Source: Chloracidobacterium sp. CP2_5A
GTDB taxonomy: Bacteria > Acidobacteriota > Blastocatellia > Chloracidobacteriales > Chloracidobacteriaceae
Assembly (NCBI GenBank): GCA_002254845.1
Contig: NKPT01000004.1
Location: 62,001 to 126,000, forward strand
Direction of reading: 5' to 3'
DNA: 64,000 nucleotides
Numbering within the stretch: position 1 is the stretch's first letter; the number at the start of each line of letters is the position of its first letter. The translations under genes were made by a program, and so were the position numbers. The notes below the pieces were generated by a model that saw only the letters and a program-made list of their open reading frames with translations, had not been told where the DNA came from and made no database searches. Shown piece after piece: positions 1 to 64,000 of this stretch.

Positions 1-685
1 GACTGCTGCCGACCGCCCGTAACTCATAGCCCCATTTTGTCTTCCAGAGAAAAACAGAGACGGCGACGCAGGCGAGCAGGGCGAGGAGGAAGCCTAGGCT
101 GAGCGGGATGCGCTCTGGGATGGCCGGAATGAGCTTGTGCATGCGCGCCAGATGGGCGCCGGGGGCGATCTCATGGGTCTGAAGGATGGGGTCGCCCGGC
201 TCGCGGTAGTGATACTGCACGAGGTAGCTCACCAGTCCGGCGGCAATGAAGTTCATCATAATCGTGTTGATGACTTCGTGCGCGCCAAAGCGCGACTTGA
301 GGACGCCCGGCACGGCCGCCCACAGTCCGCCAGCCAGCATCGCGCTCGCAATACAGGCTGAAACCAGCAGCGGCGACGGCAGCCAAGTCAGGGTGAAGCC
401 CGCCCAAGCGGCGGCAAAGGCGCCGACGGCGAGCTGGCCTTCCGCGCCGATATTGAGGAGCCCGCACCGAAAGGCCACCGACACGGCCAACCCAGTGAAA
501 ATGAGCGGCGTGGCATAGAAAAGCGTGTAGCTGACGCCTTCCAGCGACCCAAAGGCGCTTGAGAAAAAGAGTTCATAAACGGCCAGCGGGCTATCGCCCA
601 TGAGCCAGACAATGACGCCGCCCAGCGCGAAAGCGAAAGCCACGGCCAGCGCCGGAAACAACAGGTCAAGGATGGATTTCTTCAT
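1..685 (-). CDS. ABC transporter permease, BPD_transp_2 family (partial, C-terminus outside window)
   Basis: The reading frame starts at an ATG whose complement ends at 685 and stays open to base 1, so about 228 N-terminal residues are visible and the rest lies outside the window. The protein is strongly hydrophobic with several membrane segments. Around residues 75-84 it has GLLNIGAEGQ, the loop typical of the nucleoside/simple-sugar permeases (YufP/BmpB/RbsC relatives) of the inner membrane. By family it would pair with a second permease, an ATPase carrying two nucleotide-binding domains, and a lipoprotein binding protein; these may lie beyond the left edge. The substrate cannot be told from sequence, nucleosides being the commonest for this subgroup. 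Confidence 0.85.
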   Translation of the reverse strand, partial: MKKSILDLLFPALAVAFAFALGGVIVWLMGDSPLAVYELFFSSAFGSLEGVSYTLFYATPLIFTGLAVSVAFRCGLLNIGAEGQLAVGAFAAAWAGFTLTWLPSPLLVSACIASAMLAGGLWAAVPGVLKSRFGAHEVINTIMMNFIAAGLVSYLVQYHYREPGDPILQTHEIAPGAHLARMHKLIPAIPERIPLSLGFLLALLACVAVSVFLWKTKWGYELRAVGSS

Positions 686-870
686 CAGCGGTTTGACCAA
701 CATTGGCGGAGTGATGCGCTACGATACCATCAAATTACGCCCTTAACGCCTGAAAGGGCGCCTGAAGCGTTGCTTTCCAGATGCAAAGCGAGCGTCCGGC
801 GCGTTACAGTTGAGCCGCGCCGAGCGCGCGTCCGCCTGACAGTTGTCCAGACTCCCCGCTCCATTCGCGC

Positions 871-1731
871 ATGGTTATGAACCTCCTGCGCCTGTTTTTC
901 GACTGTAGCCCGCTCCTCATCGCCACGGCGCATGGTTACGGGGCCGCTTGGCTGGCCGTCAAAATGCTCTTCCGTCCGCTCAAGCCGGTGTATGCCTTTG
1001 GCTGGAAGCTGCCGTTCACGCCGGGCTTGCTGCCGGCCGAGCGCGACCGCTTCGTGGACGCGCTGGCCGGCGTCATCGCGGAGAAGCTGCTGACCGCCGA
1101 CATCCTGGCGGGCGCGCTTCACGAGCTTCGGCTTGATACCGACGTGGAGCGGCTCGCCCGCCTGCGCTACGCCGAGCGGTCACAGCCTGAAGCGCTGCTG
1201 CCGCTGGTTGCCGGTCGCATCACGGACCTGCTCGCCACGCTCAAGGATTCTTCGGAAGCCAAGTGGCGCATCGCCCATGAGCTGCGCGCCGTCGTCGCGC
1301 GGCGACTTGAACGGGACTACCACCCGGCCGTTCGCCAGACGGCCACCTTCTTGGTCGGCGACGCTTTGGTTTACCGCATCGTTGACCGCGCCATCAATGA
1401 CTTGGCGGATCAGCTTTCGGAAAGCATGGCGATTCGGGAAGTCGTGGACGAGGCGCTGCGGCGGCTGCCCGAAGCGATGTTTTCCAGCGAGCGTCCGCTT
1501 CAGAAACGCATTGCCCAAGATCTGGTTCGTCACCTCAGCGAGCGGCTCGACATCAAAGGCATCATCAAGCGTCGCTTTGAGACCTTCTCGAACGACATTT
1601 TTGAAAGTCTCGTCTACGAAACCGCCGGGCGCGAGTTGCGGGGCATTATGGCGTTCGGAACGTATGTGGGCTTTGCCGTCGGCGTCTTGCAAACGGGCGT
1701 CAACCTGTGGCGCGCTTTCGCCGGGCCGTGA
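871..1731 (+). CDS. DUF445 family membrane-associated protein
   Basis: This 286-residue protein matches the DUF445/YheB type. It has an N-terminal hydrophobic stretch (residues 10-30), the family motif LPFTPGLLPAERDR near residues 48-61, a long helical middle rich in Glu and Arg, and a C-terminal hydrophobic segment (GTYVGFAVGVLQTGVNLW). The function of the family is not established beyond membrane association. ATG at 871 and ATG at 877 are both possible starts and neither has a strong ribosome binding site. It stands alone, divergent from the permease on its left, with a tRNA on the opposite strand just after its stop. Confidence 0.75.
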   Translation: MVMNLLRLFFDCSPLLIATAHGYGAAWLAVKMLFRPLKPVYAFGWKLPFTPGLLPAERDRFVDALAGVIAEKLLTADILAGALHELRLDTDVERLARLRYAERSQPEALLPLVAGRITDLLATLKDSSEAKWRIAHELRAVVARRLERDYHPAVRQTATFLVGDALVYRIVDRAINDLADQLSESMAIREVVDEALRRLPEAMFSSERPLQKRIAQDLVRHLSERLDIKGIIKRRFETFSNDIFESLVYETAGRELRGIMAFGTYVGFAVGVLQTGVNLWRAFAGP

Positions 1732-1783
1732 AAGCCGCGACCGCCCCGGCGCGCGGCTGGCCGCGAAGGCGTCGCCTGCAAAG

Positions 1784-1857
1784 CGCGCCCGGAGAGACTC
1801 GAACTCCCAACCCTCAGATCCGAAGTCTGATGCTCTATCCGATTGAGCTACGGGCGC
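1784..1857 (-). tRNA. tRNA-Arg (anticodon UCG)
   Basis: Read on the minus strand, the 74 bases form a full cloverleaf: a 7-bp acceptor stem GCGCCCG/CGGGCGC, a D arm containing TAGCTCAATCGGATAGAGC, an anticodon stem TCAGA/TCTGA with loop CTTCGGA, and a T arm with GTTCGAG. The loop centre reads TCG (complement of 1821-1823), which decodes CGA. The 3' CCA is not encoded. The discriminator base is G. Confidence 0.95.
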
Positions 1858-1897
1858 CTCGGCAGCCAATCCCGTATAACCGGGCGCGGACGGCTTT

Positions 1898-2614
1898 TCA
1901 AGCCGCGGCGGTCGTCGCAGCCGGCGACGGCGCGCCCTCGACCGCCCGCAGCGACCGGCGCAAACCCAACGCCAACACAAGATTAGCCACGGTCATCGTC
2001 CCTTCGGCGACGCCGTGCAGCCAGTCCACGTGGGTCAGCGACGGCGCGCGATACACCGTCCGCGCGACAATACTCAACGCAATCGTGACGACGACAAACG
2101 CAATCAGCAGCCCGTACCCCGCGATGGCTTGGACGCTGAACGCCTCCCGATCCCAGCGCCGGTTGACGGCCAGAAACACAACGAAACCGACATACGCCAG
2201 CCCGGCCACCTGAATCATCGCCCCGCGCGTCCCGCCATACGGCAGCCACGCCCGCGCCAGCAGAAAGCCGCCGACCGTCAGCGCGGCGACCGCCGTCGCG
2301 GCGAAGACAAACCGCGGATAACGCCGAACCCATTCGCGCAAGTGCAGCGCGGCCACCGCCAGACTGACGCTCCCCATCAACGTTAGGAGCTCGTGCGTCC
2401 GGGGAAGCCACATCACATCCGTTGCGTCGTTCGTGACGTGCCAGGCTAGAACGCACAGCCCCGCGCCCCAGTGCGGCAGCATCGCCACGGCAAATCGCTG
2501 AACATCCGCTCGGCCCAGCGCCGCGCCCAACCGCCACGCCAAGACGACGGCCAGCGTCCACTCGGTAACGCTGGCAATGTGAATGGCCCAGACCGGAGGC
2601 GACAGTAAACTCAT
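1898..2614 (-). CDS. Integral membrane protein resembling a DUF2499-DUF3593 fusion
   Basis: This 238-residue polytopic membrane protein starts at the ATG ending at 2614 (MSLLSPPVWAIHI). The frame is open further upstream but that extension looks unconserved. Its first ~95 residues (PPVWAIHIASVTEW, then MLPHWGAGLCVLAWH and the LLTLMGSVSLAVAALHL segment) resemble DUF2499. Its end (FVVVTIALSIVARTVY, HVDWLHGVAEGTMTVANL) resembles DUF3593. From memory, both families occur as separate small proteins in cyanobacteria and plastids, where their role is unknown. I cannot run a profile search, so the domain naming is inference. It is divergent from the ABC ATPase gene. Confidence 0.65.
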   Translation of the reverse strand: MSLLSPPVWAIHIASVTEWTLAVVLAWRLGAALGRADVQRFAVAMLPHWGAGLCVLAWHVTNDATDVMWLPRTHELLTLMGSVSLAVAALHLREWVRRYPRFVFAATAVAALTVGGFLLARAWLPYGGTRGAMIQVAGLAYVGFVVFLAVNRRWDREAFSVQAIAGYGLLIAFVVVTIALSIVARTVYRAPSLTHVDWLHGVAEGTMTVANLVLALGLRRSLRAVEGAPSPAATTAAA

Positions 2615-2644
2615 GGCAAGCCTGACCTCGACGCAAAACGGCGG

Positions 2645-2673
2645 TTGAATCACCCCGTTGCTTTCACCATACT
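2645..2673 (+). promoter_or_regulatory. Possible sigma70-type promoter for the ABC ATPase gene
   Basis: TTGAAT and CATACT are separated by 17 bases, about 50 bases before the ATG at 2722. Each hexamer matches consensus at four of six positions. Given the GC-rich surroundings this is suggestive only. Confidence 0.3.
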
Positions 2674-2721
2674 GCACGCGCCCGGCGAAAAAAGAAGAAA
2701 TCCTTAGCAAACCAGGCAGCT

Positions 2722-3660
2722 ATGCAACCCGTCGTCACACTTGAGCGCCTTTCGATGGAGTACATCACCGGCTTCTGGCGCAACAAGCGCGTCAAGTCGC
2801 TTGAGGCTGTCAGTCTTGAGGTCTATGAAGGCGAGGTGTTCGGCTTTCTCGGCCACAACGGCGCCGGGAAAACGACGACGCTCAAGATTCTGATGCGGAT
2901 TGTCTATCCGACCGGCGGCACGGCCCGCATCCTAGGCCGCCCCCTCGATGACATCGCCATGCGCCGGCGCATCGGCTACCTGCCGGAAGCCCCTTACTTT
3001 TACGACTATCTGACTGGGCGCGAGCTGCTGGATTACTTCGGCCGGCTCTGCGGCCTGAACGCCGAAGGCCGGGCGCGGAGAATCGCGGACATGCTGGAGC
3101 TGGTCGGCCTGCGGCACGCCGCCGATCGCCCGCTCCGCAAGTACTCCAAGGGCATGCTCCAGCGCATCGGCATCGCCCAGTCCATCTTGCATGACCCGGA
3201 AGTGATTTTTCTGGACGAGCCGATGACGGGCCTCGATCCCATTGGGCGGCGCGAAGTGCGGGACATCATCGCCGGACTGCGCGACCGCGGCAAAACGGTG
3301 TTTTTCTCGACGCATATTCTGTCGGATGTGGAAGCGCTCTGCGACCGCGTCGCCATCCTCAAGCAAGGACGGCGCGTGGCCTACGGCACGCTGGCGGAAT
3401 TGCAGGCCGGCCGGTCGGCGACGCTGGAGATTGTCGCGACGGAAACGACTCCGGAAACCATCCAGGCGCTGGAGCGACACGCCTCGCGGCTGCGTAAAAC
3501 AGCCGCCGGACTACACTGCGAACTCAAATCGGCCGAACGCGTCGGCGACGCCATCGCCGAGTTGCGTCGCCATGGCGGACGATTGGTTTCCGTTGCGCCG
3601 GTGAAGTCGGCGCTCGAAGAGTTTTTCGTCCGCGAGGACGGCGCCGCCGAAATCGTCTGA
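2722..3660 (+). CDS. ABC transporter ATP-binding protein (ABC-2 type)
   Basis: This 312-residue cytoplasmic ATPase has all the expected motifs: Walker [10 protein letters not shown] (about residues 45-53), the CcmA/NatA-type stretch [17 protein letters not shown], signature [10 protein letters not shown], Walker B with [13 protein letters not shown] (about 161-173) and the H-loop FSTHIL. The ~90 residues after the ATPase core fit the C-terminal extension common in ABC-2 exporters. No permease gene follows; the next gene is on the opposite strand. Its membrane partner must be encoded elsewhere, so the substrate is unknown. Confidence 0.85.
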
Positions 3661-3694
3661 CGGACGGATGCCGGCGCCGAAAGGCAGGGGCGCA

Positions 3695-3731
3695 GGGCGT
3701 TAGCGCCCGACAAGGCGTTGGCGCCCGACGA
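3695..3731 (+). repeat. 18-bp tandem duplication with small hairpins, downstream of the ABC ATPase
   Basis: Two copies of an 18-bp unit (GGCGTTAGCGCCCGACAA and a copy with two substitutions) occupy 3696-3713 and 3714-3731, 36 bases after the stop codon. Each copy contains a short inverted repeat (GGCG-CGCC), so it may act as a weak transcription stop between convergent genes. Confidence 0.6.
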
Positions 3732-3774
3732 GAACGCGCCTCGCGGTCGCCCCGCGTCTCCCGGGCCTCCTGGC

Positions 3775-5586
3775 TCAGCGTTGCGGGCTCTTGCGCGGAA
3801 ACGTCTTGCCGTCGCCGCCGAAGCTACTGCCGCTCGCGGCAGTGTAAAACGGCACGTCCGATTCCCCGTCCCACCGCGAAAAGTCCATCATATAAACCGC
3901 CGCCGCGCCCAACTCGGCTTCCGTTTCGTACGCGTCTTCCCGACCGCCCGCGTTAATCCGCGTCAGACGAACATAGAACAACCCTTTCTTGGTCTTGCTC
4001 GACCGGAACATCAGCTTCCCGCTTTCGGGGTCGAACGTCACCGTAAGCTTCCCGCCGGCTGACATGTCCTCCGCCGTAAGCTCGATGATGTAACTAACGC
4101 CATGCTTGGTCGGATCAAAGGCGAACGACACGACGGGAATCTCGCCGTCGGCGTCGGCCGCGCAGGTCACCTCTCGCCCGTCGGGACGCGCCTCGATTAC
4201 CTGACGCTCGCCGGGGTCCAGCCGCAGCTTTTCAAAGCCCACGACGAAGCCGGGCCCGGCGTAGAGCAAATCAGCATTCGACTCCTGCTTGAGGCGCTTG
4301 CCCGACACCGTGATGACATAGGGCTTCTTCGCCGTTCCGTCATAAGGCATGACGATGGTCGGCGGGATGTGGCGACCTAGGCCGCCCATAAACGGGATAA
4401 TGTCGGCATTGGGAATCTCGCGCCGCGCTTGCTTCGCGTCGAAGTCGTAGCCGACGCAGCGTCCCTGGCCGTCCGTTATGTTGAAGTCGCCTTCGCCGTC
4501 CATGAAGAACGAGACCTCTTCTCCTTCAAGCGCCGGCTTGAGCGGATGCTTCAGCGAAACTCGCAGCGCCTTGTGGCGATACGGCAGCCAGCTTTCCTCG
4601 CTGTCATCGCCTTCGGACTCCTCATCCACGGCAAACGGCGCCTTGAAGTGTTTGTGGCGCGGCGTCCGCGCCGACAAGCCCGTAATCCCCATGGACTGCG
4701 TGGATGCGTCGCCGACATAGACCATCTCCGGCTCGCCGGGCTTGGTCGTGGTCTTGTAGGTCCAGGTTTCGGATCCAGTATCCACATCCATATACTGCGT
4801 CGCGCACGGGTAGTTGTTGTCGTAAATGTGAATGCGGTAATGGCGGTCGTCCACCGCCTCGACGGCGAAGGGCGTCATGGCGTGGCCGCCCTCGCGCTCG
4901 GCGTTTTGATAGACCCAAATCGTCGGCAGGTCTTCGCCATCGCGGAAGACTTCAATCAGGCGCTGGACGACGCGGGACGGCACGGTGTCAGCCGCGCCCG
5001 TGCCGACTTCAAAAACTTCATCAAGCGTTTGGATGGCATGGAAGTAGGCAATGACGTTCAAAACCGCCTCGCGCTTGAGGTCTTGCGCCGTTTTAGCCCC
5101 CTTTTGAAAGTCGCCGGGCGTCCGCTTGCCTCTGAAAGGCTTGGACGTGAAAAGCCGCAGGCTGGCCACCGCCATACCTTCGCAGTGTCCGCCATCCATC
5201 CCCTTGAGCTGGGCGATTTTCCACTCGCGGGCGGCGGCCGTGAGGACGCAATCCTCCGGCGTCGAGCCGTCGTGACAGACATTTTCCGCGCCGAACATGC
5301 GAATGAGGTCAGCTGTCGTCAGGTCGTTTTCCCAGTCGTGGGAATCATTGCCGTAGTTTTCAAACGCAAACCCATGCACCCTGGGATCGAATTTGATGGA
5401 TGCGACAATCTCCCCCCCAGGGATCGAGGGCAGCGCGACAAAGGGCGGCGGAGGCGTCGCGGCAAAGATAGGCCGCGCGGGAAACGCGCTACACAGCAGG
5501 AGCAACGCCGCGACGAGGCCGACAAGGGGGATCAGATGGCGCGCACAGCTCCCAACGGCTGGCCCAGAAAGAATTGAATGAGTCAT
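3775..5586 (-). CDS. Secreted protein with a possible papain-like Cys/His/Asp triad
   Basis: The protein has 603 residues. The N-terminus is a long signal peptide (hydrophobic core about residues 20-33, probable cleavage after PARPIFA), so it should be exported. Three spaced motifs look catalytic: GGHCEGMA (Cys135), REGGHAMTPF (His235) and IYDNNYP (Asp256/Asn257), the order seen in papain-like or transglutaminase-like folds. The C-terminal half is beta-rich and ends in a segment with many charged residues. No named family is recognised with certainty. Convergent with the ABC ATPase gene, and followed upstream by the MscS gene in the same direction, 183 bases away. Function is inferred only from the motif layout. 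Confidence 0.7.
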   Translation of the reverse strand: MTHSILSGPAVGSCARHLIPLVGLVAALLLLCSAFPARPIFAATPPPPFVALPSIPGGEIVASIKFDPRVHGFAFENYGNDSHDWENDLTTADLIRMFGAENVCHDGSTPEDCVLTAAAREWKIAQLKGMDGGHCEGMAVASLRLFTSKPFRGKRTPGDFQKGAKTAQDLKREAVLNVIAYFHAIQTLDEVFEVGTGAADTVPSRVVQRLIEVFRDGEDLPTIWVYQNAEREGGHAMTPFAVEAVDDRHYRIHIYDNNYPCATQYMDVDTGSETWTYKTTTKPGEPEMVYVGDASTQSMGITGLSARTPRHKHFKAPFAVDEESEGDDSEESWLPYRHKALRVSLKHPLKPALEGEEVSFFMDGEGDFNITDGQGRCVGYDFDAKQARREIPNADIIPFMGGLGRHIPPTIVMPYDGTAKKPYVITVSGKRLKQESNADLLYAGPGFVVGFEKLRLDPGERQVIEARPDGREVTCAADADGEIPVVSFAFDPTKHGVSYIIELTAEDMSAGGKLTVTFDPESGKLMFRSSKTKKGLFYVRLTRINAGGREDAYETEAELGAAAVYMMDFSRWDGESDVPFYTAASGSSFGGDGKTFPRKSPQR

Positions 5587-5769
5587 TGTTCCTCAAAAAC
5601 CTTGACAGATGATGCGGGGACGCGGCAGCCAGCGCGCAGGCGACCGGCTCGCCAATCGCCGCTCGGGGAATCCAGCTTATCACGGCGGGCGATGAATGAT
5701 GGAAACGCAGCCGCTCAAGCCTACCATCAATGTCCAGTCGGTCGGAAGCCAGCGACTTATTCACAGCGC

Positions 5770-7266
5770 CTAATTAAGCGCGAACAATCGCTTGATTTGC
5801 GCCAGGAGTTGCGACGACTTCTCCTGCATGCGAAGGGATGGCGCGGCGGCGGCGCGGGCGGCTTCAAGCCCCGCCCGCCGGGCTTCCAAGCGCTCAGCCA
5901 GAGCGCGGCTGAAGGCTTCCGACAGTCCTGGATTAGCCCGAAGCAAGTCGCAGAAGACATCGCGGTGAATGGTTCGCGCGGTGACTTCGCCAATGGCGCG
6001 AATCGTGGCCGAGCGCGGCTCGCCGGTCATCAGCGCCATTTCGCCAAAGCAGTCGGGCGCGCGCATGTCGCCGACTTCCAGACCGTCCACCTCGATCCGC
6101 ACCGCGCCGTCTTCTAGAATGAACAAATCCTCGCCCGGCTCGCCCTGCCGGACAATGGTTTCGCCGGAAGCGTAGCGGCGACGAAGCATGCCGCGGGCCG
6201 CATGCATCCGCTCTGATTCAGACAGGCAGGCCAGGAGCGGCACTGCGCTAAGGAGCTTTTCCGCCTCCGCCGCCGCTTGCCGCGCCGCCGCTTCAGGCGA
6301 CCGCGGCCGGCGAAATTCGACGCCTGACAGCGGCATTGGCGTCTCAATCATCGCCCGGTCGAGGGCGTACCAAGCGCGGTCGCGCACCAGACTGGCAATG
6401 AGCTCCCGCCGCGCAAAGTTGCTGATGAAATACCGTATGGCGTAGCGAACCGTGGCGTTTTCCAGGAAATCAAATGTGGCGACAACCGGCGGCGGGTCGG
6501 TCAAAACCTCCGGCGTATCGCGCAGAGCTTCCAGGATCGCCGCCCTCGCGCGCTCCGGCGGCACGCCGTACGGCGCTTGCACAAATACCGTCTGCCGCGC
6601 CACCGCCGTAGGCTTGGTGTAGGTCACAATCTGACTTTTCGCCAGCAGCCCGTTCGGAATCGTCACCTGCTCGCAGTCAAGCGTGAAAATCTTGACCGCC
6701 CGCCAGTTGATTTCCATCACCTCGCCCGCGCGCCGGCCGTCGTCGAGCTGAATCCAGTCGCCAACCTCAAACGGCTGCTGCACTTGAAGCGTCAGACCGG
6801 CCACAATGTTGCCTAGCGTATCCTGGAGCGCCAAGCCAATGATCGCCGTAAACAGCGCCGAAGTGACCAGCAGCGACGTGACCTGCACGCCGGCCCAGCT
6901 CAACGCCAGCAGGGTCACGGCGGCATAGACAACGCCCTGCAGGATGTCGCGGAAAATGCGCTCGGCGGCAAGACCTAGTCGGTTGGCAATGCCGGCGTCA
7001 AAAAACGCCAGCACGAACAGCCGCCCAAGCGCCAAGGCGAGGCTGGCGGACGAGGCGTGCCTGAAAAGCGACGGCGGGGCAAAGTCGGACAAAAGCCAGT
7101 CCGCCAGCGCGAGCGCCGCCGCCGCCGCCACGCACCAGGACGGAAAGCGGAGCGATTGGCGGACTTCCGGTCCGGCCGCCGACTTCCTGATAAAGAAGAC
7201 CGCCAGGCCGGCAGCCAGCGCGCCAACGCCGATCCACCAGTAATAAGTAAAGTCGGCAGGGCTCAT
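5770..7266 (-). CDS. Mechanosensitive-type (MscS) ion channel with C-terminal cyclic-nucleotide-binding domain
   Basis: The protein has 498 residues. Several N-terminal membrane helices lead into an MscS core (about 100-300) with the beta-domain signature QPFEVGDWIQLDDGR and GEVMEINWRAVKI. After a short helical linker a cNMP-binding domain follows (about 345-460) with GEPGEDLFILEDGAVRIE and the phosphate-binding cassette FGEMALMTGEPRSATIRA, including the conserved Arg. This architecture is that of the bacterial cyclic-nucleotide-gated (bCNG) branch of the MscS family, inner-membrane channels gated by cAMP or cGMP rather than mainly by tension. The ATG ending at 7266 is the best start. Confidence 0.88.
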   Translation of the reverse strand: MSPADFTYYWWIGVGALAAGLAVFFIRKSAAGPEVRQSLRFPSWCVAAAAALALADWLLSDFAPPSLFRHASSASLALALGRLFVLAFFDAGIANRLGLAAERIFRDILQGVVYAAVTLLALSWAGVQVTSLLVTSALFTAIIGLALQDTLGNIVAGLTLQVQQPFEVGDWIQLDDGRRAGEVMEINWRAVKIFTLDCEQVTIPNGLLAKSQIVTYTKPTAVARQTVFVQAPYGVPPERARAAILEALRDTPEVLTDPPPVVATFDFLENATVRYAIRYFISNFARRELIASLVRDRAWYALDRAMIETPMPLSGVEFRRPRSPEAAARQAAAEAEKLLSAVPLLACLSESERMHAARGMLRRRYASGETIVRQGEPGEDLFILEDGAVRIEVDGLEVGDMRAPDCFGEMALMTGEPRSATIRAIGEVTARTIHRDVFCDLLRANPGLSEAFSRALAERLEARRAGLEAARAAAAPSLRMQEKSSQLLAQIKRLFALN

Positions 7267-7651
7267 GGGCGCAATTCCCGGAGGGACCTCACAAAGACTT
7301 TATGAGCGACTGTATTAGCGCGTCATAGGAATTCAAGCCGCGGCAGAAAGACGCCCCCTCTCCGCGAGGATGCCGCGATACGCCGTCGCGCAACCGCGTC
7401 AAGCGCTTGGCGCGCGACAGCTTGACGCCGCTTTGCGACGGCTCGCCCGCGCATCATTGCAAAAATCGCGCTAGACATTTGGCGATATTGAACCCTACAC
7501 TCGCGAGAAAACGTCCACCCCCTCCACACACATTACCGAATCTTGTGTCTCTGACGCGCTAATGCGAGCTTGCGGGGACTGAAAGCCCCCAGGAGCCGAG
7601 GCGCGCTACGGCGCTTCAAGGCAATATTTTTTTCAAGGAGGAAGCCAGATT
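7267..7651. other. 385-bp intergenic region between the MscS channel and alcohol dehydrogenase genes
   Basis: The region separates divergent genes and should contain promoters for both. I see no convincing -35/-10 pair. It contains a small GGGG-ACTGAAAG-CCCC hairpin near 7573-7589 and a run of T residues just before the strong ribosome binding site of the alcohol dehydrogenase gene. No supported gene lies in it. Confidence 0.5.
7635..7643 (+). promoter_or_regulatory. Strong ribosome binding site of the alcohol dehydrogenase gene
   Basis: AAGGAGGAA lies 8 bases before the ATG at 7652. It is one of the best Shine-Dalgarno sequences in the window, which fits a gene once highly expressed although its frame is now broken. 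Confidence 0.8.
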
Positions 7652-8704
7652 ATGCTGCCGGAAAAGATGAGGGCTGCGGTTGTCCATGCTTTCGGAGCGC
7701 CGTTGACCATTGACGAGGTGACCGTGCCGCGTCCTGGCCCGGGTCAAATTTTGGTCAAAGTCGTTGCGAGCGGGGTGTGTCACACTGACTTACACGCCGC
7801 CGACGGCGATTGGCCCGTCAAGCCTAAAGTTGCCGCTGGTGCCAGGTCACGAAGGGGTAGGCTATGTCGCTGCCGTCGGAGCGAACACGACCTCCGTCAA
7901 GGAAGGCGACCGAGTCGGCGCCCCGTGGCTGTATGACGCCTGCGGCTTGTGCGAATACTGCCTGACCGGTTGGGAAACGCTTTGCCACCACCAACACAAC
8001 ACCGGCTACTCCGTGGACGGCGGTTTCGCCGAGTACGTTCTCGCCCGGCGGCCTACGTCGGGCGGATTCCCGACGGCTTGGATTTCGTTACGGCGGCGCC
8101 AGCGTTGTGCGCCGGGGTGACCACCTACAAAGCCCCACCTACAAAGCCATTAACGCAGACCCGCCCCGGCGAATGGCTGGTCGTGGTCGGCATCGGCGGC
8201 CTTGGTCATATGGCGGTTCAGTACGCCAAAGCGATGGGGCCTCACGTCGCCGCCGTGGACATCGCCGCCGACAAGCTCGATCTCGCCCGGCAGTTAGGCG
8301 CGGAAGTCACGGTCAACGCCAAAGAAGAAGACCCGGTGGAAGCTGTCAAGCGGCAAACCGGCGGCGCGCATGGCGTGGTCGTCGCCGCTGTTTCAGCCTC
8401 GATTTTCCGGCAGGCCATCGCCATGCTGCGGCGCGGTGGCACGTGCTCAATGGTTGGTTTGCCGCCGGGCGACTTTCCAACCCCGATTTTTGACGTGGTT
8501 CTCAATCGCCTGACCATTCGCGGCTCCATCGTCGGCACGCGCAAAGACCTCCAGGAGAGCCTGCAGTTCGCCGCCGAAGGCAAAGTCAAACCCAATGTCG
8601 AGCTACAACCGCTTGAGCAGATCAACGAAGTGTTTGAGCGGATGAAGCACGGAAAAATCAACGGGCGCGTTGTTCTCAACGTCGGCCTTAACGGAAACCA
8701 CTGA
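7652..8704 (+). pseudogene. Zinc-dependent alcohol dehydrogenase (AdhP/AdhA type), disrupted by indels
   Basis: Together the fragments cover a full ~345-residue medium-chain NAD(P)-alcohol dehydrogenase: [16 protein letters not shown] (catalytic zinc), [10 protein letters not shown], the structural-zinc stretch [17 protein letters not shown], and [15 protein letters not shown] (Rossmann loop). The frame is broken. An extra A in the AAA at 7826-7828 shifts it. A missing G at 8047-8048 (CGGCGG where CGGGCGG is expected) shifts it back. A perfect 14-bp tandem duplication at 8121-8148 then inserts residues before RPGEW. The homopolymer-like nature of the first two changes leaves open sequencing error; otherwise it is a recent pseudogene. 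The C-terminus is intact to the stop at 8704. Confidence 0.8.
8121..8148 (+). repeat. Perfect 14-bp tandem duplication inside the alcohol dehydrogenase gene
   Basis: CCACCTACAAAGCC occurs twice without a mismatch at 8121-8134 and 8135-8148. It lies in the VTTYKA segment that normally precedes PGEW in this enzyme family. Fourteen bases are not a multiple of three, so a compensating single-base change nearby must restore the frame. Confidence 0.85.
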
Positions 8705-9091
8705 AATGAATGCACGAGTCTGCGCCAGCCGTCTTTAGCGCGCGGCGCTCCACGCTCCGGAGCGGACAAAACGCCGCTCCGGCCAGAATGTTGGCTCCGG
8801 CGCCAAATGACGGCAACGCGACGCCGAAAAGCGTCGGGACGCCGCGCTCAAGTCAAGTGGCGAGTTACCGCTCCGACGATTTGGAGCGCGCCCCCCGCTG
8901 GCCGGACCCGCCGCCAAGCCCCGGTCAGGGGAAAGGCGGCGGCGACCGGTCACCCCTTCGGGCGCCTTCAACCCAACCGGCTTCAAGCATCCCAGAGCGC
9001 GCCGCATCCTTGCATTCGAGGATTTTGACCGGTTCAGCGCGCCGCCCATCACACAGCTCACGCAAGCTTCTTCACGACTCTGTCAAACAGC
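8705..9091. other. 387-bp intergenic region with a GC hairpin
   Basis: No gene is supported here. A 7-bp stem GGAGCGG/CCGCTCC with an 8-base loop occupies 8759-8780, about 55 bases after the alcohol dehydrogenase stop. It overlaps the palindrome GCTCCGGAGC and could end transcription, although no T-tract follows. The rest is GC-rich sequence without an obvious promoter. Confidence 0.45.
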
Positions 9092-10048
9092 ATGCCCCAA
9101 CCACTTTCCACGCTTGTCATTGGATGCGGCATTTCAGGCCTTGCCTCCGCCATTCGCCTCCAAGAAGCGGGGTATCGGGTGGTCATTCATGCCCGCGAGC
9201 TTCCGCCGGCCACAACCTCCAACGTGGCGGCGGCGCTTTGGTATCCATACCGTTGCGCGCCCAAAGAAAAGGCTCTCCGGTGGTCGAAAGCGACCTTCGA
9301 CGAGCTGATGCGCCAGCATGCGGAGGGCGCTCCAGGCGTCGTTCCCACCACGTTCATCGAGCTCTTTGACCATGACGCGCCCCATCCCTGGTGGGCCGAA
9401 GCGGTCGGCGGCGTCGAGCGACTCGTCGGAGAAGAGCTGCCGCCGGGCTACGTCGTCGGCTACGCCGCGACCGTGCCGGTGGTTGAAACGCCGCTATACC
9501 TGCCGCACTTGGTCAAGCGATTCGAGTCCGGCGGCGGCGTCATTGTGGCGCGCGAGCTGCGGAGCTTGGCTGAAGCCTGCGCGGAATGCGCTTTGGTGAT
9601 CAACTGCGCCGGTCTTGGCGCGCGCGAGTTAGCCGCCGACCCGGAAGTGTTTCCCATCCGGGGGCAGGTCGTCCGGGTCGCCAATCCGGGCGTCCGCCGC
9701 GCGTTGACGGACGACGAGGGGCCGCGGCGCGTCAGCTACACGATTCCGCGCCAAGCGGACGTTATCCTCGGCGGCACAGCCCTCCCCAACGTATGGGATA
9801 CAACGCCCGACGCGGGGACGACCGAGACGATTTTGCGCCACTGCCGGGCGCTTGAGCCGGCGCTGGCAAGGGCTGAAGCGTTGGAGGTTCGCGTTGGGCT
9901 GCGGCCGGGGCGGTCAGCGGTACGCCTGGAGCGCGAGCGCGTCGGCGCGTCCGTTGTGATTCACAACTACGGCCACGGCGGGGCGGGCTTTACGCTGGCG
10001 TGGGGCTGCGCCGACGATGTTTGCCGCCTCGCGCGCGGAGCGGACTAG
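9092..10048 (+). CDS. FAD-dependent D-amino-acid oxidase
   Basis: This 318-residue flavoenzyme belongs to the DAAO/D-aspartate oxidase family, which oxidatively deaminates D-amino acids to 2-oxo acids with release of ammonia and peroxide. It begins with a dinucleotide-binding motif VIGCGISGLASAIRL (residues 9-23), then has NVAAALWYPYRC as in DAAO, IPRQADVILGGT, and the C-terminal family signature NYGHGGAGFTLAWG. The length is close to the usual 320-350. No signal peptide is seen, so it is cytoplasmic. It is transcribed alone; the neighbours on both sides are separated by several hundred bases. The substrate side-chain preference cannot be read from sequence. Confidence 0.88.
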   Translation: MPQPLSTLVIGCGISGLASAIRLQEAGYRVVIHARELPPATTSNVAAALWYPYRCAPKEKALRWSKATFDELMRQHAEGAPGVVPTTFIELFDHDAPHPWWAEAVGGVERLVGEELPPGYVVGYAATVPVVETPLYLPHLVKRFESGGGVIVARELRSLAEACAECALVINCAGLGARELAADPEVFPIRGQVVRVANPGVRRALTDDEGPRRVSYTIPRQADVILGGTALPNVWDTTPDAGTTETILRHCRALEPALARAEALEVRVGLRPGRSAVRLERERVGASVVIHNYGHGGAGFTLAWGCADDVCRLARGAD

Positions 10049-10070
10049 CCAAGCGGAGCGGACCAGCCAA
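10035..10070 (+). repeat. 18-bp tandem duplication spanning the DAAO stop codon
   Basis: Two copies of GCGGAGCGGACTAGCCAA (10035-10052) and a one-base variant (10053-10070) lie across the TAG at 10046-10048. The second copy reads CAG in place of TAG. Confidence 0.8.
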
Positions 10071-10321
10071 GACGCTTTCGCCCCGGCGCGGGCGCCGCTC
10101 GATAACCCGTCGCCGCGAGCAACGCCGGCGCCCGTCGCGGACGGACGCATCGGCTTCGACTCGCGCGGCGCGGGACGGCCTGCCGCGCTCGATGTCATTT
10201 TGGCTGAGCGCAAAAAGCGGCGACGCGCCTTGCCCCAGGGCGTTTGCCAGAGGCAAGCGCCTGTCGCCAGCGGAGCCGTTGCGTTATAGTCGGCGGGCAA
10301 ATTCTTCATAAAGGTTCATCA

Positions 10322-11362
10322 ATGCCAACCATGTCGCTTGAAATCTTAGACTCGCCGCCGGCTGCGGCGCAGGCTCGGGAGCTTTCCACACAACAACGCC
10401 ACGAGATTTACTACTATCTGAAGTTGACGCGCCTGCTCGAAGAGCGTCTGGTCAATCTTTATCGGCAAACCAAGGTCGTCGGCGGGCTGTATCGCTCCCT
10501 GGGACAGGAAGCGACGGCCGTGGGCAGCGCTTACGCGCTCGACAAGTCGCAAAATGACATGATCGCGCCGCTTATCCGCGACCTCGGCGCGATGCTCGTC
10601 ATGGGCGCGACGCCGCGCGAGCTGCTTTTGCAGTACATGGCTAAGCGCGACAGCCCGACCCGCGGGCGCGACTTACAGATTCACTACGCCGACTTGCGGC
10701 GCGGCTTTATTGGCCCGATTTCGCATCTGGGCGACATGCTGCCGGTGATGTGTGGCGTGGCGCTGGCTTCGCGGCTGCGGCGCGAGTCGCGCGTTTGCCT
10801 TGTGTACATGGGCGACGGCGCATCCTCGACCGGCGCGTTTGCCGAAGGCATGAACTTCGCCGCCGTCCAGCGCCTGCCGATCGTCGTCATGGTGGAGAAC
10901 AACGGCTACGCCTATTCAACGCCGACGAGCAAGCAAATGGCGGTCGAGCGCATCGTGGATAAAGCCGTCGGCTTCGGCGTCCGCGGCGAGCGCGTGGACG
11001 GCAACGATGTTTTGGCGGTGTATGACGCGACGCGCCGCGCCGTCGAGCGCGCCCGCGCCGGCGGCGGCCCAACGCTCATCGAGGCGGTGACGTTTCGGAT
11101 GAAAGGCCATGCCGAGCACGACGACCAGAAGTACGTTCCAAAGGAGCTGCTCGAAGCCTGGGCGGCCAAGGACCCGCTCGCCCGCTACGAGCGTTACCTG
11201 CTCGCCGAAGGCGTCGCCGCGCAGGCGGAGCTGGACGCCATCGCTAGTCGCATTGCCGACCAGTTGAACGAGGATGTCGCCTTTGCCGAAGCCAACCCGA
11301 TGCCGGAGCCAAGCTCGGCGCTACTGGATGTCTATGCCTCCAACGCCGCCGAGCGCGGGTGA
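10322..11362 (+). CDS. Thiamine-dependent 2-oxoacid dehydrogenase, E1 component alpha subunit
   Basis: The 346-residue protein is the alpha subunit of a pyruvate/branched-chain-type dehydrogenase E1, which decarboxylates a 2-oxoacid using thiamine diphosphate. It shows the TPP/Mg motif GDGASSTGAFAEGMNF through ENNGYAY, the SLGQEATAVG region near residue 57, and the phosphorylation-loop-like TFRMKGHAEHDDQKYV. The frame is open upstream, but the ATG at 10322 fits the family start. No E1 beta gene is next to it, which is unusual because alpha and beta are normally adjacent; the partner must lie elsewhere. ThyX-like coding follows after 6 bases, suggesting co-transcription. Whether it acts on pyruvate, branched-chain oxoacids or acetoin is not clear. 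Confidence 0.87.
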   Translation: MPTMSLEILDSPPAAAQARELSTQQRHEIYYYLKLTRLLEERLVNLYRQTKVVGGLYRSLGQEATAVGSAYALDKSQNDMIAPLIRDLGAMLVMGATPRELLLQYMAKRDSPTRGRDLQIHYADLRRGFIGPISHLGDMLPVMCGVALASRLRRESRVCLVYMGDGASSTGAFAEGMNFAAVQRLPIVVMVENNGYAYSTPTSKQMAVERIVDKAVGFGVRGERVDGNDVLAVYDATRRAVERARAGGGPTLIEAVTFRMKGHAEHDDQKYVPKELLEAWAAKDPLARYERYLLAEGVAAQAELDAIASRIADQLNEDVAFAEANPMPEPSSALLDVYASNAAERG

Positions 11363-11368
11363 AGACCT

Positions 11369-12943
11369 ATGGCTGTCGCTGGCCCATCCGCTTCATTTCG
11401 CTCAGCTTCATTTCGCTCGCCGCAGCCGCTGGTCAGCCTGACCAAAGCCTTTCCGACGCCCTTCAAGAACGTCATCGCCACCGCGAAGACCTGTTATTCG
11501 GCGCGCGGGCTGATCCGCGACGAGGACGTTGGGGAAGGCTTTGAGCCGCTGGCGCGCAGCATTTACGAGGCCGGACACCATACGACCTATCAGCACGCGC
11601 ATTTTCAGTTCGCGCTGGCGAACGTGTCGCGGCATTTCATCTGGAGCTTTCTGCACGCCCACCCGTTCTATAACTCGGAGCAGGTAAGCCAGCGGTACGT
11701 GCCGGTCAAGCCCGGAACCTATTTCATTCCAGCGCTGGCGGGCGAGGCGCTGGCAGTCTATGAAGCGGCGGTGGCGCGGCAGTTCGCCGCCTACGCCGCC
11801 TTGACCGAGATGCTGCGCCCGGTCGTGACGGCGGAATACCTGAAGCTGTTCTCGAAGCATGATCCGGCCAGCCCGAAAGTGGCGAGCAAGATTACAAAGC
11901 GCTCGATGGAGGCGGCGCGCTACGTCCTGCCGGTGGCGACCTTCGCGTATCTCTACCACACGGTATCCGGCGTCACGCTGCTGCGGTACTGGCGGCTGTG
12001 TAACCAGTTGGACGCGCCAGAGGAGACGCGCGCCGTGGTGGGCGCGATGGCGGAGGCGCTGCTGGCGCATGACCCGCTTTACCAAACCGTGCTGGAAGCG
12101 CCGTTGCCGCCGGAGGCGGCCGGGGAGTTCGCCTTCGCCGGATGGGGCGCGGACGACGGCCGGCGGCGCGCCTTTCGAGAAGCTTTTGACGCCTCGCTTG
12201 ACGGGCGCGCATCGCGTCTCGTGGACTGGAAAGCGCGCAACGAGGAGCTTTTGGCCGACGCTGTCCGCGAGGTGCTGGGACTGCCGCCGTCCGCGCTGAC
12301 GGACGACGACGCCATCGCGCTCGCGCTCGATCCGACCCGCAACCGCCTGCTTGGGGAAAGCCTCAACCTGACGACCCACGCGAAACTGACGCGAGCGCTG
12401 GCGCACCCGGGCTATACGTTTCGCAAGAAGCTCAGTCACGCAGCCGACTCGCAGGATCAGCGCCACCGGATGACGCCGGCATCGCGCCCTTTGCTCGCCG
12501 GCCATCTTGACGCAGAGCCGGATTACGAAACGCCGATGCTGGTGCAGCTCGATGACCAGGCGGCGCGTTTCTACCGGGAGACCATGGCGCGGACGTGGGA
12601 AGCGCTGGGGCGCTTGCGCGCGCTGGGCGTGGCGGCGGCGGACGCGGCCTACCTGCTGCCGAATGCCGTTTCGATTCGCTTCACCGAGTCGGCGGATTTG
12701 CTCAACCTGCACCACAAGCACCGAATGCGGCTGTGCTATCTGGCGCAGGAAGAAATTTGGCGGGCTTCGGTCGAGGAGGCGCGGCAGATTCAGGACATCA
12801 ACCCGCGCATCGGGCGGTGGCTCTTGCCGCCGTGCGGTCAGCGAGCGGCGGCCGGGGCGCGTCCGATTTGCCCGGAAGGCGAGCGGTTCTGCGGCGTGCG
12901 CGTCTGGAAGCTGGGCCTTGCCGACTACCAGCGGGCGTTCTAG
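11369..12943 (+). CDS. ThyX-like FAD-dependent thymidylate synthase homologue, long form
   Basis: At 524 residues it is about twice the usual ThyX length and seems to hold two ThyX-like halves. The first half has RSIYEAGHHTTYQHAHFQF and, where canonical ThyX has RHRxxSxNExSxRY, reads HAHPFYNSEQVSQRY (residues 96-110). The Ser and the SxRY end are kept, but the RHR triplet that contacts flavin and substrate is changed. The second half ends with LLNLHHKHRMRLCYLAQEEIW, matching the C-terminal helix of ThyX. ThyX methylates dUMP using folate and FAD. Whether this protein does so is uncertain. An in-frame 15-bp duplication repeats SASFR near the N-terminus, so the true start may be further in. A thymidine kinase gene lies about 2.5 kb to the right. 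Confidence 0.75.
   Translation: MAVAGPSASFRSASFRSPQPLVSLTKAFPTPFKNVIATAKTCYSARGLIRDEDVGEGFEPLARSIYEAGHHTTYQHAHFQFALANVSRHFIWSFLHAHPFYNSEQVSQRYVPVKPGTYFIPALAGEALAVYEAAVARQFAAYAALTEMLRPVVTAEYLKLFSKHDPASPKVASKITKRSMEAARYVLPVATFAYLYHTVSGVTLLRYWRLCNQLDAPEETRAVVGAMAEALLAHDPLYQTVLEAPLPPEAAGEFAFAGWGADDGRRRAFREAFDASLDGRASRLVDWKARNEELLADAVREVLGLPPSALTDDDAIALALDPTRNRLLGESLNLTTHAKLTRALAHPGYTFRKKLSHAADSQDQRHRMTPASRPLLAGHLDAEPDYETPMLVQLDDQAARFYRETMARTWEALGRLRALGVAAADAAYLLPNAVSIRFTESADLLNLHHKHRMRLCYLAQEEIWRASVEEARQIQDINPRIGRWLLPPCGQRAAAGARPICPEGERFCGVRVWKLGLADYQRAF
11390..11419 (+). repeat. 15-bp tandem duplication at the start of the ThyX-like gene
   Basis: GCTTCATTTCGCTCA at 11390-11404 is followed by a copy differing in the last base at 11405-11419. 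It is in frame and gives the peptide repeat SASFR-SASFR. Confidence 0.8.
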
Positions 12944-12954
12944 CAAGCCAGACG

Positions 12955-13032
12955 CTTTAGCGCGCCAGCTTTAGCGCGCCAGCTTTAGCGCGCCAGCTTT
13001 AGCGCGCCAGCTTTAGCGCGCCAGCTTTAGCG
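12955..13032 (+). repeat. Tandem array of a 14-bp unit, about 5.5 copies, between convergent genes
   Basis: Five perfect copies of CTTTAGCGCGCCAG (12955-13024) and a partial sixth run from just after the ThyX-like stop into the stop codon of the AAA+ gene on the opposite strand (13027-13029). Adjacent copies can pair through GCGCG/CGCGC, so the array may fold into small hairpins and help end transcription from both sides. There are no spacers, so it is not a CRISPR. Confidence 0.9.
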
Positions 13033-14913
13033 AACCATTGGACGCAGCTGCTCGATGCGCTGGCTGATTTCAGCCGGCGACATATGCTTGAACGCTTCCG
13101 GCAGCATGTCGCGCGAGGTCGCCTCGCGCACAGCCACCAGCGTTTGATACTCGATGGCGATTTCATCCCGCGCCGGCGTGAACTCCTGGGCCACCAGCCG
13201 GACGTCGTCGAGCGTCACTTCCTTTCGGCCGGACTGGCGGGCGACGCGCCGACAGCGAATGAGCATGGACTCGATATCCGCGCCGGAAAGCTTCATCTCG
13301 CTTCGCGTGATCGGCGACCAGTCGCTCACTTGGTGAGCAATGCGGTTTTTCTTGATCATCGCTTCGACAATCGCCATTCGGTCAGCTTCGGAGTCCGGAT
13401 AAAAAAGCGATATATGCTCTTCGCAGCGTCCCTGACGCTTGAGGTCAATGGGAAGCAGGTCCGGGCGCGAAGTCATCAAAATCCAAAGAATGCGCCCGCG
13501 ATTGTCAGTATCGCCCATCGCTGAGGCAATTTTCGAGAAAATGCGCTTGTCAACGCCGCTGTCGCCTCCCGAATCTCGATTGCCAAGCGTCGCGTCGGCC
13601 TCGTCAATCAAAACGACAATCGGCGCGAGCGTCTTGACAAGGTTAAGGATTTTTTCAAGGTTGGATTCCGACGACCCAACCCACTTGTCCCGAAAATTCT
13701 TGAATTCAACCACATTCAGCCCGCAGTCCTTAGCGAAGGCCTCGGCGAGGAAGGTTTTGCCGGTGCCGACCGGGCCGGAAATCAGGATGCCCATCGGCGC
13801 TTCCTCGGTTTCGCCGTTGCGAATCACTTCGGCGATGTTACGCAGGTAGGCTTTGGCTTTTTCAAAGCCTCCCACGTGATCAAGCCCGTACTTGGGCGTG
13901 ACAAACTCGATGAGCCCGACGCATTCCGATTCGATGAGGGATTTCTTCTTCGCGCGAACCAAATCCAGCGTCAATCCCTCGCTGTTGAGCGTCGCGCCCT
14001 TGAGAATGGATGAGATATGGACGCGATTGAGACCCGAGGTCAAGCGCGCTAGCTGCTCGTCGCTAATCTGCATTTTGAGACCAAGCACGCTATTGCCAAG
14101 CTCGGATTTCATTTTTTCAAGCTGCTCGTTGAAGAGCTTGGTCTCTTCGTTGAGCCGGTCAACGCCTTCCTCGCGCAGAATGCGTTCAGCCTTGACCTTG
14201 AAATCAGCCTTGAGCTGGTCAATTTTCTTTTCGGAGCGGCCGTTCCGCTTTTTGGAAATATCCGCTAGCTCGTGCCGAATGTAGTCGAGCCGCTCGGCGT
14301 AGTCTGGATATGGCACTTGAATGGACGTAATGCGCGAATTTTCGCGCAGTCGCTGCGCGACATCCGATAGATTCTCAGTTAGAAAAATCACAATGTTATC
14401 TGAATTGAGCAGCCGCGCGCTGGTCAGCCAGCGTTGCATCATGACGAGCAAATTTCGCTCATCCCCGCTCAAGTGGGTTATGTCGCCTGCCGGCACAAGC
14501 GTTTCAAGAAAGTTGATAATGACGGCGACCTGGTCGCCGGAATAGAGAAACCGCTCGACAAGGCTCAGCGCCGACGCCGGCTCGCGCGGCAGGGTCGCCA
14601 TCGTCTTGGCGTCAGCCAGCGGGTTGGCCACCCGTAACGCGGCGAGAAACTGGCGCTCCGCGGCTTGCGACCCGAATGAAATGCCCTCGCTTCGGTTGTA
14701 CAGCACAATGTGCTTGTTGCCGAGCATTTCCTGCTGCAAGAACGTCACCAGCCCAACGTAGCCGCGCTTGGAACGCGCCACGTCATAGACGTTGTGATGG
14801 AGCAAAAAATGACTTGCCTCGCCGGAAAAATACTTGCGCCCCATCTCGGCGGCCCAGGTCGGGAGCTGGTTGAGTTCATCAAGCGTGAGCAGGTGACGAG
14901 TGGCGGCGGACAT
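13027..14913 (-). CDS. AAA+ ATPase of unassigned function
   Basis: The protein has 628 residues. The N-terminal ~200 residues form an unrecognised domain, followed by a highly charged, probably coiled-coil stretch (about 205-280). The C-terminal half is a classical AAA+ module: Walker A GPVGTGKTFLAEAFA (about residues 378-392), Walker B IVVLIDEADATLG (about 433-445), a sensor region ILWILMTSRPDLLP and an arginine finger candidate in RQGRCEEH. By family it would hydrolyse ATP to remodel or unfold a partner protein; the partner is unknown. It is the last gene of a leftward run, 11 bases after ispF, and its stop codon lies inside the 14-bp repeat array. Confidence 0.8.
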   Translation of the reverse strand: MSAATRHLLTLDELNQLPTWAAEMGRKYFSGEASHFLLHHNVYDVARSKRGYVGLVTFLQQEMLGNKHIVLYNRSEGISFGSQAAERQFLAALRVANPLADAKTMATLPREPASALSLVERFLYSGDQVAVIINFLETLVPAGDITHLSGDERNLLVMMQRWLTSARLLNSDNIVIFLTENLSDVAQRLRENSRITSIQVPYPDYAERLDYIRHELADISKKRNGRSEKKIDQLKADFKVKAERILREEGVDRLNEETKLFNEQLEKMKSELGNSVLGLKMQISDEQLARLTSGLNRVHISSILKGATLNSEGLTLDLVRAKKKSLIESECVGLIEFVTPKYGLDHVGGFEKAKAYLRNIAEVIRNGETEEAPMGILISGPVGTGKTFLAEAFAKDCGLNVVEFKNFRDKWVGSSESNLEKILNLVKTLAPIVVLIDEADATLGNRDSGGDSGVDKRIFSKIASAMGDTDNRGRILWILMTSRPDLLPIDLKRQGRCEEHISLFYPDSEADRMAIVEAMIKKNRIAHQVSDWSPITRSEMKLSGADIESMLIRCRRVARQSGRKEVTLDDVRLVAQEFTPARDEIAIEYQTLVAVREATSRDMLPEAFKHMSPAEISQRIEQLRPMVR

Positions 14914-14924
14914 GGCAATTTTCC

Positions 14925-15461
14925 TCAGTTCGGGCTTTCCGGGCGATCCAGCGCGTCGAGCGAGCGGGGCGCTTCCGGCTGGTACACCAGCGCCACGGCG
15001 TGCACGGCGATGGCTTCGCGGCGCCCCGTGGCGTCCAGGCCTTCATTGGTTTTGGCTTTGACGCTCACGGCGTCAGGCGCGACGCCAAGGGTCGCGGCCA
15101 AGCGTTCCCGCATGGCGCTGACGTATGGCGCCAGCTTCGGGCGCTCCGCGATAATGGAGGCGTCCACATTAGCGACCGCAAACCCGCGCGCAGCCACGAG
15201 CTCGGCCGCCTGTCTCAGCAGCGTCAAGCTGTCAGCCCCGGCCCAGCGCGAGTCGGTGTCTGGAAAATGCGCGCCGATGTCGCCCAGCGCCAGCGCCCCA
15301 AGCAGCGCGTCCGTTACTGCATGCGCCAGCGCGTCGGCGTCGGAATGTCCCAGCAAGCCGCGCTCATAGGGAATGGCCACGCCCCCTAGAATCAGCGGGC
15401 GACCTTCCGCAAGGCGGTGAATGTCATACCCTGTCCCAACCCGAAACCTGCAAGCGAGCAT
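14925..15461 (-). CDS. ispF: 2-C-methyl-D-erythritol 2,4-cyclodiphosphate synthase
   Basis: IspF carries out the fifth step of the MEP pathway to isoprenoids, cyclising a CDP-methylerythritol phosphate to the cyclodiphosphate in the cytoplasm as a trimer. The 178-residue product has the metal-binding GTGYDIHRL at the start, [45 protein letters not shown] and [14 protein letters not shown], all close to the family consensus. A tail of about 18 residues beyond the usual end is extra. It sits 10 bases after the thymidine kinase gene and 11 before the AAA+ gene, so is likely co-transcribed. IspD is not beside it. Confidence 0.95.
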
Positions 15462-15471
15462 GGCTCGTTTC

Positions 15472-16101
15472 CTATGTCACGGCCTCTTTCGCAGCTTCCG
15501 ATTTCACGGTCTCTGAAGGTGGAACGGGGTAGGGAACGAAACAGCGCCGGCAGCGCGCTTCATAAAGGCCGTCCGCTCCAACCACCACCCGCCGCTCATC
15601 CGCCGTCAGCCGCTGGGAGAAATTCGCCGGATCCCCGCAGACGACGCAAATCGCCTGCGGCTTGGTGACGTATTCCGCCATGGCCAGCAAGCGCGGAATT
15701 GGCTCAAACGGCTCGCCGCGGTAATCCAGGTCAAGCGCCGCGACGATAACGCGCCGGCCCTCATCCGCCAACCGGCAACATACGTCCACCAACTCGCCGC
15801 CGAGGAACTGTCCCTCGTCAATTCCAACCACTTGGGTCGCCGGCGACAGGCAATCAAGGATATCTTCCGCCTGCTCGACGAGCTGTGTTTTGATGCGCAG
15901 CTGGCTGTGCGACACGATAAAATCCGCTTCGTAGCGGTCATCCAGGCGCGGCTTGAAAGCCTGCACCGCTTGCCGCGCAATCAGCGCGCGCCGCAGGCGC
16001 GTGATGAGCGCCTCGGTCTTGCCGGAAAACATGCCGCCCGCGATAACTTCAATCCATCCGCGCGGGCGCGCGAGGGCATCCGCTGAAGCGACTTCCTGCA
16101 A
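15472..16101 (-). CDS. tdk: Thymidine kinase (type II)
   Basis: Thymidine kinase phosphorylates thymidine with ATP in the salvage pathway. The protein shows [12 protein letters not shown] (P-loop), the Walker-B-like [10 protein letters not shown], the lasso-region stretch, and two zinc-binding pairs CVVC and CRRC near the C-terminus, as in the TK1-like type II enzymes. The open frame runs back to 16323, but that part overlaps the upstream gene and is not conserved. I chose TTG at 16101 because GGAGG lies about 11 bases before it, immediately after the stop codon of the upstream gene. That gives 209 residues, near the usual 190-210. Confidence 0.9.
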
Positions 16102-16123
16102 GCTTCGACTGTCCTCCAAAAAG

Positions 16124-16513
16124 CTAGCGGCGAGCCGGGGGCGCCGGAGGCTTGGGCTGCGGCGAGAAAAACGCCGCAATCGCCACTGCGATAAGCGACA
16201 GCGCCGCTGTCGCCACGAGCCAAACGACATGCTTTGCCCAAAGCTGGCGAAGGCGCATCCGCCACCGCCGCGACAGCTGCGGCACAACCTGGCGCGGCGG
16301 CTCCGGCGGCAGTTCAAACTCAAACACCGGAGCCTCAGCTACTAGCGGAATGCGCGAGCGGACCTGATTATCACGCGCCGCCGCGTCCGGGAACACCAAC
16401 TGGCGCTGGGCGGCAATGCCGATCGGGCGCTCGGCATCCTTGTTTTCAGGCTTGGCGACAGGTTGGTCAGGCATAGGCGAGCACCGTACCCGCGTGAGGG
16501 CAATGCCGTGCAA
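16124..16513 (-). CDS. Small single-pass membrane protein, unknown function
   Basis: This roughly 130-residue protein is not recognised. It has a charged, Pro-rich N-terminal cytoplasmic part (LPPEPPRQVVPQLSRRW), one clear membrane helix (HVVWLVATAALSLIAVAIAAFF) and a short Pro-rich tail ending in PPAPPARR. The start is ambiguous. TTG at 16513 has GAGGAG 9 bases upstream and is preferred; ATG at 16474 is the next choice. It sits 20 bases after asd and 22 before thymidine kinase in the same direction, so it belongs to the same transcription unit. Confidence 0.55.
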   Translation of the reverse strand: MHGIALTRVRCSPMPDQPVAKPENKDAERPIGIAAQRQLVFPDAAARDNQVRSRIPLVAEAPVFEFELPPEPPRQVVPQLSRRWRMRLRQLWAKHVVWLVATAALSLIAVAIAAFFSPQPKPPAPPARR

Positions 16514-16533
16514 GATCAACGGCTCCTCGCAGC

Positions 16534-17586
16534 TTATGTGAATCTTCCGGTCGCGGCCAAGAACTCCGCGTTCAGGAGCGCCGCGCCGGCGGCGCCGCGC
16601 ACCGTATTGTGACCAAGAATCGTCATTTTGACATCCAGCAGCGGATCTTCCCTCACTCGCCCGACGACGCTTGCCATCCCCTGCTCAAGATCGCGGTCAA
16701 GGCGCGGCTGCGGGCGATCCGGCTCGCGGCGCAGCACAATTGGGCGGCGCGGCGCGCTGGGCAGCGACAGCGCTTCCGCCGGGCCGCGGAAAGACTCCAG
16801 AGCGGCGCAAACATCAGCCACGGTCGCCGCCTGCCTAAGCTTGACGGAAGCGGCGCAGAGGTGCCCGTCTGTCACGGCAACGCGGTGGCAATGCGCGCTC
16901 AGCCGCAGCGGCGACAGCTCGACCGTCTCCCCGACCAGCCGTCCGAGAATCTTGCGCGGCTCGGTTTCCACCTTTGACTCCTCGCCGGCGATGTAGGGAA
17001 TGACGTTATCGAGAATGTCCAGCGAGGCGACGCCCGGATAGCCCGCGCCGGAAATCGCCTGCATGGTCGAGATCATTGCCGCCTCAACCCCAAAGGCGCG
17101 GTCGAGCGCCGCCAGCGGCAGCGCCAGCGCCAGCGTCGTGCAGTTGGGATTGGTGACCAGGAAGCCCCGCGCCCAGTCGCGCTGTCGCTGCTGCGCGGCG
17201 ATGAGTTGCGCGTGATCAGGATTGATTTCGGGAACAAGCAGCGGCACGTCAGGCGCCATGCGGTGGGCGCTGGAGTTGCTGATGACGGGATAGCCGGCCG
17301 CCGCGAAGGCGGCTTCCGTCTCGCCCGCCATCTCGCCCGGCAGGCTCGAGAACACAAGGTCGCAGTCCAGCGGCGGACGACAGGGGGCAAGCGTCAAGTC
17401 GGCAACTCGCGCCGGAAGCGGCGTCGGCAGCTTCCAGGCCGCGGCGTCGCCGTATCGCTTCCCTTCGGAGCGATCCGAGGCCGCCACGGCCGTCACCGCA
17501 AACCACGGATGCCCTTCCAAAAGCTGAATGAATCGCTGCCCGACCGTGCCCGTCGCGCCGAGAATGCCAACCCGCCAACGCTTCAT
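16534..17586 (-). CDS. asd: Aspartate-semialdehyde dehydrogenase (archaeal/fungal-type branch)
   Basis: Asd reduces aspartyl phosphate to aspartate semialdehyde with NADPH, the branch point for lysine/diaminopimelate, threonine and methionine. The 350-residue enzyme has an N-terminal Rossmann motif ILGATGTVGQRF, the catalytic Cys in LVTNPNCTTLALAL, SGAGYPGVASLDILDN, and the later active-site His stretch SAHCHRVAVTDGH. The SGAGYPGV and YIAGEESKVETEPRK segments are those of the archaeal/fungal subgroup rather than the E. coli type. Its ATG overlaps the TGA of the upstream glycosyltransferase by four bases, so translation is probably coupled. Confidence 0.93.
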   Translation of the reverse strand: MKRWRVGILGATGTVGQRFIQLLEGHPWFAVTAVAASDRSEGKRYGDAAAWKLPTPLPARVADLTLAPCRPPLDCDLVFSSLPGEMAGETEAAFAAAGYPVISNSSAHRMAPDVPLLVPEINPDHAQLIAAQQRQRDWARGFLVTNPNCTTLALALPLAALDRAFGVEAAMISTMQAISGAGYPGVASLDILDNVIPYIAGEESKVETEPRKILGRLVGETVELSPLRLSAHCHRVAVTDGHLCAASVKLRQAATVADVCAALESFRGPAEALSLPSAPRRPIVLRREPDRPQPRLDRDLEQGMASVVGRVREDPLLDVKMTILGHNTVRGAAGAALLNAEFLAATGRFT

Positions 17587-18353
17587 GCTCTCATCCTTTC
17601 ACCGGCTCGCCGCCACTCGCGGGCGAGAAACAACACAAAAGCCGCATTGCCAATCAGGTAACGCCGCCATAGCCGGCGCGGCTCCTGCATCAGCCGAAAA
17701 CACCATTCCAGCCCGCAAGCTTGCATCCAGCGCGGCGCTCGCTTTCGCTGTCCAGCCAGAATATCGAAATAGCCGCCGACGCCAAGGGCGAACCGCGCCC
17801 CGGTGCGCGGGCCATAGCGAGCGAGCCACAACTCCTGCCGGGGCGATCCCATCGCGACAAACAACGCATCGGCGCGCGCGGCGCGAATCGCCTCCGCCAC
17901 GGCGACCGAATCCGCTTCCGCGAAGTAGCCATCCCGCGCGCCAGCCACCGCAAGCGCGGGAAACCGGTGCCGCAGGCGATGGCTCGCCGCGGCGACCGCC
18001 TCCGTTGTCGCGCCCAGCAAATACACTCGGTAGCCCAGCCGCTCGCACCTGGCGAGAACGGCTTCCATGACATCTGGCGCCGTCACGCGCGCGACAAGCC
18101 CCCCGCCTAGGCGCGGCAGCCAGCGCGTCGCCCACACTGCCGACATGCCGTCCGCTGTCACCAAGTCCGCCGCGGCCAGCGTCGCCCGAAAGTCGCTGTC
18201 CCGCTCGGCTTCGAGCAGAATCGCCGCGTTGACAACGGCCATGCGGCGGAAGCCGGGCTGCTCAAGCCACGCTGCGATACGAGCCAACGCCTCATCCAGC
18301 GTGACGTTGGCCACGGATATGCCGGCCAGCGTCGGCGACGGGCGCGCCGTCAT
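17583..18353 (-). CDS. WecG/TagA/CpsF family glycosyltransferase
   Basis: This 256-residue cytoplasmic glycosyltransferase belongs to the GT26 family, which transfers a sugar (often N-acetylmannosamine-type) to a lipid-linked acceptor in polysaccharide or teichoic acid synthesis. It has the ordered family motifs: [16 protein letters not shown], the [10 protein letters not shown] stretch with conserved Asp-Gly, [37 protein letters not shown], and [20 protein letters not shown] toward the end. It overlaps rfbC upstream and asd downstream by four bases each. The neighbouring rfbA and rfbC suggest a role in exopolysaccharide or O-antigen; the sugar is not known. Confidence 0.9.
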
Positions 18354-18907
18354 GCCCCGTCGGCCGCCCGCAGCCGCTCCGCCAGCTCGCGCAGCGTCGG
18401 CAGGCGGCGATCCTTTTCAGACAACAGCGGCTCTTGAGCGCCCCAGTCAATGCCAAGCTCCGGGTCGTTCCAGATGACGCCGATTTCATCTGTCGGATCG
18501 TAGAGCGTCGTGCACTTGTAGAGCACTTCGGCCGCCGCGCTCACGACGCGAAAGCCATGGACGAAGCCCGGCGGAACGTAAAGCTGACGAAAATTTTCAG
18601 CCGACAGGGTCACGCCCAGCCAGCGCCCGAAGGTCGGCGAATCGAGCCGAATATCCGCAACGACATCAAAAATCTCGCCGGCGACGACGCGCACGAGTTT
18701 CCCCTGCGGCCGACGATGCTGCGCGTGCAGCCCGCGCAGCGTTCCGCGCGCTGACTTTGAGTGATTATCCTGGACAAACGTCACGTCAAGACCGGCCGCG
18801 GCAAACTTCGCCGCGTGATAGCTCTCGAGAAAAAAGCCGCGGTCATCCCGAAACACCTTCGGCTCGATGAGGATGACGCCCGGCAGCTCAGTCGGCAGGA
18901 AGTTCAT
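18350..18907 (-). CDS. rfbC: dTDP-4-dehydrorhamnose 3,5-epimerase
   Basis: RfbC epimerises dTDP-4-keto-6-deoxyglucose at C3 and C5 in dTDP-L-rhamnose synthesis. The 185-residue cupin has [36 protein letters not shown] with the catalytic His, [15 protein letters not shown] and [20 protein letters not shown], all as in the family. The size is standard. It is linked to rfbA before it and the glycosyltransferase after it by four-base overlaps, which implies translational coupling. rfbB (dehydratase) and rfbD (reductase), needed to finish the pathway, are not in the window. Confidence 0.94.
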
Positions 18908-19650
18908 CGCTGATTCGCCGCCGCCTTGCGTGCCGCCCGCATCGCGGCGACCAAGTTGGAAGCCGCATGCAGGCTTTCAAAGGTTCCGGCGTCCGTCCAC
19001 CAGCCGTCAAGGACTTCCCAGGTCAGCTCATTGCGCGCAATGTAGGCGTTGTTCACGTCCGTGATTTCAAGCTCGCCGCGCCGGCTTGGGGTCAGGGTGC
19101 GAATGATGTCGAACACGGTCGCGTCGTACATATAGATCCCCGTCACGGCGTAGGGCGAGGCGGGCCGCGCCGGCTTTTCATCAATCCGCGTCACGCGCGA
19201 GCCGTCCAGCGTCGGCACGCCAAAACGCTGCGGATCGTGGACTTCCTTGATGAGAATCTTGGCCCCCCGCCCTTGCTCTCGAAAGCGAGCCACCGGGCCG
19301 GCGATGCTCTTCTCAATGACATTGTCGCCCAAGATGACCGCGATGGGGCTGCCGTCGGCGAAGTCCTCAGCCAGGGCCAAAGCGTCGGCGATGCCGCCTT
19401 CCCCCTGCTGATAGGTGTAACTCAGGCGCTTGAGGCCCAGCTCCTTGCCGTTGCCCAGAAGTTGAAGAAAATCGCCGGCCTTGTTGCCGCCCGTCACCAG
19501 CAGGACATCATCCACGCCGGCTTCAACCAGCGTCTCAAGCGGATAGTAGATCATCGGCCGGTCATAGACCGGGAGCAGGTGCTTATTGGTCACTTTCGTC
19601 AGCGGATGCAGCCGCGTGCCGAGCCCGCCGGCGAGGACGACGCCTCTCAT
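18904..19650 (-). CDS. rfbA: Glucose-1-phosphate thymidylyltransferase (short form)
   Basis: The enzyme joins glucose-1-phosphate and dTTP to make dTDP-glucose, the first step to dTDP-rhamnose. The 248-residue product has the nucleotide-binding [40 protein letters not shown] with the catalytic Asp, RFGVPTLDG, and AVTGIYMYD, ending [17 protein letters not shown] at 19650 is preferred over the longer frame because the family begins MRGVVLAGG and AAGGGAG lies about 10 bases upstream. It opens the four-gene overlapping cluster rfbA-rfbC-glycosyltransferase-asd. It is shorter than the ~290-residue E. coli form but typical of the compact RmlA-like enzymes. Confidence 0.92.
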
Positions 19651-19715
19651 GTTGAATACGCTCCCTTGCCAAACGCTCGCTAACAGGCCGCCCATCATGC
19701 CCCAAAGCCGCAGCC

Positions 19716-19748
19716 CAAGAAAGCCCCCAGGCGCTGGAGGGGGGGGCG
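19716..19748 (-). terminator. Possible terminator after the histidine kinase gene
   Basis: On the minus strand, directly after the kinase stop codon, a GC hairpin with stem GCCCCC/GGGGGC (19723-19728 with 19742-19747) is followed by CTTTCTT. This would separate the kinase transcript from the rfb cluster. The T-tract is imperfect. Confidence 0.5.
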
Positions 19749-19749
19749 C

Positions 19750-21195
<1,446 letters not shown>

Positions 21196-21254
21196 CGGCA
21201 GGCGTAGGAGCTAGGCGCGGGCTGCGTCATCCGCCGGCTCGGACAACAGCTCGC

Positions 21255-22280
21255 TCATCCGAGCCAAAGCGCCGCCGTGGCGGAGATGACCACGTTGACC
21301 AGCGCCAGGGGCAGCAAAAACTTCCAGCCAAAATCCATGAGCTGGTCATAGCGGAGACGCGGCGAGGACGCCCGCAGCCAGACATACAAAAACAAGAAAA
21401 ACGCCATTTTCAGCACAAAGTACAGCGGGCCTAGCCAGGGCAGCTGCGCGACGCCCGGCCCCTGCCAGCCGCCTAGAAACAAGGTCGTCGCCATAGCCGC
21501 CGCCGTGACCATGTTGGCGTATTCGGCGATGAAGAACATGGCGAACTTCATCGAGCTGTATTCCGTGTGAAAGCCGGCCACCAGCTCGCTTTCAGCTTCC
21601 GGCAGGTCGAACGGCGCCCGGTTCGTCTCCGCGATCATGCTGATGAGAAAGACGAAAAAGCCAATCGGCTGAAACCAGAAGACGTGCCAGCCGAAGCCCC
21701 ACGCCCCGCCCTGACGCGCTACGATGGTCACGAGGTCCAGCGAGCCGGCCTGGATCAAGACCCCGATGATGGAAAGCGACATCGCCAGCTCATAGCTCAC
21801 CAACTGCGCCGAGGAGCGCAGCCCGCCTAGCAGGCTATACTTGTTATTCGAGGCGTAGCCGGCCATGACGACGCCGTAAACGCCCATGCCCGTCATGGCC
21901 AGAACGGCCAGAATCCCGATGTTGACGCTTGTGACGTGCAGGGCGACCGGGCGGTCGAGAAACGGAAGCGTGACTTCGCCGCCAATCGGAATGAGCGCGA
22001 AGGTCATCAGGGCCGGCACGAGCGACAGCGCTGGCGCCATAACGTAGAGAAACTTGTCGGCATCGAGCGGCACGAGGTCTTCCTTGAAAATAAACTTCAA
22101 GCCGTCGGCAATCGGCTGAAACAAGCCGAAGGGGCCGACCCGGTTAGGGCCATAGCGCATCTGGATAAAGGCCAGCAGGCGACGCTCAATCAGCGACAGA
22201 TAGGCCACCGTCGTCATCAGCGCGATGAAGCCGACGGCGATTTTCACGCTCCATTCCAGCAGCAGCTCAAGGGAAGGCAT
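21255..22280 (-). CDS. nuoH: NADH-quinone oxidoreductase subunit H
   Basis: NuoH is the membrane subunit of complex I that forms part of the quinone channel and links electron transfer to proton pumping. The 341-residue product has around eight membrane helices and the hallmark sequences LSLIERRLLAFIQMRYGPNR, GPFGLFQPIADGLKFIFKED, GYASNNKYSLLGGLRSSAQ, SYELAMSLSIIGV and RAPFDLPEAESELVAGFHTEY. ATG at 22280 (MPSLELLLEW) is the start that fits the family; the frame continues upstream without conservation. It stands alone, with no nuoG or nuoI beside it, whereas the genes are normally in a long nuo operon. Other complex I genes must be elsewhere. Confidence 0.95.
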   Translation of the reverse strand: MPSLELLLEWSVKIAVGFIALMTTVAYLSLIERRLLAFIQMRYGPNRVGPFGLFQPIADGLKFIFKEDLVPLDADKFLYVMAPALSLVPALMTFALIPIGGEVTLPFLDRPVALHVTSVNIGILAVLAMTGMGVYGVVMAGYASNNKYSLLGGLRSSAQLVSYELAMSLSIIGVLIQAGSLDLVTIVARQGGAWGFGWHVFWFQPIGFFVFLISMIAETNRAPFDLPEAESELVAGFHTEYSSMKFAMFFIAEYANMVTAAAMATTLFLGGWQGPGVAQLPWLGPLYFVLKMAFFLFLYVWLRASSPRLRYDQLMDFGWKFLLPLALVNVVISATAALWLG

Positions 22281-22429
22281 CCGTTCGACCCAAGCGCCGG
22301 AAACGCCGACGCGGTGAAGTGCAACGCTTGCTCTCCTAACCCTACCATTCCGCGCCAACGATGCGAAACGCTTCCCAAGACGGCGGCGCTTTCGGCACAC
22401 TGCTGCATACGTCTTGGGAGCGTCGCCTT

Positions 22430-22825
22430 ATGCCATACCCGAACTTCTGTTCAGCCTGCGGAGACCAGCTACCGCCGCCGCCGGACGGCTGGCGGGCGCG
22501 GGCGGCTTTCGCCGCGACTGGTCGCCGCTGCCCGTCTTGCGGCTCCCGGCTGCCCGGGCTCCGCTGGAAGACCTTTGGCTGCGGGCTGCTTGCGGGTCTG
22601 GCCGCCGGGCTTGGCAATGCGGTCTGGCAGTTTACGCAGCCGCCTCCGCCGCTCCCGCCGCTTACGACCAGCGCGGCGCTGGCGACGCCGGGAACCGGCA
22701 GGCCGCCGGAAGCGACCATCTCGCGGGAGCGCCATCGTTGCGGCGCGAAAACGAAAAAAGGCGCGCCTTGCCAGCGCTGGGTCAACGGAACGACGGGCTA
22801 CTGCTGGCAGCATCGGCCGGACTGA
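22430..22825 (+). CDS. Small Cys-rich membrane protein with a DUF5763-like C-terminus
   Basis: The protein has 131 residues from the ATG at 22430, preceded by GGGAG. It starts with two Cys pairs (CSAC near residue 7 and CPSC near residue 38) that look like a zinc ribbon. A probable membrane helix follows (CGLLAGLAAGLGNAVWQF), then a Pro-rich linker. It ends with CGAKTKKGAPCQRW and YCWQHR, a Cys/His pattern resembling DUF5763-type short domains. The function is unknown. The gene faces away from nuoH and is followed by rnhB after a short repeat array. Confidence 0.6.
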   Translation: MPYPNFCSACGDQLPPPPDGWRARAAFAATGRRCPSCGSRLPGLRWKTFGCGLLAGLAAGLGNAVWQFTQPPPPLPPLTTSAALATPGTGRPPEATISRERHRCGAKTKKGAPCQRWVNGTTGYCWQHRPD

Positions 22826-22830
22826 CGGCT

Positions 22831-22872
22831 GCGAAAGACGAATCGCGAAAGACGAATCGCGAAAGACGAATG
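22831..22872 (+). repeat. Three tandem copies of a 14-bp unit ending in the rnhB start codon
   Basis: GCGAAAGACGAATC at 22831-22844 and 22845-22858 is followed by GCGAAAGACGAATG at 22859-22872. The one-base change in the last copy makes the ATG at 22870. Confidence 0.88.
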
Positions 22873-23505
22873 ATGACGCGAACGCTAAGCAAGCTGCCGA
22901 CAACCGAGTTTGAAGCGCCGCTCTGGGCTCAGGGGCTAACCTATGTGGCCGGCGCGGACGAAGCTGGGCGCGGCGCGTGGGCGGGGCCGGTTGTCGCGGC
23001 CGCGGTCATCCTCCACCCCGCGCGCCTGCCGGATGGTCTCAACGACTCCAAGCGGCTTTCGCCGGCGCAGCGCGAACAGCTCTACGCCGCGCTTGAGACG
23101 GCGGCCGAAAGCGTCGGCGTCGGGGTTGTGAGCGCCGATGTCATTGATCAGATTAACATTCTCGAAGCCACTCGACAGGCGATGCGGCAGGCCCTGGCCG
23201 CCCTGACGCCAAAGGCCGAATTCGCCCTGCTTGACGCCATCGCTCTGCCGGGGCTGGAGCTTCCGCAACGCGCTATCGTCAAGGGAGACGCCCGCTGCGT
23301 CTCAATTGCCGCGGCCTCGATTGTCGCCAAGGTCTGCCGCGACCGGCTCATGACCGCATTGGACGCGCGCTATCCAATGTATGGATTCGCGCGTCACAAA
23401 GGCTACGGAACTGCCTACCATCAGCAGGCGCTTCAAAAGCACGGCCCCTGCCCCGCGCACCGGCTGACATTTCGGGGCGTCGCGCCCAGCGCTCTTCGAG
23501 CCTGA
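22870..23505 (+). CDS. rnhB: Ribonuclease HII
   Basis: RNase HII cuts the RNA strand of RNA-DNA hybrids and removes single ribonucleotides from DNA. The ~211-residue product has YVAGADEAGRGAWAGPVVAAA with the first catalytic Asp-Glu, LNDSKRLSPAQRE, AIVKGDARCVSIAAASIVAKV with the next Asp, and DARYPMYGFARHKGYGT, matching the family closely. The frame is open further upstream through an unconserved region; starts at 22870 or 22873 (MMTRTL) lie at the end of the 14-bp repeats. It is followed by a 158-base gap. Confidence 0.93.
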   Translation: MMTRTLSKLPTTEFEAPLWAQGLTYVAGADEAGRGAWAGPVVAAAVILHPARLPDGLNDSKRLSPAQREQLYAALETAAESVGVGVVSADVIDQINILEATRQAMRQALAALTPKAEFALLDAIALPGLELPQRAIVKGDARCVSIAAASIVAKVCRDRLMTALDARYPMYGFARHKGYGTAYHQQALQKHGPCPAHRLTFRGVAPSALRA

Positions 23506-23561
23506 GGACTAACTCATTGATTTCAGTAAGGCTTAGGGAAACATCGGACAATTTTCAAGGT

Positions 23562-23590
23562 TTGACACCCCGCGTCCCTTATGTTAGCGT
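23562..23590 (+). promoter_or_regulatory. Possible promoter of the TPR protein gene
   Basis: TTGACA (perfect -35) and TAGCGT lie 17 bases apart, with the -10 about 73 bases before the ATG at 23664. The -10 is poor. Confidence 0.4.
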
Positions 23591-23663
23591 CACGCTCTAA
23601 CCACCCTTCAGCCTCCGTCGTCGCAAAATCTTCGGCGGCGTTTACTGCGACGGGAGCAGCGCC

Positions 23664-26657
23664 ATGTCCTACACGAAAGCCAATGACTTGAAAAAAGCCG
23701 AGCGACTGGTGCAGCAAGGCAAAATCAAGCCCGCGATCAAGGAATATGAAAACTTGGTCGCGTCAAATCCGGGCGACACCAACCTGCTCAACATTCTCGG
23801 CGACTTGTACGTGCGTGATGGGCGCAATGATGACGCGATCGTGACGTTCATCAAGCTGGCCGAGGCTACGCTCCGCGACGGGCATACGCCGCGCGCCATC
23901 GCGCTTTACAAAAAGATTTACAAGCTGGCCCCCGGTAACACCGATGTCGCGCTGAAGCTGGCTGAGCTTTATATCCGCCAGAACTGGATAATGGAGGCGC
24001 GCAAGCAATATCTTGAAATTGCTGATTACTACACCAAAAACGGCCGCAGCCGACAGGCGCTTGAGCTTTTACAGCGCGTCGCCGACCTCGACCCGGAAAA
24101 TGTTCCGGCCCGGTTGCGTTTGGCGGAAAACTACCAGCGCGAGGGCATGACGGAGCAGTCCATCGAGTCCTACATCGCGGCCGGCGCGCAGCTCATTCGC
24201 AAATCGAATCTCAGCGAGGCGCAGCAAGTTTTTCAACGGGTATTGGAACTGAACCCGACCAGCACGCCAGCGCTCAACTCGCTGGCCACGATCTATATCA
24301 AGCAGGGCGATCCAGGTCGGGCGGTGGAGCTCCTCAACGAAGTGGCCCGGCAGCGCCCGGACAACACGGACTTACTGATTCTGAGCGGGCGCATTTACCT
24401 GCAAGCCGACATGCTGGACGACGCCGAAAAGGCGCTGCTCAAGCTGCTCGACGTTGATAAAACTCGCTTTGAGTACGTTCTGACGCTCGCCCAAAAGTTC
24501 GCCGACATTGGGTCATACGACCGGGCAACTGACCTCATTGAAAAGTGCATTGAGCCGATGATCAGTCGGCGACAAGAAACGCGCGGGCTGGAGTTGCTCA
24601 ATCGGATTGTCGAGTTTGACCCCTACCATATCAAGGCGCGTCAATGTCTGGTAACCATTTACCAGCGTCTTGGCGAAAACAACGAGCTATCCGTGGCGCT
24701 CAATAGCTTGACGGACGCCGCGATGAGACATCAAAGGCGCGACATCGCTGAAAAGGCGCTCAAGCAGCTTGTCGAGCTCGAGCCGAATGAAACCGCCCAC
24801 TTGGAGAAGATGCGGGCTTACGGCTTCTATGTCGCCGTCAGCCCGACCATTGCCGAGCGCGACCGCGTCACCAGCGGGCCCATTTACACCGGCGGGGTCG
24901 GACAAAGGGTTGAGTTTGTCGATCTTTCAGCCACGCCGACCAGCGGCCCGGGCGCGATGCCCCCGCCAAGTCCGGGAACGGACTTTGGCTACACATCCGG
25001 TTCCGGCTTTGCCCAGCTGCAACCCCCAACGGGGTCGCTTAGCGGCGGGTTTAGCTTCGCGGGCGGCGACGCTCCAACAACCAACTTCGGGACGCCGCCG
25101 CCGCCAAGCCTGAATACCGGCTATGACGGTTTCAATTTCAATGGCTTCCAGAGCGGCGGATTCGGGCCGACGGCGATGTCGCCCGGGGGCTATCCGCCGA
25201 GCCCTGCGCCGCAAGAATCGCTTCCCGACGCTGTGCTGCGGCTCAAGTCTGACGCGGAGCGGTTTGCCAATCTTGGCTTTGCCGATAAGGCCATTGAGCT
25301 GCTGGAGGAAGCTGTCGCGCACGCTCCAGAGAGCATCGAGATTCGACTATTGCTCAAGGGCCTCTACGCGGAGAATGAGCAACGGGAAGCTGCCAGTCGG
25401 CAGGCCCTGGCGCTTTCCAACATTTACGCCCAGCTCGGCGACTATGCCCAAAGTCAGAGCTTCAAGCTGGAAGCGCAACAGCTTGCGCCGGACGCCCAGT
25501 CCAGCGTCGGCTTTGATCTCTCCGTCTCGGTCGGCGCGTCCGGCTTACTGAGCGCGCCGGCCGCGCCATCGAGCGACGAAGTTGAGATTGACATCAGCGG
25601 CTCGATGTCGCCGCCGCCGGCGACGTCCGAACCGGATTTCGGCTACACCAGCGGCAGCGGCTTTGCGAGGCATCAGCCGGAAGTTATCTACGGCGGACCG
25701 GCTCACTTCCCGGCGACGCCGCCGCCGGAAAAACTGCCTCGGTTTGACATTGGGGAACCTGCCTTTGACGTGCCGCAGGGGCAGTCCAGCGACTCGCTCC
25801 AAGTCATGACGGAAGCGAAGCTGCGGGAGCAGTTGGACGCGGTGAACTTCTACATCGGGCAGGGCTTCTTCGACGTAGCGCGCGACAACCTGGCCAAGCT
25901 CAGCGTTGATTTCCCGAATCACCCTGACATTCTGGCGCTTCTGTCCAAGGTTCAGTCGCCGCCCGCCGTGCCGGAGCCGAGCCTTGCCAGCTTGGCAATT
26001 GCGACGGGCGCGCCGGCGGAAGCGCCGATTTCCAAGCCGGAATCCATTGGGTCGCTCATGAACGGGCTTGTGAGCGAGCTCGAAAAAGCCCTCGAAGAGC
26101 TTGAGTCGGGGAACTTTGACGCCCCGGCCGTGGCCAATCTCGCGCCACAGGCTGGGTCAGCGCCCGACGCCGCGCCGTCTAGCTCGCTGTTGCTGGGCGA
26201 ATCCGGGCTTCAAGACGTTTTTGACGAATTCAAGCAGAGCGTCGAGCTGGACGCCGAGGCGACGCCCGATTTCGAGACGCACTACAGCTTGGGGCTCGCC
26301 TACACGGAGATGGACCTCTTTGACGAAGCCATCGAGGAGTTTCAGACGGCGTTTCGCGGCACCGACCCTAACGCGCCGAATCCGCACTACTTCCAGGTGT
26401 GCAACATGCTCGGGCTATGCTTTATGGCGAAGAATGAGCCGCAACTGGCGACGGTGTGGTTCAAGCGCGGGGTTGAGGCGCCAGGGCGCACGGAAGACGA
26501 ATACCAGGCGATGCGGTACGACCTTGGACTGGCCTATGAGCAGATGGGACGCTACGATTTGGCGCTTGAAATCTTCGAAATGGTGTATGCCGTGGATATC
26601 AGCTACCGGGAAGTCGCCGAAAAGCTCGCGGAGCTGCGCCAGCGCGCGAAGCGCTGA
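23664..26657 (+). CDS. Large tetratricopeptide-repeat protein
   Basis: The protein has 997 residues and no signal peptide or membrane helix, so it is cytoplasmic. Residues 1-390 and the regions about 520-620 and 820-997 are TPR-like helix pairs (for example NLLNILGDLYVRDGRNDDA, ALELLQRVADLDPENVPA, EAQQVFQRVLELNPTS). The middle (about 420-520 and 620-700) is rich in Gly, Pro and Ser and contains one short motif twice, DFGYTSGSGFAQLQP and DFGYTSGSGFARHQP. Such proteins scaffold complexes. Context gives no direct hint: rnhB is upstream and a small membrane protein 22 bases downstream. GGGAG precedes the ATG at 23664. Confidence 0.8.
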   Translation: MSYTKANDLKKAERLVQQGKIKPAIKEYENLVASNPGDTNLLNILGDLYVRDGRNDDAIVTFIKLAEATLRDGHTPRAIALYKKIYKLAPGNTDVALKLAELYIRQNWIMEARKQYLEIADYYTKNGRSRQALELLQRVADLDPENVPARLRLAENYQREGMTEQSIESYIAAGAQLIRKSNLSEAQQVFQRVLELNPTSTPALNSLATIYIKQGDPGRAVELLNEVARQRPDNTDLLILSGRIYLQADMLDDAEKALLKLLDVDKTRFEYVLTLAQKFADIGSYDRATDLIEKCIEPMISRRQETRGLELLNRIVEFDPYHIKARQCLVTIYQRLGENNELSVALNSLTDAAMRHQRRDIAEKALKQLVELEPNETAHLEKMRAYGFYVAVSPTIAERDRVTSGPIYTGGVGQRVEFVDLSATPTSGPGAMPPPSPGTDFGYTSGSGFAQLQPPTGSLSGGFSFAGGDAPTTNFGTPPPPSLNTGYDGFNFNGFQSGGFGPTAMSPGGYPPSPAPQESLPDAVLRLKSDAERFANLGFADKAIELLEEAVAHAPESIEIRLLLKGLYAENEQREAASRQALALSNIYAQLGDYAQSQSFKLEAQQLAPDAQSSVGFDLSVSVGASGLLSAPAAPSSDEVEIDISGSMSPPPATSEPDFGYTSGSGFARHQPEVIYGGPAHFPATPPPEKLPRFDIGEPAFDVPQGQSSDSLQVMTEAKLREQLDAVNFYIGQGFFDVARDNLAKLSVDFPNHPDILALLSKVQSPPAVPEPSLASLAIATGAPAEAPISKPESIGSLMNGLVSELEKALEELESGNFDAPAVANLAPQAGSAPDAAPSSSLLLGESGLQDVFDEFKQSVELDAEATPDFETHYSLGLAYTEMDLFDEAIEEFQTAFRGTDPNAPNPHYFQVCNMLGLCFMAKNEPQLATVWFKRGVEAPGRTEDEYQAMRYDLGLAYEQMGRYDLALEIFEMVYAVDISYREVAEKLAELRQRAKR

Positions 26658-26679
26658 CGCGCGCCACTGGTAGGCCTCT

Positions 26680-26946
26680 ATGTCAGTCAAGCTCACGGCC
26701 ATCCTTTTCATCGCCCTCTGCTTTGAAGTCGGGCTGTTACTCGCCATCATCCCGTGGACGAGCTACTGGGAAAATAACCTCTTTCTCTTTTGGCTGACGG
26801 CGCGCCTTCCGAGCGGCAACCTCGCGGCGGTTGTTCAGAGCGGTTACCTTCGGGGCGCCGTCACGGGGCTTGGGCTAGCCAACCTTGCGCTGGGCTTGCT
26901 TGAAATCGCCGCCCTGAGGCGGATGCAGCCTCAAGCGGCGAAATGA
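26680..26946 (+). CDS. Small two-helix membrane protein, unknown
   Basis: The protein has 88 residues. The first 21 residues (LTAILFIALCFEVGLLLAIIPW) and a second segment (GAVTGLGLANLALGLLEIAAL) are hydrophobic helices. Between them is a short polar loop with TSYWENNLFLFW. No family is recognised. It follows the TPR gene after 22 bases and shares its direction, so it is likely co-transcribed and could be the membrane anchor for that scaffold, which is inference. Confidence 0.6.
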   Translation: MSVKLTAILFIALCFEVGLLLAIIPWTSYWENNLFLFWLTARLPSGNLAAVVQSGYLRGAVTGLGLANLALGLLEIAALRRMQPQAAK

Positions 26947-27033
26947 AAAGCCGGGCGCGGAACGCAGCGGGAGAGGGAGAGCTGGCTCCTCAAGCCCGAT
27001 AGCCGGGGCGACGCTTGCGCAAGTCACTCGCCT

Positions 27034-30000
27034 ATGGCCGTTGAGCTTGATCCAAAGACCGGTTTGACCCTCGCCCAGCGGCAGGCGACGGAGACGCTCG
27101 ACCGCTCGCTGGTCGTCACGGCCGGTCCCGGCGCGGGAAAGACGCGCGTTCTGACCGAGCGTTTTCTGCGGCTGCTTGAACAGCCGGGCGTCGGCGTTGA
27201 GAACATCGTCGCCATCACCTTTACCAATAAAGCCGCCAACGAGATGCGCGAGCGCATTCGGCAGCGGCTCGACGCCCGCATCGCCGCCAGCCTCGGCACG
27301 GGGGCCGAGCTTCAGTGGCGGCAGCGCAAGCGCCATCTCGAAGCGGCGGCAATTGGGACCATCCACGGGTTTTGCTCGCGCCTGCTGCGCGAGTTTCCGC
27401 TGGAGGCCAAAGTTGACCCGTACTTCTCGACGCTGGACGAATACGCCGCCACGGCGATGCTCGACTCGGCGGCGCAGCAGGCTGTGACCGGGGCGATTGA
27501 CGGCGGCGGGCCGCTGGTCGCGGAGCTGGTCGCCGCCTACGGGCGGGCCGAGCTGGTCGAGGCGCTCAAGCAGGCGCTCAATCAGCTTCGCAGTCTGGGG
27601 ATCGGGCTGGACGAAGCCGAGCGCCTGACTTGTCAAAACACGCTTGCGGCGGAGGACTACGCGGCGCGCTGGCAGGAAGCGACGGCGCGCGTTGCCGAGC
27701 TGCGGGCGGTCGTCGCGGGCGAAAGCTCCGCGAAAAAGCCGGCGCAGACCCTGCTCGCCGCTCAAAATTTCCTCGCCGTTTGGGAGCGCGAAGCGCCCGC
27801 GCTGACACAGCCGCCGACGTCCGAGCGGATGCCGGCGTGGCTCGCGGCGCTCGCGCGCCTTCGACAGGCCTTGCCCGATGCGCGCGGCAAGGCGGGCGAG
27901 GTCGTCAAGTCGCTGCAGGGCTGGCTTGGGACGCGCGCCAAGGGCGGCGGTCAACTGGAAGCGGCCGGACTGGATGTCTGCGCGCGCGACTATCAGCCGG
28001 TCGTTTTTGAACTGCTGCGCGGCATAGACTTTCTTTACAGCAAGGCGAAGCGCGAGGCGGCGGCGCTCGACTTCGAGGACTTACAGCTTCGGGCGCGGGC
28101 GCTGCTTCAGTCGGAAGACATTCAGCGACGCGTCCGCGCGCGCTATCGGCACTTTTTGGTGGATGAATTCCAAGACACCAACCACCTTCAGCGCGACATC
28201 CTCGACGCGCTTGGCGCGGCGGATGACGGGCCGTCGCGCGGCCAGACATTTTTCTTCGTCGGCGACCGCAAGCAGTCCATTTACGCCTTTCGCGGGGCGG
28301 AGGTCGAGGTTTTTCAGGAAGTCATTACAGCTACAGCCAAGCGGGGCGGCGAGCATCTGCGGCTGGATGCCAACTTTCGTAGCGATCCGCGCCTCGTCGC
28401 GTTTTTCAACGCCCTGTTCAGTCAGGTGATGCGCGCGCCGGCTGGGAGCGAGTCGAGCCGGCTTCAGCGAAGCGGCTTTGTCGCCTATGAAGAAGGACGC
28501 GCGTTTCGTCCGCCGCTGGACGCCGAAGCGCCGGCGGTGACGTTTCTCTACACGGCTGTCGCGCGCCCGGAGGGCGGGCGGGCGCCGCAGGATGAATCGC
28601 TGCGCGACATCGAAGCCGCCCGCCTAGCGCGTTATGTCAAGCGTTTGGTCGAGGATCAGACGCCGCTGGTCAATACGGCGGAGGGCAAGCCGCGCCCGCC
28701 AACCTATCGGGACATGGCGCTGCTGCTGGGCGCGCTGACGGACGCGAAGGCGTACGAGCGCGCTTTGCGGCAGGCCGGCGTTCCCTGCTATGTCGTCGCC
28801 GGTCATGGCTTCTACGGACGACTTGAAGTCGCCGACATCCTCGCCCTGCTGGAGTTTCTCGATAATCGCTCGGACGACATCGCGCTGGCGGCCATTCTGC
28901 GGTCGCCGCTATTTGGCCTTTCGGACGAAACGCTCTTGCGACTGCGGCTGGCCGCCGCCGAGGGGAGCGCGAGCGGCGCGGGCGCCGACGCGCGGCCTTT
29001 GACCACGCTCTACAGCGACTTGGTGACTGAAGCGCGCCGGAGGCAAGCCGCCATCCCCGACGACCAGCGCCGGTTGCTGGATGAAGCCGCAACCATCCTG
29101 GACGACTTGCTGACCGTCCGAAATCGGCTGCCGTTGCCGGACCTCATCGAGCGCGCCATTGAGCGGACGGGCTACGATATTGTGTGCGCGGCGGCCGAGG
29201 ACGGCCCGCAGCGGCTCTCCAACCTGGACAAGCTGGCGTCGCTTGCGCGCGGGTTTGCGCGCCGCGAGACGCATTTGCTGCGCGATTTCGTGGCCTACAT
29301 CCGCGAGTTTCGTCGCCTTGACGCGCGCGAAGCCGAGGCGCAGCTCGAGCGTGGACTGGATGCCGTGGCGTTGCTGACGATTCACAAGTCAAAGGGTCTG
29401 GAGTTTCCCATTGTTCTGCTGCCGGACTTGCAGCGCCGCTGGACTCAGCGAGCGGGCAAGTTTGTTTTCGAGCGCAACAGCGGGCTCGGCTTTGACATTC
29501 CCGATACGCTGGGCGAGCTGCGCCAAACCGCGATGAAAGCCCGCGTCCTCGACTGGCTGGCGGCCCGCGAGCAGTTTGAGCGCATGCGGCAGCTTTACGT
29601 CGCCATGACGCGGGCGCAGGATCATCTCATCCTCTCCGCCATCGAGGAAGCGGCCGCGGAATCCCGCGCCGAAGGACCGGCCCGACGCTTTCTGGACTGG
29701 ATCAAAGCGGCTTTGCCGTGGCCGGAAGCGTCCGGCGAGACGGAGCTTGCGCTGGGCGAGGCCCGGATTCGCTTCATCGGCTCGGAGGCGCTGGAGGCCA
29801 GCGGCCGACCAGGCGAAGTCATCGCGGAAGAGCCGCCGAGCCAGGAGGCTTTTGTCCGCGAAGCGGAGCGCGACGCTCGTTGGCGGGAGCGCGCGCGGCG
29901 CAACCTCGTCCGCGACCTTGAGGATCAGCTTGCGCCAGTTCCGCCCGACCAGGATGCCGCGAGCGGGTGGTACCGCTATACGGCGCGGCAGTTGGCAAGC

Positions 30001-30873
30001 TTCGTCAACTGTCCGCGACAGTATTACTTCGCGCAGTATTTACACCCGTTGGACGACGAAGGCGGCGGCGTGGCGCGGCGCGGCGACGACCCGGAGCGCC
30101 CGGAAGCCGCGACGCGGCTTCCGCCGGCGGCGCGAGGCCTCATCATCCACCGGCTCTGCGAAACGCTAGAGCCGGAAGACCAAGACAACCACGCGCTGCG
30201 CCACGCGGTGCAGGCGGCGATTGCGTTCTTGCGCGCCGCCGGACAGTTGGATGATGTCGCGCTCGATGATGACGCCATCCTGCGCGACGTATGGCGGCTG
30301 GCGCAGCGGTACGCCGGGAGCGAGGTGCGGAAGGAAGTTGACGCTGCGCGCGTCGCCGCCCGCCATGACGCCCGCTATGCCGTCTGGAGCGAGCGCGAAT
30401 TCATCATCCGGCGCGAGGCGGCGCTGGTCGTGGGCGTCCTGGACAAGGTCGTGATAACGCCCCAGGCGTCAGGCGCGGGCGTTACGGCGCATGTCGTGGA
30501 TTTCAAAACCAATGCGTTCAAAGCCAAAGCCGGCGAGCCAGGCTTTGAGACGGAGCTGGCTGAAAAAGTCGCCGAGTATCGCTTGCAGCTCCAGACCTAC
30601 GCCTTGGCGCTGTGGGAGCTGATACCGGAGATGAAGGAAGCGCGCGCCACGCTGCACTTTGTCGCCCCGGATCGCGCCTTTGCGCTGCCGCCTGAGCAAG
30701 TGAGCCGGGAAGCGGCAATTCGCGCCGTCGGCAACGCGGTACGGGACCTGACTGCCATTCGGACCTTCGCCGCCACCGACTTTGAAGCCAAGCCGGGCGC
30801 GCGATGCCTCGCCTGTCGCTACGCGGCCGTATGCGCCGACGCCATCCGCGAAGAGTTAGGCGCAGGCGTCTAG
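27034..30873 (+). CDS. UvrD/Rep-type helicase fused to a RecB-family nuclease (AddA/AdnA-like)
   Basis: The protein has 1279 residues. The helicase part has Walker A TAGPGAGKTRVL, AITFTNKAANEMRERI, FLVDEFQDTNHLQRDIL (about residue 374), GDRKQSIYAFRGAEV, IHKSKGLEFPIVLLPDL and LYVAMTRAQDHL. The C-terminal part is a PD-(D/E)XK nuclease with GVLDKVV, VVDFKTN and YRLQLQTYALAL. A Cys in FVNCPRQYYFAQYL (about residue 991) and three in CLACRYAAVC at the C-terminus form the pattern of a [4Fe-4S]-bound nuclease. Such enzymes resect double-strand breaks for recombination. AddA normally works with AddB, which is absent here, so this may be a self-contained or AdnA-like enzyme. Confidence 0.88.
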   Translation: MAVELDPKTGLTLAQRQATETLDRSLVVTAGPGAGKTRVLTERFLRLLEQPGVGVENIVAITFTNKAANEMRERIRQRLDARIAASLGTGAELQWRQRKRHLEAAAIGTIHGFCSRLLREFPLEAKVDPYFSTLDEYAATAMLDSAAQQAVTGAIDGGGPLVAELVAAYGRAELVEALKQALNQLRSLGIGLDEAERLTCQNTLAAEDYAARWQEATARVAELRAVVAGESSAKKPAQTLLAAQNFLAVWEREAPALTQPPTSERMPAWLAALARLRQALPDARGKAGEVVKSLQGWLGTRAKGGGQLEAAGLDVCARDYQPVVFELLRGIDFLYSKAKREAAALDFEDLQLRARALLQSEDIQRRVRARYRHFLVDEFQDTNHLQRDILDALGAADDGPSRGQTFFFVGDRKQSIYAFRGAEVEVFQEVITATAKRGGEHLRLDANFRSDPRLVAFFNALFSQVMRAPAGSESSRLQRSGFVAYEEGRAFRPPLDAEAPAVTFLYTAVARPEGGRAPQDESLRDIEAARLARYVKRLVEDQTPLVNTAEGKPRPPTYRDMALLLGALTDAKAYERALRQAGVPCYVVAGHGFYGRLEVADILALLEFLDNRSDDIALAAILRSPLFGLSDETLLRLRLAAAEGSASGAGADARPLTTLYSDLVTEARRRQAAIPDDQRRLLDEAATILDDLLTVRNRLPLPDLIERAIERTGYDIVCAAAEDGPQRLSNLDKLASLARGFARRETHLLRDFVAYIREFRRLDAREAEAQLERGLDAVALLTIHKSKGLEFPIVLLPDLQRRWTQRAGKFVFERNSGLGFDIPDTLGELRQTAMKARVLDWLAAREQFERMRQLYVAMTRAQDHLILSAIEEAAAESRAEGPARRFLDWIKAALPWPEASGETELALGEARIRFIGSEALEASGRPGEVIAEEPPSQEAFVREAERDARWRERARRNLVRDLEDQLAPVPPDQDAASGWYRYTARQLASFVNCPRQYYFAQYLHPLDDEGGGVARRGDDPERPEAATRLPPAARGLIIHRLCETLEPEDQDNHALRHAVQAAIAFLRAAGQLDDVALDDDAILRDVWRLAQRYAGSEVRKEVDAARVAARHDARYAVWSEREFIIRREAALVVGVLDKVVITPQASGAGVTAHVVDFKTNAFKAKAGEPGFETELAEKVAEYRLQLQTYALALWELIPEMKEARATLHFVAPDRAFALPPEQVSREAAIRAVGNAVRDLTAIRTFAATDFEAKPGARCLACRYAAVCADAIREELGAGV

Positions 30874-30899
30874 CGCGCTTGCCGATTCAACGAGCGCAA

Positions 30900-30955
30900 G
30901 CCCGCCATTCAGCGGGCGGACGGCGTTCCCCGCTCCGTCATCGCGGGAAGCGGGC
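30900..30955. terminator. Hairpins between the convergent helicase-nuclease and rimI genes
   Basis: A perfect 6-bp stem GCCCGC/GCGGGC with loop CATTCA (30900-30917) and a second stem CCCGCT/AGCGGG (about 30930-30955) lie between the two stops. They probably end transcription from both sides, although no T-tract is present. Confidence 0.4.
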
Positions 30956-31449
30956 TACAGAGCGATTTCCATCAGCAAGCCGTCTTCGGGCGGGTCGCTA
31001 TAGAAGCCGCGCTTGCGCGCGATGGCGGCAAAGCCCAGCGACGCATAGAGCGCCTGCGCGGCGTGGTTGGACTGGCGCACTTCGAGAAAAGCCGTCGTCG
31101 CGCCATACAGTCGCCCGGTGTACAGCGCTTCTTGCAGCAAGCGCCGCCCAAGGCCCCTGCGCCGCGCTTCCGGGTAGACAGCGACGTTGGAAATATGCAG
31201 CTCGCGCCCGTCATGGCGGGCTGAAAGCTGCACCCGTCCAGCCAAAAAGCCGTAGATTGGACGGGTCGCGAACGGCGCTTGCCCGCGCGCGACGAGCATC
31301 ACCGCCAGCGGGCTGTGGCGGAGCTCTGCCTTGTATCCTTCGTATCCCCAGCAGCTTAGGCCCGCAAGCCGCTCCAGCTCGACGACAGCCGCCAGATCGC
31401 TTTCCAGCATGGGCGCAATGTAAAAGCTGGCGTTGGACAATCCTTCCAT
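30955..31449 (-). CDS. rimI: Ribosomal-protein-alanine N-acetyltransferase (RimI-like GNAT)
   Basis: This 164-residue acetyltransferase is of the GNAT fold. It has ESDLAAVVELERLAGLSCWG near the start, the acetyl-CoA binding motif A VYPEARRRGLGRRLLQEAL, then AFLEVRQSNHAAQALYASLGF and KRGFYSDPPEDGLLM, typical of RimI, which acetylates the N-terminal alanine of ribosomal protein S18. In other GNATs the target differs, so the substrate is likely but not proved. It follows folD in the same direction after about 90 bases, with a hairpin between them, and its 3' end meets the helicase-nuclease gene. Confidence 0.85.
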   Translation of the reverse strand: MEGLSNASFYIAPMLESDLAAVVELERLAGLSCWGYEGYKAELRHSPLAVMLVARGQAPFATRPIYGFLAGRVQLSARHDGRELHISNVAVYPEARRRGLGRRLLQEALYTGRLYGATTAFLEVRQSNHAAQALYASLGFAAIARKRGFYSDPPEDGLLMEIAL

Positions 31450-31486
31450 AGCCGCGCGCCAAACACCAATCCAGGCAATGACGACC

Positions 31487-31512
31487 TTCGTCGGCTAGGG
31501 GGAGCCGACGAA
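31487..31512 (-). terminator. Perfect 10-bp hairpin between folD and rimI
   Basis: TTCGTCGGCT (31487-31496) and AGCCGACGAA (31503-31512) form an unbroken 10-bp stem with a 6-base loop, about 27 bases after the folD stop on the minus strand. No run of T follows, so it may be a processing or attenuating hairpin rather than a full terminator. Confidence 0.5.
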
Positions 31513-31538
31513 TGGCGGCGATTATGAAGCATTCCTCA

Positions 31539-32456
31539 TTAGCGGCAAGCGCGCTCGGCAGCGAGCGTCGTGTTGCGCATCAGCATGGCGATGGTGAGCG
31601 GGCCGACGCCCCCCGGCACGGGCGTCAAATATCCGGCTCGCTCGGCCGCTTGGCGCGGATGCACATCCCCAATCAGCGTGTAACCTTTCTTTTCGATGTC
31701 GGCCAACCGGGCCGGATCGCCGCCAAAGCAGGCTTCGACTTCCTCGCCTGTCGTCACGCGGTTAATGCCGACATCGATCACGACAGCGCCGGGTTGAATA
31801 AAGTCTTCCGTGACCAGCGCCGTCCGCCCGATAGCCGCGATGAGGATGTCGGCCGAGCGGGCCGCCGCTGCCAAATCGGGCGTCCGGGAATGGCAGACCG
31901 TCACGGTCGCGTCGCGGTGCAGCAGCAGTAGCGAAAGCGGCAGCCCGACAATCGCGCTGCGCCCCAAAACGACGGCGCGCCGCCCGCGCGCAGGCAGGTC
32001 ATAGTGATCAAGCAAAGCCATCACGCCCGCCGGCGTGCAGGGGACAAAGCCATCCTGCTTGAGCGCGAGGCGGCCGACATTGACCGGATGAAAGCCATCC
32101 ACGTCTTTTTCCGGGTCAATCGCCCGAATGATGGCTTGCGCGTCAATCGGCGCTGGCAGCGGCATTTGAACGAGAATGCCATGAATGTCGGCGCGGGCGT
32201 TGAGCGTCGCCACTAGCGCGACCAGTTCCGCGGTCGTCGTTTCCGCCGGCAGCTCAATGATTTCCGAGTGGAGTCCCAGCCGCGCGCAGGTTTTAGCCTT
32301 GCTCGCCACATACGAGCGCGATGCCGGATTGTCGCCCGCGAGAACCGCGGCCAGACCCGGCCGAACGCCCCGCGCTATCAAAGCGCGGCACCGTTCCGCC
32401 GTTTCGGCATTGAGTTTCGAGGCGACCAGCGCCCCATCAAGCATTTGAGCAACCAC
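31539..32456 (-). CDS. folD: Bifunctional methylenetetrahydrofolate dehydrogenase/cyclohydrolase
   Basis: FolD interconverts methylene- and formyl-tetrahydrofolate, feeding purine and thymidylate synthesis. The 305-residue product has the catalytic Lys in YVASKAKTCARLGLHSE, the motif ADIHGILVQMPLPA, NVGRLALKQDGFVPCTPAGV, the NADP site VVLGRSAIVGLPLSLLL, and PVPGGVGPLTIAMLMRNT at the end, all canonical. The ATG whose complement ends at 32456 fits the family start. A probable promoter lies about 75 bases upstream. The divergent gene at 32682 is unrelated. Confidence 0.95.
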   Translation of the reverse strand: MVAQMLDGALVASKLNAETAERCRALIARGVRPGLAAVLAGDNPASRSYVASKAKTCARLGLHSEIIELPAETTTAELVALVATLNARADIHGILVQMPLPAPIDAQAIIRAIDPEKDVDGFHPVNVGRLALKQDGFVPCTPAGVMALLDHYDLPARGRRAVVLGRSAIVGLPLSLLLLHRDATVTVCHSRTPDLAAAARSADILIAAIGRTALVTEDFIQPGAVVIDVGINRVTTGEEVEACFGGDPARLADIEKKGYTLIGDVHPRQAAERAGYLTPVPGGVGPLTIAMLMRNTTLAAERACR

Positions 32457-32530
32457 TGTGGCGTCTCCGAGAAGAGAAGAATGACCTGCGCCGGGCGCGC
32501 TTGCCGCCGCGCCGCGCCGGATAAGCTAAG

Positions 32531-32558
32531 CCTATAACGAGCGTATAAAAAGTCACAA
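32531..32558 (-). promoter_or_regulatory. Probable promoter for folD
   Basis: On the minus strand TTGTGA (32553-32558) and TATAGG (32531-32536) are spaced by 16 bases in an AT-richer patch, about 75 bases before the folD ATG. The remaining 225-bp spacer shared with the divergent gene shows nothing else clear. Confidence 0.45.
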
Positions 32559-32681
32559 AACGAAACTTGGCTTGCCCGGCTCGGCAATGTAGGGTGAAAG
32601 AGAAAGCGCGCGACGACAACTTACCCCGCGCGCGATCTTGTCTCCGCGTCGCGCGGACTTTTCTCGCAAGCGAGCTGCACG

Positions 32682-33809
32682 ATGAATAACGGAGTGGACT
32701 TGTTGCTCTTTTCAGCGCTGGGGCTGGCCGGGCAAGTCGTGGCGGTGGGCGGCGCGCTGCTGGCCTTTCAGCTCGGCGCGCGCGCGGAGCGCGGGCGGCG
32801 GCAGGCGGCCGCGCCGGGCGCGGCGCAGCCGGGGGCAACGCGTCCGCCCGCGCCCGATTCGGCGGGCGACGCCCTCGATGCCAAGGCGGTCGCGCTGCTG
32901 CGGCAACTCCGCTTGCCGCCGGTCACGAATCAAGAGGCGCTGCTGGCTTGGCACAGTCAGCTCCAGCTTGAGGGCGCGGCGCTGGCCGCCGATCTGCCCC
33001 CGGACGTCCAGCTTAGCTTTCAGCAGGCGCTTGGCGCCATTCGCGATATTCTCGACACGCAGAGCATCGATGACCGCTACGAGTTGCTGGCCGCTGCGCT
33101 GCTGCCCCTTTACGAAAGGCTTCACGCCGCGCTGGAAGCCTCCCGCCTGGAAGCGCCCGCGCGCGCGCAAACGGCGCTGAGTCGGTTGAATCGCTTCACG
33201 ATGACGAGCCAGGCCGCGTCGCCGCCTTCCGGCTCCAGGGCGACGTACCGCGAAACGCTCGCGCCGGCATCGGAACAAGACCGCCTGGCGAGCTTGTTTG
33301 AACAAGTCGAAGCGGCCGCGCGGGCGCGCGACGCGCTGACAATCAATCCATCGGTCCCAGCCCAGCCGCTAGGCGAAGCGACGCGGCCCGGACACGACCA
33401 TCCAGCGATCAGTAAAGCGGATGCCGAAGCCGCGCATCAGGCGCCGCCGCAACTGGATACGTCCCGGCTTTCCCGCCGGCTAGCTGAAATTCTCAAGACC
33501 GCGGACAGCCACGATCACCTTGGCGAGCCGGTCGCCCAGAGCGGTCGCTCGCCGGAGCCGAGCGCCCCGGATTTGCACTTGGTAACGCCGCCGCTCAAAT
33601 CGCGGCTCAAGCGCGGCGGCGCGCTCACGCCGGAGCAGGAGGTCTCGCGCAAGGCGGCGCATGTCGTCGGGCGGGCGCGGGAGTGGTATGGTCGTCCCGA
33701 CATCACGCTCCGCGAGGTACAGTCGGCGTGCGCGGCTTTCGGGCTGGAGTTCAACGAAGTCGCCGCGCGGGCCGAGTTGGCGAAACCGCTTGCCGAAGAA
33801 GCTTCCTGA
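32682..33809 (+). CDS. Membrane-anchored hypothetical protein
   Basis: This 375-residue protein is not recognised. It begins with a membrane helix (LLLFSALGLAGQVVAVGGALLAF, residues 7-29), then an Ala/Arg-rich linker, a helical region of about 130 residues with many Leu, Gln and Ala, a low-complexity middle (about 170-260), and a C-terminal ~60-residue part (PEQEVSRKAAHVVGRAREWY). It is likely a single-pass protein facing the cytoplasm. A DegT aminotransferase gene follows after about 19 bases in the same direction, so they may be co-transcribed. Nothing supports a function. Confidence 0.6.
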   Translation: MNNGVDLLLFSALGLAGQVVAVGGALLAFQLGARAERGRRQAAAPGAAQPGATRPPAPDSAGDALDAKAVALLRQLRLPPVTNQEALLAWHSQLQLEGAALAADLPPDVQLSFQQALGAIRDILDTQSIDDRYELLAAALLPLYERLHAALEASRLEAPARAQTALSRLNRFTMTSQAASPPSGSRATYRETLAPASEQDRLASLFEQVEAAARARDALTINPSVPAQPLGEATRPGHDHPAISKADAEAAHQAPPQLDTSRLSRRLAEILKTADSHDHLGEPVAQSGRSPEPSAPDLHLVTPPLKSRLKRGGALTPEQEVSRKAAHVVGRAREWYGRPDITLREVQSACAAFGLEFNEVAARAELAKPLAEEAS

Positions 33810-33828
33810 AACCGCCTCCGCCGGCTTC

Positions 33829-34986
33829 GTGCCGATGCTCGACCTCGAGCCGCAGTATCGCGCGCTGCGCCCGGCGCTAGAGGCGGCGCTTGAGCGCGTG
33901 TGCGGCTCGCAACAGTTCATCCTCGGCGAAGAAGTGAAGGCTTTTGAGGAGGAAGCCGCGCAATACCTAGGCGCGGCCCACGCCGTCGGCGTCAACTCCG
34001 GGACCGATGCCCTTGTGATCGCGCTCCGGGCGCTCGACATTGGTCCCGGCGACGAGGTCATCACGACGCCGTTTTCATTCTTCGCGACGGCCGAGGCCAT
34101 TAGCCTTGTCGGCGCGACGCCGGTTTTCGCTGACATTGAAGCTGAAAGCTTCAACCTTGATCCGCGGCAAGTCGCCGCGCTCATCACGCCGCGCGCGCGG
34201 GCGCTGCTGCCAGTTCATCTCTTCGGCCGCCCGGCGGCGATGGGCGCGTTGCTGGAGCTGGCGGAACGCCACGGTCTCGCTGTCATTGAAGACGCGGCGC
34301 AAGCCTTTGGGGCGCGGTACGCGCCGCCTTGCGTCGGCTGCGACGGCCAGGACTGCGCGCCCGCAACGCAGGCGCGGCTTCAGGCGCGCTATGTCGGAAC
34401 GCTGGGCGCCATAGGCGCTTTCTCGTTCTATCCGTCGAAAAATCTTGGCGCGTATGGCGACGGCGGACTCATCGTCACTAACGACGCGCAACTGGCCGAA
34501 CGCTGCCGCAAGCTGCGCTCGCACGGCTCGCTTGTGGCTTATCGGAATGAAACGCTGGGCTACAACTCGCGGCTCGACGCGCTTCAAGCGGCAATTTTGC
34601 GGGTCAAGCTGCCCTACGTCGCCGAGTGGAACGCGGCCCGGCGGCGCGTCGCGGAAACCTATAACGAACTGTTAGCGGGGTTGCCGGGCATTGTCACGCC
34701 GGCCGTGACGACTGGCCACGTCTTTCACCAGTACACGCTCCGTCTGCCGGACAGGCGACGCGACGCCATTCGCCAAGCGCTGGCCGAGCAGGGCATCGGG
34801 ACGATGGTTTACTACCCGACGCCGATTCATCAACTGCCGGTGTATGCCGGTCAGTTCCCGCCGCAACCCGTCAGCGAGGCGGCGGCAGGCGAAGTCTTGA
34901 GCTTGCCGATTTGGCCGGAAATCGCGGAAAGCGCGCAGGCCCGCGTGGCGAGCGCGCTAGCGCAGGCGCTTTCCGCGGGCGCGTAG
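33829..34986 (+). CDS. DegT/DnrJ/EryC1/StrS family PLP-dependent sugar aminotransferase
   Basis: These enzymes aminate nucleotide-linked keto sugars for surface polysaccharides or glycans. The ~385-residue product has VPMLDLEPQYRALRPAL, FILGEEVKAFEEE, GTDALVIALRALDIGPGDEV, PVHLFGRPAAM, VIEDAAQAFGARY and the PLP lysine in FYPSKNLGAYGDGG (about residue 205), then HQYTLRLPDR and GIGTMVYYPTPIHQLP. An unusual insertion of about 20 residues with CVGCDGQDC (about 168-178) sits just before the lysine region. GTG at 33829 or ATG at 33835 are possible starts; the frame extends back into the upstream gene. Its sugar substrate is not known; rfb genes lie 15 kb away. Confidence 0.87.
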   Translation: MPMLDLEPQYRALRPALEAALERVCGSQQFILGEEVKAFEEEAAQYLGAAHAVGVNSGTDALVIALRALDIGPGDEVITTPFSFFATAEAISLVGATPVFADIEAESFNLDPRQVAALITPRARALLPVHLFGRPAAMGALLELAERHGLAVIEDAAQAFGARYAPPCVGCDGQDCAPATQARLQARYVGTLGAIGAFSFYPSKNLGAYGDGGLIVTNDAQLAERCRKLRSHGSLVAYRNETLGYNSRLDALQAAILRVKLPYVAEWNAARRRVAETYNELLAGLPGIVTPAVTTGHVFHQYTLRLPDRRRDAIRQALAEQGIGTMVYYPTPIHQLPVYAGQFPPQPVSEAAAGEVLSLPIWPEIAESAQARVASALAQALSAGA

Positions 34987-35040
34987 CCGGCTTTCGCTAC
35001 GCCAGCTCGGAAAGCGCGCCAGTCGAGCCGCCCGCTTTCC
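34981..35040 (+). terminator. Paired hairpins after the aminotransferase gene
   Basis: A 7-bp stem GCGTAGC/GCTACGC (34981-35002) contains the aminotransferase stop codon. A second 8-bp stem GGAAAGCG/CGCTTTCC (35009-35040) is followed by TTGGGCTTGT, a weak T-rich tract. The second is the better terminator candidate. Confidence 0.45.
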
Positions 35041-35051
35041 TTGGGCTTGTC

Positions 35052-35083
35052 GCGTCAGCTAAGCTGTGAGACAACGCTGACGC
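35052..35083 (+). promoter_or_regulatory. 8-bp inverted repeat upstream of rph
   Basis: GCGTCAGC (35052-35059) and GCTGACGC (35076-35083) form a perfect stem about 30 bases before the rph ATG. It could be a leader hairpin or an operator; no function is shown by sequence. Confidence 0.35.
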
Positions 35084-35113
35084 TACCCCTAGACCACCCC
35101 AACGAGAGGCGAC

Positions 35114-35836
35114 ATGAGAAGCGGCGGGCGAGCGACCAACGCGCTCCGAACAATACAGTTGACGCCACATGTGAACAAATACGCCGAAGGCTCGGTGCAG
35201 GTTGAATTTGGCGATACGCGAGTGATCTGCCTCGCCACGGTCGAGGACAAGGTGCCGCCTTTTCTCAAGGGCAAGGGAACCGGCTGGGTAACGGCCGAAT
35301 ACGCCATGCTGCCGCGCGCGACGGATCAGCGCGCGCCGCGCGAAGTCACGCGCGGCAACCCGTCCGGTCGGACGCACGAAATTCAGCGGCTGATCGGGCG
35401 CAGCCTGCGCGCCGTCGTGGATTTCGCCAAGCTCGGCGAGCGCACCATTTATCTGGATTGCGATGTCATTCAGGCGGACGGCGGCACGCGCACCGCGGCC
35501 ATCACCGGCGCGTTCGTGGCGCTGGTGATAGCTGCGCGCAAGCTTCAGGCAACCGGGACGATCTCCGCCATGCCCGTCACCGATTACCTGGCGGCGGTCA
35601 GCGTCGGCATCCTCAATGGGACGCCGATGCTTGACCTCGACTACCGCGAAGACTCCAAGGCGGAAGTGGATATGAACATTGTTGGGACTGGCGACGGTCG
35701 CCTGGTCGAGGTTCAAGGCACGGGGGAGCAGCGCCCCTTCACGCGCGAGCAAGCCAATCTGCTGATCGATCTGGCAATGCAGGGCGTTCGGGAGTTAATT
35801 ACGCGCCAGCGCCAACTGCTGGGCCTTTTGGAATAG
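35114..35836 (+). CDS. rph: Ribonuclease PH
   Basis: RNase PH trims the 3' ends of tRNA precursors by phosphorolysis and works as a hexameric ring. The 240-residue product has [87 protein letters not shown] and [18 protein letters not shown], all conserved in the family and of standard length. The ATG at 35114 follows GAGAGGCGAC. It stands alone between intergenic regions with hairpins before it and a 321-base gap after it. Confidence 0.95.
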
Positions 35837-36157
35837 ACTTGCTCGCCCGATTGCGCTTTTGGACTGAGTCCGTTTAGGCTTCATTCAATCAGCTTAGCTT
35901 TTTCCTACGGCTTTGAAGGCAATCTCGGGGCGGACCGTGAAAGCGCCGATGAGGGAAGCCTTCGAAGGGATCGCCGGTGACGACGACCTGGAGCGCGGGG
36001 CGCGGCGAGTCGGTCTCAAGAAAGCCTCCATCGGCCAGGCGCGGTTGTCCGGCGAGCTTAGGTTCGATGACGACAGTTCGATGACGACGCGCGCTTACGG
36101 CCGCGCTTACGACGACGAGGACTGGATGTGCCGCAAGGCCAACATTCAGCTTAGGTA
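35837..36157. other. 321-bp intergenic region with two tandem duplications and a doubtful small ORF
   Basis: A frame from TTG at 35913 could encode about 81 residues and ends in TAATG, overlapping the next gene's start. It resembles no family, and its end is built from repeats: GTTCGATGACGACA twice (36062-36089) and a 12-bp unit beginning GCGCTTACG twice (36091-36114). I think it is not a gene. An AGCTTAGCTTTTTCC stretch near 35891 after a small palindrome GGACTGAGTCC may stop the rph transcript weakly. Confidence 0.45.
36062..36114 (+). repeat. Two adjacent tandem duplications (14-bp and 12-bp units)
   Basis: Copies of a 14-bp unit at 36062-36075 and 36076-36089 differ by one base; copies of a 12-bp unit at 36091-36102 and 36103-36114 differ by two. 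Confidence 0.75.
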
Positions 36158-37327
36158 ATGGTGGCTTACGCTCGGCATTGGCTTTGGCGGCTCGCTCTGG
36201 CGAGCTTGGCGGCGGTGGCCGTCGCCTGCGAGCGCAAAGGGCAAACCGCCGTCGGCGACGGCCTCCCGCCGGTGATTAAGATCGGCGTCTACATGCCGAT
36301 GACTGGCGACACGGCGACGTTCGGAACTTCCTCGATGGGCGGCATTCGTCTGGCGACGGAAGAGCGCAACGCCGCCGGCGGGATTCGCGGCTCGCGCATC
36401 GAGCTCATTCTCGAAGACGACCGCGGCCAGCCGGAAGAAGCGAAAACCGTCGTGACGCGCCTCGTGACGCGCGACAAGGTCATCGCCGTGCTGGGCGAGG
36501 TCGGCTCGGCGCGCAGCATCGTGGCCGCCGCCGTCTGCCAGCAGAAGGGCGTGCCGATGCTGACGCCCTCCTCGACGAACGAAAAAGTCACGCGCAAGGG
36601 CGATTACATTTTCCGCGTTTGCTTTATTGACCCGTTCCAGGGCGAGGCGGCCGCGAAGTTCGCCGCGAACGTCCTCAAGCTGACGCGGGCCGCGATCATC
36701 ACCGACGTGAAAAACGACTACAGCGTCGGGCTGACCAAGGCGTTTCGGGAAAGCTTCGCCCGGCTCGGCGGAACGATTGTTATCGAGAAGAACTATCAGG
36801 CCGGCGACGCGAGCTTCAACGCGCAACTGACAAGCATTCGGGAAGCGGGCGTGGACTTTGTGTATGCGCCAGGCTATTACGGCGACGTGGGGCAAATCAT
36901 CAAGCAAGCGCGGGAGCTGGGGCTGCGGGTGCCGTTTATCGGCGGCGACGGCTGGGACTCGCCCGACCTGTGGCGCGGCGGCAAGGAAGCCCTCAACGGC
37001 TGCTTCATCACGAATCACTATTCCGTGGACAACCCCGACCCGCGCGTGCAGGCCTTCATCGCCGCGTATCGCGCCCGCAACGGCGATACGCCGGACGCCT
37101 TGGCGGCGCTCGCTTACGACGGCGCGCGAGCGCTCTATGACGCCATTGAGCGCGCCAACAGCGCCGACGGGGCGCGCATCCGCGACGCGCTCGCCGCGAC
37201 CCGCGACTTCCCCGGCGTCACCGGGACGATTACCCTTGACGCCAACCGCAACGCCGTCAAGCCGGCGGTCATTTTGGAACTCCAAGACGGAGCGTATCGC
37301 TATCGCTCGACCATCGCGCCATCCTGA
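36158..37327 (+). CDS. Branched-chain amino-acid-type ABC transporter substrate-binding protein
   Basis: This 389-residue periplasmic binding protein is of the LivK/AmiC fold. The N-terminus is a lipoprotein-like signal ending LAAVAVAC with Cys about residue 24. The mature part has IKIGVYMPMTGDTATFG, GGIRLATEERNAAGGI, ELILEDDRGQPEEAKTVV, LTPSSTNEKVTR and FRVCFIDPFQGEAAAKF, then DFVYAPGYYGDVGQIIKQAR in the second lobe. By family it delivers amino acids or related small molecules to a permease. No livHMGF genes are nearby, so it is an orphan. The start is ATG at 36158, overlapping TAA of a doubtful frame; the ribosome binding site is weak. Confidence 0.88.
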   Translation: MVAYARHWLWRLALASLAAVAVACERKGQTAVGDGLPPVIKIGVYMPMTGDTATFGTSSMGGIRLATEERNAAGGIRGSRIELILEDDRGQPEEAKTVVTRLVTRDKVIAVLGEVGSARSIVAAAVCQQKGVPMLTPSSTNEKVTRKGDYIFRVCFIDPFQGEAAAKFAANVLKLTRAAIITDVKNDYSVGLTKAFRESFARLGGTIVIEKNYQAGDASFNAQLTSIREAGVDFVYAPGYYGDVGQIIKQARELGLRVPFIGGDGWDSPDLWRGGKEALNGCFITNHYSVDNPDPRVQAFIAAYRARNGDTPDALAALAYDGARALYDAIERANSADGARIRDALAATRDFPGVTGTITLDANRNAVKPAVILELQDGAYRYRSTIAPS

Positions 37328-37400
37328 CGCCGCCTTGACATCGCGCCGCCCTAACGCGCCCGGCTCAGCGACGGCTACGCTGAGCTCGCCGATGCCGGCC

Positions 37401-37430
37401 AAGGAAGCTCAGCCTAAGGAAGCTCAGACC
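37401..37430 (+). repeat. 15-bp tandem duplication carrying two copies of a ribosome binding site
   Basis: AAGGAAGCTCAGCCT (37401-37415) and AAGGAAGCTCAGACC (37416-37430) lie directly before the ATG at 37432. The AAGGA of the second copy is about 11 bases from the start. Confidence 0.85.
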
Positions 37431-37431
37431 T

Positions 37432-38961
37432 ATGAAGAAACGTGACGTCTCCCGCCGCGCCTTTTTGACGACCACGACGGCAATGGTCGCGGCGGGCGCG
37501 GCCGCCGCCCAAGCCAAGCCCGAAACGCCCGCGCGCCGGCGCGCCAAGTCGCCGGAGACGCCGGGCGGCAAGCCGTTCCCGGCGGGCTTTTACTGGGGCG
37601 CCGCCACGGCTGCGTATCAGATTGAAGGCGCGATAGACGCCGACGGCAAGGGCCCGTCGGTCTGGGATATGTTCGTCCGCAAGCCCAACGCCATTTGGCG
37701 CGGGCATACGGGCGAGGTGGCCTGCGACCATTACCGGCGCTACAAGGAGGATGTCGCCCTGATGAAAACATTGGGGTTGAAAGCCTATCGCTTCAGCGTC
37801 GCCTGGCCGCGCGTGATGCCGGAGGGCGTTGGAGCCGTCAACGCCAAGGGGCTGGATTTTTACGACCGGCTAGTTGACGAGCTGCTCGCCGCCGGAATCG
37901 CGCCGTTTTGCACTCTCTATCACTGGGACCTGCCGCTGGCCCTGCACCAGCGCGGCGGCTGGACGCAGCGCGACAGCGCCGACTGGCTCGCTGAATACGC
38001 GACTGTCGTGGCGCGCAGGCTTGGCGACCGCGTCAAGCACTGGATGACGCTCAACGAGCCGCAGGTTTTCATCACGCTGGGCTATCAGGTCGGACGCCAC
38101 GCGCCTGGCCTCATCCTGCCGATCAAGGACGTGCTGCAAGCTGGTCATCACGCCTTGCTCGCGCATGGCAAGGGCGTTCAGGCGTTGCGCGCCGCCGTCC
38201 GGGACGCGCACATCGGCTTCGCTCCAGCCACCCCCATCGCCTATCCCGCGACTGAGCGACCGGAGGATGTCGCCGCCGCGCGCGCCTTTAACTTTGGCAT
38301 TCAGGGCTATGGCTTTTTGTTCAACGCCTCGGTCGGGCTGCCGCTCAAGAACCCGTTCAACAACGCCTGGTGGATGGATCCAGTGTTCCTTGGCGAGTAT
38401 CCGGCCGAGGGGCTGGCGCTTTACAAGGAAGATGCGCCTAAAATTGAAGCCGATGACATGAAGGTTATCTCGACCCCGGTGGACTTCTGCGGCGTCAACA
38501 TTTACTTCGGGTTCAAGATCGAGTCGGACAGGCGCGGCGGACCCAAGGTCGTCATTCCGACGCCAGCGACGCCGCTGACCGCCTTCGACTGGCCGGTCAC
38601 GCCGGAAGCGCTGCGCTGGGGCCCGAAGTTTTTTCACGAGCGTTACAAGCAGCCGATATACATCACGGAAAACGGCCTCGCCCTACGCGACTGGGTGGCT
38701 CTCGATGGCAAGGTTCATGACCCGCAGCGGATTGACTTCACGACGCGCTACTTGCGCGAGCTGCGCCGCGCCGTGGAGGACGGCGTGCCGGCGCGAGGCT
38801 ACTTCCATTGGTCTATTATGGACAACTTCGAGTGGGCGGAAGGGTATAAGCAGCGCTTTGGGCTAGTGTATGTCGACTATGACACGCAGGCGCGCACGCC
38901 CAAGGCGTCGGCCGAATGGTATGCTCAGGTTATCGCCAGCAACGGCGCGACGCTGGGATAG
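37432..38961 (+). CDS. Tat-exported family 1 beta-glucosidase
   Basis: The protein has 509 residues. The N-terminus has the twin-arginine motif SRRAFLTTT followed by an Ala-rich hydrophobic run and AAAAQA, so it should be exported folded through the Tat system. The body is a GH1 barrel: FYWGAATAAYQIEGA, YRFSVAWPRVMP, the acid/base Glu in TLNEPQVF (about residue 208), WMDPVFLGEYP, the nucleophile Glu in YITENGLAL (about residue 411) and HWSIMDNFEWAEGYKQRFG. GH1 enzymes release terminal glucose or related sugars. tatA and tatC genes lie about 23 kb away in this window. A ribosome binding site is doubled before the start. Confidence 0.93.
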   Translation: MKKRDVSRRAFLTTTTAMVAAGAAAAQAKPETPARRRAKSPETPGGKPFPAGFYWGAATAAYQIEGAIDADGKGPSVWDMFVRKPNAIWRGHTGEVACDHYRRYKEDVALMKTLGLKAYRFSVAWPRVMPEGVGAVNAKGLDFYDRLVDELLAAGIAPFCTLYHWDLPLALHQRGGWTQRDSADWLAEYATVVARRLGDRVKHWMTLNEPQVFITLGYQVGRHAPGLILPIKDVLQAGHHALLAHGKGVQALRAAVRDAHIGFAPATPIAYPATERPEDVAAARAFNFGIQGYGFLFNASVGLPLKNPFNNAWWMDPVFLGEYPAEGLALYKEDAPKIEADDMKVISTPVDFCGVNIYFGFKIESDRRGGPKVVIPTPATPLTAFDWPVTPEALRWGPKFFHERYKQPIYITENGLALRDWVALDGKVHDPQRIDFTTRYLRELRRAVEDGVPARGYFHWSIMDNFEWAEGYKQRFGLVYVDYDTQARTPKASAEWYAQVIASNGATLG

Positions 38962-39008
38962 CGTCAGGCGCCGGGATAGCGTCAGGCGCCGGGATAGCGT
39001 CAGGCGCT
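38955..39008 (+). repeat. Three tandem copies of an 18-bp unit, each containing the stop codon
   Basis: GGGATAGCGTCAGGCGCC at 38955-38972 and 38973-38990 and a one-base variant at 38991-39008. The first TAG (38959-38961) is the glycosidase stop; because 18 is a multiple of three, the next two TAGs are in the same frame. Confidence 0.9.
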
Positions 39009-39037
39009 GGGAGGCGCGTCGCCATAGCCGCTTCCGT

Positions 39038-39067
39038 TTGCCACGGCGCGTGGTTGCGCCCTATACT
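39038..39067 (+). promoter_or_regulatory. Probable promoter of the large kinase gene
   Basis: TTGCCA and TATACT (five of six consensus bases) lie 18 bases apart, ending 148 bases before the ATG at 39216. It is one of the better promoter-like sequences in the window. Confidence 0.5.
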
Positions 39068-39215
39068 GTAAGCCCTTCCTCAAGTTGTTTTGACTCGACG
39101 GCGCGCCTATGGCTTGGCGGCGCGCCGCGGCAAGCCTCGAAGCCAAGTCAGGGACGCGCAGCTCACAGACGGTCGCTTTAGGGCGCCTAAGTCGGCGCGC
39201 TCAAACCACGCCCTT

Positions 39216-42200
39216 ATGAAGTCTTGTCCGAAGTGCGGCGCGACCTATCCCGACGAATACAACGTCTGTCCCCAGGACGGCGCCCCTCTAGCCTCCGACA
39301 AGCCGTCGGCGGTGGCGCGCGTGGTGGATGGGAAGTACCAAATCGTCCGCATGGTGGGCCGCGGCGGGATGGGAGCGGTTTACGAGGCGATCCACTCGAC
39401 GATGCAGCGGCGGGTCGCGCTCAAGATTCTCAACGCCGACTTGGTCTCCAACCCAGCCGCCCTCGAGCGATTTCGCCGCGAGGCGCTGCTTTCTGGCCGT
39501 CTCAAGCACCCGAACGCCATCACCATTTACGATTATGGGATGAGCGCCATCGGCGAGGCCTACATCGTCATGGAGTTTCTTGAGGGCCACAGCCTGGGGC
39601 AGGAGCTTCAGCAAGCCAAGACGCTGTCGCCGCTGCGGGTGGTATCCGTGCTGGCCCCAGTGTGCGACGCGGTGCATGCCGCCCATGCCGAAGGCATCAT
39701 TCACCGCGACTTGAAGCCGGCCAATATCATGCTGGAGAAGCTTCGGACGGGCGAAACCGTCAAGGTGCTCGATTTTGGCATCGCTAAGCTGGCGATGAAC
39801 AACCCTAGCCTGATGAACCTGACCGGCACGGGGATCATTGGCACGCCGCAGTACATGTCGCCGGAGCAATGCCAAGCGCACCGCATCGACGGGCGGTCGG
39901 ACGTCTATAGCATTGGCGTCATCGCGTACGAGATGCTAACCGGCAAGCTGCCCTTTGACGAGCCGACGCCGCTGGCGACGGTCATCGCTCAGGTCAAGCA
40001 AAAAGCCAAGCCTTTGCGCGAGCTGCGGCCAGACATTCCGCCGGCCCTCGAGGCGGTCGTCATGCGGGCGCTGGAAAAATCCCCGGCCAATCGGCATCAG
40101 ACCGCCGAGGAGCTAGGCGAGGCGCTGCGCGCCGTTCAGCGTCAACTGTTGGGCAACGCGACGGCGAAGCCGTCACAAGGGGTTGTGGCGTCGCCGCTGG
40201 AGCCGGCGCTTGCTCAAGGCCCCTTTACGCGAGTCGTGCCGGGCGAGCCGGCGGCAGATCCCTCCGCGCCGGCGCCCAATCCCAGCTCGGTTCGCTTGCC
40301 GGCAGGGATAAGCGGCGGCGAGTTCATCGGGCGCACGCCGGAGCTAGGCGTGCTCATTGCCGCCTGGCAGTCGGTGACGACGCGCCGCGGTCGGCCAGTC
40401 GTCATTTTCGGGGAAGCCGGCATTGGCAAGACCCGACTCGTCGAGCAGTTCTTGATTCGGCTGGAGGATATCGGCGAGGGACAGCCCCTGCTGCTGCGCC
40501 TGCGCTGCCCCGATCCGGCGCGCGCCATTCCCGGACAACTCCCCTTGGCCGATTTGAGGGCGGCGGCGATGGCCCATTTCAACCCGGAGCTGCGCGCCGT
40601 TCGTTCGCTTTCGCCGGCCGACGAGGCGTTTCTCGACGGCACGTTTTTCGCCAACCTGCGCGACGAGGCTTACGCCACGCAGCTCGCATTGCGACTAGCG
40701 GCAGACCGGGGCGCGTTTTTCGATGACCTGACGCGCCTGTGCCAATTGCTGGCGCGCGAGCGCGGGGCAGTGCTTTTTCTCGACGACAGCCATAACGCCG
40801 ACCCGCTGTTGCTGGACTTCATCAGTCACCTCCTGCGGCAGACGCGCAGCGATCGGCTGTTGCTCATTGTGGCTAGCCGGCCCTTCGCCAGCCTGCTCGA
40901 TGGAACGCCCCCGCTGCGAAGCTGGCTGCAATCGCTCGATGAGGCCGGCGGCTATGACCAAGTCAAGCTGCCTGCGCTGTCAAGCAGCGAAATCCGGCTG
41001 ATGGTCGAGGGGCTGCTGGGCGCGCAGGTTCGCTTGCCGGTGAGCGTGGCGCTGATGCTGACGGAAGAAACGAAGGGCAACCCCTACTACATCTGCGAAG
41101 TGGTCAACGCCATGATTGCCAGCGGGCAAATTTCGCACGGCGAGGAAAGCGGGTGGGTGTGCCAGGATGTGGATGAATTTGACCTCCCGGAATCCATTAT
41201 CGCCTTAGTCAAGCCGCTGCTTGCGCGCCTGGAAGACGCGACGGCGGATGTCTTGGCGCATGCGGCGGTGATTGGCGAGGAGTTCACCTTTGACTTGCTC
41301 CAGTTTTTGACGGAGTCAACTGAAGAGGACTTGCTGCGGCAAGTCGAGAGCGCGCTCAAGCTGGGCTTCATCCGCGAGATGGCGGGTTGGCGGGACGACC
41401 GCTACAGCTTTGTCAACCCGATGCTGCATCGGGTGCTCTATCGGCGCATCACGCGGCGGCGGCGAAAGCGGCTGCACGCGCGCATCGCCGAGCGATTGGA
41501 ACAGCAGATCGCTTCGCCGCGCGCTTCGTCCGCCGGGCTGGGGCGGCAGGACTTCACGGCCGGCGACCTGGCCTATCACTACTTCCGCGCTGAAGAGTGG
41601 CGCAAAGCGGTTGAGTACGCGCTCGAAGCCGGCTATGCCCGCTGGGGGGCCTATGCCTTCGCCGACGCCGGCAAGTTTTTCGGCTGGGTGGCGCAGGCGC
41701 TCAAGCGGCTTCAAAACGAAGCCGCCGCGCAGCCGCTCAGCCCTGACGAGGAGGCGCGCTACCGCCTCACCTATGGCAATTTGCTTATTGAGTGCGCGCA
41801 ACCCGACGACGCCCGAAATGAGCTAGAGCGCGCCTTGACCCTGTGTCAGGAACACAACTTATCTTGGCTGGGACGGACCCAAGTTGGCCTGGCGCGACTC
41901 TGCAACCTCGTCGGCGACGCCGACGGCGCGCTCGATTTGACGACGGCCGCGCTGCCGGCTTTGCGCGCCCGCGACGATGCGGCCGGGCTATGCCTGGCCC
42001 TGCTGGCGGTGGCGGCGGCGCAGGTTGAGCGCGGGCGTCCGACGGCAGCGCTGCAGGCCGTGGATGAGGCGCTTTACATTGCGGAGCGCTCCGGCGACCG
42101 GAATGGGCAAATGGCGGCGCGGCTGTGCAACGCCGTCGTCAACGCCCGGCGGGGGAAGTTTGCCGAAGCCCTGTCGGATGCCCGGCAATCGCTGGCGATG

Positions 42201-44126
42201 GCCCGCAACCAGGGCAATGTTTTCGAGGAGCGGCGGGCGCTGGAGCTGCTGGGCGAAGTTCATCTGCAACTCGTTCATTTGGACGAAGCGCAGGAGTGCT
42301 ACGCTGGCGCGCTGCGCATCGCTTACGCGCTGGGTCATCGCTACAGCGAGGCGGTAGCGCTCAACGGGCTAGGGGAAGTCTTTATGCGACGCGGCAACGA
42401 CGCCGAGGCGATGGAATACGTCCAACAGGCCGTGGATATCGCCCGTGACATCGGCCACGGCGCCGCGGAAGCGCGCTACCTGCTCAACGTTGGACAGATT
42501 CGGCGGCGGCGCAAGGATGTCAAATCCGCGCTCAGCACGCTCCAGGCGGCGCTTTTGCTGGCCGAAACGGCCGAAGCGCCGCAGATCGAGGCCGAGATTT
42601 TGGCCGAGATTGGCGATACGCAGCGCGCCGAAGGCGATGCGGCGGCGGCGGAGTCGTGCTACATCCGCGCGCGGGAGCTAGCGCGCGAGGCGGAATCGCC
42701 GCGCGCGCGCTGGGTTGCCTCTTATGGGCTGGCCGAGTGCCTCGCTCAGCGCCAGGATCTCGCCAACGCGCAGGCGGCGCTTGAGGAAGCGTTGGCGGTG
42801 ATTACCGCGCTTCAGGCCGATCTCCCGGACGACACCGTAGCCGCCGCCTTCCTCGAGGACAAGCGGCCGGTTTTTGATCTCAAGGTGCGACTTGACCGCG
42901 CCGTTGCCGGCTTAGGCGCGGCGCGGCGCGGCGCGCCTAAAGCCGCCGAGGAAGCCGCGCCGCCGAGCGCCAAGGCTTCCGAAAGCCCTAAGGCTGCGGC
43001 CGTTGAATCCGCCGTTGAATCCGCGCCCGCTCCCCGTCAGCCAAACCCAACCAAGCTCCAGACCTCCCCGCCGCCCAGCTTCTCGCTCTCGGCCTCGGCT
43101 GAAATGCCGAGCGACATTGACGCGCTGCGCGCGTCCTCCGCGCCGCCGCCCCGGCAAGGCGGCGAAGTCAGCGAGTTCTCGCTTGAAGAGCTGCTCAACG
43201 ACGTGGCGGTCTTTGCTGAAAACCTAGGCATGGGGGAGCTTTTCAACAGCGGTCGCCTTGCGGACGCGATTGCTCCAGTTGAAGACCGCAGCAGCGCGCC
43301 CAGCGTTCCGCGCCGCGACGCGCGCCCGACGCAACCCTATTCTCTCCAGAGCGTGCTGCACAGCATTGTGTCGCTGGAATCCACGTGGCGCGAAATGCTG
43401 CAAACCGCGCGAGCGACCGGCGACCGCGACATCGAGCGCAAGGGGCTGATGCTCATGGCGTCGGCTTTTCACAGCCAGGGGCAGGTTGCGCGGGCGCGGG
43501 ATTGTTACCAGCGGGCCGTCCAGATTATGCGCGAGGTCAACGACCGCGCAAGCGAGGGGGCCATGCTCAACAACATCGGCGACACCTTTCGGCAGGAAGG
43601 ACGCTACGCCGACGCGCTGGCCTACTACCGGCTGGCCATTCGGAGCGCGCGCGAAAACAAAAACCAGCGCGTGCTGGAAATGGCGCTGGTCAACGCGGCG
43701 CAGATGTACACGCGCACCGGCAACCTCCGCGAAGCCGTGCAAATGCTAGATGAGGCGCAGTCGCTCAATCGAGTGACCAGCGACCCACAGGTGCGAGCGG
43801 AAATGCTTCAGACGCTGGGCGAAGTGCATCTCATTCGCAAGGAATTGACGCTTGCCCTTGACTGCAGCGTCGCGTCCGCGGCCGCCGCGCGAGCGCTAGG
43901 CGATACCGATGTCGAGTGGCGGGCCCAGTGGGTCATCGCTCGTTGCCAGTGGGCGCGCGGCGACCGGACGGAAGCCATTCGGGCCGCCGACGCCACCTTG
44001 CGCGCGCTTGACCGACTCTTGGAAGAAACTAACCCTCACGATCAAAAGCGACTATCGCGCGAGCGCGGCGATATCAGCGCGGTCGTGGATGAGTGGCGGC
44101 GCATCACCGATGACTTCCTGGCCTAG
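39216..44126 (+). CDS. Giant Ser/Thr protein kinase with AAA/STAND-type ATPase and TPR repeats
   Basis: The protein has 1636 residues from ATG 39216; the longer frame is unconserved. It opens with a zinc ribbon (CPKCG ... CPQDG). A Hanks kinase follows (about 33-300): VGRGGMGAVYEA, VALKIL, IIHRDLKPANIM and DFGIAKLA, GTPQYMSPEQ. A P-loop ATPase starts near residue 370 (GRTPELGVLI, then GEAGIGKTRLVEQF about 402, LFLDDSHNADPLLLDF), as in PknK/MalT-type regulators. From about 800 on it is mostly TPR, split by a low-complexity linker near 1240-1320. It is likely a cytoplasmic signalling hub. The STT3-like gene follows after 21 bases. Confidence 0.9.
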   Translation: MKSCPKCGATYPDEYNVCPQDGAPLASDKPSAVARVVDGKYQIVRMVGRGGMGAVYEAIHSTMQRRVALKILNADLVSNPAALERFRREALLSGRLKHPNAITIYDYGMSAIGEAYIVMEFLEGHSLGQELQQAKTLSPLRVVSVLAPVCDAVHAAHAEGIIHRDLKPANIMLEKLRTGETVKVLDFGIAKLAMNNPSLMNLTGTGIIGTPQYMSPEQCQAHRIDGRSDVYSIGVIAYEMLTGKLPFDEPTPLATVIAQVKQKAKPLRELRPDIPPALEAVVMRALEKSPANRHQTAEELGEALRAVQRQLLGNATAKPSQGVVASPLEPALAQGPFTRVVPGEPAADPSAPAPNPSSVRLPAGISGGEFIGRTPELGVLIAAWQSVTTRRGRPVVIFGEAGIGKTRLVEQFLIRLEDIGEGQPLLLRLRCPDPARAIPGQLPLADLRAAAMAHFNPELRAVRSLSPADEAFLDGTFFANLRDEAYATQLALRLAADRGAFFDDLTRLCQLLARERGAVLFLDDSHNADPLLLDFISHLLRQTRSDRLLLIVASRPFASLLDGTPPLRSWLQSLDEAGGYDQVKLPALSSSEIRLMVEGLLGAQVRLPVSVALMLTEETKGNPYYICEVVNAMIASGQISHGEESGWVCQDVDEFDLPESIIALVKPLLARLEDATADVLAHAAVIGEEFTFDLLQFLTESTEEDLLRQVESALKLGFIREMAGWRDDRYSFVNPMLHRVLYRRITRRRRKRLHARIAERLEQQIASPRASSAGLGRQDFTAGDLAYHYFRAEEWRKAVEYALEAGYARWGAYAFADAGKFFGWVAQALKRLQNEAAAQPLSPDEEARYRLTYGNLLIECAQPDDARNELERALTLCQEHNLSWLGRTQVGLARLCNLVGDADGALDLTTAALPALRARDDAAGLCLALLAVAAAQVERGRPTAALQAVDEALYIAERSGDRNGQMAARLCNAVVNARRGKFAEALSDARQSLAMARNQGNVFEERRALELLGEVHLQLVHLDEAQECYAGALRIAYALGHRYSEAVALNGLGEVFMRRGNDAEAMEYVQQAVDIARDIGHGAAEARYLLNVGQIRRRRKDVKSALSTLQAALLLAETAEAPQIEAEILAEIGDTQRAEGDAAAAESCYIRARELAREAESPRARWVASYGLAECLAQRQDLANAQAALEEALAVITALQADLPDDTVAAAFLEDKRPVFDLKVRLDRAVAGLGAARRGAPKAAEEAAPPSAKASESPKAAAVESAVESAPAPRQPNPTKLQTSPPPSFSLSASAEMPSDIDALRASSAPPPRQGGEVSEFSLEELLNDVAVFAENLGMGELFNSGRLADAIAPVEDRSSAPSVPRRDARPTQPYSLQSVLHSIVSLESTWREMLQTARATGDRDIERKGLMLMASAFHSQGQVARARDCYQRAVQIMREVNDRASEGAMLNNIGDTFRQEGRYADALAYYRLAIRSARENKNQRVLEMALVNAAQMYTRTGNLREAVQMLDEAQSLNRVTSDPQVRAEMLQTLGEVHLIRKELTLALDCSVASAAAARALGDTDVEWRAQWVIARCQWARGDRTEAIRAADATLRALDRLLEETNPHDQKRLSRERGDISAVVDEWRRITDDFLA
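42999..43022 (+). repeat. 12-bp in-frame tandem duplication in the kinase gene
   Basis: GCCGTTGAATCC occurs twice (42999-43010, 43011-43022) in the low-complexity linker and gives the peptide repeat ESAVESA. Confidence 0.75.
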
Positions 44127-44147
44127 CGGGCGGCGGGGGCAACGCGC

Positions 44148-46394
44148 TTGACGACGGACCCGCTCCAACCTCAGCATTCCGCGCCGCTGTTTGATCGTCC
44201 CGTGACGATGGTCGCCCTGCTCTACCTGCTGGCCTTCGTCGTTCGCCTCTCCAACTTAGGCGGCGTCGTCACGTCATTTGGCGTTTTTCCCATCTCGACC
44301 GACTCGTTTTATCACCTGCGCCGGATTCAGGCGGCGGTCGCCGATGGGTTGCGCGTCCCGGATTTTGACCGCTACGTGAACTTTCCGGATGGGGCGAGCG
44401 TCAACTGGCCCTTTGGCTTTGACTGGCTCTACGCCGCCGTCACGCGGGGGCTGTATGCGCTCAGCGGCGGGGCGGGCCTGCCGGATGAGGGCTGGACGGT
44501 CGCCGTCGCCTGCTTCCTGACGCCGCTCATCGGCGCGGCGACGCCCTGCCTAACCTATCTCGTCGCCGCCCGTCTGGCTAATGCCTGGGCTGGGCTGGCA
44601 GCCGGCTTCATTGTGGCGTGGATGCCCGCCGTCTGGGTGGTAGGCGCCGTCGGCTATGTTGACCACCACGTCTTCGAGTCGCTGTGCGTCGCCATGTACC
44701 TGTGGGCGGTCGTCCGGGAGCGGCTGCGCCCGTGGCACGGCTTGGCGGCAGGGTTGGCCATGGTGGCGGGGCTGCTGTGCGCAACGACGCTGCCGCTGCT
44801 CATCGGTCTTCACGCGCTGGTTACGGTCGGGTGGATCATCGCGCACTGGCGCCAGGCGGAGGATGGCGATGCGCGACTGCGCGCCAGCTTGTGGGCCTGG
44901 CACGGGTTATTGGTTCCGCTGGCGCCATTTGTCGCCACGCGCTTTGCCGAGCCAAGCGGCGTCAATCCGGCGCTTGTGACAGCCTGGGCGGCGGCTTTCC
45001 TCGCGGCCGGCGCGACGCTGGGCGTTTACGCTTGGCGGGTCAGGGCGCGGCGGCAAGCCCTTGGGTGGGCGGTCGCTTGGCTGCTGCTCGGCGTTGGCGT
45101 CTTGCCGCGCCTGGCGCTACGGGACGCCTGGCGGTTCATCCAGTATGGCATCGCGCACATTGGCGCGGCTGATCCGTGGCTGGCGACGATTTTTGAGAGC
45201 CAGCCGCTTTTGAGCCAGTCCTTCCGCGACATTACCAACAACTACACCGCCTTCCTGTGGCTGCTGCCGTTGGCTTGGGCGCTGGTTCTGGCGCGCGCTT
45301 GGCGCAGAGAAAAGCCTGTCTGGACGCTCTTGTCGCTGTCGGCGCCAACCGCCGGGCTGGCGCTGCTGCAGCTCAAGTTTAGCGGCTTGTTCGCGCCGCC
45401 GTTCGCGGTTGTCATGGGCCTTGCCCTGCAGGACCTGGCGGCGAGACTCGCCGGAGCGACGGGATGGCGAGACCGGCTTCAACGTCCCCTGCCGATTGGG
45501 ATAGCGGCGGCCGCGCTGGCCCCAGCCATCATCTTCACGCTCGGCGCGCCGGTCTACATTGTGTCGCCGACTGGGGCGTTCGTGGACGTCGACCCCGCGC
45601 TGCGCTGGCTAGCGACCCATACGCCCGCGACCAGCCCCCGGGGCGATCAGCCGCGCGATTACGCCATTTTGTGCGACTGGACGCCCGGCCACTGGGTCAT
45701 CGGCATTGCGGGACGGCCCGTCATCGCCTCGCCGCTCGGTCACGCCGAGCCGCTGCGCGAGGGTATCCGTGACGCGGCCGCGATGTTTGCGCTTTCTCCG
45801 GCCGAGTCGCTGCGCTTACTGGAGGCGCGGCGCGCGCGCTACATTCTCGTCACGCCGATGTCGCCGCGAGCGGTGATGCGCGATGCGGCGTGGGACCCAA
45901 AAGCCAGGTCTTTTGGCTCGTGGGAAGATTGGAATGAGCAAATGAAGCGGTCGCTCTACGCTCGGCTGGTTGCCGACGAGGCCGTTCCGCAAGGCGACGC
46001 GGCGCTGACGCGGATGCGCTTGGTTTACGAAAGCGACTTCGAGACGGACTACCCGCTGTTCACGCAGCCGCATGCCGCGGCCAAGGTCTTTGAGCGCGTG
46101 GCAGGGGCGATCATCGCCGGCCAGACGACGCCGGGCGCCCGAGTTCAACTCTCGACGCGCATTCGCACGTTTTTCCGGCGCGAGTTTGACTATGTGGATG
46201 AAGTGACGGCGGACGCGCAAGGACGGTTTGAGCGGCGCGTTCCTTACGCGCAGCAGCGATCGCCAGTGACAACGCTGGCGGCCGTGACGCCCTACCGCGT
46301 CGTGACGCCGGAAGGCGCGTTCACCGCGACGGCCACCGAAGCCGACGTCATTGACGGGAAGACGCTTCAGCTCATTCGCGCGCCAGGCGAATGA
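44148..46394 (+). CDS. STT3-family oligosaccharyltransferase-like membrane protein
   Basis: The protein has 748 residues. The N-terminal ~470 residues hold about a dozen membrane helices with the acidic loop motifs of STT3/AglB/PglB: FPISTDSFYHLRRIQ (about residues 46-60) and GYVDHHVFESL (about 169-179). The C-terminal ~260 residues are soluble and periplasmic. Its start carries ILCDWTPGHWVIGI where STT3 proteins have the WWDYG motif, so Trp-Trp-Asp is replaced by Cys-Asp-Trp. By family it would move a lipid-linked glycan onto Asn. TTG at 44148 is the start, 21 bases after the kinase stop. Its last 28 bases overlap the convergent kinase-ATPase gene. STT3 homologues are uncommon in bacteria. 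Confidence 0.78.
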   Translation: MTTDPLQPQHSAPLFDRPVTMVALLYLLAFVVRLSNLGGVVTSFGVFPISTDSFYHLRRIQAAVADGLRVPDFDRYVNFPDGASVNWPFGFDWLYAAVTRGLYALSGGAGLPDEGWTVAVACFLTPLIGAATPCLTYLVAARLANAWAGLAAGFIVAWMPAVWVVGAVGYVDHHVFESLCVAMYLWAVVRERLRPWHGLAAGLAMVAGLLCATTLPLLIGLHALVTVGWIIAHWRQAEDGDARLRASLWAWHGLLVPLAPFVATRFAEPSGVNPALVTAWAAAFLAAGATLGVYAWRVRARRQALGWAVAWLLLGVGVLPRLALRDAWRFIQYGIAHIGAADPWLATIFESQPLLSQSFRDITNNYTAFLWLLPLAWALVLARAWRREKPVWTLLSLSAPTAGLALLQLKFSGLFAPPFAVVMGLALQDLAARLAGATGWRDRLQRPLPIGIAAAALAPAIIFTLGAPVYIVSPTGAFVDVDPALRWLATHTPATSPRGDQPRDYAILCDWTPGHWVIGIAGRPVIASPLGHAEPLREGIRDAAAMFALSPAESLRLLEARRARYILVTPMSPRAVMRDAAWDPKARSFGSWEDWNEQMKRSLYARLVADEAVPQGDAALTRMRLVYESDFETDYPLFTQPHAAAKVFERVAGAIIAGQTTPGARVQLSTRIRTFFRREFDYVDEVTADAQGRFERRVPYAQQRSPVTTLAAVTPYRVVTPEGAFTATATEADVIDGKTLQLIRAPGE

Positions 46395-48373
46395 ATCGCT
46401 TGTCGAAGCAGGCGGGCCAGCGCCTCGGCGGTCGGGCGGTCGGTCTGACGCTTAGCGAGCGCCGCGCCAATGGCGTTGACCAGCGCCGGGGGCGCGTCCG
46501 GCCGCCAATCCCGGATGGGTGACGGGCTTGCATGCAGGATGGCGTCCAGCACCTCGTAGTAGGATTTCCCCTCGAAGGGCAGTCGTCCGGTTGTCATCTC
46601 ATACAAAACGATGCCCAGCGAAAAGACATCGCTGGCGAAGGTCGCCTGCGCGTCGTTGGCGGCTTGTTCCGGCGACATGTACGTGACCGTGCCGACCAGC
46701 ACGCCAGATTCCGTGATGTCGGACACCGCCTGAAGGTGCTCGTCCGAAAACAGCAGCGGCGCCCGCGCGTCGCCGGCCAGCTTAGCGAGGCCGAAGTCAA
46801 TAATGCGGACGTTGCCCTGGGCGTCAAGTTGCAGATTGGACGGCTTGATGTCACGGTGAACAATGCCGACCGCATGGGCCGCGGCCAAACCCTCCGCCGC
46901 CTGCGCCCCAATGCGACAGACTTCCGGGCAAGCGAAGCGTCCGCCCTCGCGCAGGCGCTGGGCGAGGGTTTGGCCGCGCACATATTCCATCACCAGATAG
47001 GGCGCGCCGTCCGCTTCGCCAATCTCGTAAAGCGTGGCGATGTTCGGATGATTGAGGTTTGACGCCATGCGCGCTTCGCGGAGAAACCTCTGCCGCGTCT
47101 CCAACTGGTTGACATAGCGCGCCTTGAGCAGCTTGATGGCGACTTTGCGGCCCAGCTTGGCGTCGCGGGCCAGAAAGACATTGCCCATGCCGCCGCCACC
47201 CAGGCGTTCCAGCAGCTCAAAGTGTCCGAGGCGCGCCGGCGGCTCCACATCGCCGTCGGGCCAGGCTGGGGCGCAGCTTTCAGACAGCGACAGCCGCCCC
47301 TCCAGCGGCAGCTCCAGCGTGGGCGGCACGGACACCTGCTCGCCAGCGGTCGCGCCGCTGCGCGCTGGGCGCTGCGTAATCGGCAGAAACCGACTCGAAA
47401 ACCAGCGCGGCCGGCCGTCCGGCTCAACCGCGATGTAGCCGGCCCGCTTGAAGTCTTCAAACACGTAAGTGTGCTCGCGCGCCACCGGCTGATCGGACGA
47501 CAGCGCCTGGCAGACAGCCCGCTCGTCGGCGGAGAAGCGCTCCCACAGGTAGCGAAAGTGCCCGCGCACTTCGTCGTCGAAAGCCTCCTCGATCGCGGAC
47601 GCATCAAGGCTTCCGCCATCCTGAAGCTGCTCGAAGTAAATCGAGCAGGCAATTTGCAGGTAGAAGGGGAAATTGCCGCTCAAGCGCCGAATATCGGCGG
47701 CGTAGGGCGCGAGCGGAACCCCCGCCGCTTCGGACGGCCGAGCGATAAGGTCGAGCGCCTCGTCGTCGGGAAAGGCCCGCAAATAGACATTCGTGAATAT
47801 GTTGAAAAAAGGCGAGTCGGCAATCTGGTCGGCGTGACACAGCTCCTGCAAGTCGCGCCCTGACGAAGTCACGTAAGCCACCTCATAGTTATTCGCCAGC
47901 GACCGCAGGAAGGCGAAGAAGTCCGCTGAGAAGGCGCGGTTCGAGGTGAGAATGTCAAACTCGTCAAACACGGCGATGAGCTTGCGGTGCGTCGCGCGCA
48001 ACCTGTCGAGCGCCGCATGCACGCCGTCAAAGCCGCGCTTCCCGCTGGGCGGCAGCTCCGCGCCGCGCTCAATTTCGGTCAGCCAGGCGTCCAAGAAGTC
48101 TTCGAGCCTAATGCGTCGCCGCTGCTGCAGGTCAAAAAACACAAAGACGTACTCTTCCGGCCGCGACAAGTGCCGGCGACGCATTTCAGGCGCGCACAGG
48201 TAGTTGAGCAACGACGATTTGCCAATGCGCCGGTCGCCGACAACCGCGATGGACTGCGGCCGCCCGGCCCCAAGCCGCGAGAAGATTCGCGCGATTTCCT
48301 TGCGGCGACCATAAAACTGCGCCGGGTCATGAATGGCGACACGATTGAGATAGGGGTTGGCTGATCCCGGCAT
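46367..48373 (-). CDS. AAA/STAND ATPase fused to a C-terminal Ser/Thr kinase
   Basis: The protein has 668 residues. The N-terminal half is a P-loop ATPase resembling the archaeal/STAND type: FYGRRKEIARIFSRL, Walker A VVGDRRIGKSSLL (about residues 44-56), Walker B IAVFDEFDIL (about 138), and a winged-helix-like region to about 330. The C-terminal half is a Hanks kinase: GGGGMGNVFLARD, VAIKLLKARY, IVHRDIKPSNL, DFGLAKL, GTVTYMSPEQAA. This is the reverse order of the giant kinase nearby. It likely couples a nucleotide-dependent sensor to protein phosphorylation. The C-terminal end overlaps the STT3 gene by 28 bases tail to tail. It lies 6 bases before the lactate dehydrogenase stop, in the same direction. 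Confidence 0.9.
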   Translation of the reverse strand: MPGSANPYLNRVAIHDPAQFYGRRKEIARIFSRLGAGRPQSIAVVGDRRIGKSSLLNYLCAPEMRRRHLSRPEEYVFVFFDLQQRRRIRLEDFLDAWLTEIERGAELPPSGKRGFDGVHAALDRLRATHRKLIAVFDEFDILTSNRAFSADFFAFLRSLANNYEVAYVTSSGRDLQELCHADQIADSPFFNIFTNVYLRAFPDDEALDLIARPSEAAGVPLAPYAADIRRLSGNFPFYLQIACSIYFEQLQDGGSLDASAIEEAFDDEVRGHFRYLWERFSADERAVCQALSSDQPVAREHTYVFEDFKRAGYIAVEPDGRPRWFSSRFLPITQRPARSGATAGEQVSVPPTLELPLEGRLSLSESCAPAWPDGDVEPPARLGHFELLERLGGGGMGNVFLARDAKLGRKVAIKLLKARYVNQLETRQRFLREARMASNLNHPNIATLYEIGEADGAPYLVMEYVRGQTLAQRLREGGRFACPEVCRIGAQAAEGLAAAHAVGIVHRDIKPSNLQLDAQGNVRIIDFGLAKLAGDARAPLLFSDEHLQAVSDITESGVLVGTVTYMSPEQAANDAQATFASDVFSLGIVLYEMTTGRLPFEGKSYYEVLDAILHASPSPIRDWRPDAPPALVNAIGAALAKRQTDRPTAEALARLLRQAIHSPGARMS

Positions 48374-48378
48374 ACCGT

Positions 48379-49353
48379 TTACCGCGCCTCGTCGGGTGGC
48401 GATTGGTCGGCCGGCAGGGCTTCCGCAATGCGCTCCCGCAAAACGGCTGCGGAATGGCGCAGCGCCGCCAGCTCCGTTTCGTCCAGGGCCGGCAAGATAT
48501 TGGCTTCAAAGCCAGTCTGACCGACGATGCTTGGCAGACTCAAGCAAACATCCGACAGTCCATACTCGCCCTGCAAGCGCGCGCTCACTGGCAAGACGCT
48601 CCGCTGGTCGTCGAGAATTGTCCGCGCCAGCCGAGCGATGACCAGGCCGATCGCCAAATTCGTGTAGCCCTTGCGCTCGATGATGTCGTAGGCGCTGCGG
48701 CGCGTCCGCTCAAAGAGAGCGTCCAGCGCCGGGCGGTCGTAGGGGCGGCCGTTGATGACGTTGCCGACCAGGCGCAGTCCGCCGATGCGGGCGTCGCTCC
48801 AGACGGGAAATTCCGTATCCCCATGCTCGCCGAGAATGTAGGCGTGCACCGAGCGCGGGTCCACGCCGTACCGCTCGCCCAACAAGCTGCGAAATCGCGC
48901 CGTGTCCAGCATCGTCCCCGTTCCGATGATGCGCTGCGGCGGGCGCGTCGAAAGCGCCTGCGCCACATAGGTCAGCACATCCACCGGATTGGTCGCGATA
49001 ATCAAGAGCGCCTGCGGCGCATGTCGGTCAAGCTCCGCGAGAATTGCGCGAAACACGGCGACGTTGCGCTCCATCAGATCCAAACGGCTTTCGCCGGGTC
49101 GCTGGCCAACGCCAGCGGCCAGAATGACCAACTGCGCTTCGGCCAAGTCAGCGTAATCGCCGACGCGCACCCGCGTCGGACCGGCGAAGGTTTGCCCGTG
49201 CATGAGGTCAAGGGCTTCGCCTTCCGCGCGGCGTTCGTCCTTGTCGAGCAAAATCAGGTCGCTCGCCACGCGCTGCATAAAGAGCGCGTACGCCGCCGCG
49301 ACGCCCACGTTCCCTGCGCCGATGATGCCAATGACCCGCTTTTGAATCGCCAT
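48379..49353 (-). CDS. ldh: L-lactate dehydrogenase
   Basis: The 324-residue enzyme reduces pyruvate to L-lactate with NADH in the cytoplasm. It has GIIGAGNVGVAAAYAL (Rossmann), the loop AAGVGQRPGESRLDLMERN, where Gln rather than Arg follows the specificity site, favouring pyruvate over oxaloacetate, then IIATNPVDVLTYVA, IIGTGTMLDTARFRSLL and the catalytic His in YILGEHGDTEFPVWS. Those features separate it from malate dehydrogenase. The ATG ending at 49353 has GAGGGCGAG just upstream and is preferred over a longer frame. A tandem repeat lies upstream at 49378-49407. Confidence 0.9.
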   Translation of the reverse strand: MAIQKRVIGIIGAGNVGVAAAYALFMQRVASDLILLDKDERRAEGEALDLMHGQTFAGPTRVRVGDYADLAEAQLVILAAGVGQRPGESRLDLMERNVAVFRAILAELDRHAPQALLIIATNPVDVLTYVAQALSTRPPQRIIGTGTMLDTARFRSLLGERYGVDPRSVHAYILGEHGDTEFPVWSDARIGGLRLVGNVINGRPYDRPALDALFERTRRSAYDIIERKGYTNLAIGLVIARLARTILDDQRSVLPVSARLQGEYGLSDVCLSLPSIVGQTGFEANILPALDETELAALRHSAAVLRERIAEALPADQSPPDEAR

Positions 49354-49377
49354 CGCTCGCCCTCGTTCAGACTGCCT

Positions 49378-49407
49378 GAATTGCGTAGGCAAGAATTGCG
49401 TGGGCAA
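49378..49407 (-). repeat. 15-bp tandem duplication upstream of the lactate dehydrogenase gene
   Basis: GAATTGCGTAGGCAA (49378-49392) and GAATTGCGTGGGCAA (49393-49407, plus-strand reading) differ by one base. Confidence 0.8.
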
Positions 49408-49502
49408 GGATACATTGTCAGCCAGTAAAATCTAGTGCGTCGCTTGTTAGCCGTATCTCACAGTCGCCATTTTATCCTCCCCTTACCCGCCTGGATTCCC
49501 GT

Positions 49503-50378
49503 ATGGATTTGTCACCTGCGCGCAGCCTTTTACTCCGGCGCTTGCTCACGCTCCTTCTGGCTTTTTGTGGCGCAACAGCGGCTCAGGCGCAACAAGCGAT
49601 TGTCAACCTGCCATCCGCCGACATTACCCCCAAGGGACGTCACTTTCTGATGCACGAAACCCAGTGGCGACCGCAGAATCCGGGACGCTACTGGTACGCC
49701 ACCAACTTCTACTGTTACGGCATCGGCAAAAACACGGAGCTGGCGCTGACCACCTACAATAGCGGCACGCCGCAAGCGCCGAATGAAAACATCGGCGTCG
49801 GCTTTAAGACCGCCGTGCCGCTTTTTCAGAAAAAGAGCTCCCAGCTGGAAGTCAAGTTAACGTTTGGACAAATGCTGACCTACAACCTGCGGGGCGCGGG
49901 GCTGGGCGGCTTCACCTACTCGCACGGCAGTCTCGTCCTGCCGAAAACGCACACCCGGCTCACCGCTGGCGTGAGCTTCGGAACGCGAAATCTTTTCAAG
50001 AAGAACACTGTTCATCCGATTGCCGCGGTTGAGCAGCCCATCATCAAACACCGGCTATATCTGTTGGGCGAGTGGTTCTACGGCAAGCATGACTTCGGCT
50101 TTTTCACGCCGGGCGTTCTATATCATCCGGCGAAAGACCACATTATCGTCGTCGCCTACAAGATTCCCAATCACCCCGCCAACGGTAAAAGCGGCCTTGT
50201 CTTTGAGTACGGCTTCTTTTTCGGCGGCAAGGAAAGCGGCAGCCACCACGGCGATGATGACCTTCATCATCCGCCGGCGCCGCCTCAGCCGGATTCTAAG
50301 CCCGCTCCCAAAGTCACCGCTGCGCCGCGCCCGCCTGCGAACGCTCCAAGCGAGCTCAGAAGCGTCGTCTTGGAATAA
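49503..50378 (+). CDS. Exported beta-rich protein, possible outer-membrane protein
   Basis: This 291-residue protein starts with a clear signal peptide (LLLRRLLTLLLAFCGATAAQAQ, cleavage about residue 29). The mature part is full of alternating hydrophobic and polar strands with many Tyr, Phe and Gly (for example YATNFYCYGIGKNTELALTTY and VGFKTAVPLF), and lacks internal hydrophobic helices, as expected of a small beta-barrel. The C-terminal 50 residues are His/Asp- then Pro-rich (SHHGDDDLHHPPAPPQPD). No family is recognised. It precedes the tubulin-like gene by 189 bases in the same direction. Confidence 0.6.
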   Translation: MDLSPARSLLLRRLLTLLLAFCGATAAQAQQAIVNLPSADITPKGRHFLMHETQWRPQNPGRYWYATNFYCYGIGKNTELALTTYNSGTPQAPNENIGVGFKTAVPLFQKKSSQLEVKLTFGQMLTYNLRGAGLGGFTYSHGSLVLPKTHTRLTAGVSFGTRNLFKKNTVHPIAAVEQPIIKHRLYLLGEWFYGKHDFGFFTPGVLYHPAKDHIIVVAYKIPNHPANGKSGLVFEYGFFFGGKESGSHHGDDDLHHPPAPPQPDSKPAPKVTAAPRPPANAPSELRSVVLE

Positions 50379-50395
50379 GAGTTATCTTGGAATAA
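50368..50395 (+). repeat. Duplicated 11-bp element across the stop codon of the outer-membrane-like protein
   Basis: TCTTGGAATAA occurs at 50368-50378, where TAA is the stop, and again 17 bases later at 50385-50395. Confidence 0.7.
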
Positions 50396-50567
50396 AAGCG
50401 AGGCGGACGAGTCCGGGCCGAGGGCGTTGGGCGCGCGCGCCGCGGAACCGGCTCGCCGGCCGGCTTCCGGATTGGAACGCGGCTTCCGCTTGAGGGATGG
50501 CGAGCGACCCGGACAATACCGGCCCTGACTTAGCTTGATAGCAGCGTCAGCGGGTAGGGTGCGCATT

Positions 50568-52268
50568 ATGAAAAACATCATCATCGCCACCGGCGGAAAC
50601 GGCACGCGCGTCGCTGACGCGCTCGCGAGGCTTTTAGCCATCGGCTTCCCGACGCGCCTGCGCGGGGGGCAGCCGACCAGCGTCGGCGACGAGCTTGAAA
50701 TCTGGCGCATTGATCCTGACCGCAGCTCTGGCGCGCTCACCGTTCTCAACGAAACCCTGCGCCGCTACCGCTGGATTCAACACCTGATGCAAGACGGCGA
50801 CGGCGAGCCGGCGGCGTCGCCCCGAGCGGAGAGCCCGTGGGCGATGACGGTCAATACCCAAGTTCGAGACTTCGACCCGCTCGCATTGCCGGGCTTTGAA
50901 AAGCCGGTTTCCACCCTGCGCGAGTTGCTGGCGCAGGCGCCGGGCAAGCGCGACGGGACGTCTTTGCTCTACGCTTTCTATGAAGACAAAGACCTCGACG
51001 TGAAAATCAACCGGGGCTTTTACCAGAAGCCCTTTATCGGCTCGCCGGTCATCGCCGCCTTTGCCGCGTCGCTGACGGATCGGAACTCGCCGGCTGGCAG
51101 CCAGATTGATTTCAATACGCTCAGGCAAAGCCAAGCTCGATTTTTCATTTGCGGCAGCGTCTATGGCGGCACGGGGGCCTGCGCCCTGCCCGTGATTGGG
51201 CAGTTTCTCGCCCGGGAGCGCCAGCGCGGCAACCTGAGCTGGACGATTGGCGGCTGCTTGCTGATGCCCTACTTTCTCCCGCCGCCGCCGCCCTTCAGCC
51301 CGCTGCCCGAAGACCGCCAAGCAGACGCGCGTTACGTGGATGAAGCAGCGCGCCGGATGGCGCAACAGCACGCCGCGCACGAGGCCTTCGCCGTCCTCAA
51401 CGACGAAGAGCGCATCGCGCTGGCGCGGCAAATTCTGACCGGCTTTTACGCCGATCCGACCGACCTGGCGCTGCGCGCGCGGCATAGCCTTGTCTATTAC
51501 CGCGACATCCTCGCGCCGACCTTCGACGAGCTGTACCTCATCGGCAAGCCACAGCCCGACGCGCTTGAGCGATGGAGCAACGGCGGGTCCACCCAGCGCA
51601 ACCCGCTCAACGCCACGGAAGTCGTCGCCGCCATCGCGGCGCTCAACTACTTCGCCGGCAACAGCGTGGGCGGCGGCCAGCAATATAGCCTCGCGGCGGG
51701 CGATGCGACCCTCGCGCCGGCAACGCTCCGGCTCGCCGATTTGCCCGTTTACGCCGTCAACGGGCAGCCCGTGGACGCTGAAAAAGTCTTTCTGGCCACG
51801 GCCACGCTCATTCACCTGCTGAAGTATCAGATCGACTGGTCCTCCGACGCGCGCGGCTGGAGCGCCGACCCCGGCGGGCTGCGCCGGCTCTACCAGCTTG
51901 ACCCGACGCGGCAGGAGCGCGACCGCGTCGCCTACCAGACGGCGCTTGACTTTATCCGCGACATCATGGCGGACATGGTTTCGCCGGACCGAACGCTGGG
52001 TTGGAGCGCCGGCATCCGATCCGACCTTGACAAGCTCATCGGGCCCGGCGCGGAGAGCGCCGTAATCGAGCGCATGAAACGTCGCCCGCGGTTGTTTGGG
52101 CTGGCTGCCGACAACGCGCCGCAGGAGCCGCTGCGCTTTGGGAACGCGGCAGTCGAGCTGACCTCGTTTGATTTTTACAGCTGGACGCCGCCGCCGGAGT
52201 TCACGCGCGGCGATTATGCCCGGCTCGTCTGGGCGCAAGTTTTCGCCAAAGCCGGAGCGCCCGCGTAG
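50568..52268 (+). CDS. Tubulin/FtsZ-like protein
   Basis: The protein has 566 residues from the ATG at 50568. It begins IIIATGGNGTRVADALARL, a Gly-rich phosphate loop like the first loop of tubulin-like proteins. Near residues 193-209 it has ICGSVYGGTGACALP, the counterpart of the GGGTGSG tubulin signature that binds the GTP phosphates. Both lie at the spacing expected of the fold. The remainder has no family I recognise. There is no signal peptide or membrane helix. It is followed after 20 bases by a very large actin/Hsp70-like gene. In family terms it probably binds and hydrolyses GTP and may polymerise; that is inference, and it is clearly not FtsZ itself. Confidence 0.72.
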   Translation: MKNIIIATGGNGTRVADALARLLAIGFPTRLRGGQPTSVGDELEIWRIDPDRSSGALTVLNETLRRYRWIQHLMQDGDGEPAASPRAESPWAMTVNTQVRDFDPLALPGFEKPVSTLRELLAQAPGKRDGTSLLYAFYEDKDLDVKINRGFYQKPFIGSPVIAAFAASLTDRNSPAGSQIDFNTLRQSQARFFICGSVYGGTGACALPVIGQFLARERQRGNLSWTIGGCLLMPYFLPPPPPFSPLPEDRQADARYVDEAARRMAQQHAAHEAFAVLNDEERIALARQILTGFYADPTDLALRARHSLVYYRDILAPTFDELYLIGKPQPDALERWSNGGSTQRNPLNATEVVAAIAALNYFAGNSVGGGQQYSLAAGDATLAPATLRLADLPVYAVNGQPVDAEKVFLATATLIHLLKYQIDWSSDARGWSADPGGLRRLYQLDPTRQERDRVAYQTALDFIRDIMADMVSPDRTLGWSAGIRSDLDKLIGPGAESAVIERMKRRPRLFGLAADNAPQEPLRFGNAAVELTSFDFYSWTPPPEFTRGDYARLVWAQVFAKAGAPA

Positions 52269-52288
52269 CTAGACTCAAGAAACCGCTT

Positions 52289-55200
52289 ATGGGACTGCTT
52301 ATCAATCACGGCATGCTGGGCGAGGTCGGCGGATTTCGCCCTCGGACGTTTTTTTCGATTGACCCGCACCGCGTCACGCCGCCGGCGCCGAATCCGCGCT
52401 TCTTTGAGACGCTGCCGACTATCTGGGCGGCGGCCTATCGGTTTCGGCAGGGCGTCGAGCAGGGCGACGAAATCGCCCGCTGGGAGTGGCTGACGCTGTT
52501 TGTTCTGCACGCCCTGGGCGTGGCCTATTTGACGGAGCCGCTGACGCCAAGCGCGCTGGCGCGGGAATATCCATCGGCCTTGCAGCCGGCGCTGGAAACC
52601 ACCCATCCGCAGGCCGGGCAGTTCCGGGACGCGCAAATCCTCAGCGTCGGCGCGACCACGCTGGGCGGCGTCTATCCCGACATTATCTTTTTTCCGGCGC
52701 GGGCGCGCTCGCGCTGGCAGACCGAAAGCTATCTGCTTCCGTATCTTGAAGGCGAACGGCTTTCCTGGGCGCGGACGCGGGACGCGCTGCTCGCCGACGG
52801 CTTCGAGCGTGAAAAATGCCATCGTCATCTGCGGCGCGTGGCGAGCGACGCGCTGCCGCTCAGCTTCGGCAAAATCCTCGACGCGCTGTGCGACGCGGCG
52901 TTTGGCTCCGCGCCCTACGGGCTTGACCAAGCGCCGCGCCTGTCGCCGACTCCGGCCGGCTGGCCGCTCGTTCGCGAGCAGCCGCAGCCGATGGAACTCC
53001 TGGAGCTTTACCCGCTGCGGAAGCCAAACGCCAACGGCGGGCAAACCTACTTTCTCGTGGACAAATTTCCCGCGCCGCCAAGCTGGATGACAACGGCGCT
53101 AGGGCCGGGGCGGCCGTCGCCGGCCAGCTATCGGATGCTGGGGCCAAACGCCATTGGCGTCGAGACGCGCGGCCGGCTGGAAACGCTGACGCTTGGCCCA
53201 GGCGACGAAATAGTTGATCTGGCAAGCTTGTTCCTAAGCGACTATGTCGGGCGGGTGGACTATCCCCGCGACGACCAGCGGTTGTCGCTCATTCATCCGG
53301 TTCACAAGCTTCAGGGGCTGACCGACGCTTCAAAAGTTTCGGTTTGCCTGGCGCCGGTCACCAGTCGGCTTCTGGCCTACTTCCCCGAACTACTGGCGGA
53401 AGACGGCGCGGGACTGCGGGCCAAGCCGGCGTTTGACGGCCAACGCGTGGAATGGGATTTCCAGCTCTGCGGGCGGGAGATCCGCTGGACGGGACGCTAT
53501 TTCGAGGCGCGCGACCTCGCGGTGGCTTCGTTGTCGCTGTGGCCGCCGAAAGTTGATCCGCAGTGGCATTTCTACGCGGCGCATGGGCTGGGTCTGCGCG
53601 ACCGGGCCGGGCGCTGGCGCTTGGTGGACGAAGCCGGACGGCTGGGCGACCTCCATGAGCTGGGCGCGGCGCAGGACGAGTACGTGACGCTGCTGACGCC
53701 GCCGGCGGCGGCCGAGGCCGCAAGCAACCGCCCGCGCGCCCTGAGCTGGTGGTGGCCCGTCCAGGGCCGCGATGTCGAGCGCGGAATCGCGTGGCTCGCC
53801 AAGCTGCCCGACGCCGGATCGCGCGCGCTCGCCGACGCGCACCTTGCCGTGGATTTCGGGACGAGCAACACATCGGTCGCCTTCGCCGCCGGCGGCATCA
53901 CCGACACGCTCCGATTTTCGCTCGCGCCGCTCCGTCTGTGGAATGGCGATGGCGCGAATCGTCTCGGCTTCGCGCCTTTCAACTGGGGCGGATCCAAGGG
54001 GTATTTCTCAACGACGTTGCTGACGCGCCGCGCCGCCGGACTGCAGAGCGTCACGCCGGAAACGCTGGCGGCTGAGCACTTTTTCGCCGCCGCCATTCCA
54101 AACCTCTACGCCGACGGCCTCAACCGGATGCTGGCGGCCGGCAGCGGAACCAATGCCTGGGACCTGCACGATAGCCTCAAGTGGGATCAAGCGCGGACTT
54201 CCGCGTACCGCGCGCTGTTTCTGCGCTTGCTTCTGCTCTATGCCCATGGCGAGCTGTTTTTCAATCAGCGGGCGCGCGTGACGGACTACACGTTTACCTT
54301 TCCGCTGGCGATGAGCAAAGCCGACCGGGACGCGTTCCACGCGCAGAACCAGCGCAGCATTAGCGTCATCCAGCAGCTTTGCCACGGCGAGCGCGACTTC
54401 GAGGTCGCCGCCCGCTACCGGGCGAACGTGGACGAAAGCGCCGCGGCCGCGGCTGGCGCGAACCTGCCGCCAAGCGCGGATCGGCTGGACTTGTTCATTG
54501 ACGTTGGCGGCGGCACGGCCGACATCGCCGTTCGCCGCGGGACGGAAATTCTGGTTCTCGACAGCCTGCGGCTGGCGGGGCGGCAGTTTTTCCGCGCGGC
54601 GGAGCAAAATCTCTCGCCGCGCGTGAAGCTGCGCCGCGCCAACGTCTTTCGCCGCCATCTAGGGTTGTTGTTGGCTCCGGATGACGCGGCGCTCGCCGAG
54701 ATGGACGTGAGCGATATGCCAGGCATCCGCGAGCATCGCCTAAGCCTGCCGACCTTTTACCTGCTGCGCGTCAACGAGCTCAAAAGCGAGGCGTTTGTCC
54801 AGCGCGAGCATGCCATCCTGAAGCGCCAGCGCGACGCCTCGCTGCCTGAAGGCCAGAGTTACCGTGACGCTTACCAGCGGTTTTGCGCCCAGATGTTTTT
54901 CCGTCACCTGCTGGCTTACGGTCTCGTGCAGGCTGCCGCCGCGGCCATCGAGCGCAATCTCAATCAATCGAAGCTGCCCCACGGCCTTCATCTGGTGTTG
55001 GGAGGGAACGCCTGGGGGCTGCTGCTTTTCGCGGACTTTGAGCGTTCCGGCGCGGCGCTGCTGACGGAAGCCGAGACGCTGCTCAACCGGCTCAAGCGAT
55101 GCGCGCGCGAGGGATTGTCGCCTGAAGCCAGGGACTGCTTGGACGACCTGCATCTTCACGATGTCACGCTGCTCAACGAAGGCGACATTAGCCGCGCCAA

Positions 55201-55744
55201 GACCAACGTCCCGATTGGGGCGCTGACGGTATCGGCGACCCAGTCCGTCAGCCGGCGCGCGGCCCCCTTCGCCGGGGCGAATCTGCCGCAGGTCACGATC
55301 AGCGACGGCGCGGTCGAGTCGGCGCCCCGCCAAGTCCGGTGGTTTGACCGCTGGAGCGAAGCCGACCTCAAGCGCCTGTTCGAGATGGAGCCGGATACCG
55401 ACATTCGGCAGGTAACGATTCGGCTGCCCGGCGCGTCCCAGCCTCTTGACGCACTGCTGACGTTGTTTACCTCGCGCGGGCCGACCGACCTCATACCGCA
55501 GAAGAAGTGGGCGACAATCAACGGCTATCTGGCCGGCGGCCGCCACTACCCGGCGCTGACGCCGCTGGCGCTCTTCCTGACGGGCGTGCTCTACGCTGAC
55601 CCAGACCTCAAGCTGGTGACAAGCTTGCCGGACCAGCCGTACCCGATGATTGAGGCCATGGCGCGCAAAGCCGGGCTTTATGACGACCAGCCGCCGCTCG
55701 CTGACGAGCCGGAGACGCGCCGGCAGACGATGACTTACGAGTAA
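52289..55744 (+). CDS. Large protein with an actin/Hsp70-type (ASKHA) nucleotide-binding domain
   Basis: The protein has 1151 residues. Residues 1-515 form an unrecognised mixed domain region. From about 518 the actin/Hsp70-like core starts with AVDFGTSNTSVAFA (phosphate 1), LDLFIDVGGGTADIAV near 737 (phosphate 2), and LHLVLGGNAWGLLLF near 910 (adenosine-site-like). The last ~150 residues are another unassigned part. No membrane segment is present. By family it should bind ATP and change shape or polymerise; a relation to SrfB-like proteins is possible. The gene starts 20 bases after the tubulin-like gene and ends 50 bases before the membrane coiled-coil gene, so these three very likely form one operon. 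Confidence 0.75.
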   Translation: MGLLINHGMLGEVGGFRPRTFFSIDPHRVTPPAPNPRFFETLPTIWAAAYRFRQGVEQGDEIARWEWLTLFVLHALGVAYLTEPLTPSALAREYPSALQPALETTHPQAGQFRDAQILSVGATTLGGVYPDIIFFPARARSRWQTESYLLPYLEGERLSWARTRDALLADGFEREKCHRHLRRVASDALPLSFGKILDALCDAAFGSAPYGLDQAPRLSPTPAGWPLVREQPQPMELLELYPLRKPNANGGQTYFLVDKFPAPPSWMTTALGPGRPSPASYRMLGPNAIGVETRGRLETLTLGPGDEIVDLASLFLSDYVGRVDYPRDDQRLSLIHPVHKLQGLTDASKVSVCLAPVTSRLLAYFPELLAEDGAGLRAKPAFDGQRVEWDFQLCGREIRWTGRYFEARDLAVASLSLWPPKVDPQWHFYAAHGLGLRDRAGRWRLVDEAGRLGDLHELGAAQDEYVTLLTPPAAAEAASNRPRALSWWWPVQGRDVERGIAWLAKLPDAGSRALADAHLAVDFGTSNTSVAFAAGGITDTLRFSLAPLRLWNGDGANRLGFAPFNWGGSKGYFSTTLLTRRAAGLQSVTPETLAAEHFFAAAIPNLYADGLNRMLAAGSGTNAWDLHDSLKWDQARTSAYRALFLRLLLLYAHGELFFNQRARVTDYTFTFPLAMSKADRDAFHAQNQRSISVIQQLCHGERDFEVAARYRANVDESAAAAAGANLPPSADRLDLFIDVGGGTADIAVRRGTEILVLDSLRLAGRQFFRAAEQNLSPRVKLRRANVFRRHLGLLLAPDDAALAEMDVSDMPGIREHRLSLPTFYLLRVNELKSEAFVQREHAILKRQRDASLPEGQSYRDAYQRFCAQMFFRHLLAYGLVQAAAAAIERNLNQSKLPHGLHLVLGGNAWGLLLFADFERSGAALLTEAETLLNRLKRCAREGLSPEARDCLDDLHLHDVTLLNEGDISRAKTNVPIGALTVSATQSVSRRAAPFAGANLPQVTISDGAVESAPRQVRWFDRWSEADLKRLFEMEPDTDIRQVTIRLPGASQPLDALLTLFTSRGPTDLIPQKKWATINGYLAGGRHYPALTPLALFLTGVLYADPDLKLVTSLPDQPYPMIEAMARKAGLYDDQPPLADEPETRRQTMTYE

Positions 55745-55760
55745 GGCGACGAGTAAGGTC
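55738..55760 (+). repeat. 12-bp tandem duplication across the ASKHA gene stop
   Basis: ACGAGTAAGGCG repeats with period 12 from about 55737; TAA at 55742-55744 is the stop and a second, in-frame TAA lies at 55754-55756. Confidence 0.7.
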
Positions 55761-55794
55761 AGCGGCGTCGGTGGCGACGCGGGAAGGAGACGCG

Positions 55795-56499
55795 ATGGAA
55801 GCGCTCGCGCTAACGGCGGTGGCGGTGGCGGCCTTGAGCCTGCTGGGCTTGGCGGCGCTTTATGGGGTCGTCATCCGCCCGCTTCAGGCGCAGGCGCGGG
55901 AGCGGGCGGATGATGCCGACCAGTGGCGCAAGCTAACGACACGGCTTGACCGGCTCGAAGAGCGCCTTCAGTCGCCTGGCAACCGACCGACCAGCCCCGG
56001 CGCCGTTGAGTCAGGAGCCGAACTTGAAGAGCTCCGACGGGAGATGGGCTATCTGAAAAGCAAGCTTTCAACGCTGCTGACGCCGCCGGAGACGCCGCCG
56101 GGTCCGCTGCCAAGCTTTGCGATCGGGCCGCCCCCCGCGGAAGCGACACCGGAAGCGACACGGGGAGCGGCGCCGCAGATCAGCGCGCATCCTTTTGAAA
56201 ATCAGCGGGTTTCAGACATTGTGGCGCGTTATCGGGGGCGCTTGCGCGCCGGTCATATTGACGCGCTCACGCAGCACTTTTCAGTTATGCCGAACGGCTT
56301 GTTCCTTGAGCTAGAAGAGCGCGGCGAGCGGCTGGTTTTTCCGGCGCAGGAAATCATCTATGCCGGCGATTTTGAGCAAAACTACAGCTTCGCCTACGAC
56401 TGCGCGCAGCCGGGCAGCGGCTATGTGGTCGTTGTGTCGCCGGCGCGCCTCGACGCGCGGGGGCAGGTCATCGCGCGCGGTCGTCTGCGCGTCGAATAG
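55795..56499 (+). CDS. Membrane-anchored coiled-coil protein, third gene of the tubulin/ASKHA operon
   Basis: The 234-residue protein has a strong ribosome binding site GGGAAGGAG about 5 bases before the ATG at 55795. An N-terminal membrane helix (LALTAVAVAALSLLGLAALYGVV) is followed by charged coiled coil (about 30-60 and 78-100), then a Pro-rich linker (about 105-140, with EATPEAT repeated). It ends in a ~90-residue globular domain with HPFENQRVSDIVARYRGRL and FLELEERGERLVFPAQEII. It is unrecognised. Its position suggests that it ties the tubulin-like and ASKHA proteins to the inner membrane, which is inference. Confidence 0.65.
   Translation: MEALALTAVAVAALSLLGLAALYGVVIRPLQAQARERADDADQWRKLTTRLDRLEERLQSPGNRPTSPGAVESGAELEELRREMGYLKSKLSTLLTPPETPPGPLPSFAIGPPPAEATPEATRGAAPQISAHPFENQRVSDIVARYRGRLRAGHIDALTQHFSVMPNGLFLELEERGERLVFPAQEIIYAGDFEQNYSFAYDCAQPGSGYVVVVSPARLDARGQVIARGRLRVE
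56139..56162 (+). repeat. 12-bp in-frame tandem duplication in the coiled-coil gene
   Basis: GGAAGCGACACC (56139-56150) followed by a copy with one change (56151-56162) gives the peptide repeat EATPEAT. Confidence 0.7.
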
Positions 56500-56649
56500 G
56501 CCACGCCTAGCGCGGCCTCGCCCGGCTTTGCCGCGCCGTATCTTGGCAAGGGTTGCGCGTTCAAGCGCGGCGCAAGCCGCGGTCGAGCCGGCTGGGCCGC
56601 TGTCGCGCGCGCGATCGGCCGCCAGGCTCAGCGATGGCCGCAAGCTCAA

Positions 56650-57816
56650 TCAATAGAGCAAATACGCCGCGCGCCGCCGATAAAAGTCAGCCAGCGCCGG
56701 CTCATCCGCCGCGGCGATATCCTCCCAAGCCGCGTCCGCCTCAATTGCCGCCCGCAGCCGACTCGACCCGGCAATGACATCAAAGGGCAGCCGGTCAAAG
56801 ACATACTCATAGGGCGGATCGCGCCACAGCTTTTCCCGCGGGTATAGCCGTCGGACGGCCTTGAGAATTTCCACGGCCGTCCGGTACGAGCGAAACGTCG
56901 CCCGATTTTGAACGTGCGCTTGCAGTCCGCCGCACAGTTGACCGGCGAATTTGTTGAACGTCGGCTGGAACCACATCGGGCGAAAGTGAACGCCGGGCAG
57001 ATGAAGCGGATCGAGCGCCGCCGCGAGATCATACGGGTCAATGAACGGCGCGCCGAAAATTTCAAACGGCCGCGTCGTGCCGCGCCCCTCGGAAAGCGTC
57101 GTTCCTTCTAGCAACACCAGGCCCGGATAGACGGCAGCGGTATCGAGCGTCGGCATGTTCGGCGACGGCATCACCCACGGGAGCCACGTCGCGTCAAACC
57201 ACTGCGGGCGCGACCAGCCTTCCATCGGGACGACGCGCAGCTCGCAGCCGATGCCCTCGGTTTCATTGAACAGGCGCGCCAGCTCGCCGACCGTCATCGC
57301 ATGGCGCATCGGAAGCGGGTACATCCCGACAAACGAAGCCCATTCGCGCTCCAAAACCGCGCCCTCGATGTCGAGTCCGCCGATGGGATTGGGGCGGTCA
57401 AGGACGACAAACGGGATGTCGCGCGCCTTCGCCGCCTGCATCGCCAAGGCCATCGTCCAGATGAAGGTGTAAACGCGCGTCCCGACATCCGGCACGTCAA
57501 AAACCAGCGCGTCAACCTCCGCCAGCATCTCCGGCGTCGGCTGACGGGTTTGGCCATAGAGGCTAAAAACCGGTATGCCAAGCCGCGAATCGCGCGCCCA
57601 GCCTTCCCACTCGATCATGTTGTCCTGGGTTTCCCCGCGCAGGCCGTGCTGCGGGCCGAAAAGCGCCGTCAGGCGAAAGGCCGGACAGGCGGCAAACAGA
57701 TCGGCCGCGTGGCGATAGATGACATCCACCGAGGCCGGGCTGCAAATGAGACCTACCCGGCGGTCGCGCAAAAGGTCAAGGTGATGGGTGAAAAGGCGGT
57801 CAAGTCCGGTTTGCAT
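56650..57816 (-). CDS. namZ: Exo-beta-N-acetylmuramidase NamZ-like protein (DUF1343)
   Basis: The 388-residue protein belongs to DUF1343, whose characterised member NamZ removes terminal N-acetylmuramic acid from peptidoglycan fragments. It has DRRVGLICSPASVDV, ALFGPQHGLRGETQDN, LVFDVPDVGTRVYTFIWTM, DRPNPIGGLDIEG and LPWVMPSPNMPTLDTA, then LLEGTTLSEGRGTTRPFEIFG, which are conserved family blocks. Typical members have a signal peptide; this one starts MQTGLDRLFTHH without one, so it may act in the cytoplasm. It lies downstream of the 3D-domain gene but is separated from it by a terminator. The start is ATG ending at 57816. Confidence 0.9.
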   Translation of the reverse strand: MQTGLDRLFTHHLDLLRDRRVGLICSPASVDVIYRHAADLFAACPAFRLTALFGPQHGLRGETQDNMIEWEGWARDSRLGIPVFSLYGQTRQPTPEMLAEVDALVFDVPDVGTRVYTFIWTMALAMQAAKARDIPFVVLDRPNPIGGLDIEGAVLEREWASFVGMYPLPMRHAMTVGELARLFNETEGIGCELRVVPMEGWSRPQWFDATWLPWVMPSPNMPTLDTAAVYPGLVLLEGTTLSEGRGTTRPFEIFGAPFIDPYDLAAALDPLHLPGVHFRPMWFQPTFNKFAGQLCGGLQAHVQNRATFRSYRTAVEILKAVRRLYPREKLWRDPPYEYVFDRLPFDVIAGSSRLRAAIEADAAWEDIAAADEPALADFYRRRAAYLLY

Positions 57817-57877
57817 GGGCGGGTTTCAAAGCTCAGAGTCAGGCGCCGCCCGGCCAGCCGAGCGCATTTCCGCCGCC

Positions 57878-57915
57878 TCAAAAAAGCCTGCGCGGACGGC
57901 GCGCGCCCGCGCAGG
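57878..57915 (-). terminator. Rho-independent terminator of the 3D-domain protein gene
   Basis: On the minus strand an 8-bp stem CCTGCGCG/CGCGCAGG (57887-57894 with 57908-57915) with a GC-rich loop is followed directly by CTTTTTTG. It lies about 32 bases after the stop of the 3D-domain gene. It is the clearest intrinsic terminator in the window. Confidence 0.85.
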
Positions 57916-57947
57916 ATCTGGCGAGCTTGCGGTTAGCCACGCGGCCG

Positions 57948-58541
57948 CTACCGCGTGCCAAGCTTGGCTCGCTGCGAGCGCCCGGCGCGGATGACCTCGA
58001 CCCGGACGGCGCGCCGTCCAAAGCGAATGGCGTCGCGGGTGGAGGGCATGTAGATGTCAATGTGACGCCCGCGGATGCGGCCGCCCGTGTCCTTGACGTG
58101 ATAGACGCCCGAATACTGGCCGGCGTGAACCTTGACGACCGAGCCTAGCGGCAGGACGCGCGGATCAGCGGCCACGATGCCGGGGCGAACGTATTCGCCC
58201 GACGCCGTTCGCCCTTTCAGGCTGTAGGCCGTGGCGGTGAACGGAATGGCGGTCGGGGAAGGCTCCGCATTGCGAAGCGAGAAAGACCCCAGCGCCGGCG
58301 GCGTTGCCGGCGGGTCAAGGGTTAGTTCAACTACCTGCGCTGGATTGGGTTGGTTTGATGCGGCTTCCGATGACTTCGGCGTTTGGGGCGCGTCCGTGGT
58401 CGGGCGTCTCTGCTGGGCGCGGGCGGCGAAGCCGCCAATCATCGTCAGCAGGGCGAGAACAAAGGTAAACAAGGGCTTAATAAATGGAAATGCACGCTGT
58501 AGCCCCCGACACGCTGAAGCCCCGATGGCGCATAAGCTCAT
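57948..58541 (-). CDS. Exported 3D-domain (RlpA/MltA-like) protein
   Basis: This 197-residue protein has an N-terminal hydrophobic segment (PLFTFVLALLTMIGGFAARAQ, cleavage near residue 44), a Pro- and Ser-rich linker, and a C-terminal double-psi beta-barrel 3D domain with the hallmark motif: FTATAYSLKGRTASGEYVRP, IVAADPRVLPLGSVVKV, GVYHVKDTGGRIRGRHIDIY. The three Asp residues that name the domain are present, in AADPR, VKDTG and IDIY. Such domains occur in lytic transglycosylases and wall-binding proteins. The start is firmly set: AAGGAGG lies 7 bases before the ATG ending at 58541. Confidence 0.88.
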   Translation of the reverse strand: MSLCAIGASACRGLQRAFPFIKPLFTFVLALLTMIGGFAARAQQRRPTTDAPQTPKSSEAASNQPNPAQVVELTLDPPATPPALGSFSLRNAEPSPTAIPFTATAYSLKGRTASGEYVRPGIVAADPRVLPLGSVVKVHAGQYSGVYHVKDTGGRIRGRHIDIYMPSTRDAIRFGRRAVRVEVIRAGRSQRAKLGTR

Positions 58542-58788
58542 GCCAGGTCCTCCTTGATGAAGCTTGAGCTGTGACGCGGAAGATTGCGGGGATGCCCCGC
58601 GCCCGCAGCTCGTCAGTCCGGCTGGGAACTCTACCACGGGCTGTCAAATTGTCCGGGCGAGCGACAAGCCGCGACAGCGCGCGCCCGCAATGGCGGCGCG
58701 GCTTGCAGTCGTTGGAAGGGCAAACATAAGATGCCAGCCAAATGCGGGACTAACGAAGCGCGGCCAGCAGTTTGGAGGGGTTCCCCAG

Positions 58789-59751
58789 ATGACAAGTAAC
58801 CATCGGCGGGTCATCATCATCGGCGCAGGTCCGGCAGGCTTCACGGCGGCGATCTACGCGGCGCGCGCCAACCTGAAGCCGTTGCTGTTCGAGGGCGAGG
58901 GCCCTGAAAACATCCCCGGCGGACAGCTGATGATCACCACTGACGTAGACAACTATCCCGGCTTTGAGCACGGCATCCTCGGCCCGGAGCTCATGGCGAA
59001 CATGCGCGCTCAGGCGGCGCGCTTTGAGACGGAAATCCTGACCCGAAACGTGACCGCCGTGGACCTCAAGACCCGTCCCTTCCGCGTGTGGGCGCGCGAG
59101 GACGAATACACCGCCGACGCCGTCATCATCTCGTCCGGCGCATCGGCCAAGTGGCTGGGCTTGCCGTCGGAAGAGCATCTCAAGGGCTATGGCGTCTCGG
59201 CGTGCGCGACCTGCGATGGCTTCTTTTTCAAGGATCGCGAAGTCGCCGTCGTCGGCGGCGGCGACACGGCGCTTGAGGAAGCGACCTTTCTGACGAAGTA
59301 CGCCACGAAAGTCACGCTCATTCATCGCCGCCGCGAGCTGCGCGCGTCGAAGATCATGCAGGCGCGGGCCTTAGCCAACCCCAAGATCACCTTTCTCTGG
59401 GATACCGTGGTTGAAGAGGTGCAGGGCGCGCGCGAGACTGGCGTGACCGGGCTTCGCCTGCGTCACCTGACAACGGATAAAGTCTTGGATTACAAGTGCG
59501 ACGGGCTCTTCATCGCCATTGGCCACCAGCCGAATACGTCCCTGTTCGCCGGACAGCTCGACCTCAACCCGCAGGGCTATATTGTGACGAAGCCTGGCTC
59601 GACCTATACGAGCGTGCCGGGCGTTTTTGCCGCCGGCGACGTCCAGGACGCCGTTTACCGTCAAGCCGTGACGGCGGCCGGCACGGGCTGCATGGCTGCG
59701 ATTGACGCCGAGCGATGGCTCGAAGAACAGGCGCATGCCGCCGCCCACTGA
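58789..59751 (+). CDS. trxB: Thioredoxin reductase
   Basis: TrxB reduces thioredoxin with NADPH through FAD and a redox disulphide. The 320-residue product has GAGPAGFTAAIYAARANL, PGGQLMITTDVDNYPG, the active-site pair in SACATCDGFFFKD, then GGGDTALEEATFLTKYATKV, the NADP-binding HRRRELRASKIMQ, and GVFAAGDVQDAVYRQAVTAAG near the end. All are standard for the low-molecular-weight type. The frame is open far upstream, but GGAGGGG lies about 9 bases before the ATG at 58789. It faces away from the 3D-domain gene, so both may use the ~250-base spacer for promoters. Confidence 0.95.
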   Translation: MTSNHRRVIIIGAGPAGFTAAIYAARANLKPLLFEGEGPENIPGGQLMITTDVDNYPGFEHGILGPELMANMRAQAARFETEILTRNVTAVDLKTRPFRVWAREDEYTADAVIISSGASAKWLGLPSEEHLKGYGVSACATCDGFFFKDREVAVVGGGDTALEEATFLTKYATKVTLIHRRRELRASKIMQARALANPKITFLWDTVVEEVQGARETGVTGLRLRHLTTDKVLDYKCDGLFIAIGHQPNTSLFAGQLDLNPQGYIVTKPGSTYTSVPGVFAAGDVQDAVYRQAVTAAGTGCMAAIDAERWLEEQAHAAAH

Positions 59752-59798
59752 ACGGCGGCGCGCCGGCGGCGGCTCCCGGATTTCAGGTGTGAAAAGCT

Positions 59799-60575
59799 AT
59801 GTACGAAAACCTGTTGCTTGAAAAGCATGACCGCGTCGCCGTCCTCATCGTGAACCGGCCGACAAAACTCAACGCGCTCAACATCGCCACGCGTAACGAC
59901 ATCCTCGCGGCGCTGGACGCCTTGCAGTCCGACGCCGACACGCGCGTGTTGGTTGTGACCGGGGCCGGCGACAAGGCTTTCATCGCCGGCGCGGACATCA
60001 GCGAGTTCGCGGGGCAAACGGCGCTGACGCAGCGCGACGTGATGACGCAGCGGCGGGCGTTTGACGCGATGGAGTCCTTTCCCAAACCCGTCATCGCCAT
60101 GATCAATGGCTTTTGCCTCGGCGGCGGACTGGAACTGGCCCTGTCGTGCGACATCCGGGTGGCGAGCGAGAGCGCCAAGCTGGGGCAGCCCGAAATCAAC
60201 TTGGGCGTCATTCCCGGCGGCGGCGGCACGCAGCGCCTGACGCGCTTGGTTGGCGAAGGCAAGGCCATGGAACTCATCCTCACCGGCGACATGCTGACGG
60301 CGACGGAAGCCCAGGCGCTGGGTCTGGTCAACCATGTTTTCGCTCCGGAAGAGCTGCGCGCCAAAACGATGGCGCTGGCCGCCAAAATCGCGGAAAAAAG
60401 CCCGGTGGCGCTCCGCATGGCGAAGGAAGCCGTCAAGACAGCCGCCCGCGCCGGCCTTGACGAAGGGCTGCGGCGTGAGGTGGACTTGTTTGCCCTGTGC
60501 TTTGCCAGCGAGGACAAAGAGGAAGGCGTTCGGGCTTTCCTTGAAAAACGTAAACCCAACTTCGTCGGGCGCTGA
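59799..60575 (+). CDS. Enoyl-CoA hydratase
   Basis: The 258-residue crotonase hydrates trans-2-enoyl-CoA in fatty acid beta-oxidation. It has VAVLIVNRPTKLNALN, the oxyanion-hole stretch FIAGADISEF, IAMINGFCLGGGLELALSCD, and both catalytic Glu regions in GGLELA and QPEINLGVIPGGGGTQRL. PVALRMAKEAVK and the LEKRKPNF end follow the family. No other beta-oxidation gene is in the window. It is 47 bases after trxB and 48 before gpmA in the same direction. The exact substrate chain length cannot be told. Confidence 0.9.
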   Translation: MYENLLLEKHDRVAVLIVNRPTKLNALNIATRNDILAALDALQSDADTRVLVVTGAGDKAFIAGADISEFAGQTALTQRDVMTQRRAFDAMESFPKPVIAMINGFCLGGGLELALSCDIRVASESAKLGQPEINLGVIPGGGGTQRLTRLVGEGKAMELILTGDMLTATEAQALGLVNHVFAPEELRAKTMALAAKIAEKSPVALRMAKEAVKTAARAGLDEGLRREVDLFALCFASEDKEEGVRAFLEKRKPNFVGR

Positions 60576-60623
60576 TGGCGACGCCGCCAATCGCTCCGCG
60601 AACGTAGCGATTGAGGACGCCCT

Positions 60624-61229
60624 ATGCCCTATCTCGTTTTGCTTCGCCACGGCGAGTCGCAATGGAATCTGGAAAATCGCTTCACCGGCTGGGTGGATGT
60701 GCCGCTTTCGCCCAAGGGCGAGGAAGAAGCGCGCAACGCCGGCGCGAAGCTGGCCGGGCTGACGTTTGATCATTTGTTCACGTCCACGCTGCAGCGAGCC
60801 ATTCAGACGGCTGATCTGGCTTGCGCGGCCGCCGGCTTTGGCGAGCTTCCGGTGTCCCGCGATCAAGCCTTGAATGAGCGCCACTACGGCGACTTACAGG
60901 GCCTCAACAAAGCCGAGACCGCCCGGCAATACGGTGACGAGCAAGTGAAGATTTGGCGGCGAAGCTATGATGTGCGCCCGCCCAACGGCGAAAGTCTGGC
61001 GGATACGGCCGCGCGCGTGCTGCCCTATTACGAAACCCGCATTCTGCCGCTGCTGCGGGCCGGGAAAAACGTCCTGATCGTGGCCCACGGCAACAGCTTG
61101 CGGGCGCTTGTGATGCACCTGGATCGGCTTTCGCCGCAGGAAGTGGTGGAACTCAACATTCCGACAGGCGCGCCAATCCTTTACGAGCTGGATAGCGAGG
61201 CGAACGTTCTTGCCCAACGGTATCTATAG
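60624..61229 (+). CDS. gpmA: 2,3-bisphosphoglycerate-dependent phosphoglycerate mutase (short form)
   Basis: GpmA interconverts 3- and 2-phosphoglycerate in glycolysis. The 201-residue product has [19 protein letters not shown] with the phospho-His, then [46 protein letters not shown] and [11 protein letters not shown] with the second catalytic His. It is shorter than the ~250-residue E. coli enzyme because it lacks a segment in the middle, as in many compact dPGM sequences. The neighbours are an enoyl-CoA hydratase gene and an unknown gene, so it is not in a glycolytic cluster. Confidence 0.93.
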
Positions 61230-61258
61230 GCGAGACGCCTGTCCCGTGAGCGCAGCCC

Positions 61259-62224
61259 ATGGGTGACGCCCCAAAGCGCTTTCTCTTTTTTTCGTTTTCG
61301 ACGCCGGAGCGACGGAGGCTTCCGACCGGGATCCATGAGGCGCCGCCCGCAACGGAGCGTTCCGCGGCTGCGCCGCTGGATTTGCCCTTCCCAGAGCCGA
61401 ACGAGGTGACAGCGCTGCCAGCTCCAGCCGATGCGCTGACGCCCGACCCGGCGGCCCCGCCGGAAAAGCATTTCAACTATTTTAGCTACTTCAGCGAAAT
61501 CGAGGCGGAGTTCGCCGCGCGGCGCGGCAGGCCGTACCGCCTTTCGCCGCTTGACTGGGCGCTTATCGAAAGCTGGCGAAAGGAAGGCATTCCGCTCCCA
61601 GTCGTCCTGCGCGCCATCGAGCAGGTCTTCGTCGCGCGCGCCAAGTCCGCTTCCCGGCAGCCGAAAGGTCGCCCGCGGCCGGTTCGGTCGCTGAGCTACT
61701 GCCAGCCGGCGGTCGAGGAAGCGTTTCAAGCTTGGCGGGCAAGTCGGACCGGGGCGGCGGCGCCGGCGACAACTGACCTGCCGTCCGGCGGCCCGTCGCG
61801 TTCCGCGGTGAGCAGCTTTCTTGAAGCCGCGGCGACCAGCCTTGCCGCCGCGCATCACGGCCTTGCGTCCCAGGCGCGCCCGGACGCGCCGCACGCCCAA
61901 TTGAGCGAGCTGCTGCCGGTCGCGGTCGCGCAGCTTCAAGCGCTGGCTCGGCAGGTCGCATCCGAAGCGGCGCTGCCCTTTGAAAGCCTTGAAATGACGC
62001 TTTCCGACCTGGAAGACCTGTTGCTAGCGGCGCTTCAGGCCGACGCGCCCGCGGAGGCGCAATCCGCGGCTGCGCAGGAAGCTGCAGCCGCGCTCAAGCC
62101 GCATCGCCGGGGCATGTCGGCGGCGACCTATGCCGAGGCGCAGGCCAACTACGTCGCGCGGCTGCTTCGCCGTCGTTACGGCATCCCGCGCTTGAGCTTG
62201 TTTTACCTGGAAGACCGCGCTTGA
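61259..62224 (+). CDS. Hypothetical protein with a conserved aromatic block
   Basis: This 321-residue cytoplasmic protein is unrecognised. After a Pro/Ala-rich first 70 residues it has a well-ordered block HFNYFSYFSEIEAEFAARRG, RLSPLDWALIESWRKEGIPL and PVVLRAIEQVFVARAKS, then a mostly helical Ala/Leu-rich half. The final segment has RRGMSAATYAEAQANYVARL. My recollection is that this block appears in acidobacterial proteins of unknown function. The gene is 29 bases after gpmA and 119 before tatA. Confidence 0.65.
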   Translation: MGDAPKRFLFFSFSTPERRRLPTGIHEAPPATERSAAAPLDLPFPEPNEVTALPAPADALTPDPAAPPEKHFNYFSYFSEIEAEFAARRGRPYRLSPLDWALIESWRKEGIPLPVVLRAIEQVFVARAKSASRQPKGRPRPVRSLSYCQPAVEEAFQAWRASRTGAAAPATTDLPSGGPSRSAVSSFLEAAATSLAAAHHGLASQARPDAPHAQLSELLPVAVAQLQALARQVASEAALPFESLEMTLSDLEDLLLAALQADAPAEAQSAAAQEAAAALKPHRRGMSAATYAEAQANYVARLLRRRYGIPRLSLFYLEDRA

Positions 62225-62343
62225 AACTCGCTGTTGAAGCCGGCGCGGGGCGCGGCTCGCCGCGCAGAGGGTGCGTTTGACGACCATCTCCGGTAAAGTA
62301 GCCGGGCCGCGCGACAGCGCGGATGATGGAGCAAGCGGACGCA

Positions 62344-62817
62344 ATGTTTGGAATTGGCACGCCGGAACTCATTTTTATCTTTCTCGTCGGGTTCTTTATC
62401 TTTGGTCCACGCCAGCTTCCCGAAATTGGCCGCCGCCTGGGCGAAATCATGGGGCAGTTGCGGCGGGCGGCGGATGATTTCAAGCAAACCTGGGAAGCCG
62501 AAGTCGAAAGCGAGCGGGCGCGCCTCGCCAAGGCGATGCCGTCGGTCTCGATTGACCTTGGACCGACGCCAAGCTTGGCGGGGGCGGAAGTGACGCCGGC
62601 GGAAGGAACGCTGGCCCGAACGCCTGCGGGCGCGCCAGTCGCCGCCTCCGAGCCGTCATTGTCGGAGCCGCCCGCGGAGCCGCTTGACGCTCAGTCTCCC
62701 TTCGCGTCCGCCGATACCATCCAGGCGGCGGGCGCGGACGCCATCTTTCCGCCTCAATCGCCCCAATCGGAGCGCCCTCTGGCGCCGGCGATTGAAGCCG
62801 TTGGCTATGAAGGCTGA
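62344..62817 (+). CDS. Sec-independent (Tat) translocase subunit TatA/TatB
   Basis: This 157-residue membrane protein begins MFGIGTPELIFIFLVGFFIFGPRQLPEIGRRL in shape: a short periplasmic N-terminus with Glu, one membrane helix, the FGP hinge and an amphipathic helix continuing GEIMGQLRRAADDFKQTW. Its acidic Ala/Pro-rich tail of about 90 residues is unlike the shorter TatA. I favour TatB or a combined TatA/B role. tatC follows after 36 bases, so the two form an operon. ATG at 62344 is the best start; ATGs just upstream are less likely. The Tat-exported glycosidase at 37432 is a probable client. Confidence 0.85.
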   Translation: MFGIGTPELIFIFLVGFFIFGPRQLPEIGRRLGEIMGQLRRAADDFKQTWEAEVESERARLAKAMPSVSIDLGPTPSLAGAEVTPAEGTLARTPAGAPVAASEPSLSEPPAEPLDAQSPFASADTIQAAGADAIFPPQSPQSERPLAPAIEAVGYEG

Positions 62818-62853
62818 CGCCTTCGAGCGTTTGCCGCCCCTGAAGGATGCGCT

Positions 62854-63954
62854 ATGGCTGATGACCGACTAACCGCCGCCAAGCCGGGCCAGCCGCCCGA
62901 CGATGTCGAGGAAGCCGGGGCGATGGGCTTCCTCGACCATCTGGATGAGCTGCGGCGGCGCGTATTCTACGTGGTGGCGTTTGTCGCTATCGTCTTCATC
63001 ATCTGTTGGGGCTTTGCGGATGTCATTTACGGCTTCCTAGCCAAGCCGGTCGCCGACGCGCTGCGCGCTTCGCGGCTGGCGCAGGTGAAAGCCAAATCGC
63101 CGCTCCCCAGCTTGGCGGAGCTGCCGGACGGAACAATGGTCGCTTACGTCTTTGGGGCAGGCGTCGCCATCGAGGGCGTGACTATTCCCGCCGGCACAAC
63201 GGTCGCGGCGCGCATCACGCGCGACGCGCAGGGGAGGCGCGGGCTAGAAACCGCGCAGACGCTGGTTGTCAACCAACGGGTTCTGCCAGAAGGCTTCGCG
63301 CTGCCGGCGGCGGAACTCTTCGCCGCCGCGCCCGACCCATTGGGACAATTGGTCGTGCATACCGTGCAGGGCGCGTTCAACCTCTACATCAAGGTCGCTT
63401 TCTACGCGGCGATCTTTTTTTCAATTCCGTTTGCGCTCTATCAGCTTTACGCCTTTGTCGCGCCGGGTCTGTACCGGCACGAGCGGGCGTACATTTACCC
63501 CGTGCTCATTTTCGGCACGGGCTTTTTTCTGCTCGGCGCGGCCTTTGGCTACTACATCGCCTTTCCGCAGGCCTGTTTGTTTTTGCTCGGCACGGCGAAG
63601 GATTTCCAGCCGATGATCGAGGTCAATGAATACTTTGACCTGATTATCACCATCGTGCTGGGGCTGGGTCTCGTCTTCGAAACGCCGACGGTGGTGTTTG
63701 TACTGGCGCGGCTGGGGCTGGTCACGGCCGGCTTCCTGCTTCGTATCTGGCGGCTGGCCGTGATGATGATTCTGATTCTGGCGGCCATCATCTCGCCCAC
63801 CGCCGACATCCCCAACATGATGATTTTCGCCGTTCCGATGCTGGCGTTGTATTTTCTGAGCGTAGGCATCGCCTACGTTTTTGGCCGGGAGCGCGAGTCG
63901 GATGAAGATGTTTCGGACGCGGACGCCGCCGGAGAGCTTCGTTCCGTGGGGTAA
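62854..63954 (+). CDS. tatC: Sec-independent (Tat) translocase TatC with extended first periplasmic loop
   Basis: TatC is the six-helix inner-membrane receptor for twin-arginine signal peptides. The 366-residue product has FLDHLDELRRRVFYV before helix 1 (residues 38-59), then SIPFALYQLYAFVAPGLYRHER, where the family has its conserved Pro and Glu, and GLVFETPTVVFVLARLG with the conserved Glu. Between helix 1 and helix 2 lies a periplasmic stretch of about 110 residues (66-168), whereas the usual loop is about 30. It is a real in-frame insertion without repeats. It ends after EDVSDADAAGELRS at the C-terminus. Confidence 0.93.
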   Translation: MADDRLTAAKPGQPPDDVEEAGAMGFLDHLDELRRRVFYVVAFVAIVFIICWGFADVIYGFLAKPVADALRASRLAQVKAKSPLPSLAELPDGTMVAYVFGAGVAIEGVTIPAGTTVAARITRDAQGRRGLETAQTLVVNQRVLPEGFALPAAELFAAAPDPLGQLVVHTVQGAFNLYIKVAFYAAIFFSIPFALYQLYAFVAPGLYRHERAYIYPVLIFGTGFFLLGAAFGYYIAFPQACLFLLGTAKDFQPMIEVNEYFDLIITIVLGLGLVFETPTVVFVLARLGLVTAGFLLRIWRLAVMMILILAAIISPTADIPNMMIFAVPMLALYFLSVGIAYVFGRERESDEDVSDADAAGELRSVG

Positions 63955-63962
63955 TCATACAT

Positions 63963-64000
63963 ATGCAGATTTCTCGCCTTGACGACGCGGCGGGGCGAGC
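63963..64000 (+). CDS. Possible start of a further gene (cut by window edge)
   Basis: An ATG at 63963 opens a frame (MQISRLDDAAGRA) that stays open to the last base, 9 bases after the tatC stop and in the same direction. No ribosome binding site is obvious and only 13 residues are visible, so the product cannot be named. Confidence 0.35.
   Translation, partial: MQISRLDDAAGR

Follow-up and report, generated by a model that had tools for sequence, protein, structure and literature searches.

Paired tubulin-like and actin/Hsp70-like genes with a membrane-anchored coiled-coil partner in Chloracidobacterium: part of a patchily distributed bacterial cassette

Three genes lie in tandem on the forward (+) strand of a 64,000-nucleotide stretch of Chloracidobacterium DNA (the window), which corresponds to bases 62001 to 126000 of contig C27 in a genome of 3.4 Mb and 95% completeness. 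The first, from 50568 (ATG) to 52268, encodes a 566-aa protein assigned to the tubulin superfamily and related to Tubulin_2 and FtsZl1 (designated Tub), an assignment based on the ORF, on profiles and on its conservation in all seven Chloracidobacterium genomes and beyond. The second, 52289 to 55744, encodes an ATPase-like protein of 1151 aa from the actin/Hsp70/MreB superfamily (designated ASKHA), identified by the MreB_Mbl model (1.6e-7) and a family profile. The third, from 55771 (GTG) to 56499, encodes a single-pass membrane protein of 242 aa with a coiled coil (designated CC), or of 234 aa if translation starts at the ATG at 55795, and a homologue occupies the same place in relatives. The first two genes are 20 bases apart and ASKHA and CC are separated by 26 or, with the ATG start, 50 bases. 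A sequence-only reading of this DNA had proposed the trio as an operon, and its positions, strand, gaps (20 and 50) and quoted motifs are all as found here. It had also noted that finding the genes apart in all relatives would speak against their coupling; they are together in every relative seen, and the Tub/ASKHA/CC order is kept within Chloracidobacterium and also in a second genus of the family, where identities are 42, 37 and 22%, respectively. Synonymous change far exceeds non-synonymous change in all three genes, with dN/dS values of 0.10 for Tub, 0.11 for ASKHA and 0.21 for CC.

The window Tub alone matches Pfam Tubulin_2 weakly, with an E value of 0.017 that is below the Pfam cut-off, and phmmer searches with this protein found no tubulin in the PDB. 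Its membership is better supported at the level of the family, by a homologue in genome G346 (genomes are given by working numbers) with E values of 2.2e-11 against Tubulin_2 and 8e-4 against Tubulin, and by a 12-member alignment that matches the canonical FtsZl1 profile with a probability of 97% and an E value of 1e-10 in profile-profile comparison; the direct profile match to FtsZ reaches an E value of only 0.4. Two loops are conserved across 12 diverse homologues. The T1-like nucleotide loop, GGNGTRV (aa 9-15; 50592..50612), has invariant G9, G10 and G12, and the T4-like glycine loop, ICGSVYGGTGACALP (aa 194-208; 51147..51191), has invariant S197, G200, G203, A204 and P208, with G201 and T202 nearly so, and lines up with the GGTG loop in profile alignments to FtsZ and FtsZl1. 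The T7 catalytic loop could not be identified in Tub. An AlphaFold2 model, built from a three-sequence alignment, has a pLDDT of just 37; at this low confidence the strand-loop-helix order has both glycine loops in place, and the 50 best PDB matches are all to tubulin, FtsZ, TubZ or CetZ although none falls below an E value of 0.05, so that the fold claimed for the first protein is the one to which its structural matches point. Tub proteins are 466-577 aa long in the main clade and 757-769 aa in a distant branch. The evidence supports placing Tub in the tubulin superfamily, with use of GTP predicted.

The ASKHA protein exceeds the Pfam MreB_Mbl cut-off (30.9 versus 27 bits) in a match that spans 61 of its 1151 residues, and the family profile matches structures of MreB (2.2e-8) and also of FtsA and DnaK/Hsp70. 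All of the superfamily motifs, phosphate-1, phosphate-2 and adenosine, are present. The phosphate-1 motif DFGTSNT (aa 522-528; 53852..53872) is preceded by ~510 residues and has D522, G524 and T528 invariant in 12 diverse homologues; D738, G740, G741 and D745 are invariant in the phosphate-2 motif DVGGGTAD (aa 738-745; 54500..54523), as is E716 ahead of it, in the place of the conserved Glu of MreB and Hsp70. The sequence LVLGGNAWGLLLF (aa 901-913; 54989..55027), with G906 invariant, we take to be the adenosine-like motif, a name assumed from established knowledge of ASKHA motifs. Catalytic-type residues are invariant in Tub and ASKHA alike. The AlphaFold2 model of ASKHA has a pLDDT of 27 and is unusable. 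Membership of the ASKHA superfamily, as had been proposed from the motifs, is supported, and the protein is predicted to be an ATPase. Full-length orthology to MreB or FtsA was not found with Pfam or NCBIfam, the score against NCBIfam mreB being 32 bits versus a cut-off of 366, and the genome has its own FtsZ and MreB-sized ASKHA genes elsewhere, in agreement with the earlier statement that none of the three proteins is FtsZ, FtsA or MreB.

CC is, as had been described, a membrane-anchored coiled-coil protein. It consists of a single hydrophobic segment (aa 17-35; 55819..55875; hydropathy 2.44), a coiled-coil-like stretch and a C-terminal beta-rich domain (56083..56499) that is common to the CC proteins of distant cassettes and to a zinc-ribbon protein encoded elsewhere in this genome, on contig C58. 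Many CC proteins have a second hydrophobic segment further in, an arrangement that would give an extracytoplasmic N-terminal part and a cytoplasmic C-terminus. The C-terminus of the window CC is probably also cytoplasmic, as basic residues follow the transmembrane segment (the positive-inside rule).

Among 396 Acidobacteriota genomes sampled, 17 (4.3%) have the cassette to which these genes belong. Tub profiles identify members in 16 of the 396, after rejection of ThiF-like matches in G189 and G197 as false positives, and the ASKHA profile matches that rise above the MreB background come from these 16 genomes plus G265; hundreds of weaker ASKHA matches are to MreB-sized genes and were not accepted. 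The ASKHA match in G127 ranks slightly under a few MreB-sized genes, yet it sits in a frame fused to Tub. Tub and ASKHA are side by side, or in one frame, in all 17 genomes. Beyond Acidobacteriota, which we sampled through plasmids and viral contigs, the pair is also found on the cyanobacterial plasmids of Gloeothece (NC_014503), Picosynechococcus (NZ_CP014003) and NIES-970, in Prevotella sp. oral taxon 299 and on a viral contig. A Tub lacking a neighbouring ASKHA was found neither in the 396 Acidobacteriota genomes nor at the plasmid, Prevotella and viral-contig loci. In three divergent Acidobacteriota the two occupy one frame, of 1689 aa in G297, 1599 aa in G127 and 1478 aa, with a weak Tub half, in G265. 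The G297 genome is 65% complete and its single frame may reflect a stop codon lost through assembly error; those of G127 and G265 are 98-100% complete. Tub and ASKHA are, apparently, fused into one protein in three lineages.

Trees of Tub (read without G355, and with G127 and G265 as long branches) and of ASKHA agree on all supported clades. These include inter-phylum clades present in both trees, one that unites the viral contig with G290 plus Prevotella, and one that places G346 and G358 with the cyanobacteria. This congruence indicates that the Tub/ASKHA pair moves between phyla as a unit. On the viral contig the full cassette lies beside phage DNA methyltransferase and tail genes, and it may be phage cargo or flanking host DNA; a search of phage genomes returned no match to the cassette. 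Judged from sequence, Tub and ASKHA form an obligate, co-inherited pair accompanied by a membrane-anchored coiled-coil protein.

The complete cassette encodes a vWA-like lipoprotein of ~440-620 aa, a small polytopic membrane protein (130-230 aa, 2-4 hydrophobic segments), Tub, ASKHA and the membrane-anchored coiled-coil protein. Genes for zinc-ribbon proteins that vary at the C-terminus, or for ZorAB-like motors, often accompany it. The lipoprotein domain is termed vWA-like based on DxSxSM and 'hhVTD' motifs and a family-profile match to integrin I/vWA domains (E 0.008); single members fall short of the Pfam vWA models, and by that standard the assignment is sub-significant. The order vWA-like, membrane, Tub, ASKHA on a single strand is seen in most of 23 neighbourhoods examined. 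The exceptions are Gloeothece, in which the vWA-like gene is inverted, G290, in which no small membrane gene is visible, G265 and G127, in which the vWA-like gene is downstream, and four genomes of the window genus (the window genome, G002, G003 and G004), in which the vWA-like and membrane genes are elsewhere. G001 and G006 share the arrangement lipB-vWA-membrane-Tub-ASKHA-CC-NamZ-RlpA-TrxB. The window genome has its vWA-like gene and its small membrane gene on contig C261, next to lipB- and thrS-like genes, and comparison with G001 and G006 shows that the window lineage has a clean break between Tub and the membrane gene. Contig C58 encodes a zinc-ribbon protein of 537 aa, with an N-terminus that matches cassette-linked zinc-ribbon proteins elsewhere (E 3e-11) and a middle domain in common with the window CC (E 2e-6), a relation found in all seven genomes of the genus. 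We infer that all six components are present in this bacterium, at three loci (the window, C261 and C58); the window carries only half of the system. Three other window genes were considered as parts of the cassette and rejected. The exported barrel-like protein that the sequence-only reading placed upstream of the trio, and likewise an LDH gene, have no counterpart near the cassette in six regions from relatives, and for a STAND-kinase gene the query matched just an unrelated kinase domain.

The accessory genes vary with lineage. G346, G290 and G265 encode ZorB-like proteins (best E 6.5e-17) together with ZorA-like partners, the ZorA-like partner in G346 also matching MotA_ExbB, and G127 has a ZorA-like protein alone. 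PADLOC has no model for the Tub and ASKHA core proteins, and it reported no Zor match in the window Tub, ASKHA or CC. The zinc-ribbon proteins of G008, G038, G297 and G314 have an N-terminus in common and ends that differ, consisting of FGE-sulfatase with or without a beta-helix, of PKD/Big or TPR modules, or of no recognised module; the CC and zinc-ribbon reading frames of locus L106 (G355) are doubtful. In G346 an RHS-like protein of 1710 aa is encoded between the membrane gene and Tub, and one accessory HSP70/SrfB-like protein is present in the G358 cassette. No recognised toxin or nuclease effector was found among the components in the window genome.

We consider there to be an even chance that a six-component NTPase system coupled to the envelope has the window trio as its cytoplasmic core, and that its two switches work as a pair in a conflict or stress response. 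As proposed, the extracytoplasmic vWA-like lipoprotein would report an envelope event or bound ligand via the polytopic membrane protein. Next, Tub, switched by GTP, and ASKHA, switched by ATP, would assemble together at the inner membrane, with the cytoplasmic C-terminal domain of CC as their platform, and this assembly would set a threshold and recruit or drive an output module. That module would be the zinc-ribbon proteins, whose C-termini vary, or, in some lineages, a proton-driven motor of the ZorAB-like type. The CC-type domain on the zinc-ribbon protein could compete for, or extend, the Tub-ASKHA assembly. Defence or a response to stress is favoured by the patchy distribution, inter-phylum transfer and plasmid location of the cassette and by its ZorAB-like and variable modules. 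The role is, therefore, most likely in conflict (anti-phage or anti-competitor) or in an envelope-stress response, rather than in division or shape, and mobility together with the ZorAB-like and variable modules favours conflict or defence at least as much as a filament system. In the strongest form of the proposal, a GTPase of tubulin fold and an ATPase of actin/Hsp70 fold, fused in three lineages, would constitute one co-assembling switch, coupled across the envelope to a vWA-type sensor lipoprotein, in a previously undescribed class of machine for anti-phage or inter-bacterial conflict. This form is tentative and we regard it as possible but doubtful.

Presence in all seven Chloracidobacterium genomes and strong purifying selection count against a conflict role in that they suit housekeeping equally. 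In line with the filament system inferred in the sequence-only reading, the cassette could instead specify a membrane cytoskeleton of Tub/ASKHA filaments, anchored by CC, that organises the envelope, chlorosome attachment or division in Chloracidobacterium. Universal retention in the genus favours this explanation, dN/dS values of about 0.1 for Tub and ASKHA and the membrane anchor on CC are consistent with it, and both superfamilies include filament formers. Such a housekeeping function is difficult to reconcile with occurrence in just 4.3% of the sampled genomes of the phylum, with plasmid-borne copies in cyanobacteria and with transfer between phyla as a unit; canonical FtsZ and MreB-sized ASKHA genes are already present, and the ZorAB-like and variable modules fit poorly. 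We regard it as unlikely. Alternatively, ASKHA might be a remodeler of the Hsp70 type that loads or unloads Tub or vWA-bound peptides, in a chaperone-like machine with neither filaments nor a dedicated role in defence. The pairing of vWA proteins with chaperones is known from MoxR-vWA systems (PMC7159879), the window ASKHA is far larger than actin, with ~510 residues before phosphate-1, and the region of that motif has matches among Hsp70/DnaK structures. Neither a GrpE or DnaJ partner nor a substrate-binding domain was seen, however, and the best ASKHA matches are to MreB and FtsA rather than Hsp70. We consider a chaperone quite improbable. A third possibility, segregation or positioning of plasmids or mobile elements in the manner of TubZ or ParM, is very remote and plasmid partition was rejected as the cassette has no DNA adaptor: both superfamilies do serve plasmid partition and some cassettes are plasmid-borne, but no DNA-binding adaptor or centromere-like gene accompanies them, the cassette is chromosomal in Chloracidobacterium and most other hosts, the Gloeothece plasmid has its own ParA/ParB, and the extracytoplasmic lipoprotein and membrane proteins would be left unexplained.

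Tubulins and actins represent the two major superfamilies whose assembly is driven by nucleotides, and a mobile cassette with one member of each, apparently joined in one polypeptide in three lineages, would offer a direct test, in Bacteria, of whether both switches can work as a single assembly. Picosynechococcus, a host of plasmid-borne cassettes, is generally regarded as a tractable genus. If the cassette is a conflict system, as we favour, it would extend bacterial immunity by a cytoskeleton-like class that senses the envelope and would join the FtsZl1/vWA proposal of 2010, the tubulin/HSP70 systems described in 2020 and the ZorAB motors into one testable family.

Several known systems resemble the cassette in part. 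With the FtsZ/FtsA and MreB cytoskeletons it shares the same two superfamilies and an association with the membrane, but its proteins are not orthologous to theirs, and size, partners and distribution differ. SrfB proteins (PF07520) are also very large bacterial ASKHA proteins, but the window ASKHA has no match to the SrfB profile. In Zorya, ZorAB is an inner-membrane motor with a peptidoglycan-binding domain (Mariano et al. 2025, PMC11890865). ZorA-like proteins are encoded in four of the Acidobacteriota cassettes, three with a recognisable ZorB-like partner, but these are accessory parts, absent from the window locus, to a core of Tub and ASKHA, and ZorC, ZorD and ZorE were not seen. The GTPase-centred GAP1-N2 conflict systems have a core of TRAFAC GTPase, GAP1 and FNIII proteins, are proposed to form membrane-proximal NTP-dependent assemblies, and include tubulin and HSP70 in non-overlapping themes (Kaur et al. 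2020, PMC7159879). The cassette has in common with them proteins of tubulin type, zinc ribbons, TM and NTF2-type domains and FGE-sulfatase (FGS) modules, and its extracytoplasmic vWA-like lipoprotein resembles their extracellular vWA. It differs in that tubulin and ASKHA are paired or fused and in that no P-loop GTPase gene is nearby, none of 19 cassette neighbourhoods containing a P-loop ORF of TRAFAC type.

FtsZl1/Tubulin_2 (PF13809) operons resemble the cassette in a tubulin-superfamily protein with a GGTG loop, in a partner that is vWA in the operons and vWA-like in the cassette, in membrane proteins and, at some loci, in OmpA-family proteins. These operons have been described as containing genes for vWA, GTPase, kinase and OmpA proteins, and the text of that description names no partner of the actin or Hsp70 type for FtsZl1 (Makarova & Koonin 2010, PMC2875224). 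Tub is the shorter protein; canonical FtsZl1 frames are ~780-1500 aa, the tubulin domain being fused to an extended coiled coil and an alpha-helical C-terminal domain, and the 566-aa Tub has no room for the long coiled coil, the coiled coil here being on a separate protein. The cassette has no GTPase or kinase, its ASKHA always adjoins or is fused to Tub, and the canonical FtsZl1 genes of Acidobacteriota are mostly in other genomes and lack an ASKHA of the cassette type. Given these differences from the FtsZl1 and GAP1-N2 systems of the open-access literature, we place the cassette as a new form of the tubulin/vWA kind.

In the genome that holds the window (G000), the genes encoding the vWA-like lipoprotein and small membrane protein of the system are on a different contig, C261 (L109 10055-12132; L-numbered coordinates count within each extracted locus), flanked by lipB- and thrS-like genes. 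They are similarly apart from the genes for the tubulin-superfamily (Tub), actin/Hsp70-superfamily (ASKHA) and membrane coiled-coil (CC) proteins in three other Chloracidobacterium genomes (G002, G003, G004), and are joined to them in G001, G005 and G006 of the same genus. In these last three genomes, the gene for a NamZ exo-beta-N-acetylmuramidase also stays beside the cassette; in the window it is directly downstream of the trio on the opposite strand (56650-57816), followed by an RlpA-like protein gene. A further G000 contig, C58, encodes a zinc-ribbon protein (L119 2550-4163) with a middle domain common to the window CC protein and a C-terminal hydrophobic segment, after which comes what looks by eye like an NTF2-like domain.

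Additional genes accompany some cassettes. A 387-aa gene separates Tub from ASKHA in G001 (L011 7104-8267) and G005 (L016 6994-8157), and was not found in the remaining genus members examined. Among Acidobacteriota outside the genus, G346 has, separating Tub from the small membrane gene, a gene for an RHS/YD-repeat-like protein of 1710 aa whose N-terminal part contains a hydrophobic segment (L035 11915-17047), and in G358 a second large ASKHA (HSP70/SrfB-like, 959 aa) is encoded downstream of the cassette (L036 15368-18247). The whole vWA-membrane-Tub-ASKHA-CC cassette also lies at one end of the viral contig IMGVR_UViG_3300034171_000222 (L056 815-8116), where its neighbours are phage genes for a DNA methyltransferase and for tail proteins; it may be either cargo or flanking host DNA.

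Upstream of the trio, a predicted exported, possibly barrel-like protein (291 aa, 49503-50378) without a Pfam match is not a cassette member in relatives, none of the six relative regions compared having a counterpart near the cassette. An archaeal-type AglB/STT3-like oligosaccharyltransferase (44148-46394; AglB_L1, E 1e-13) is here encoded by a bacterium. Another gene of the window (46367-48373), for which no linkage to the cassette was seen in relatives, encodes an nSTAND2 NTPase-Ser/Thr protein kinase fusion (E 1e-114 and 1e-50, respectively), with the same kinds of domains as predicted conflict/signalling STAND proteins.
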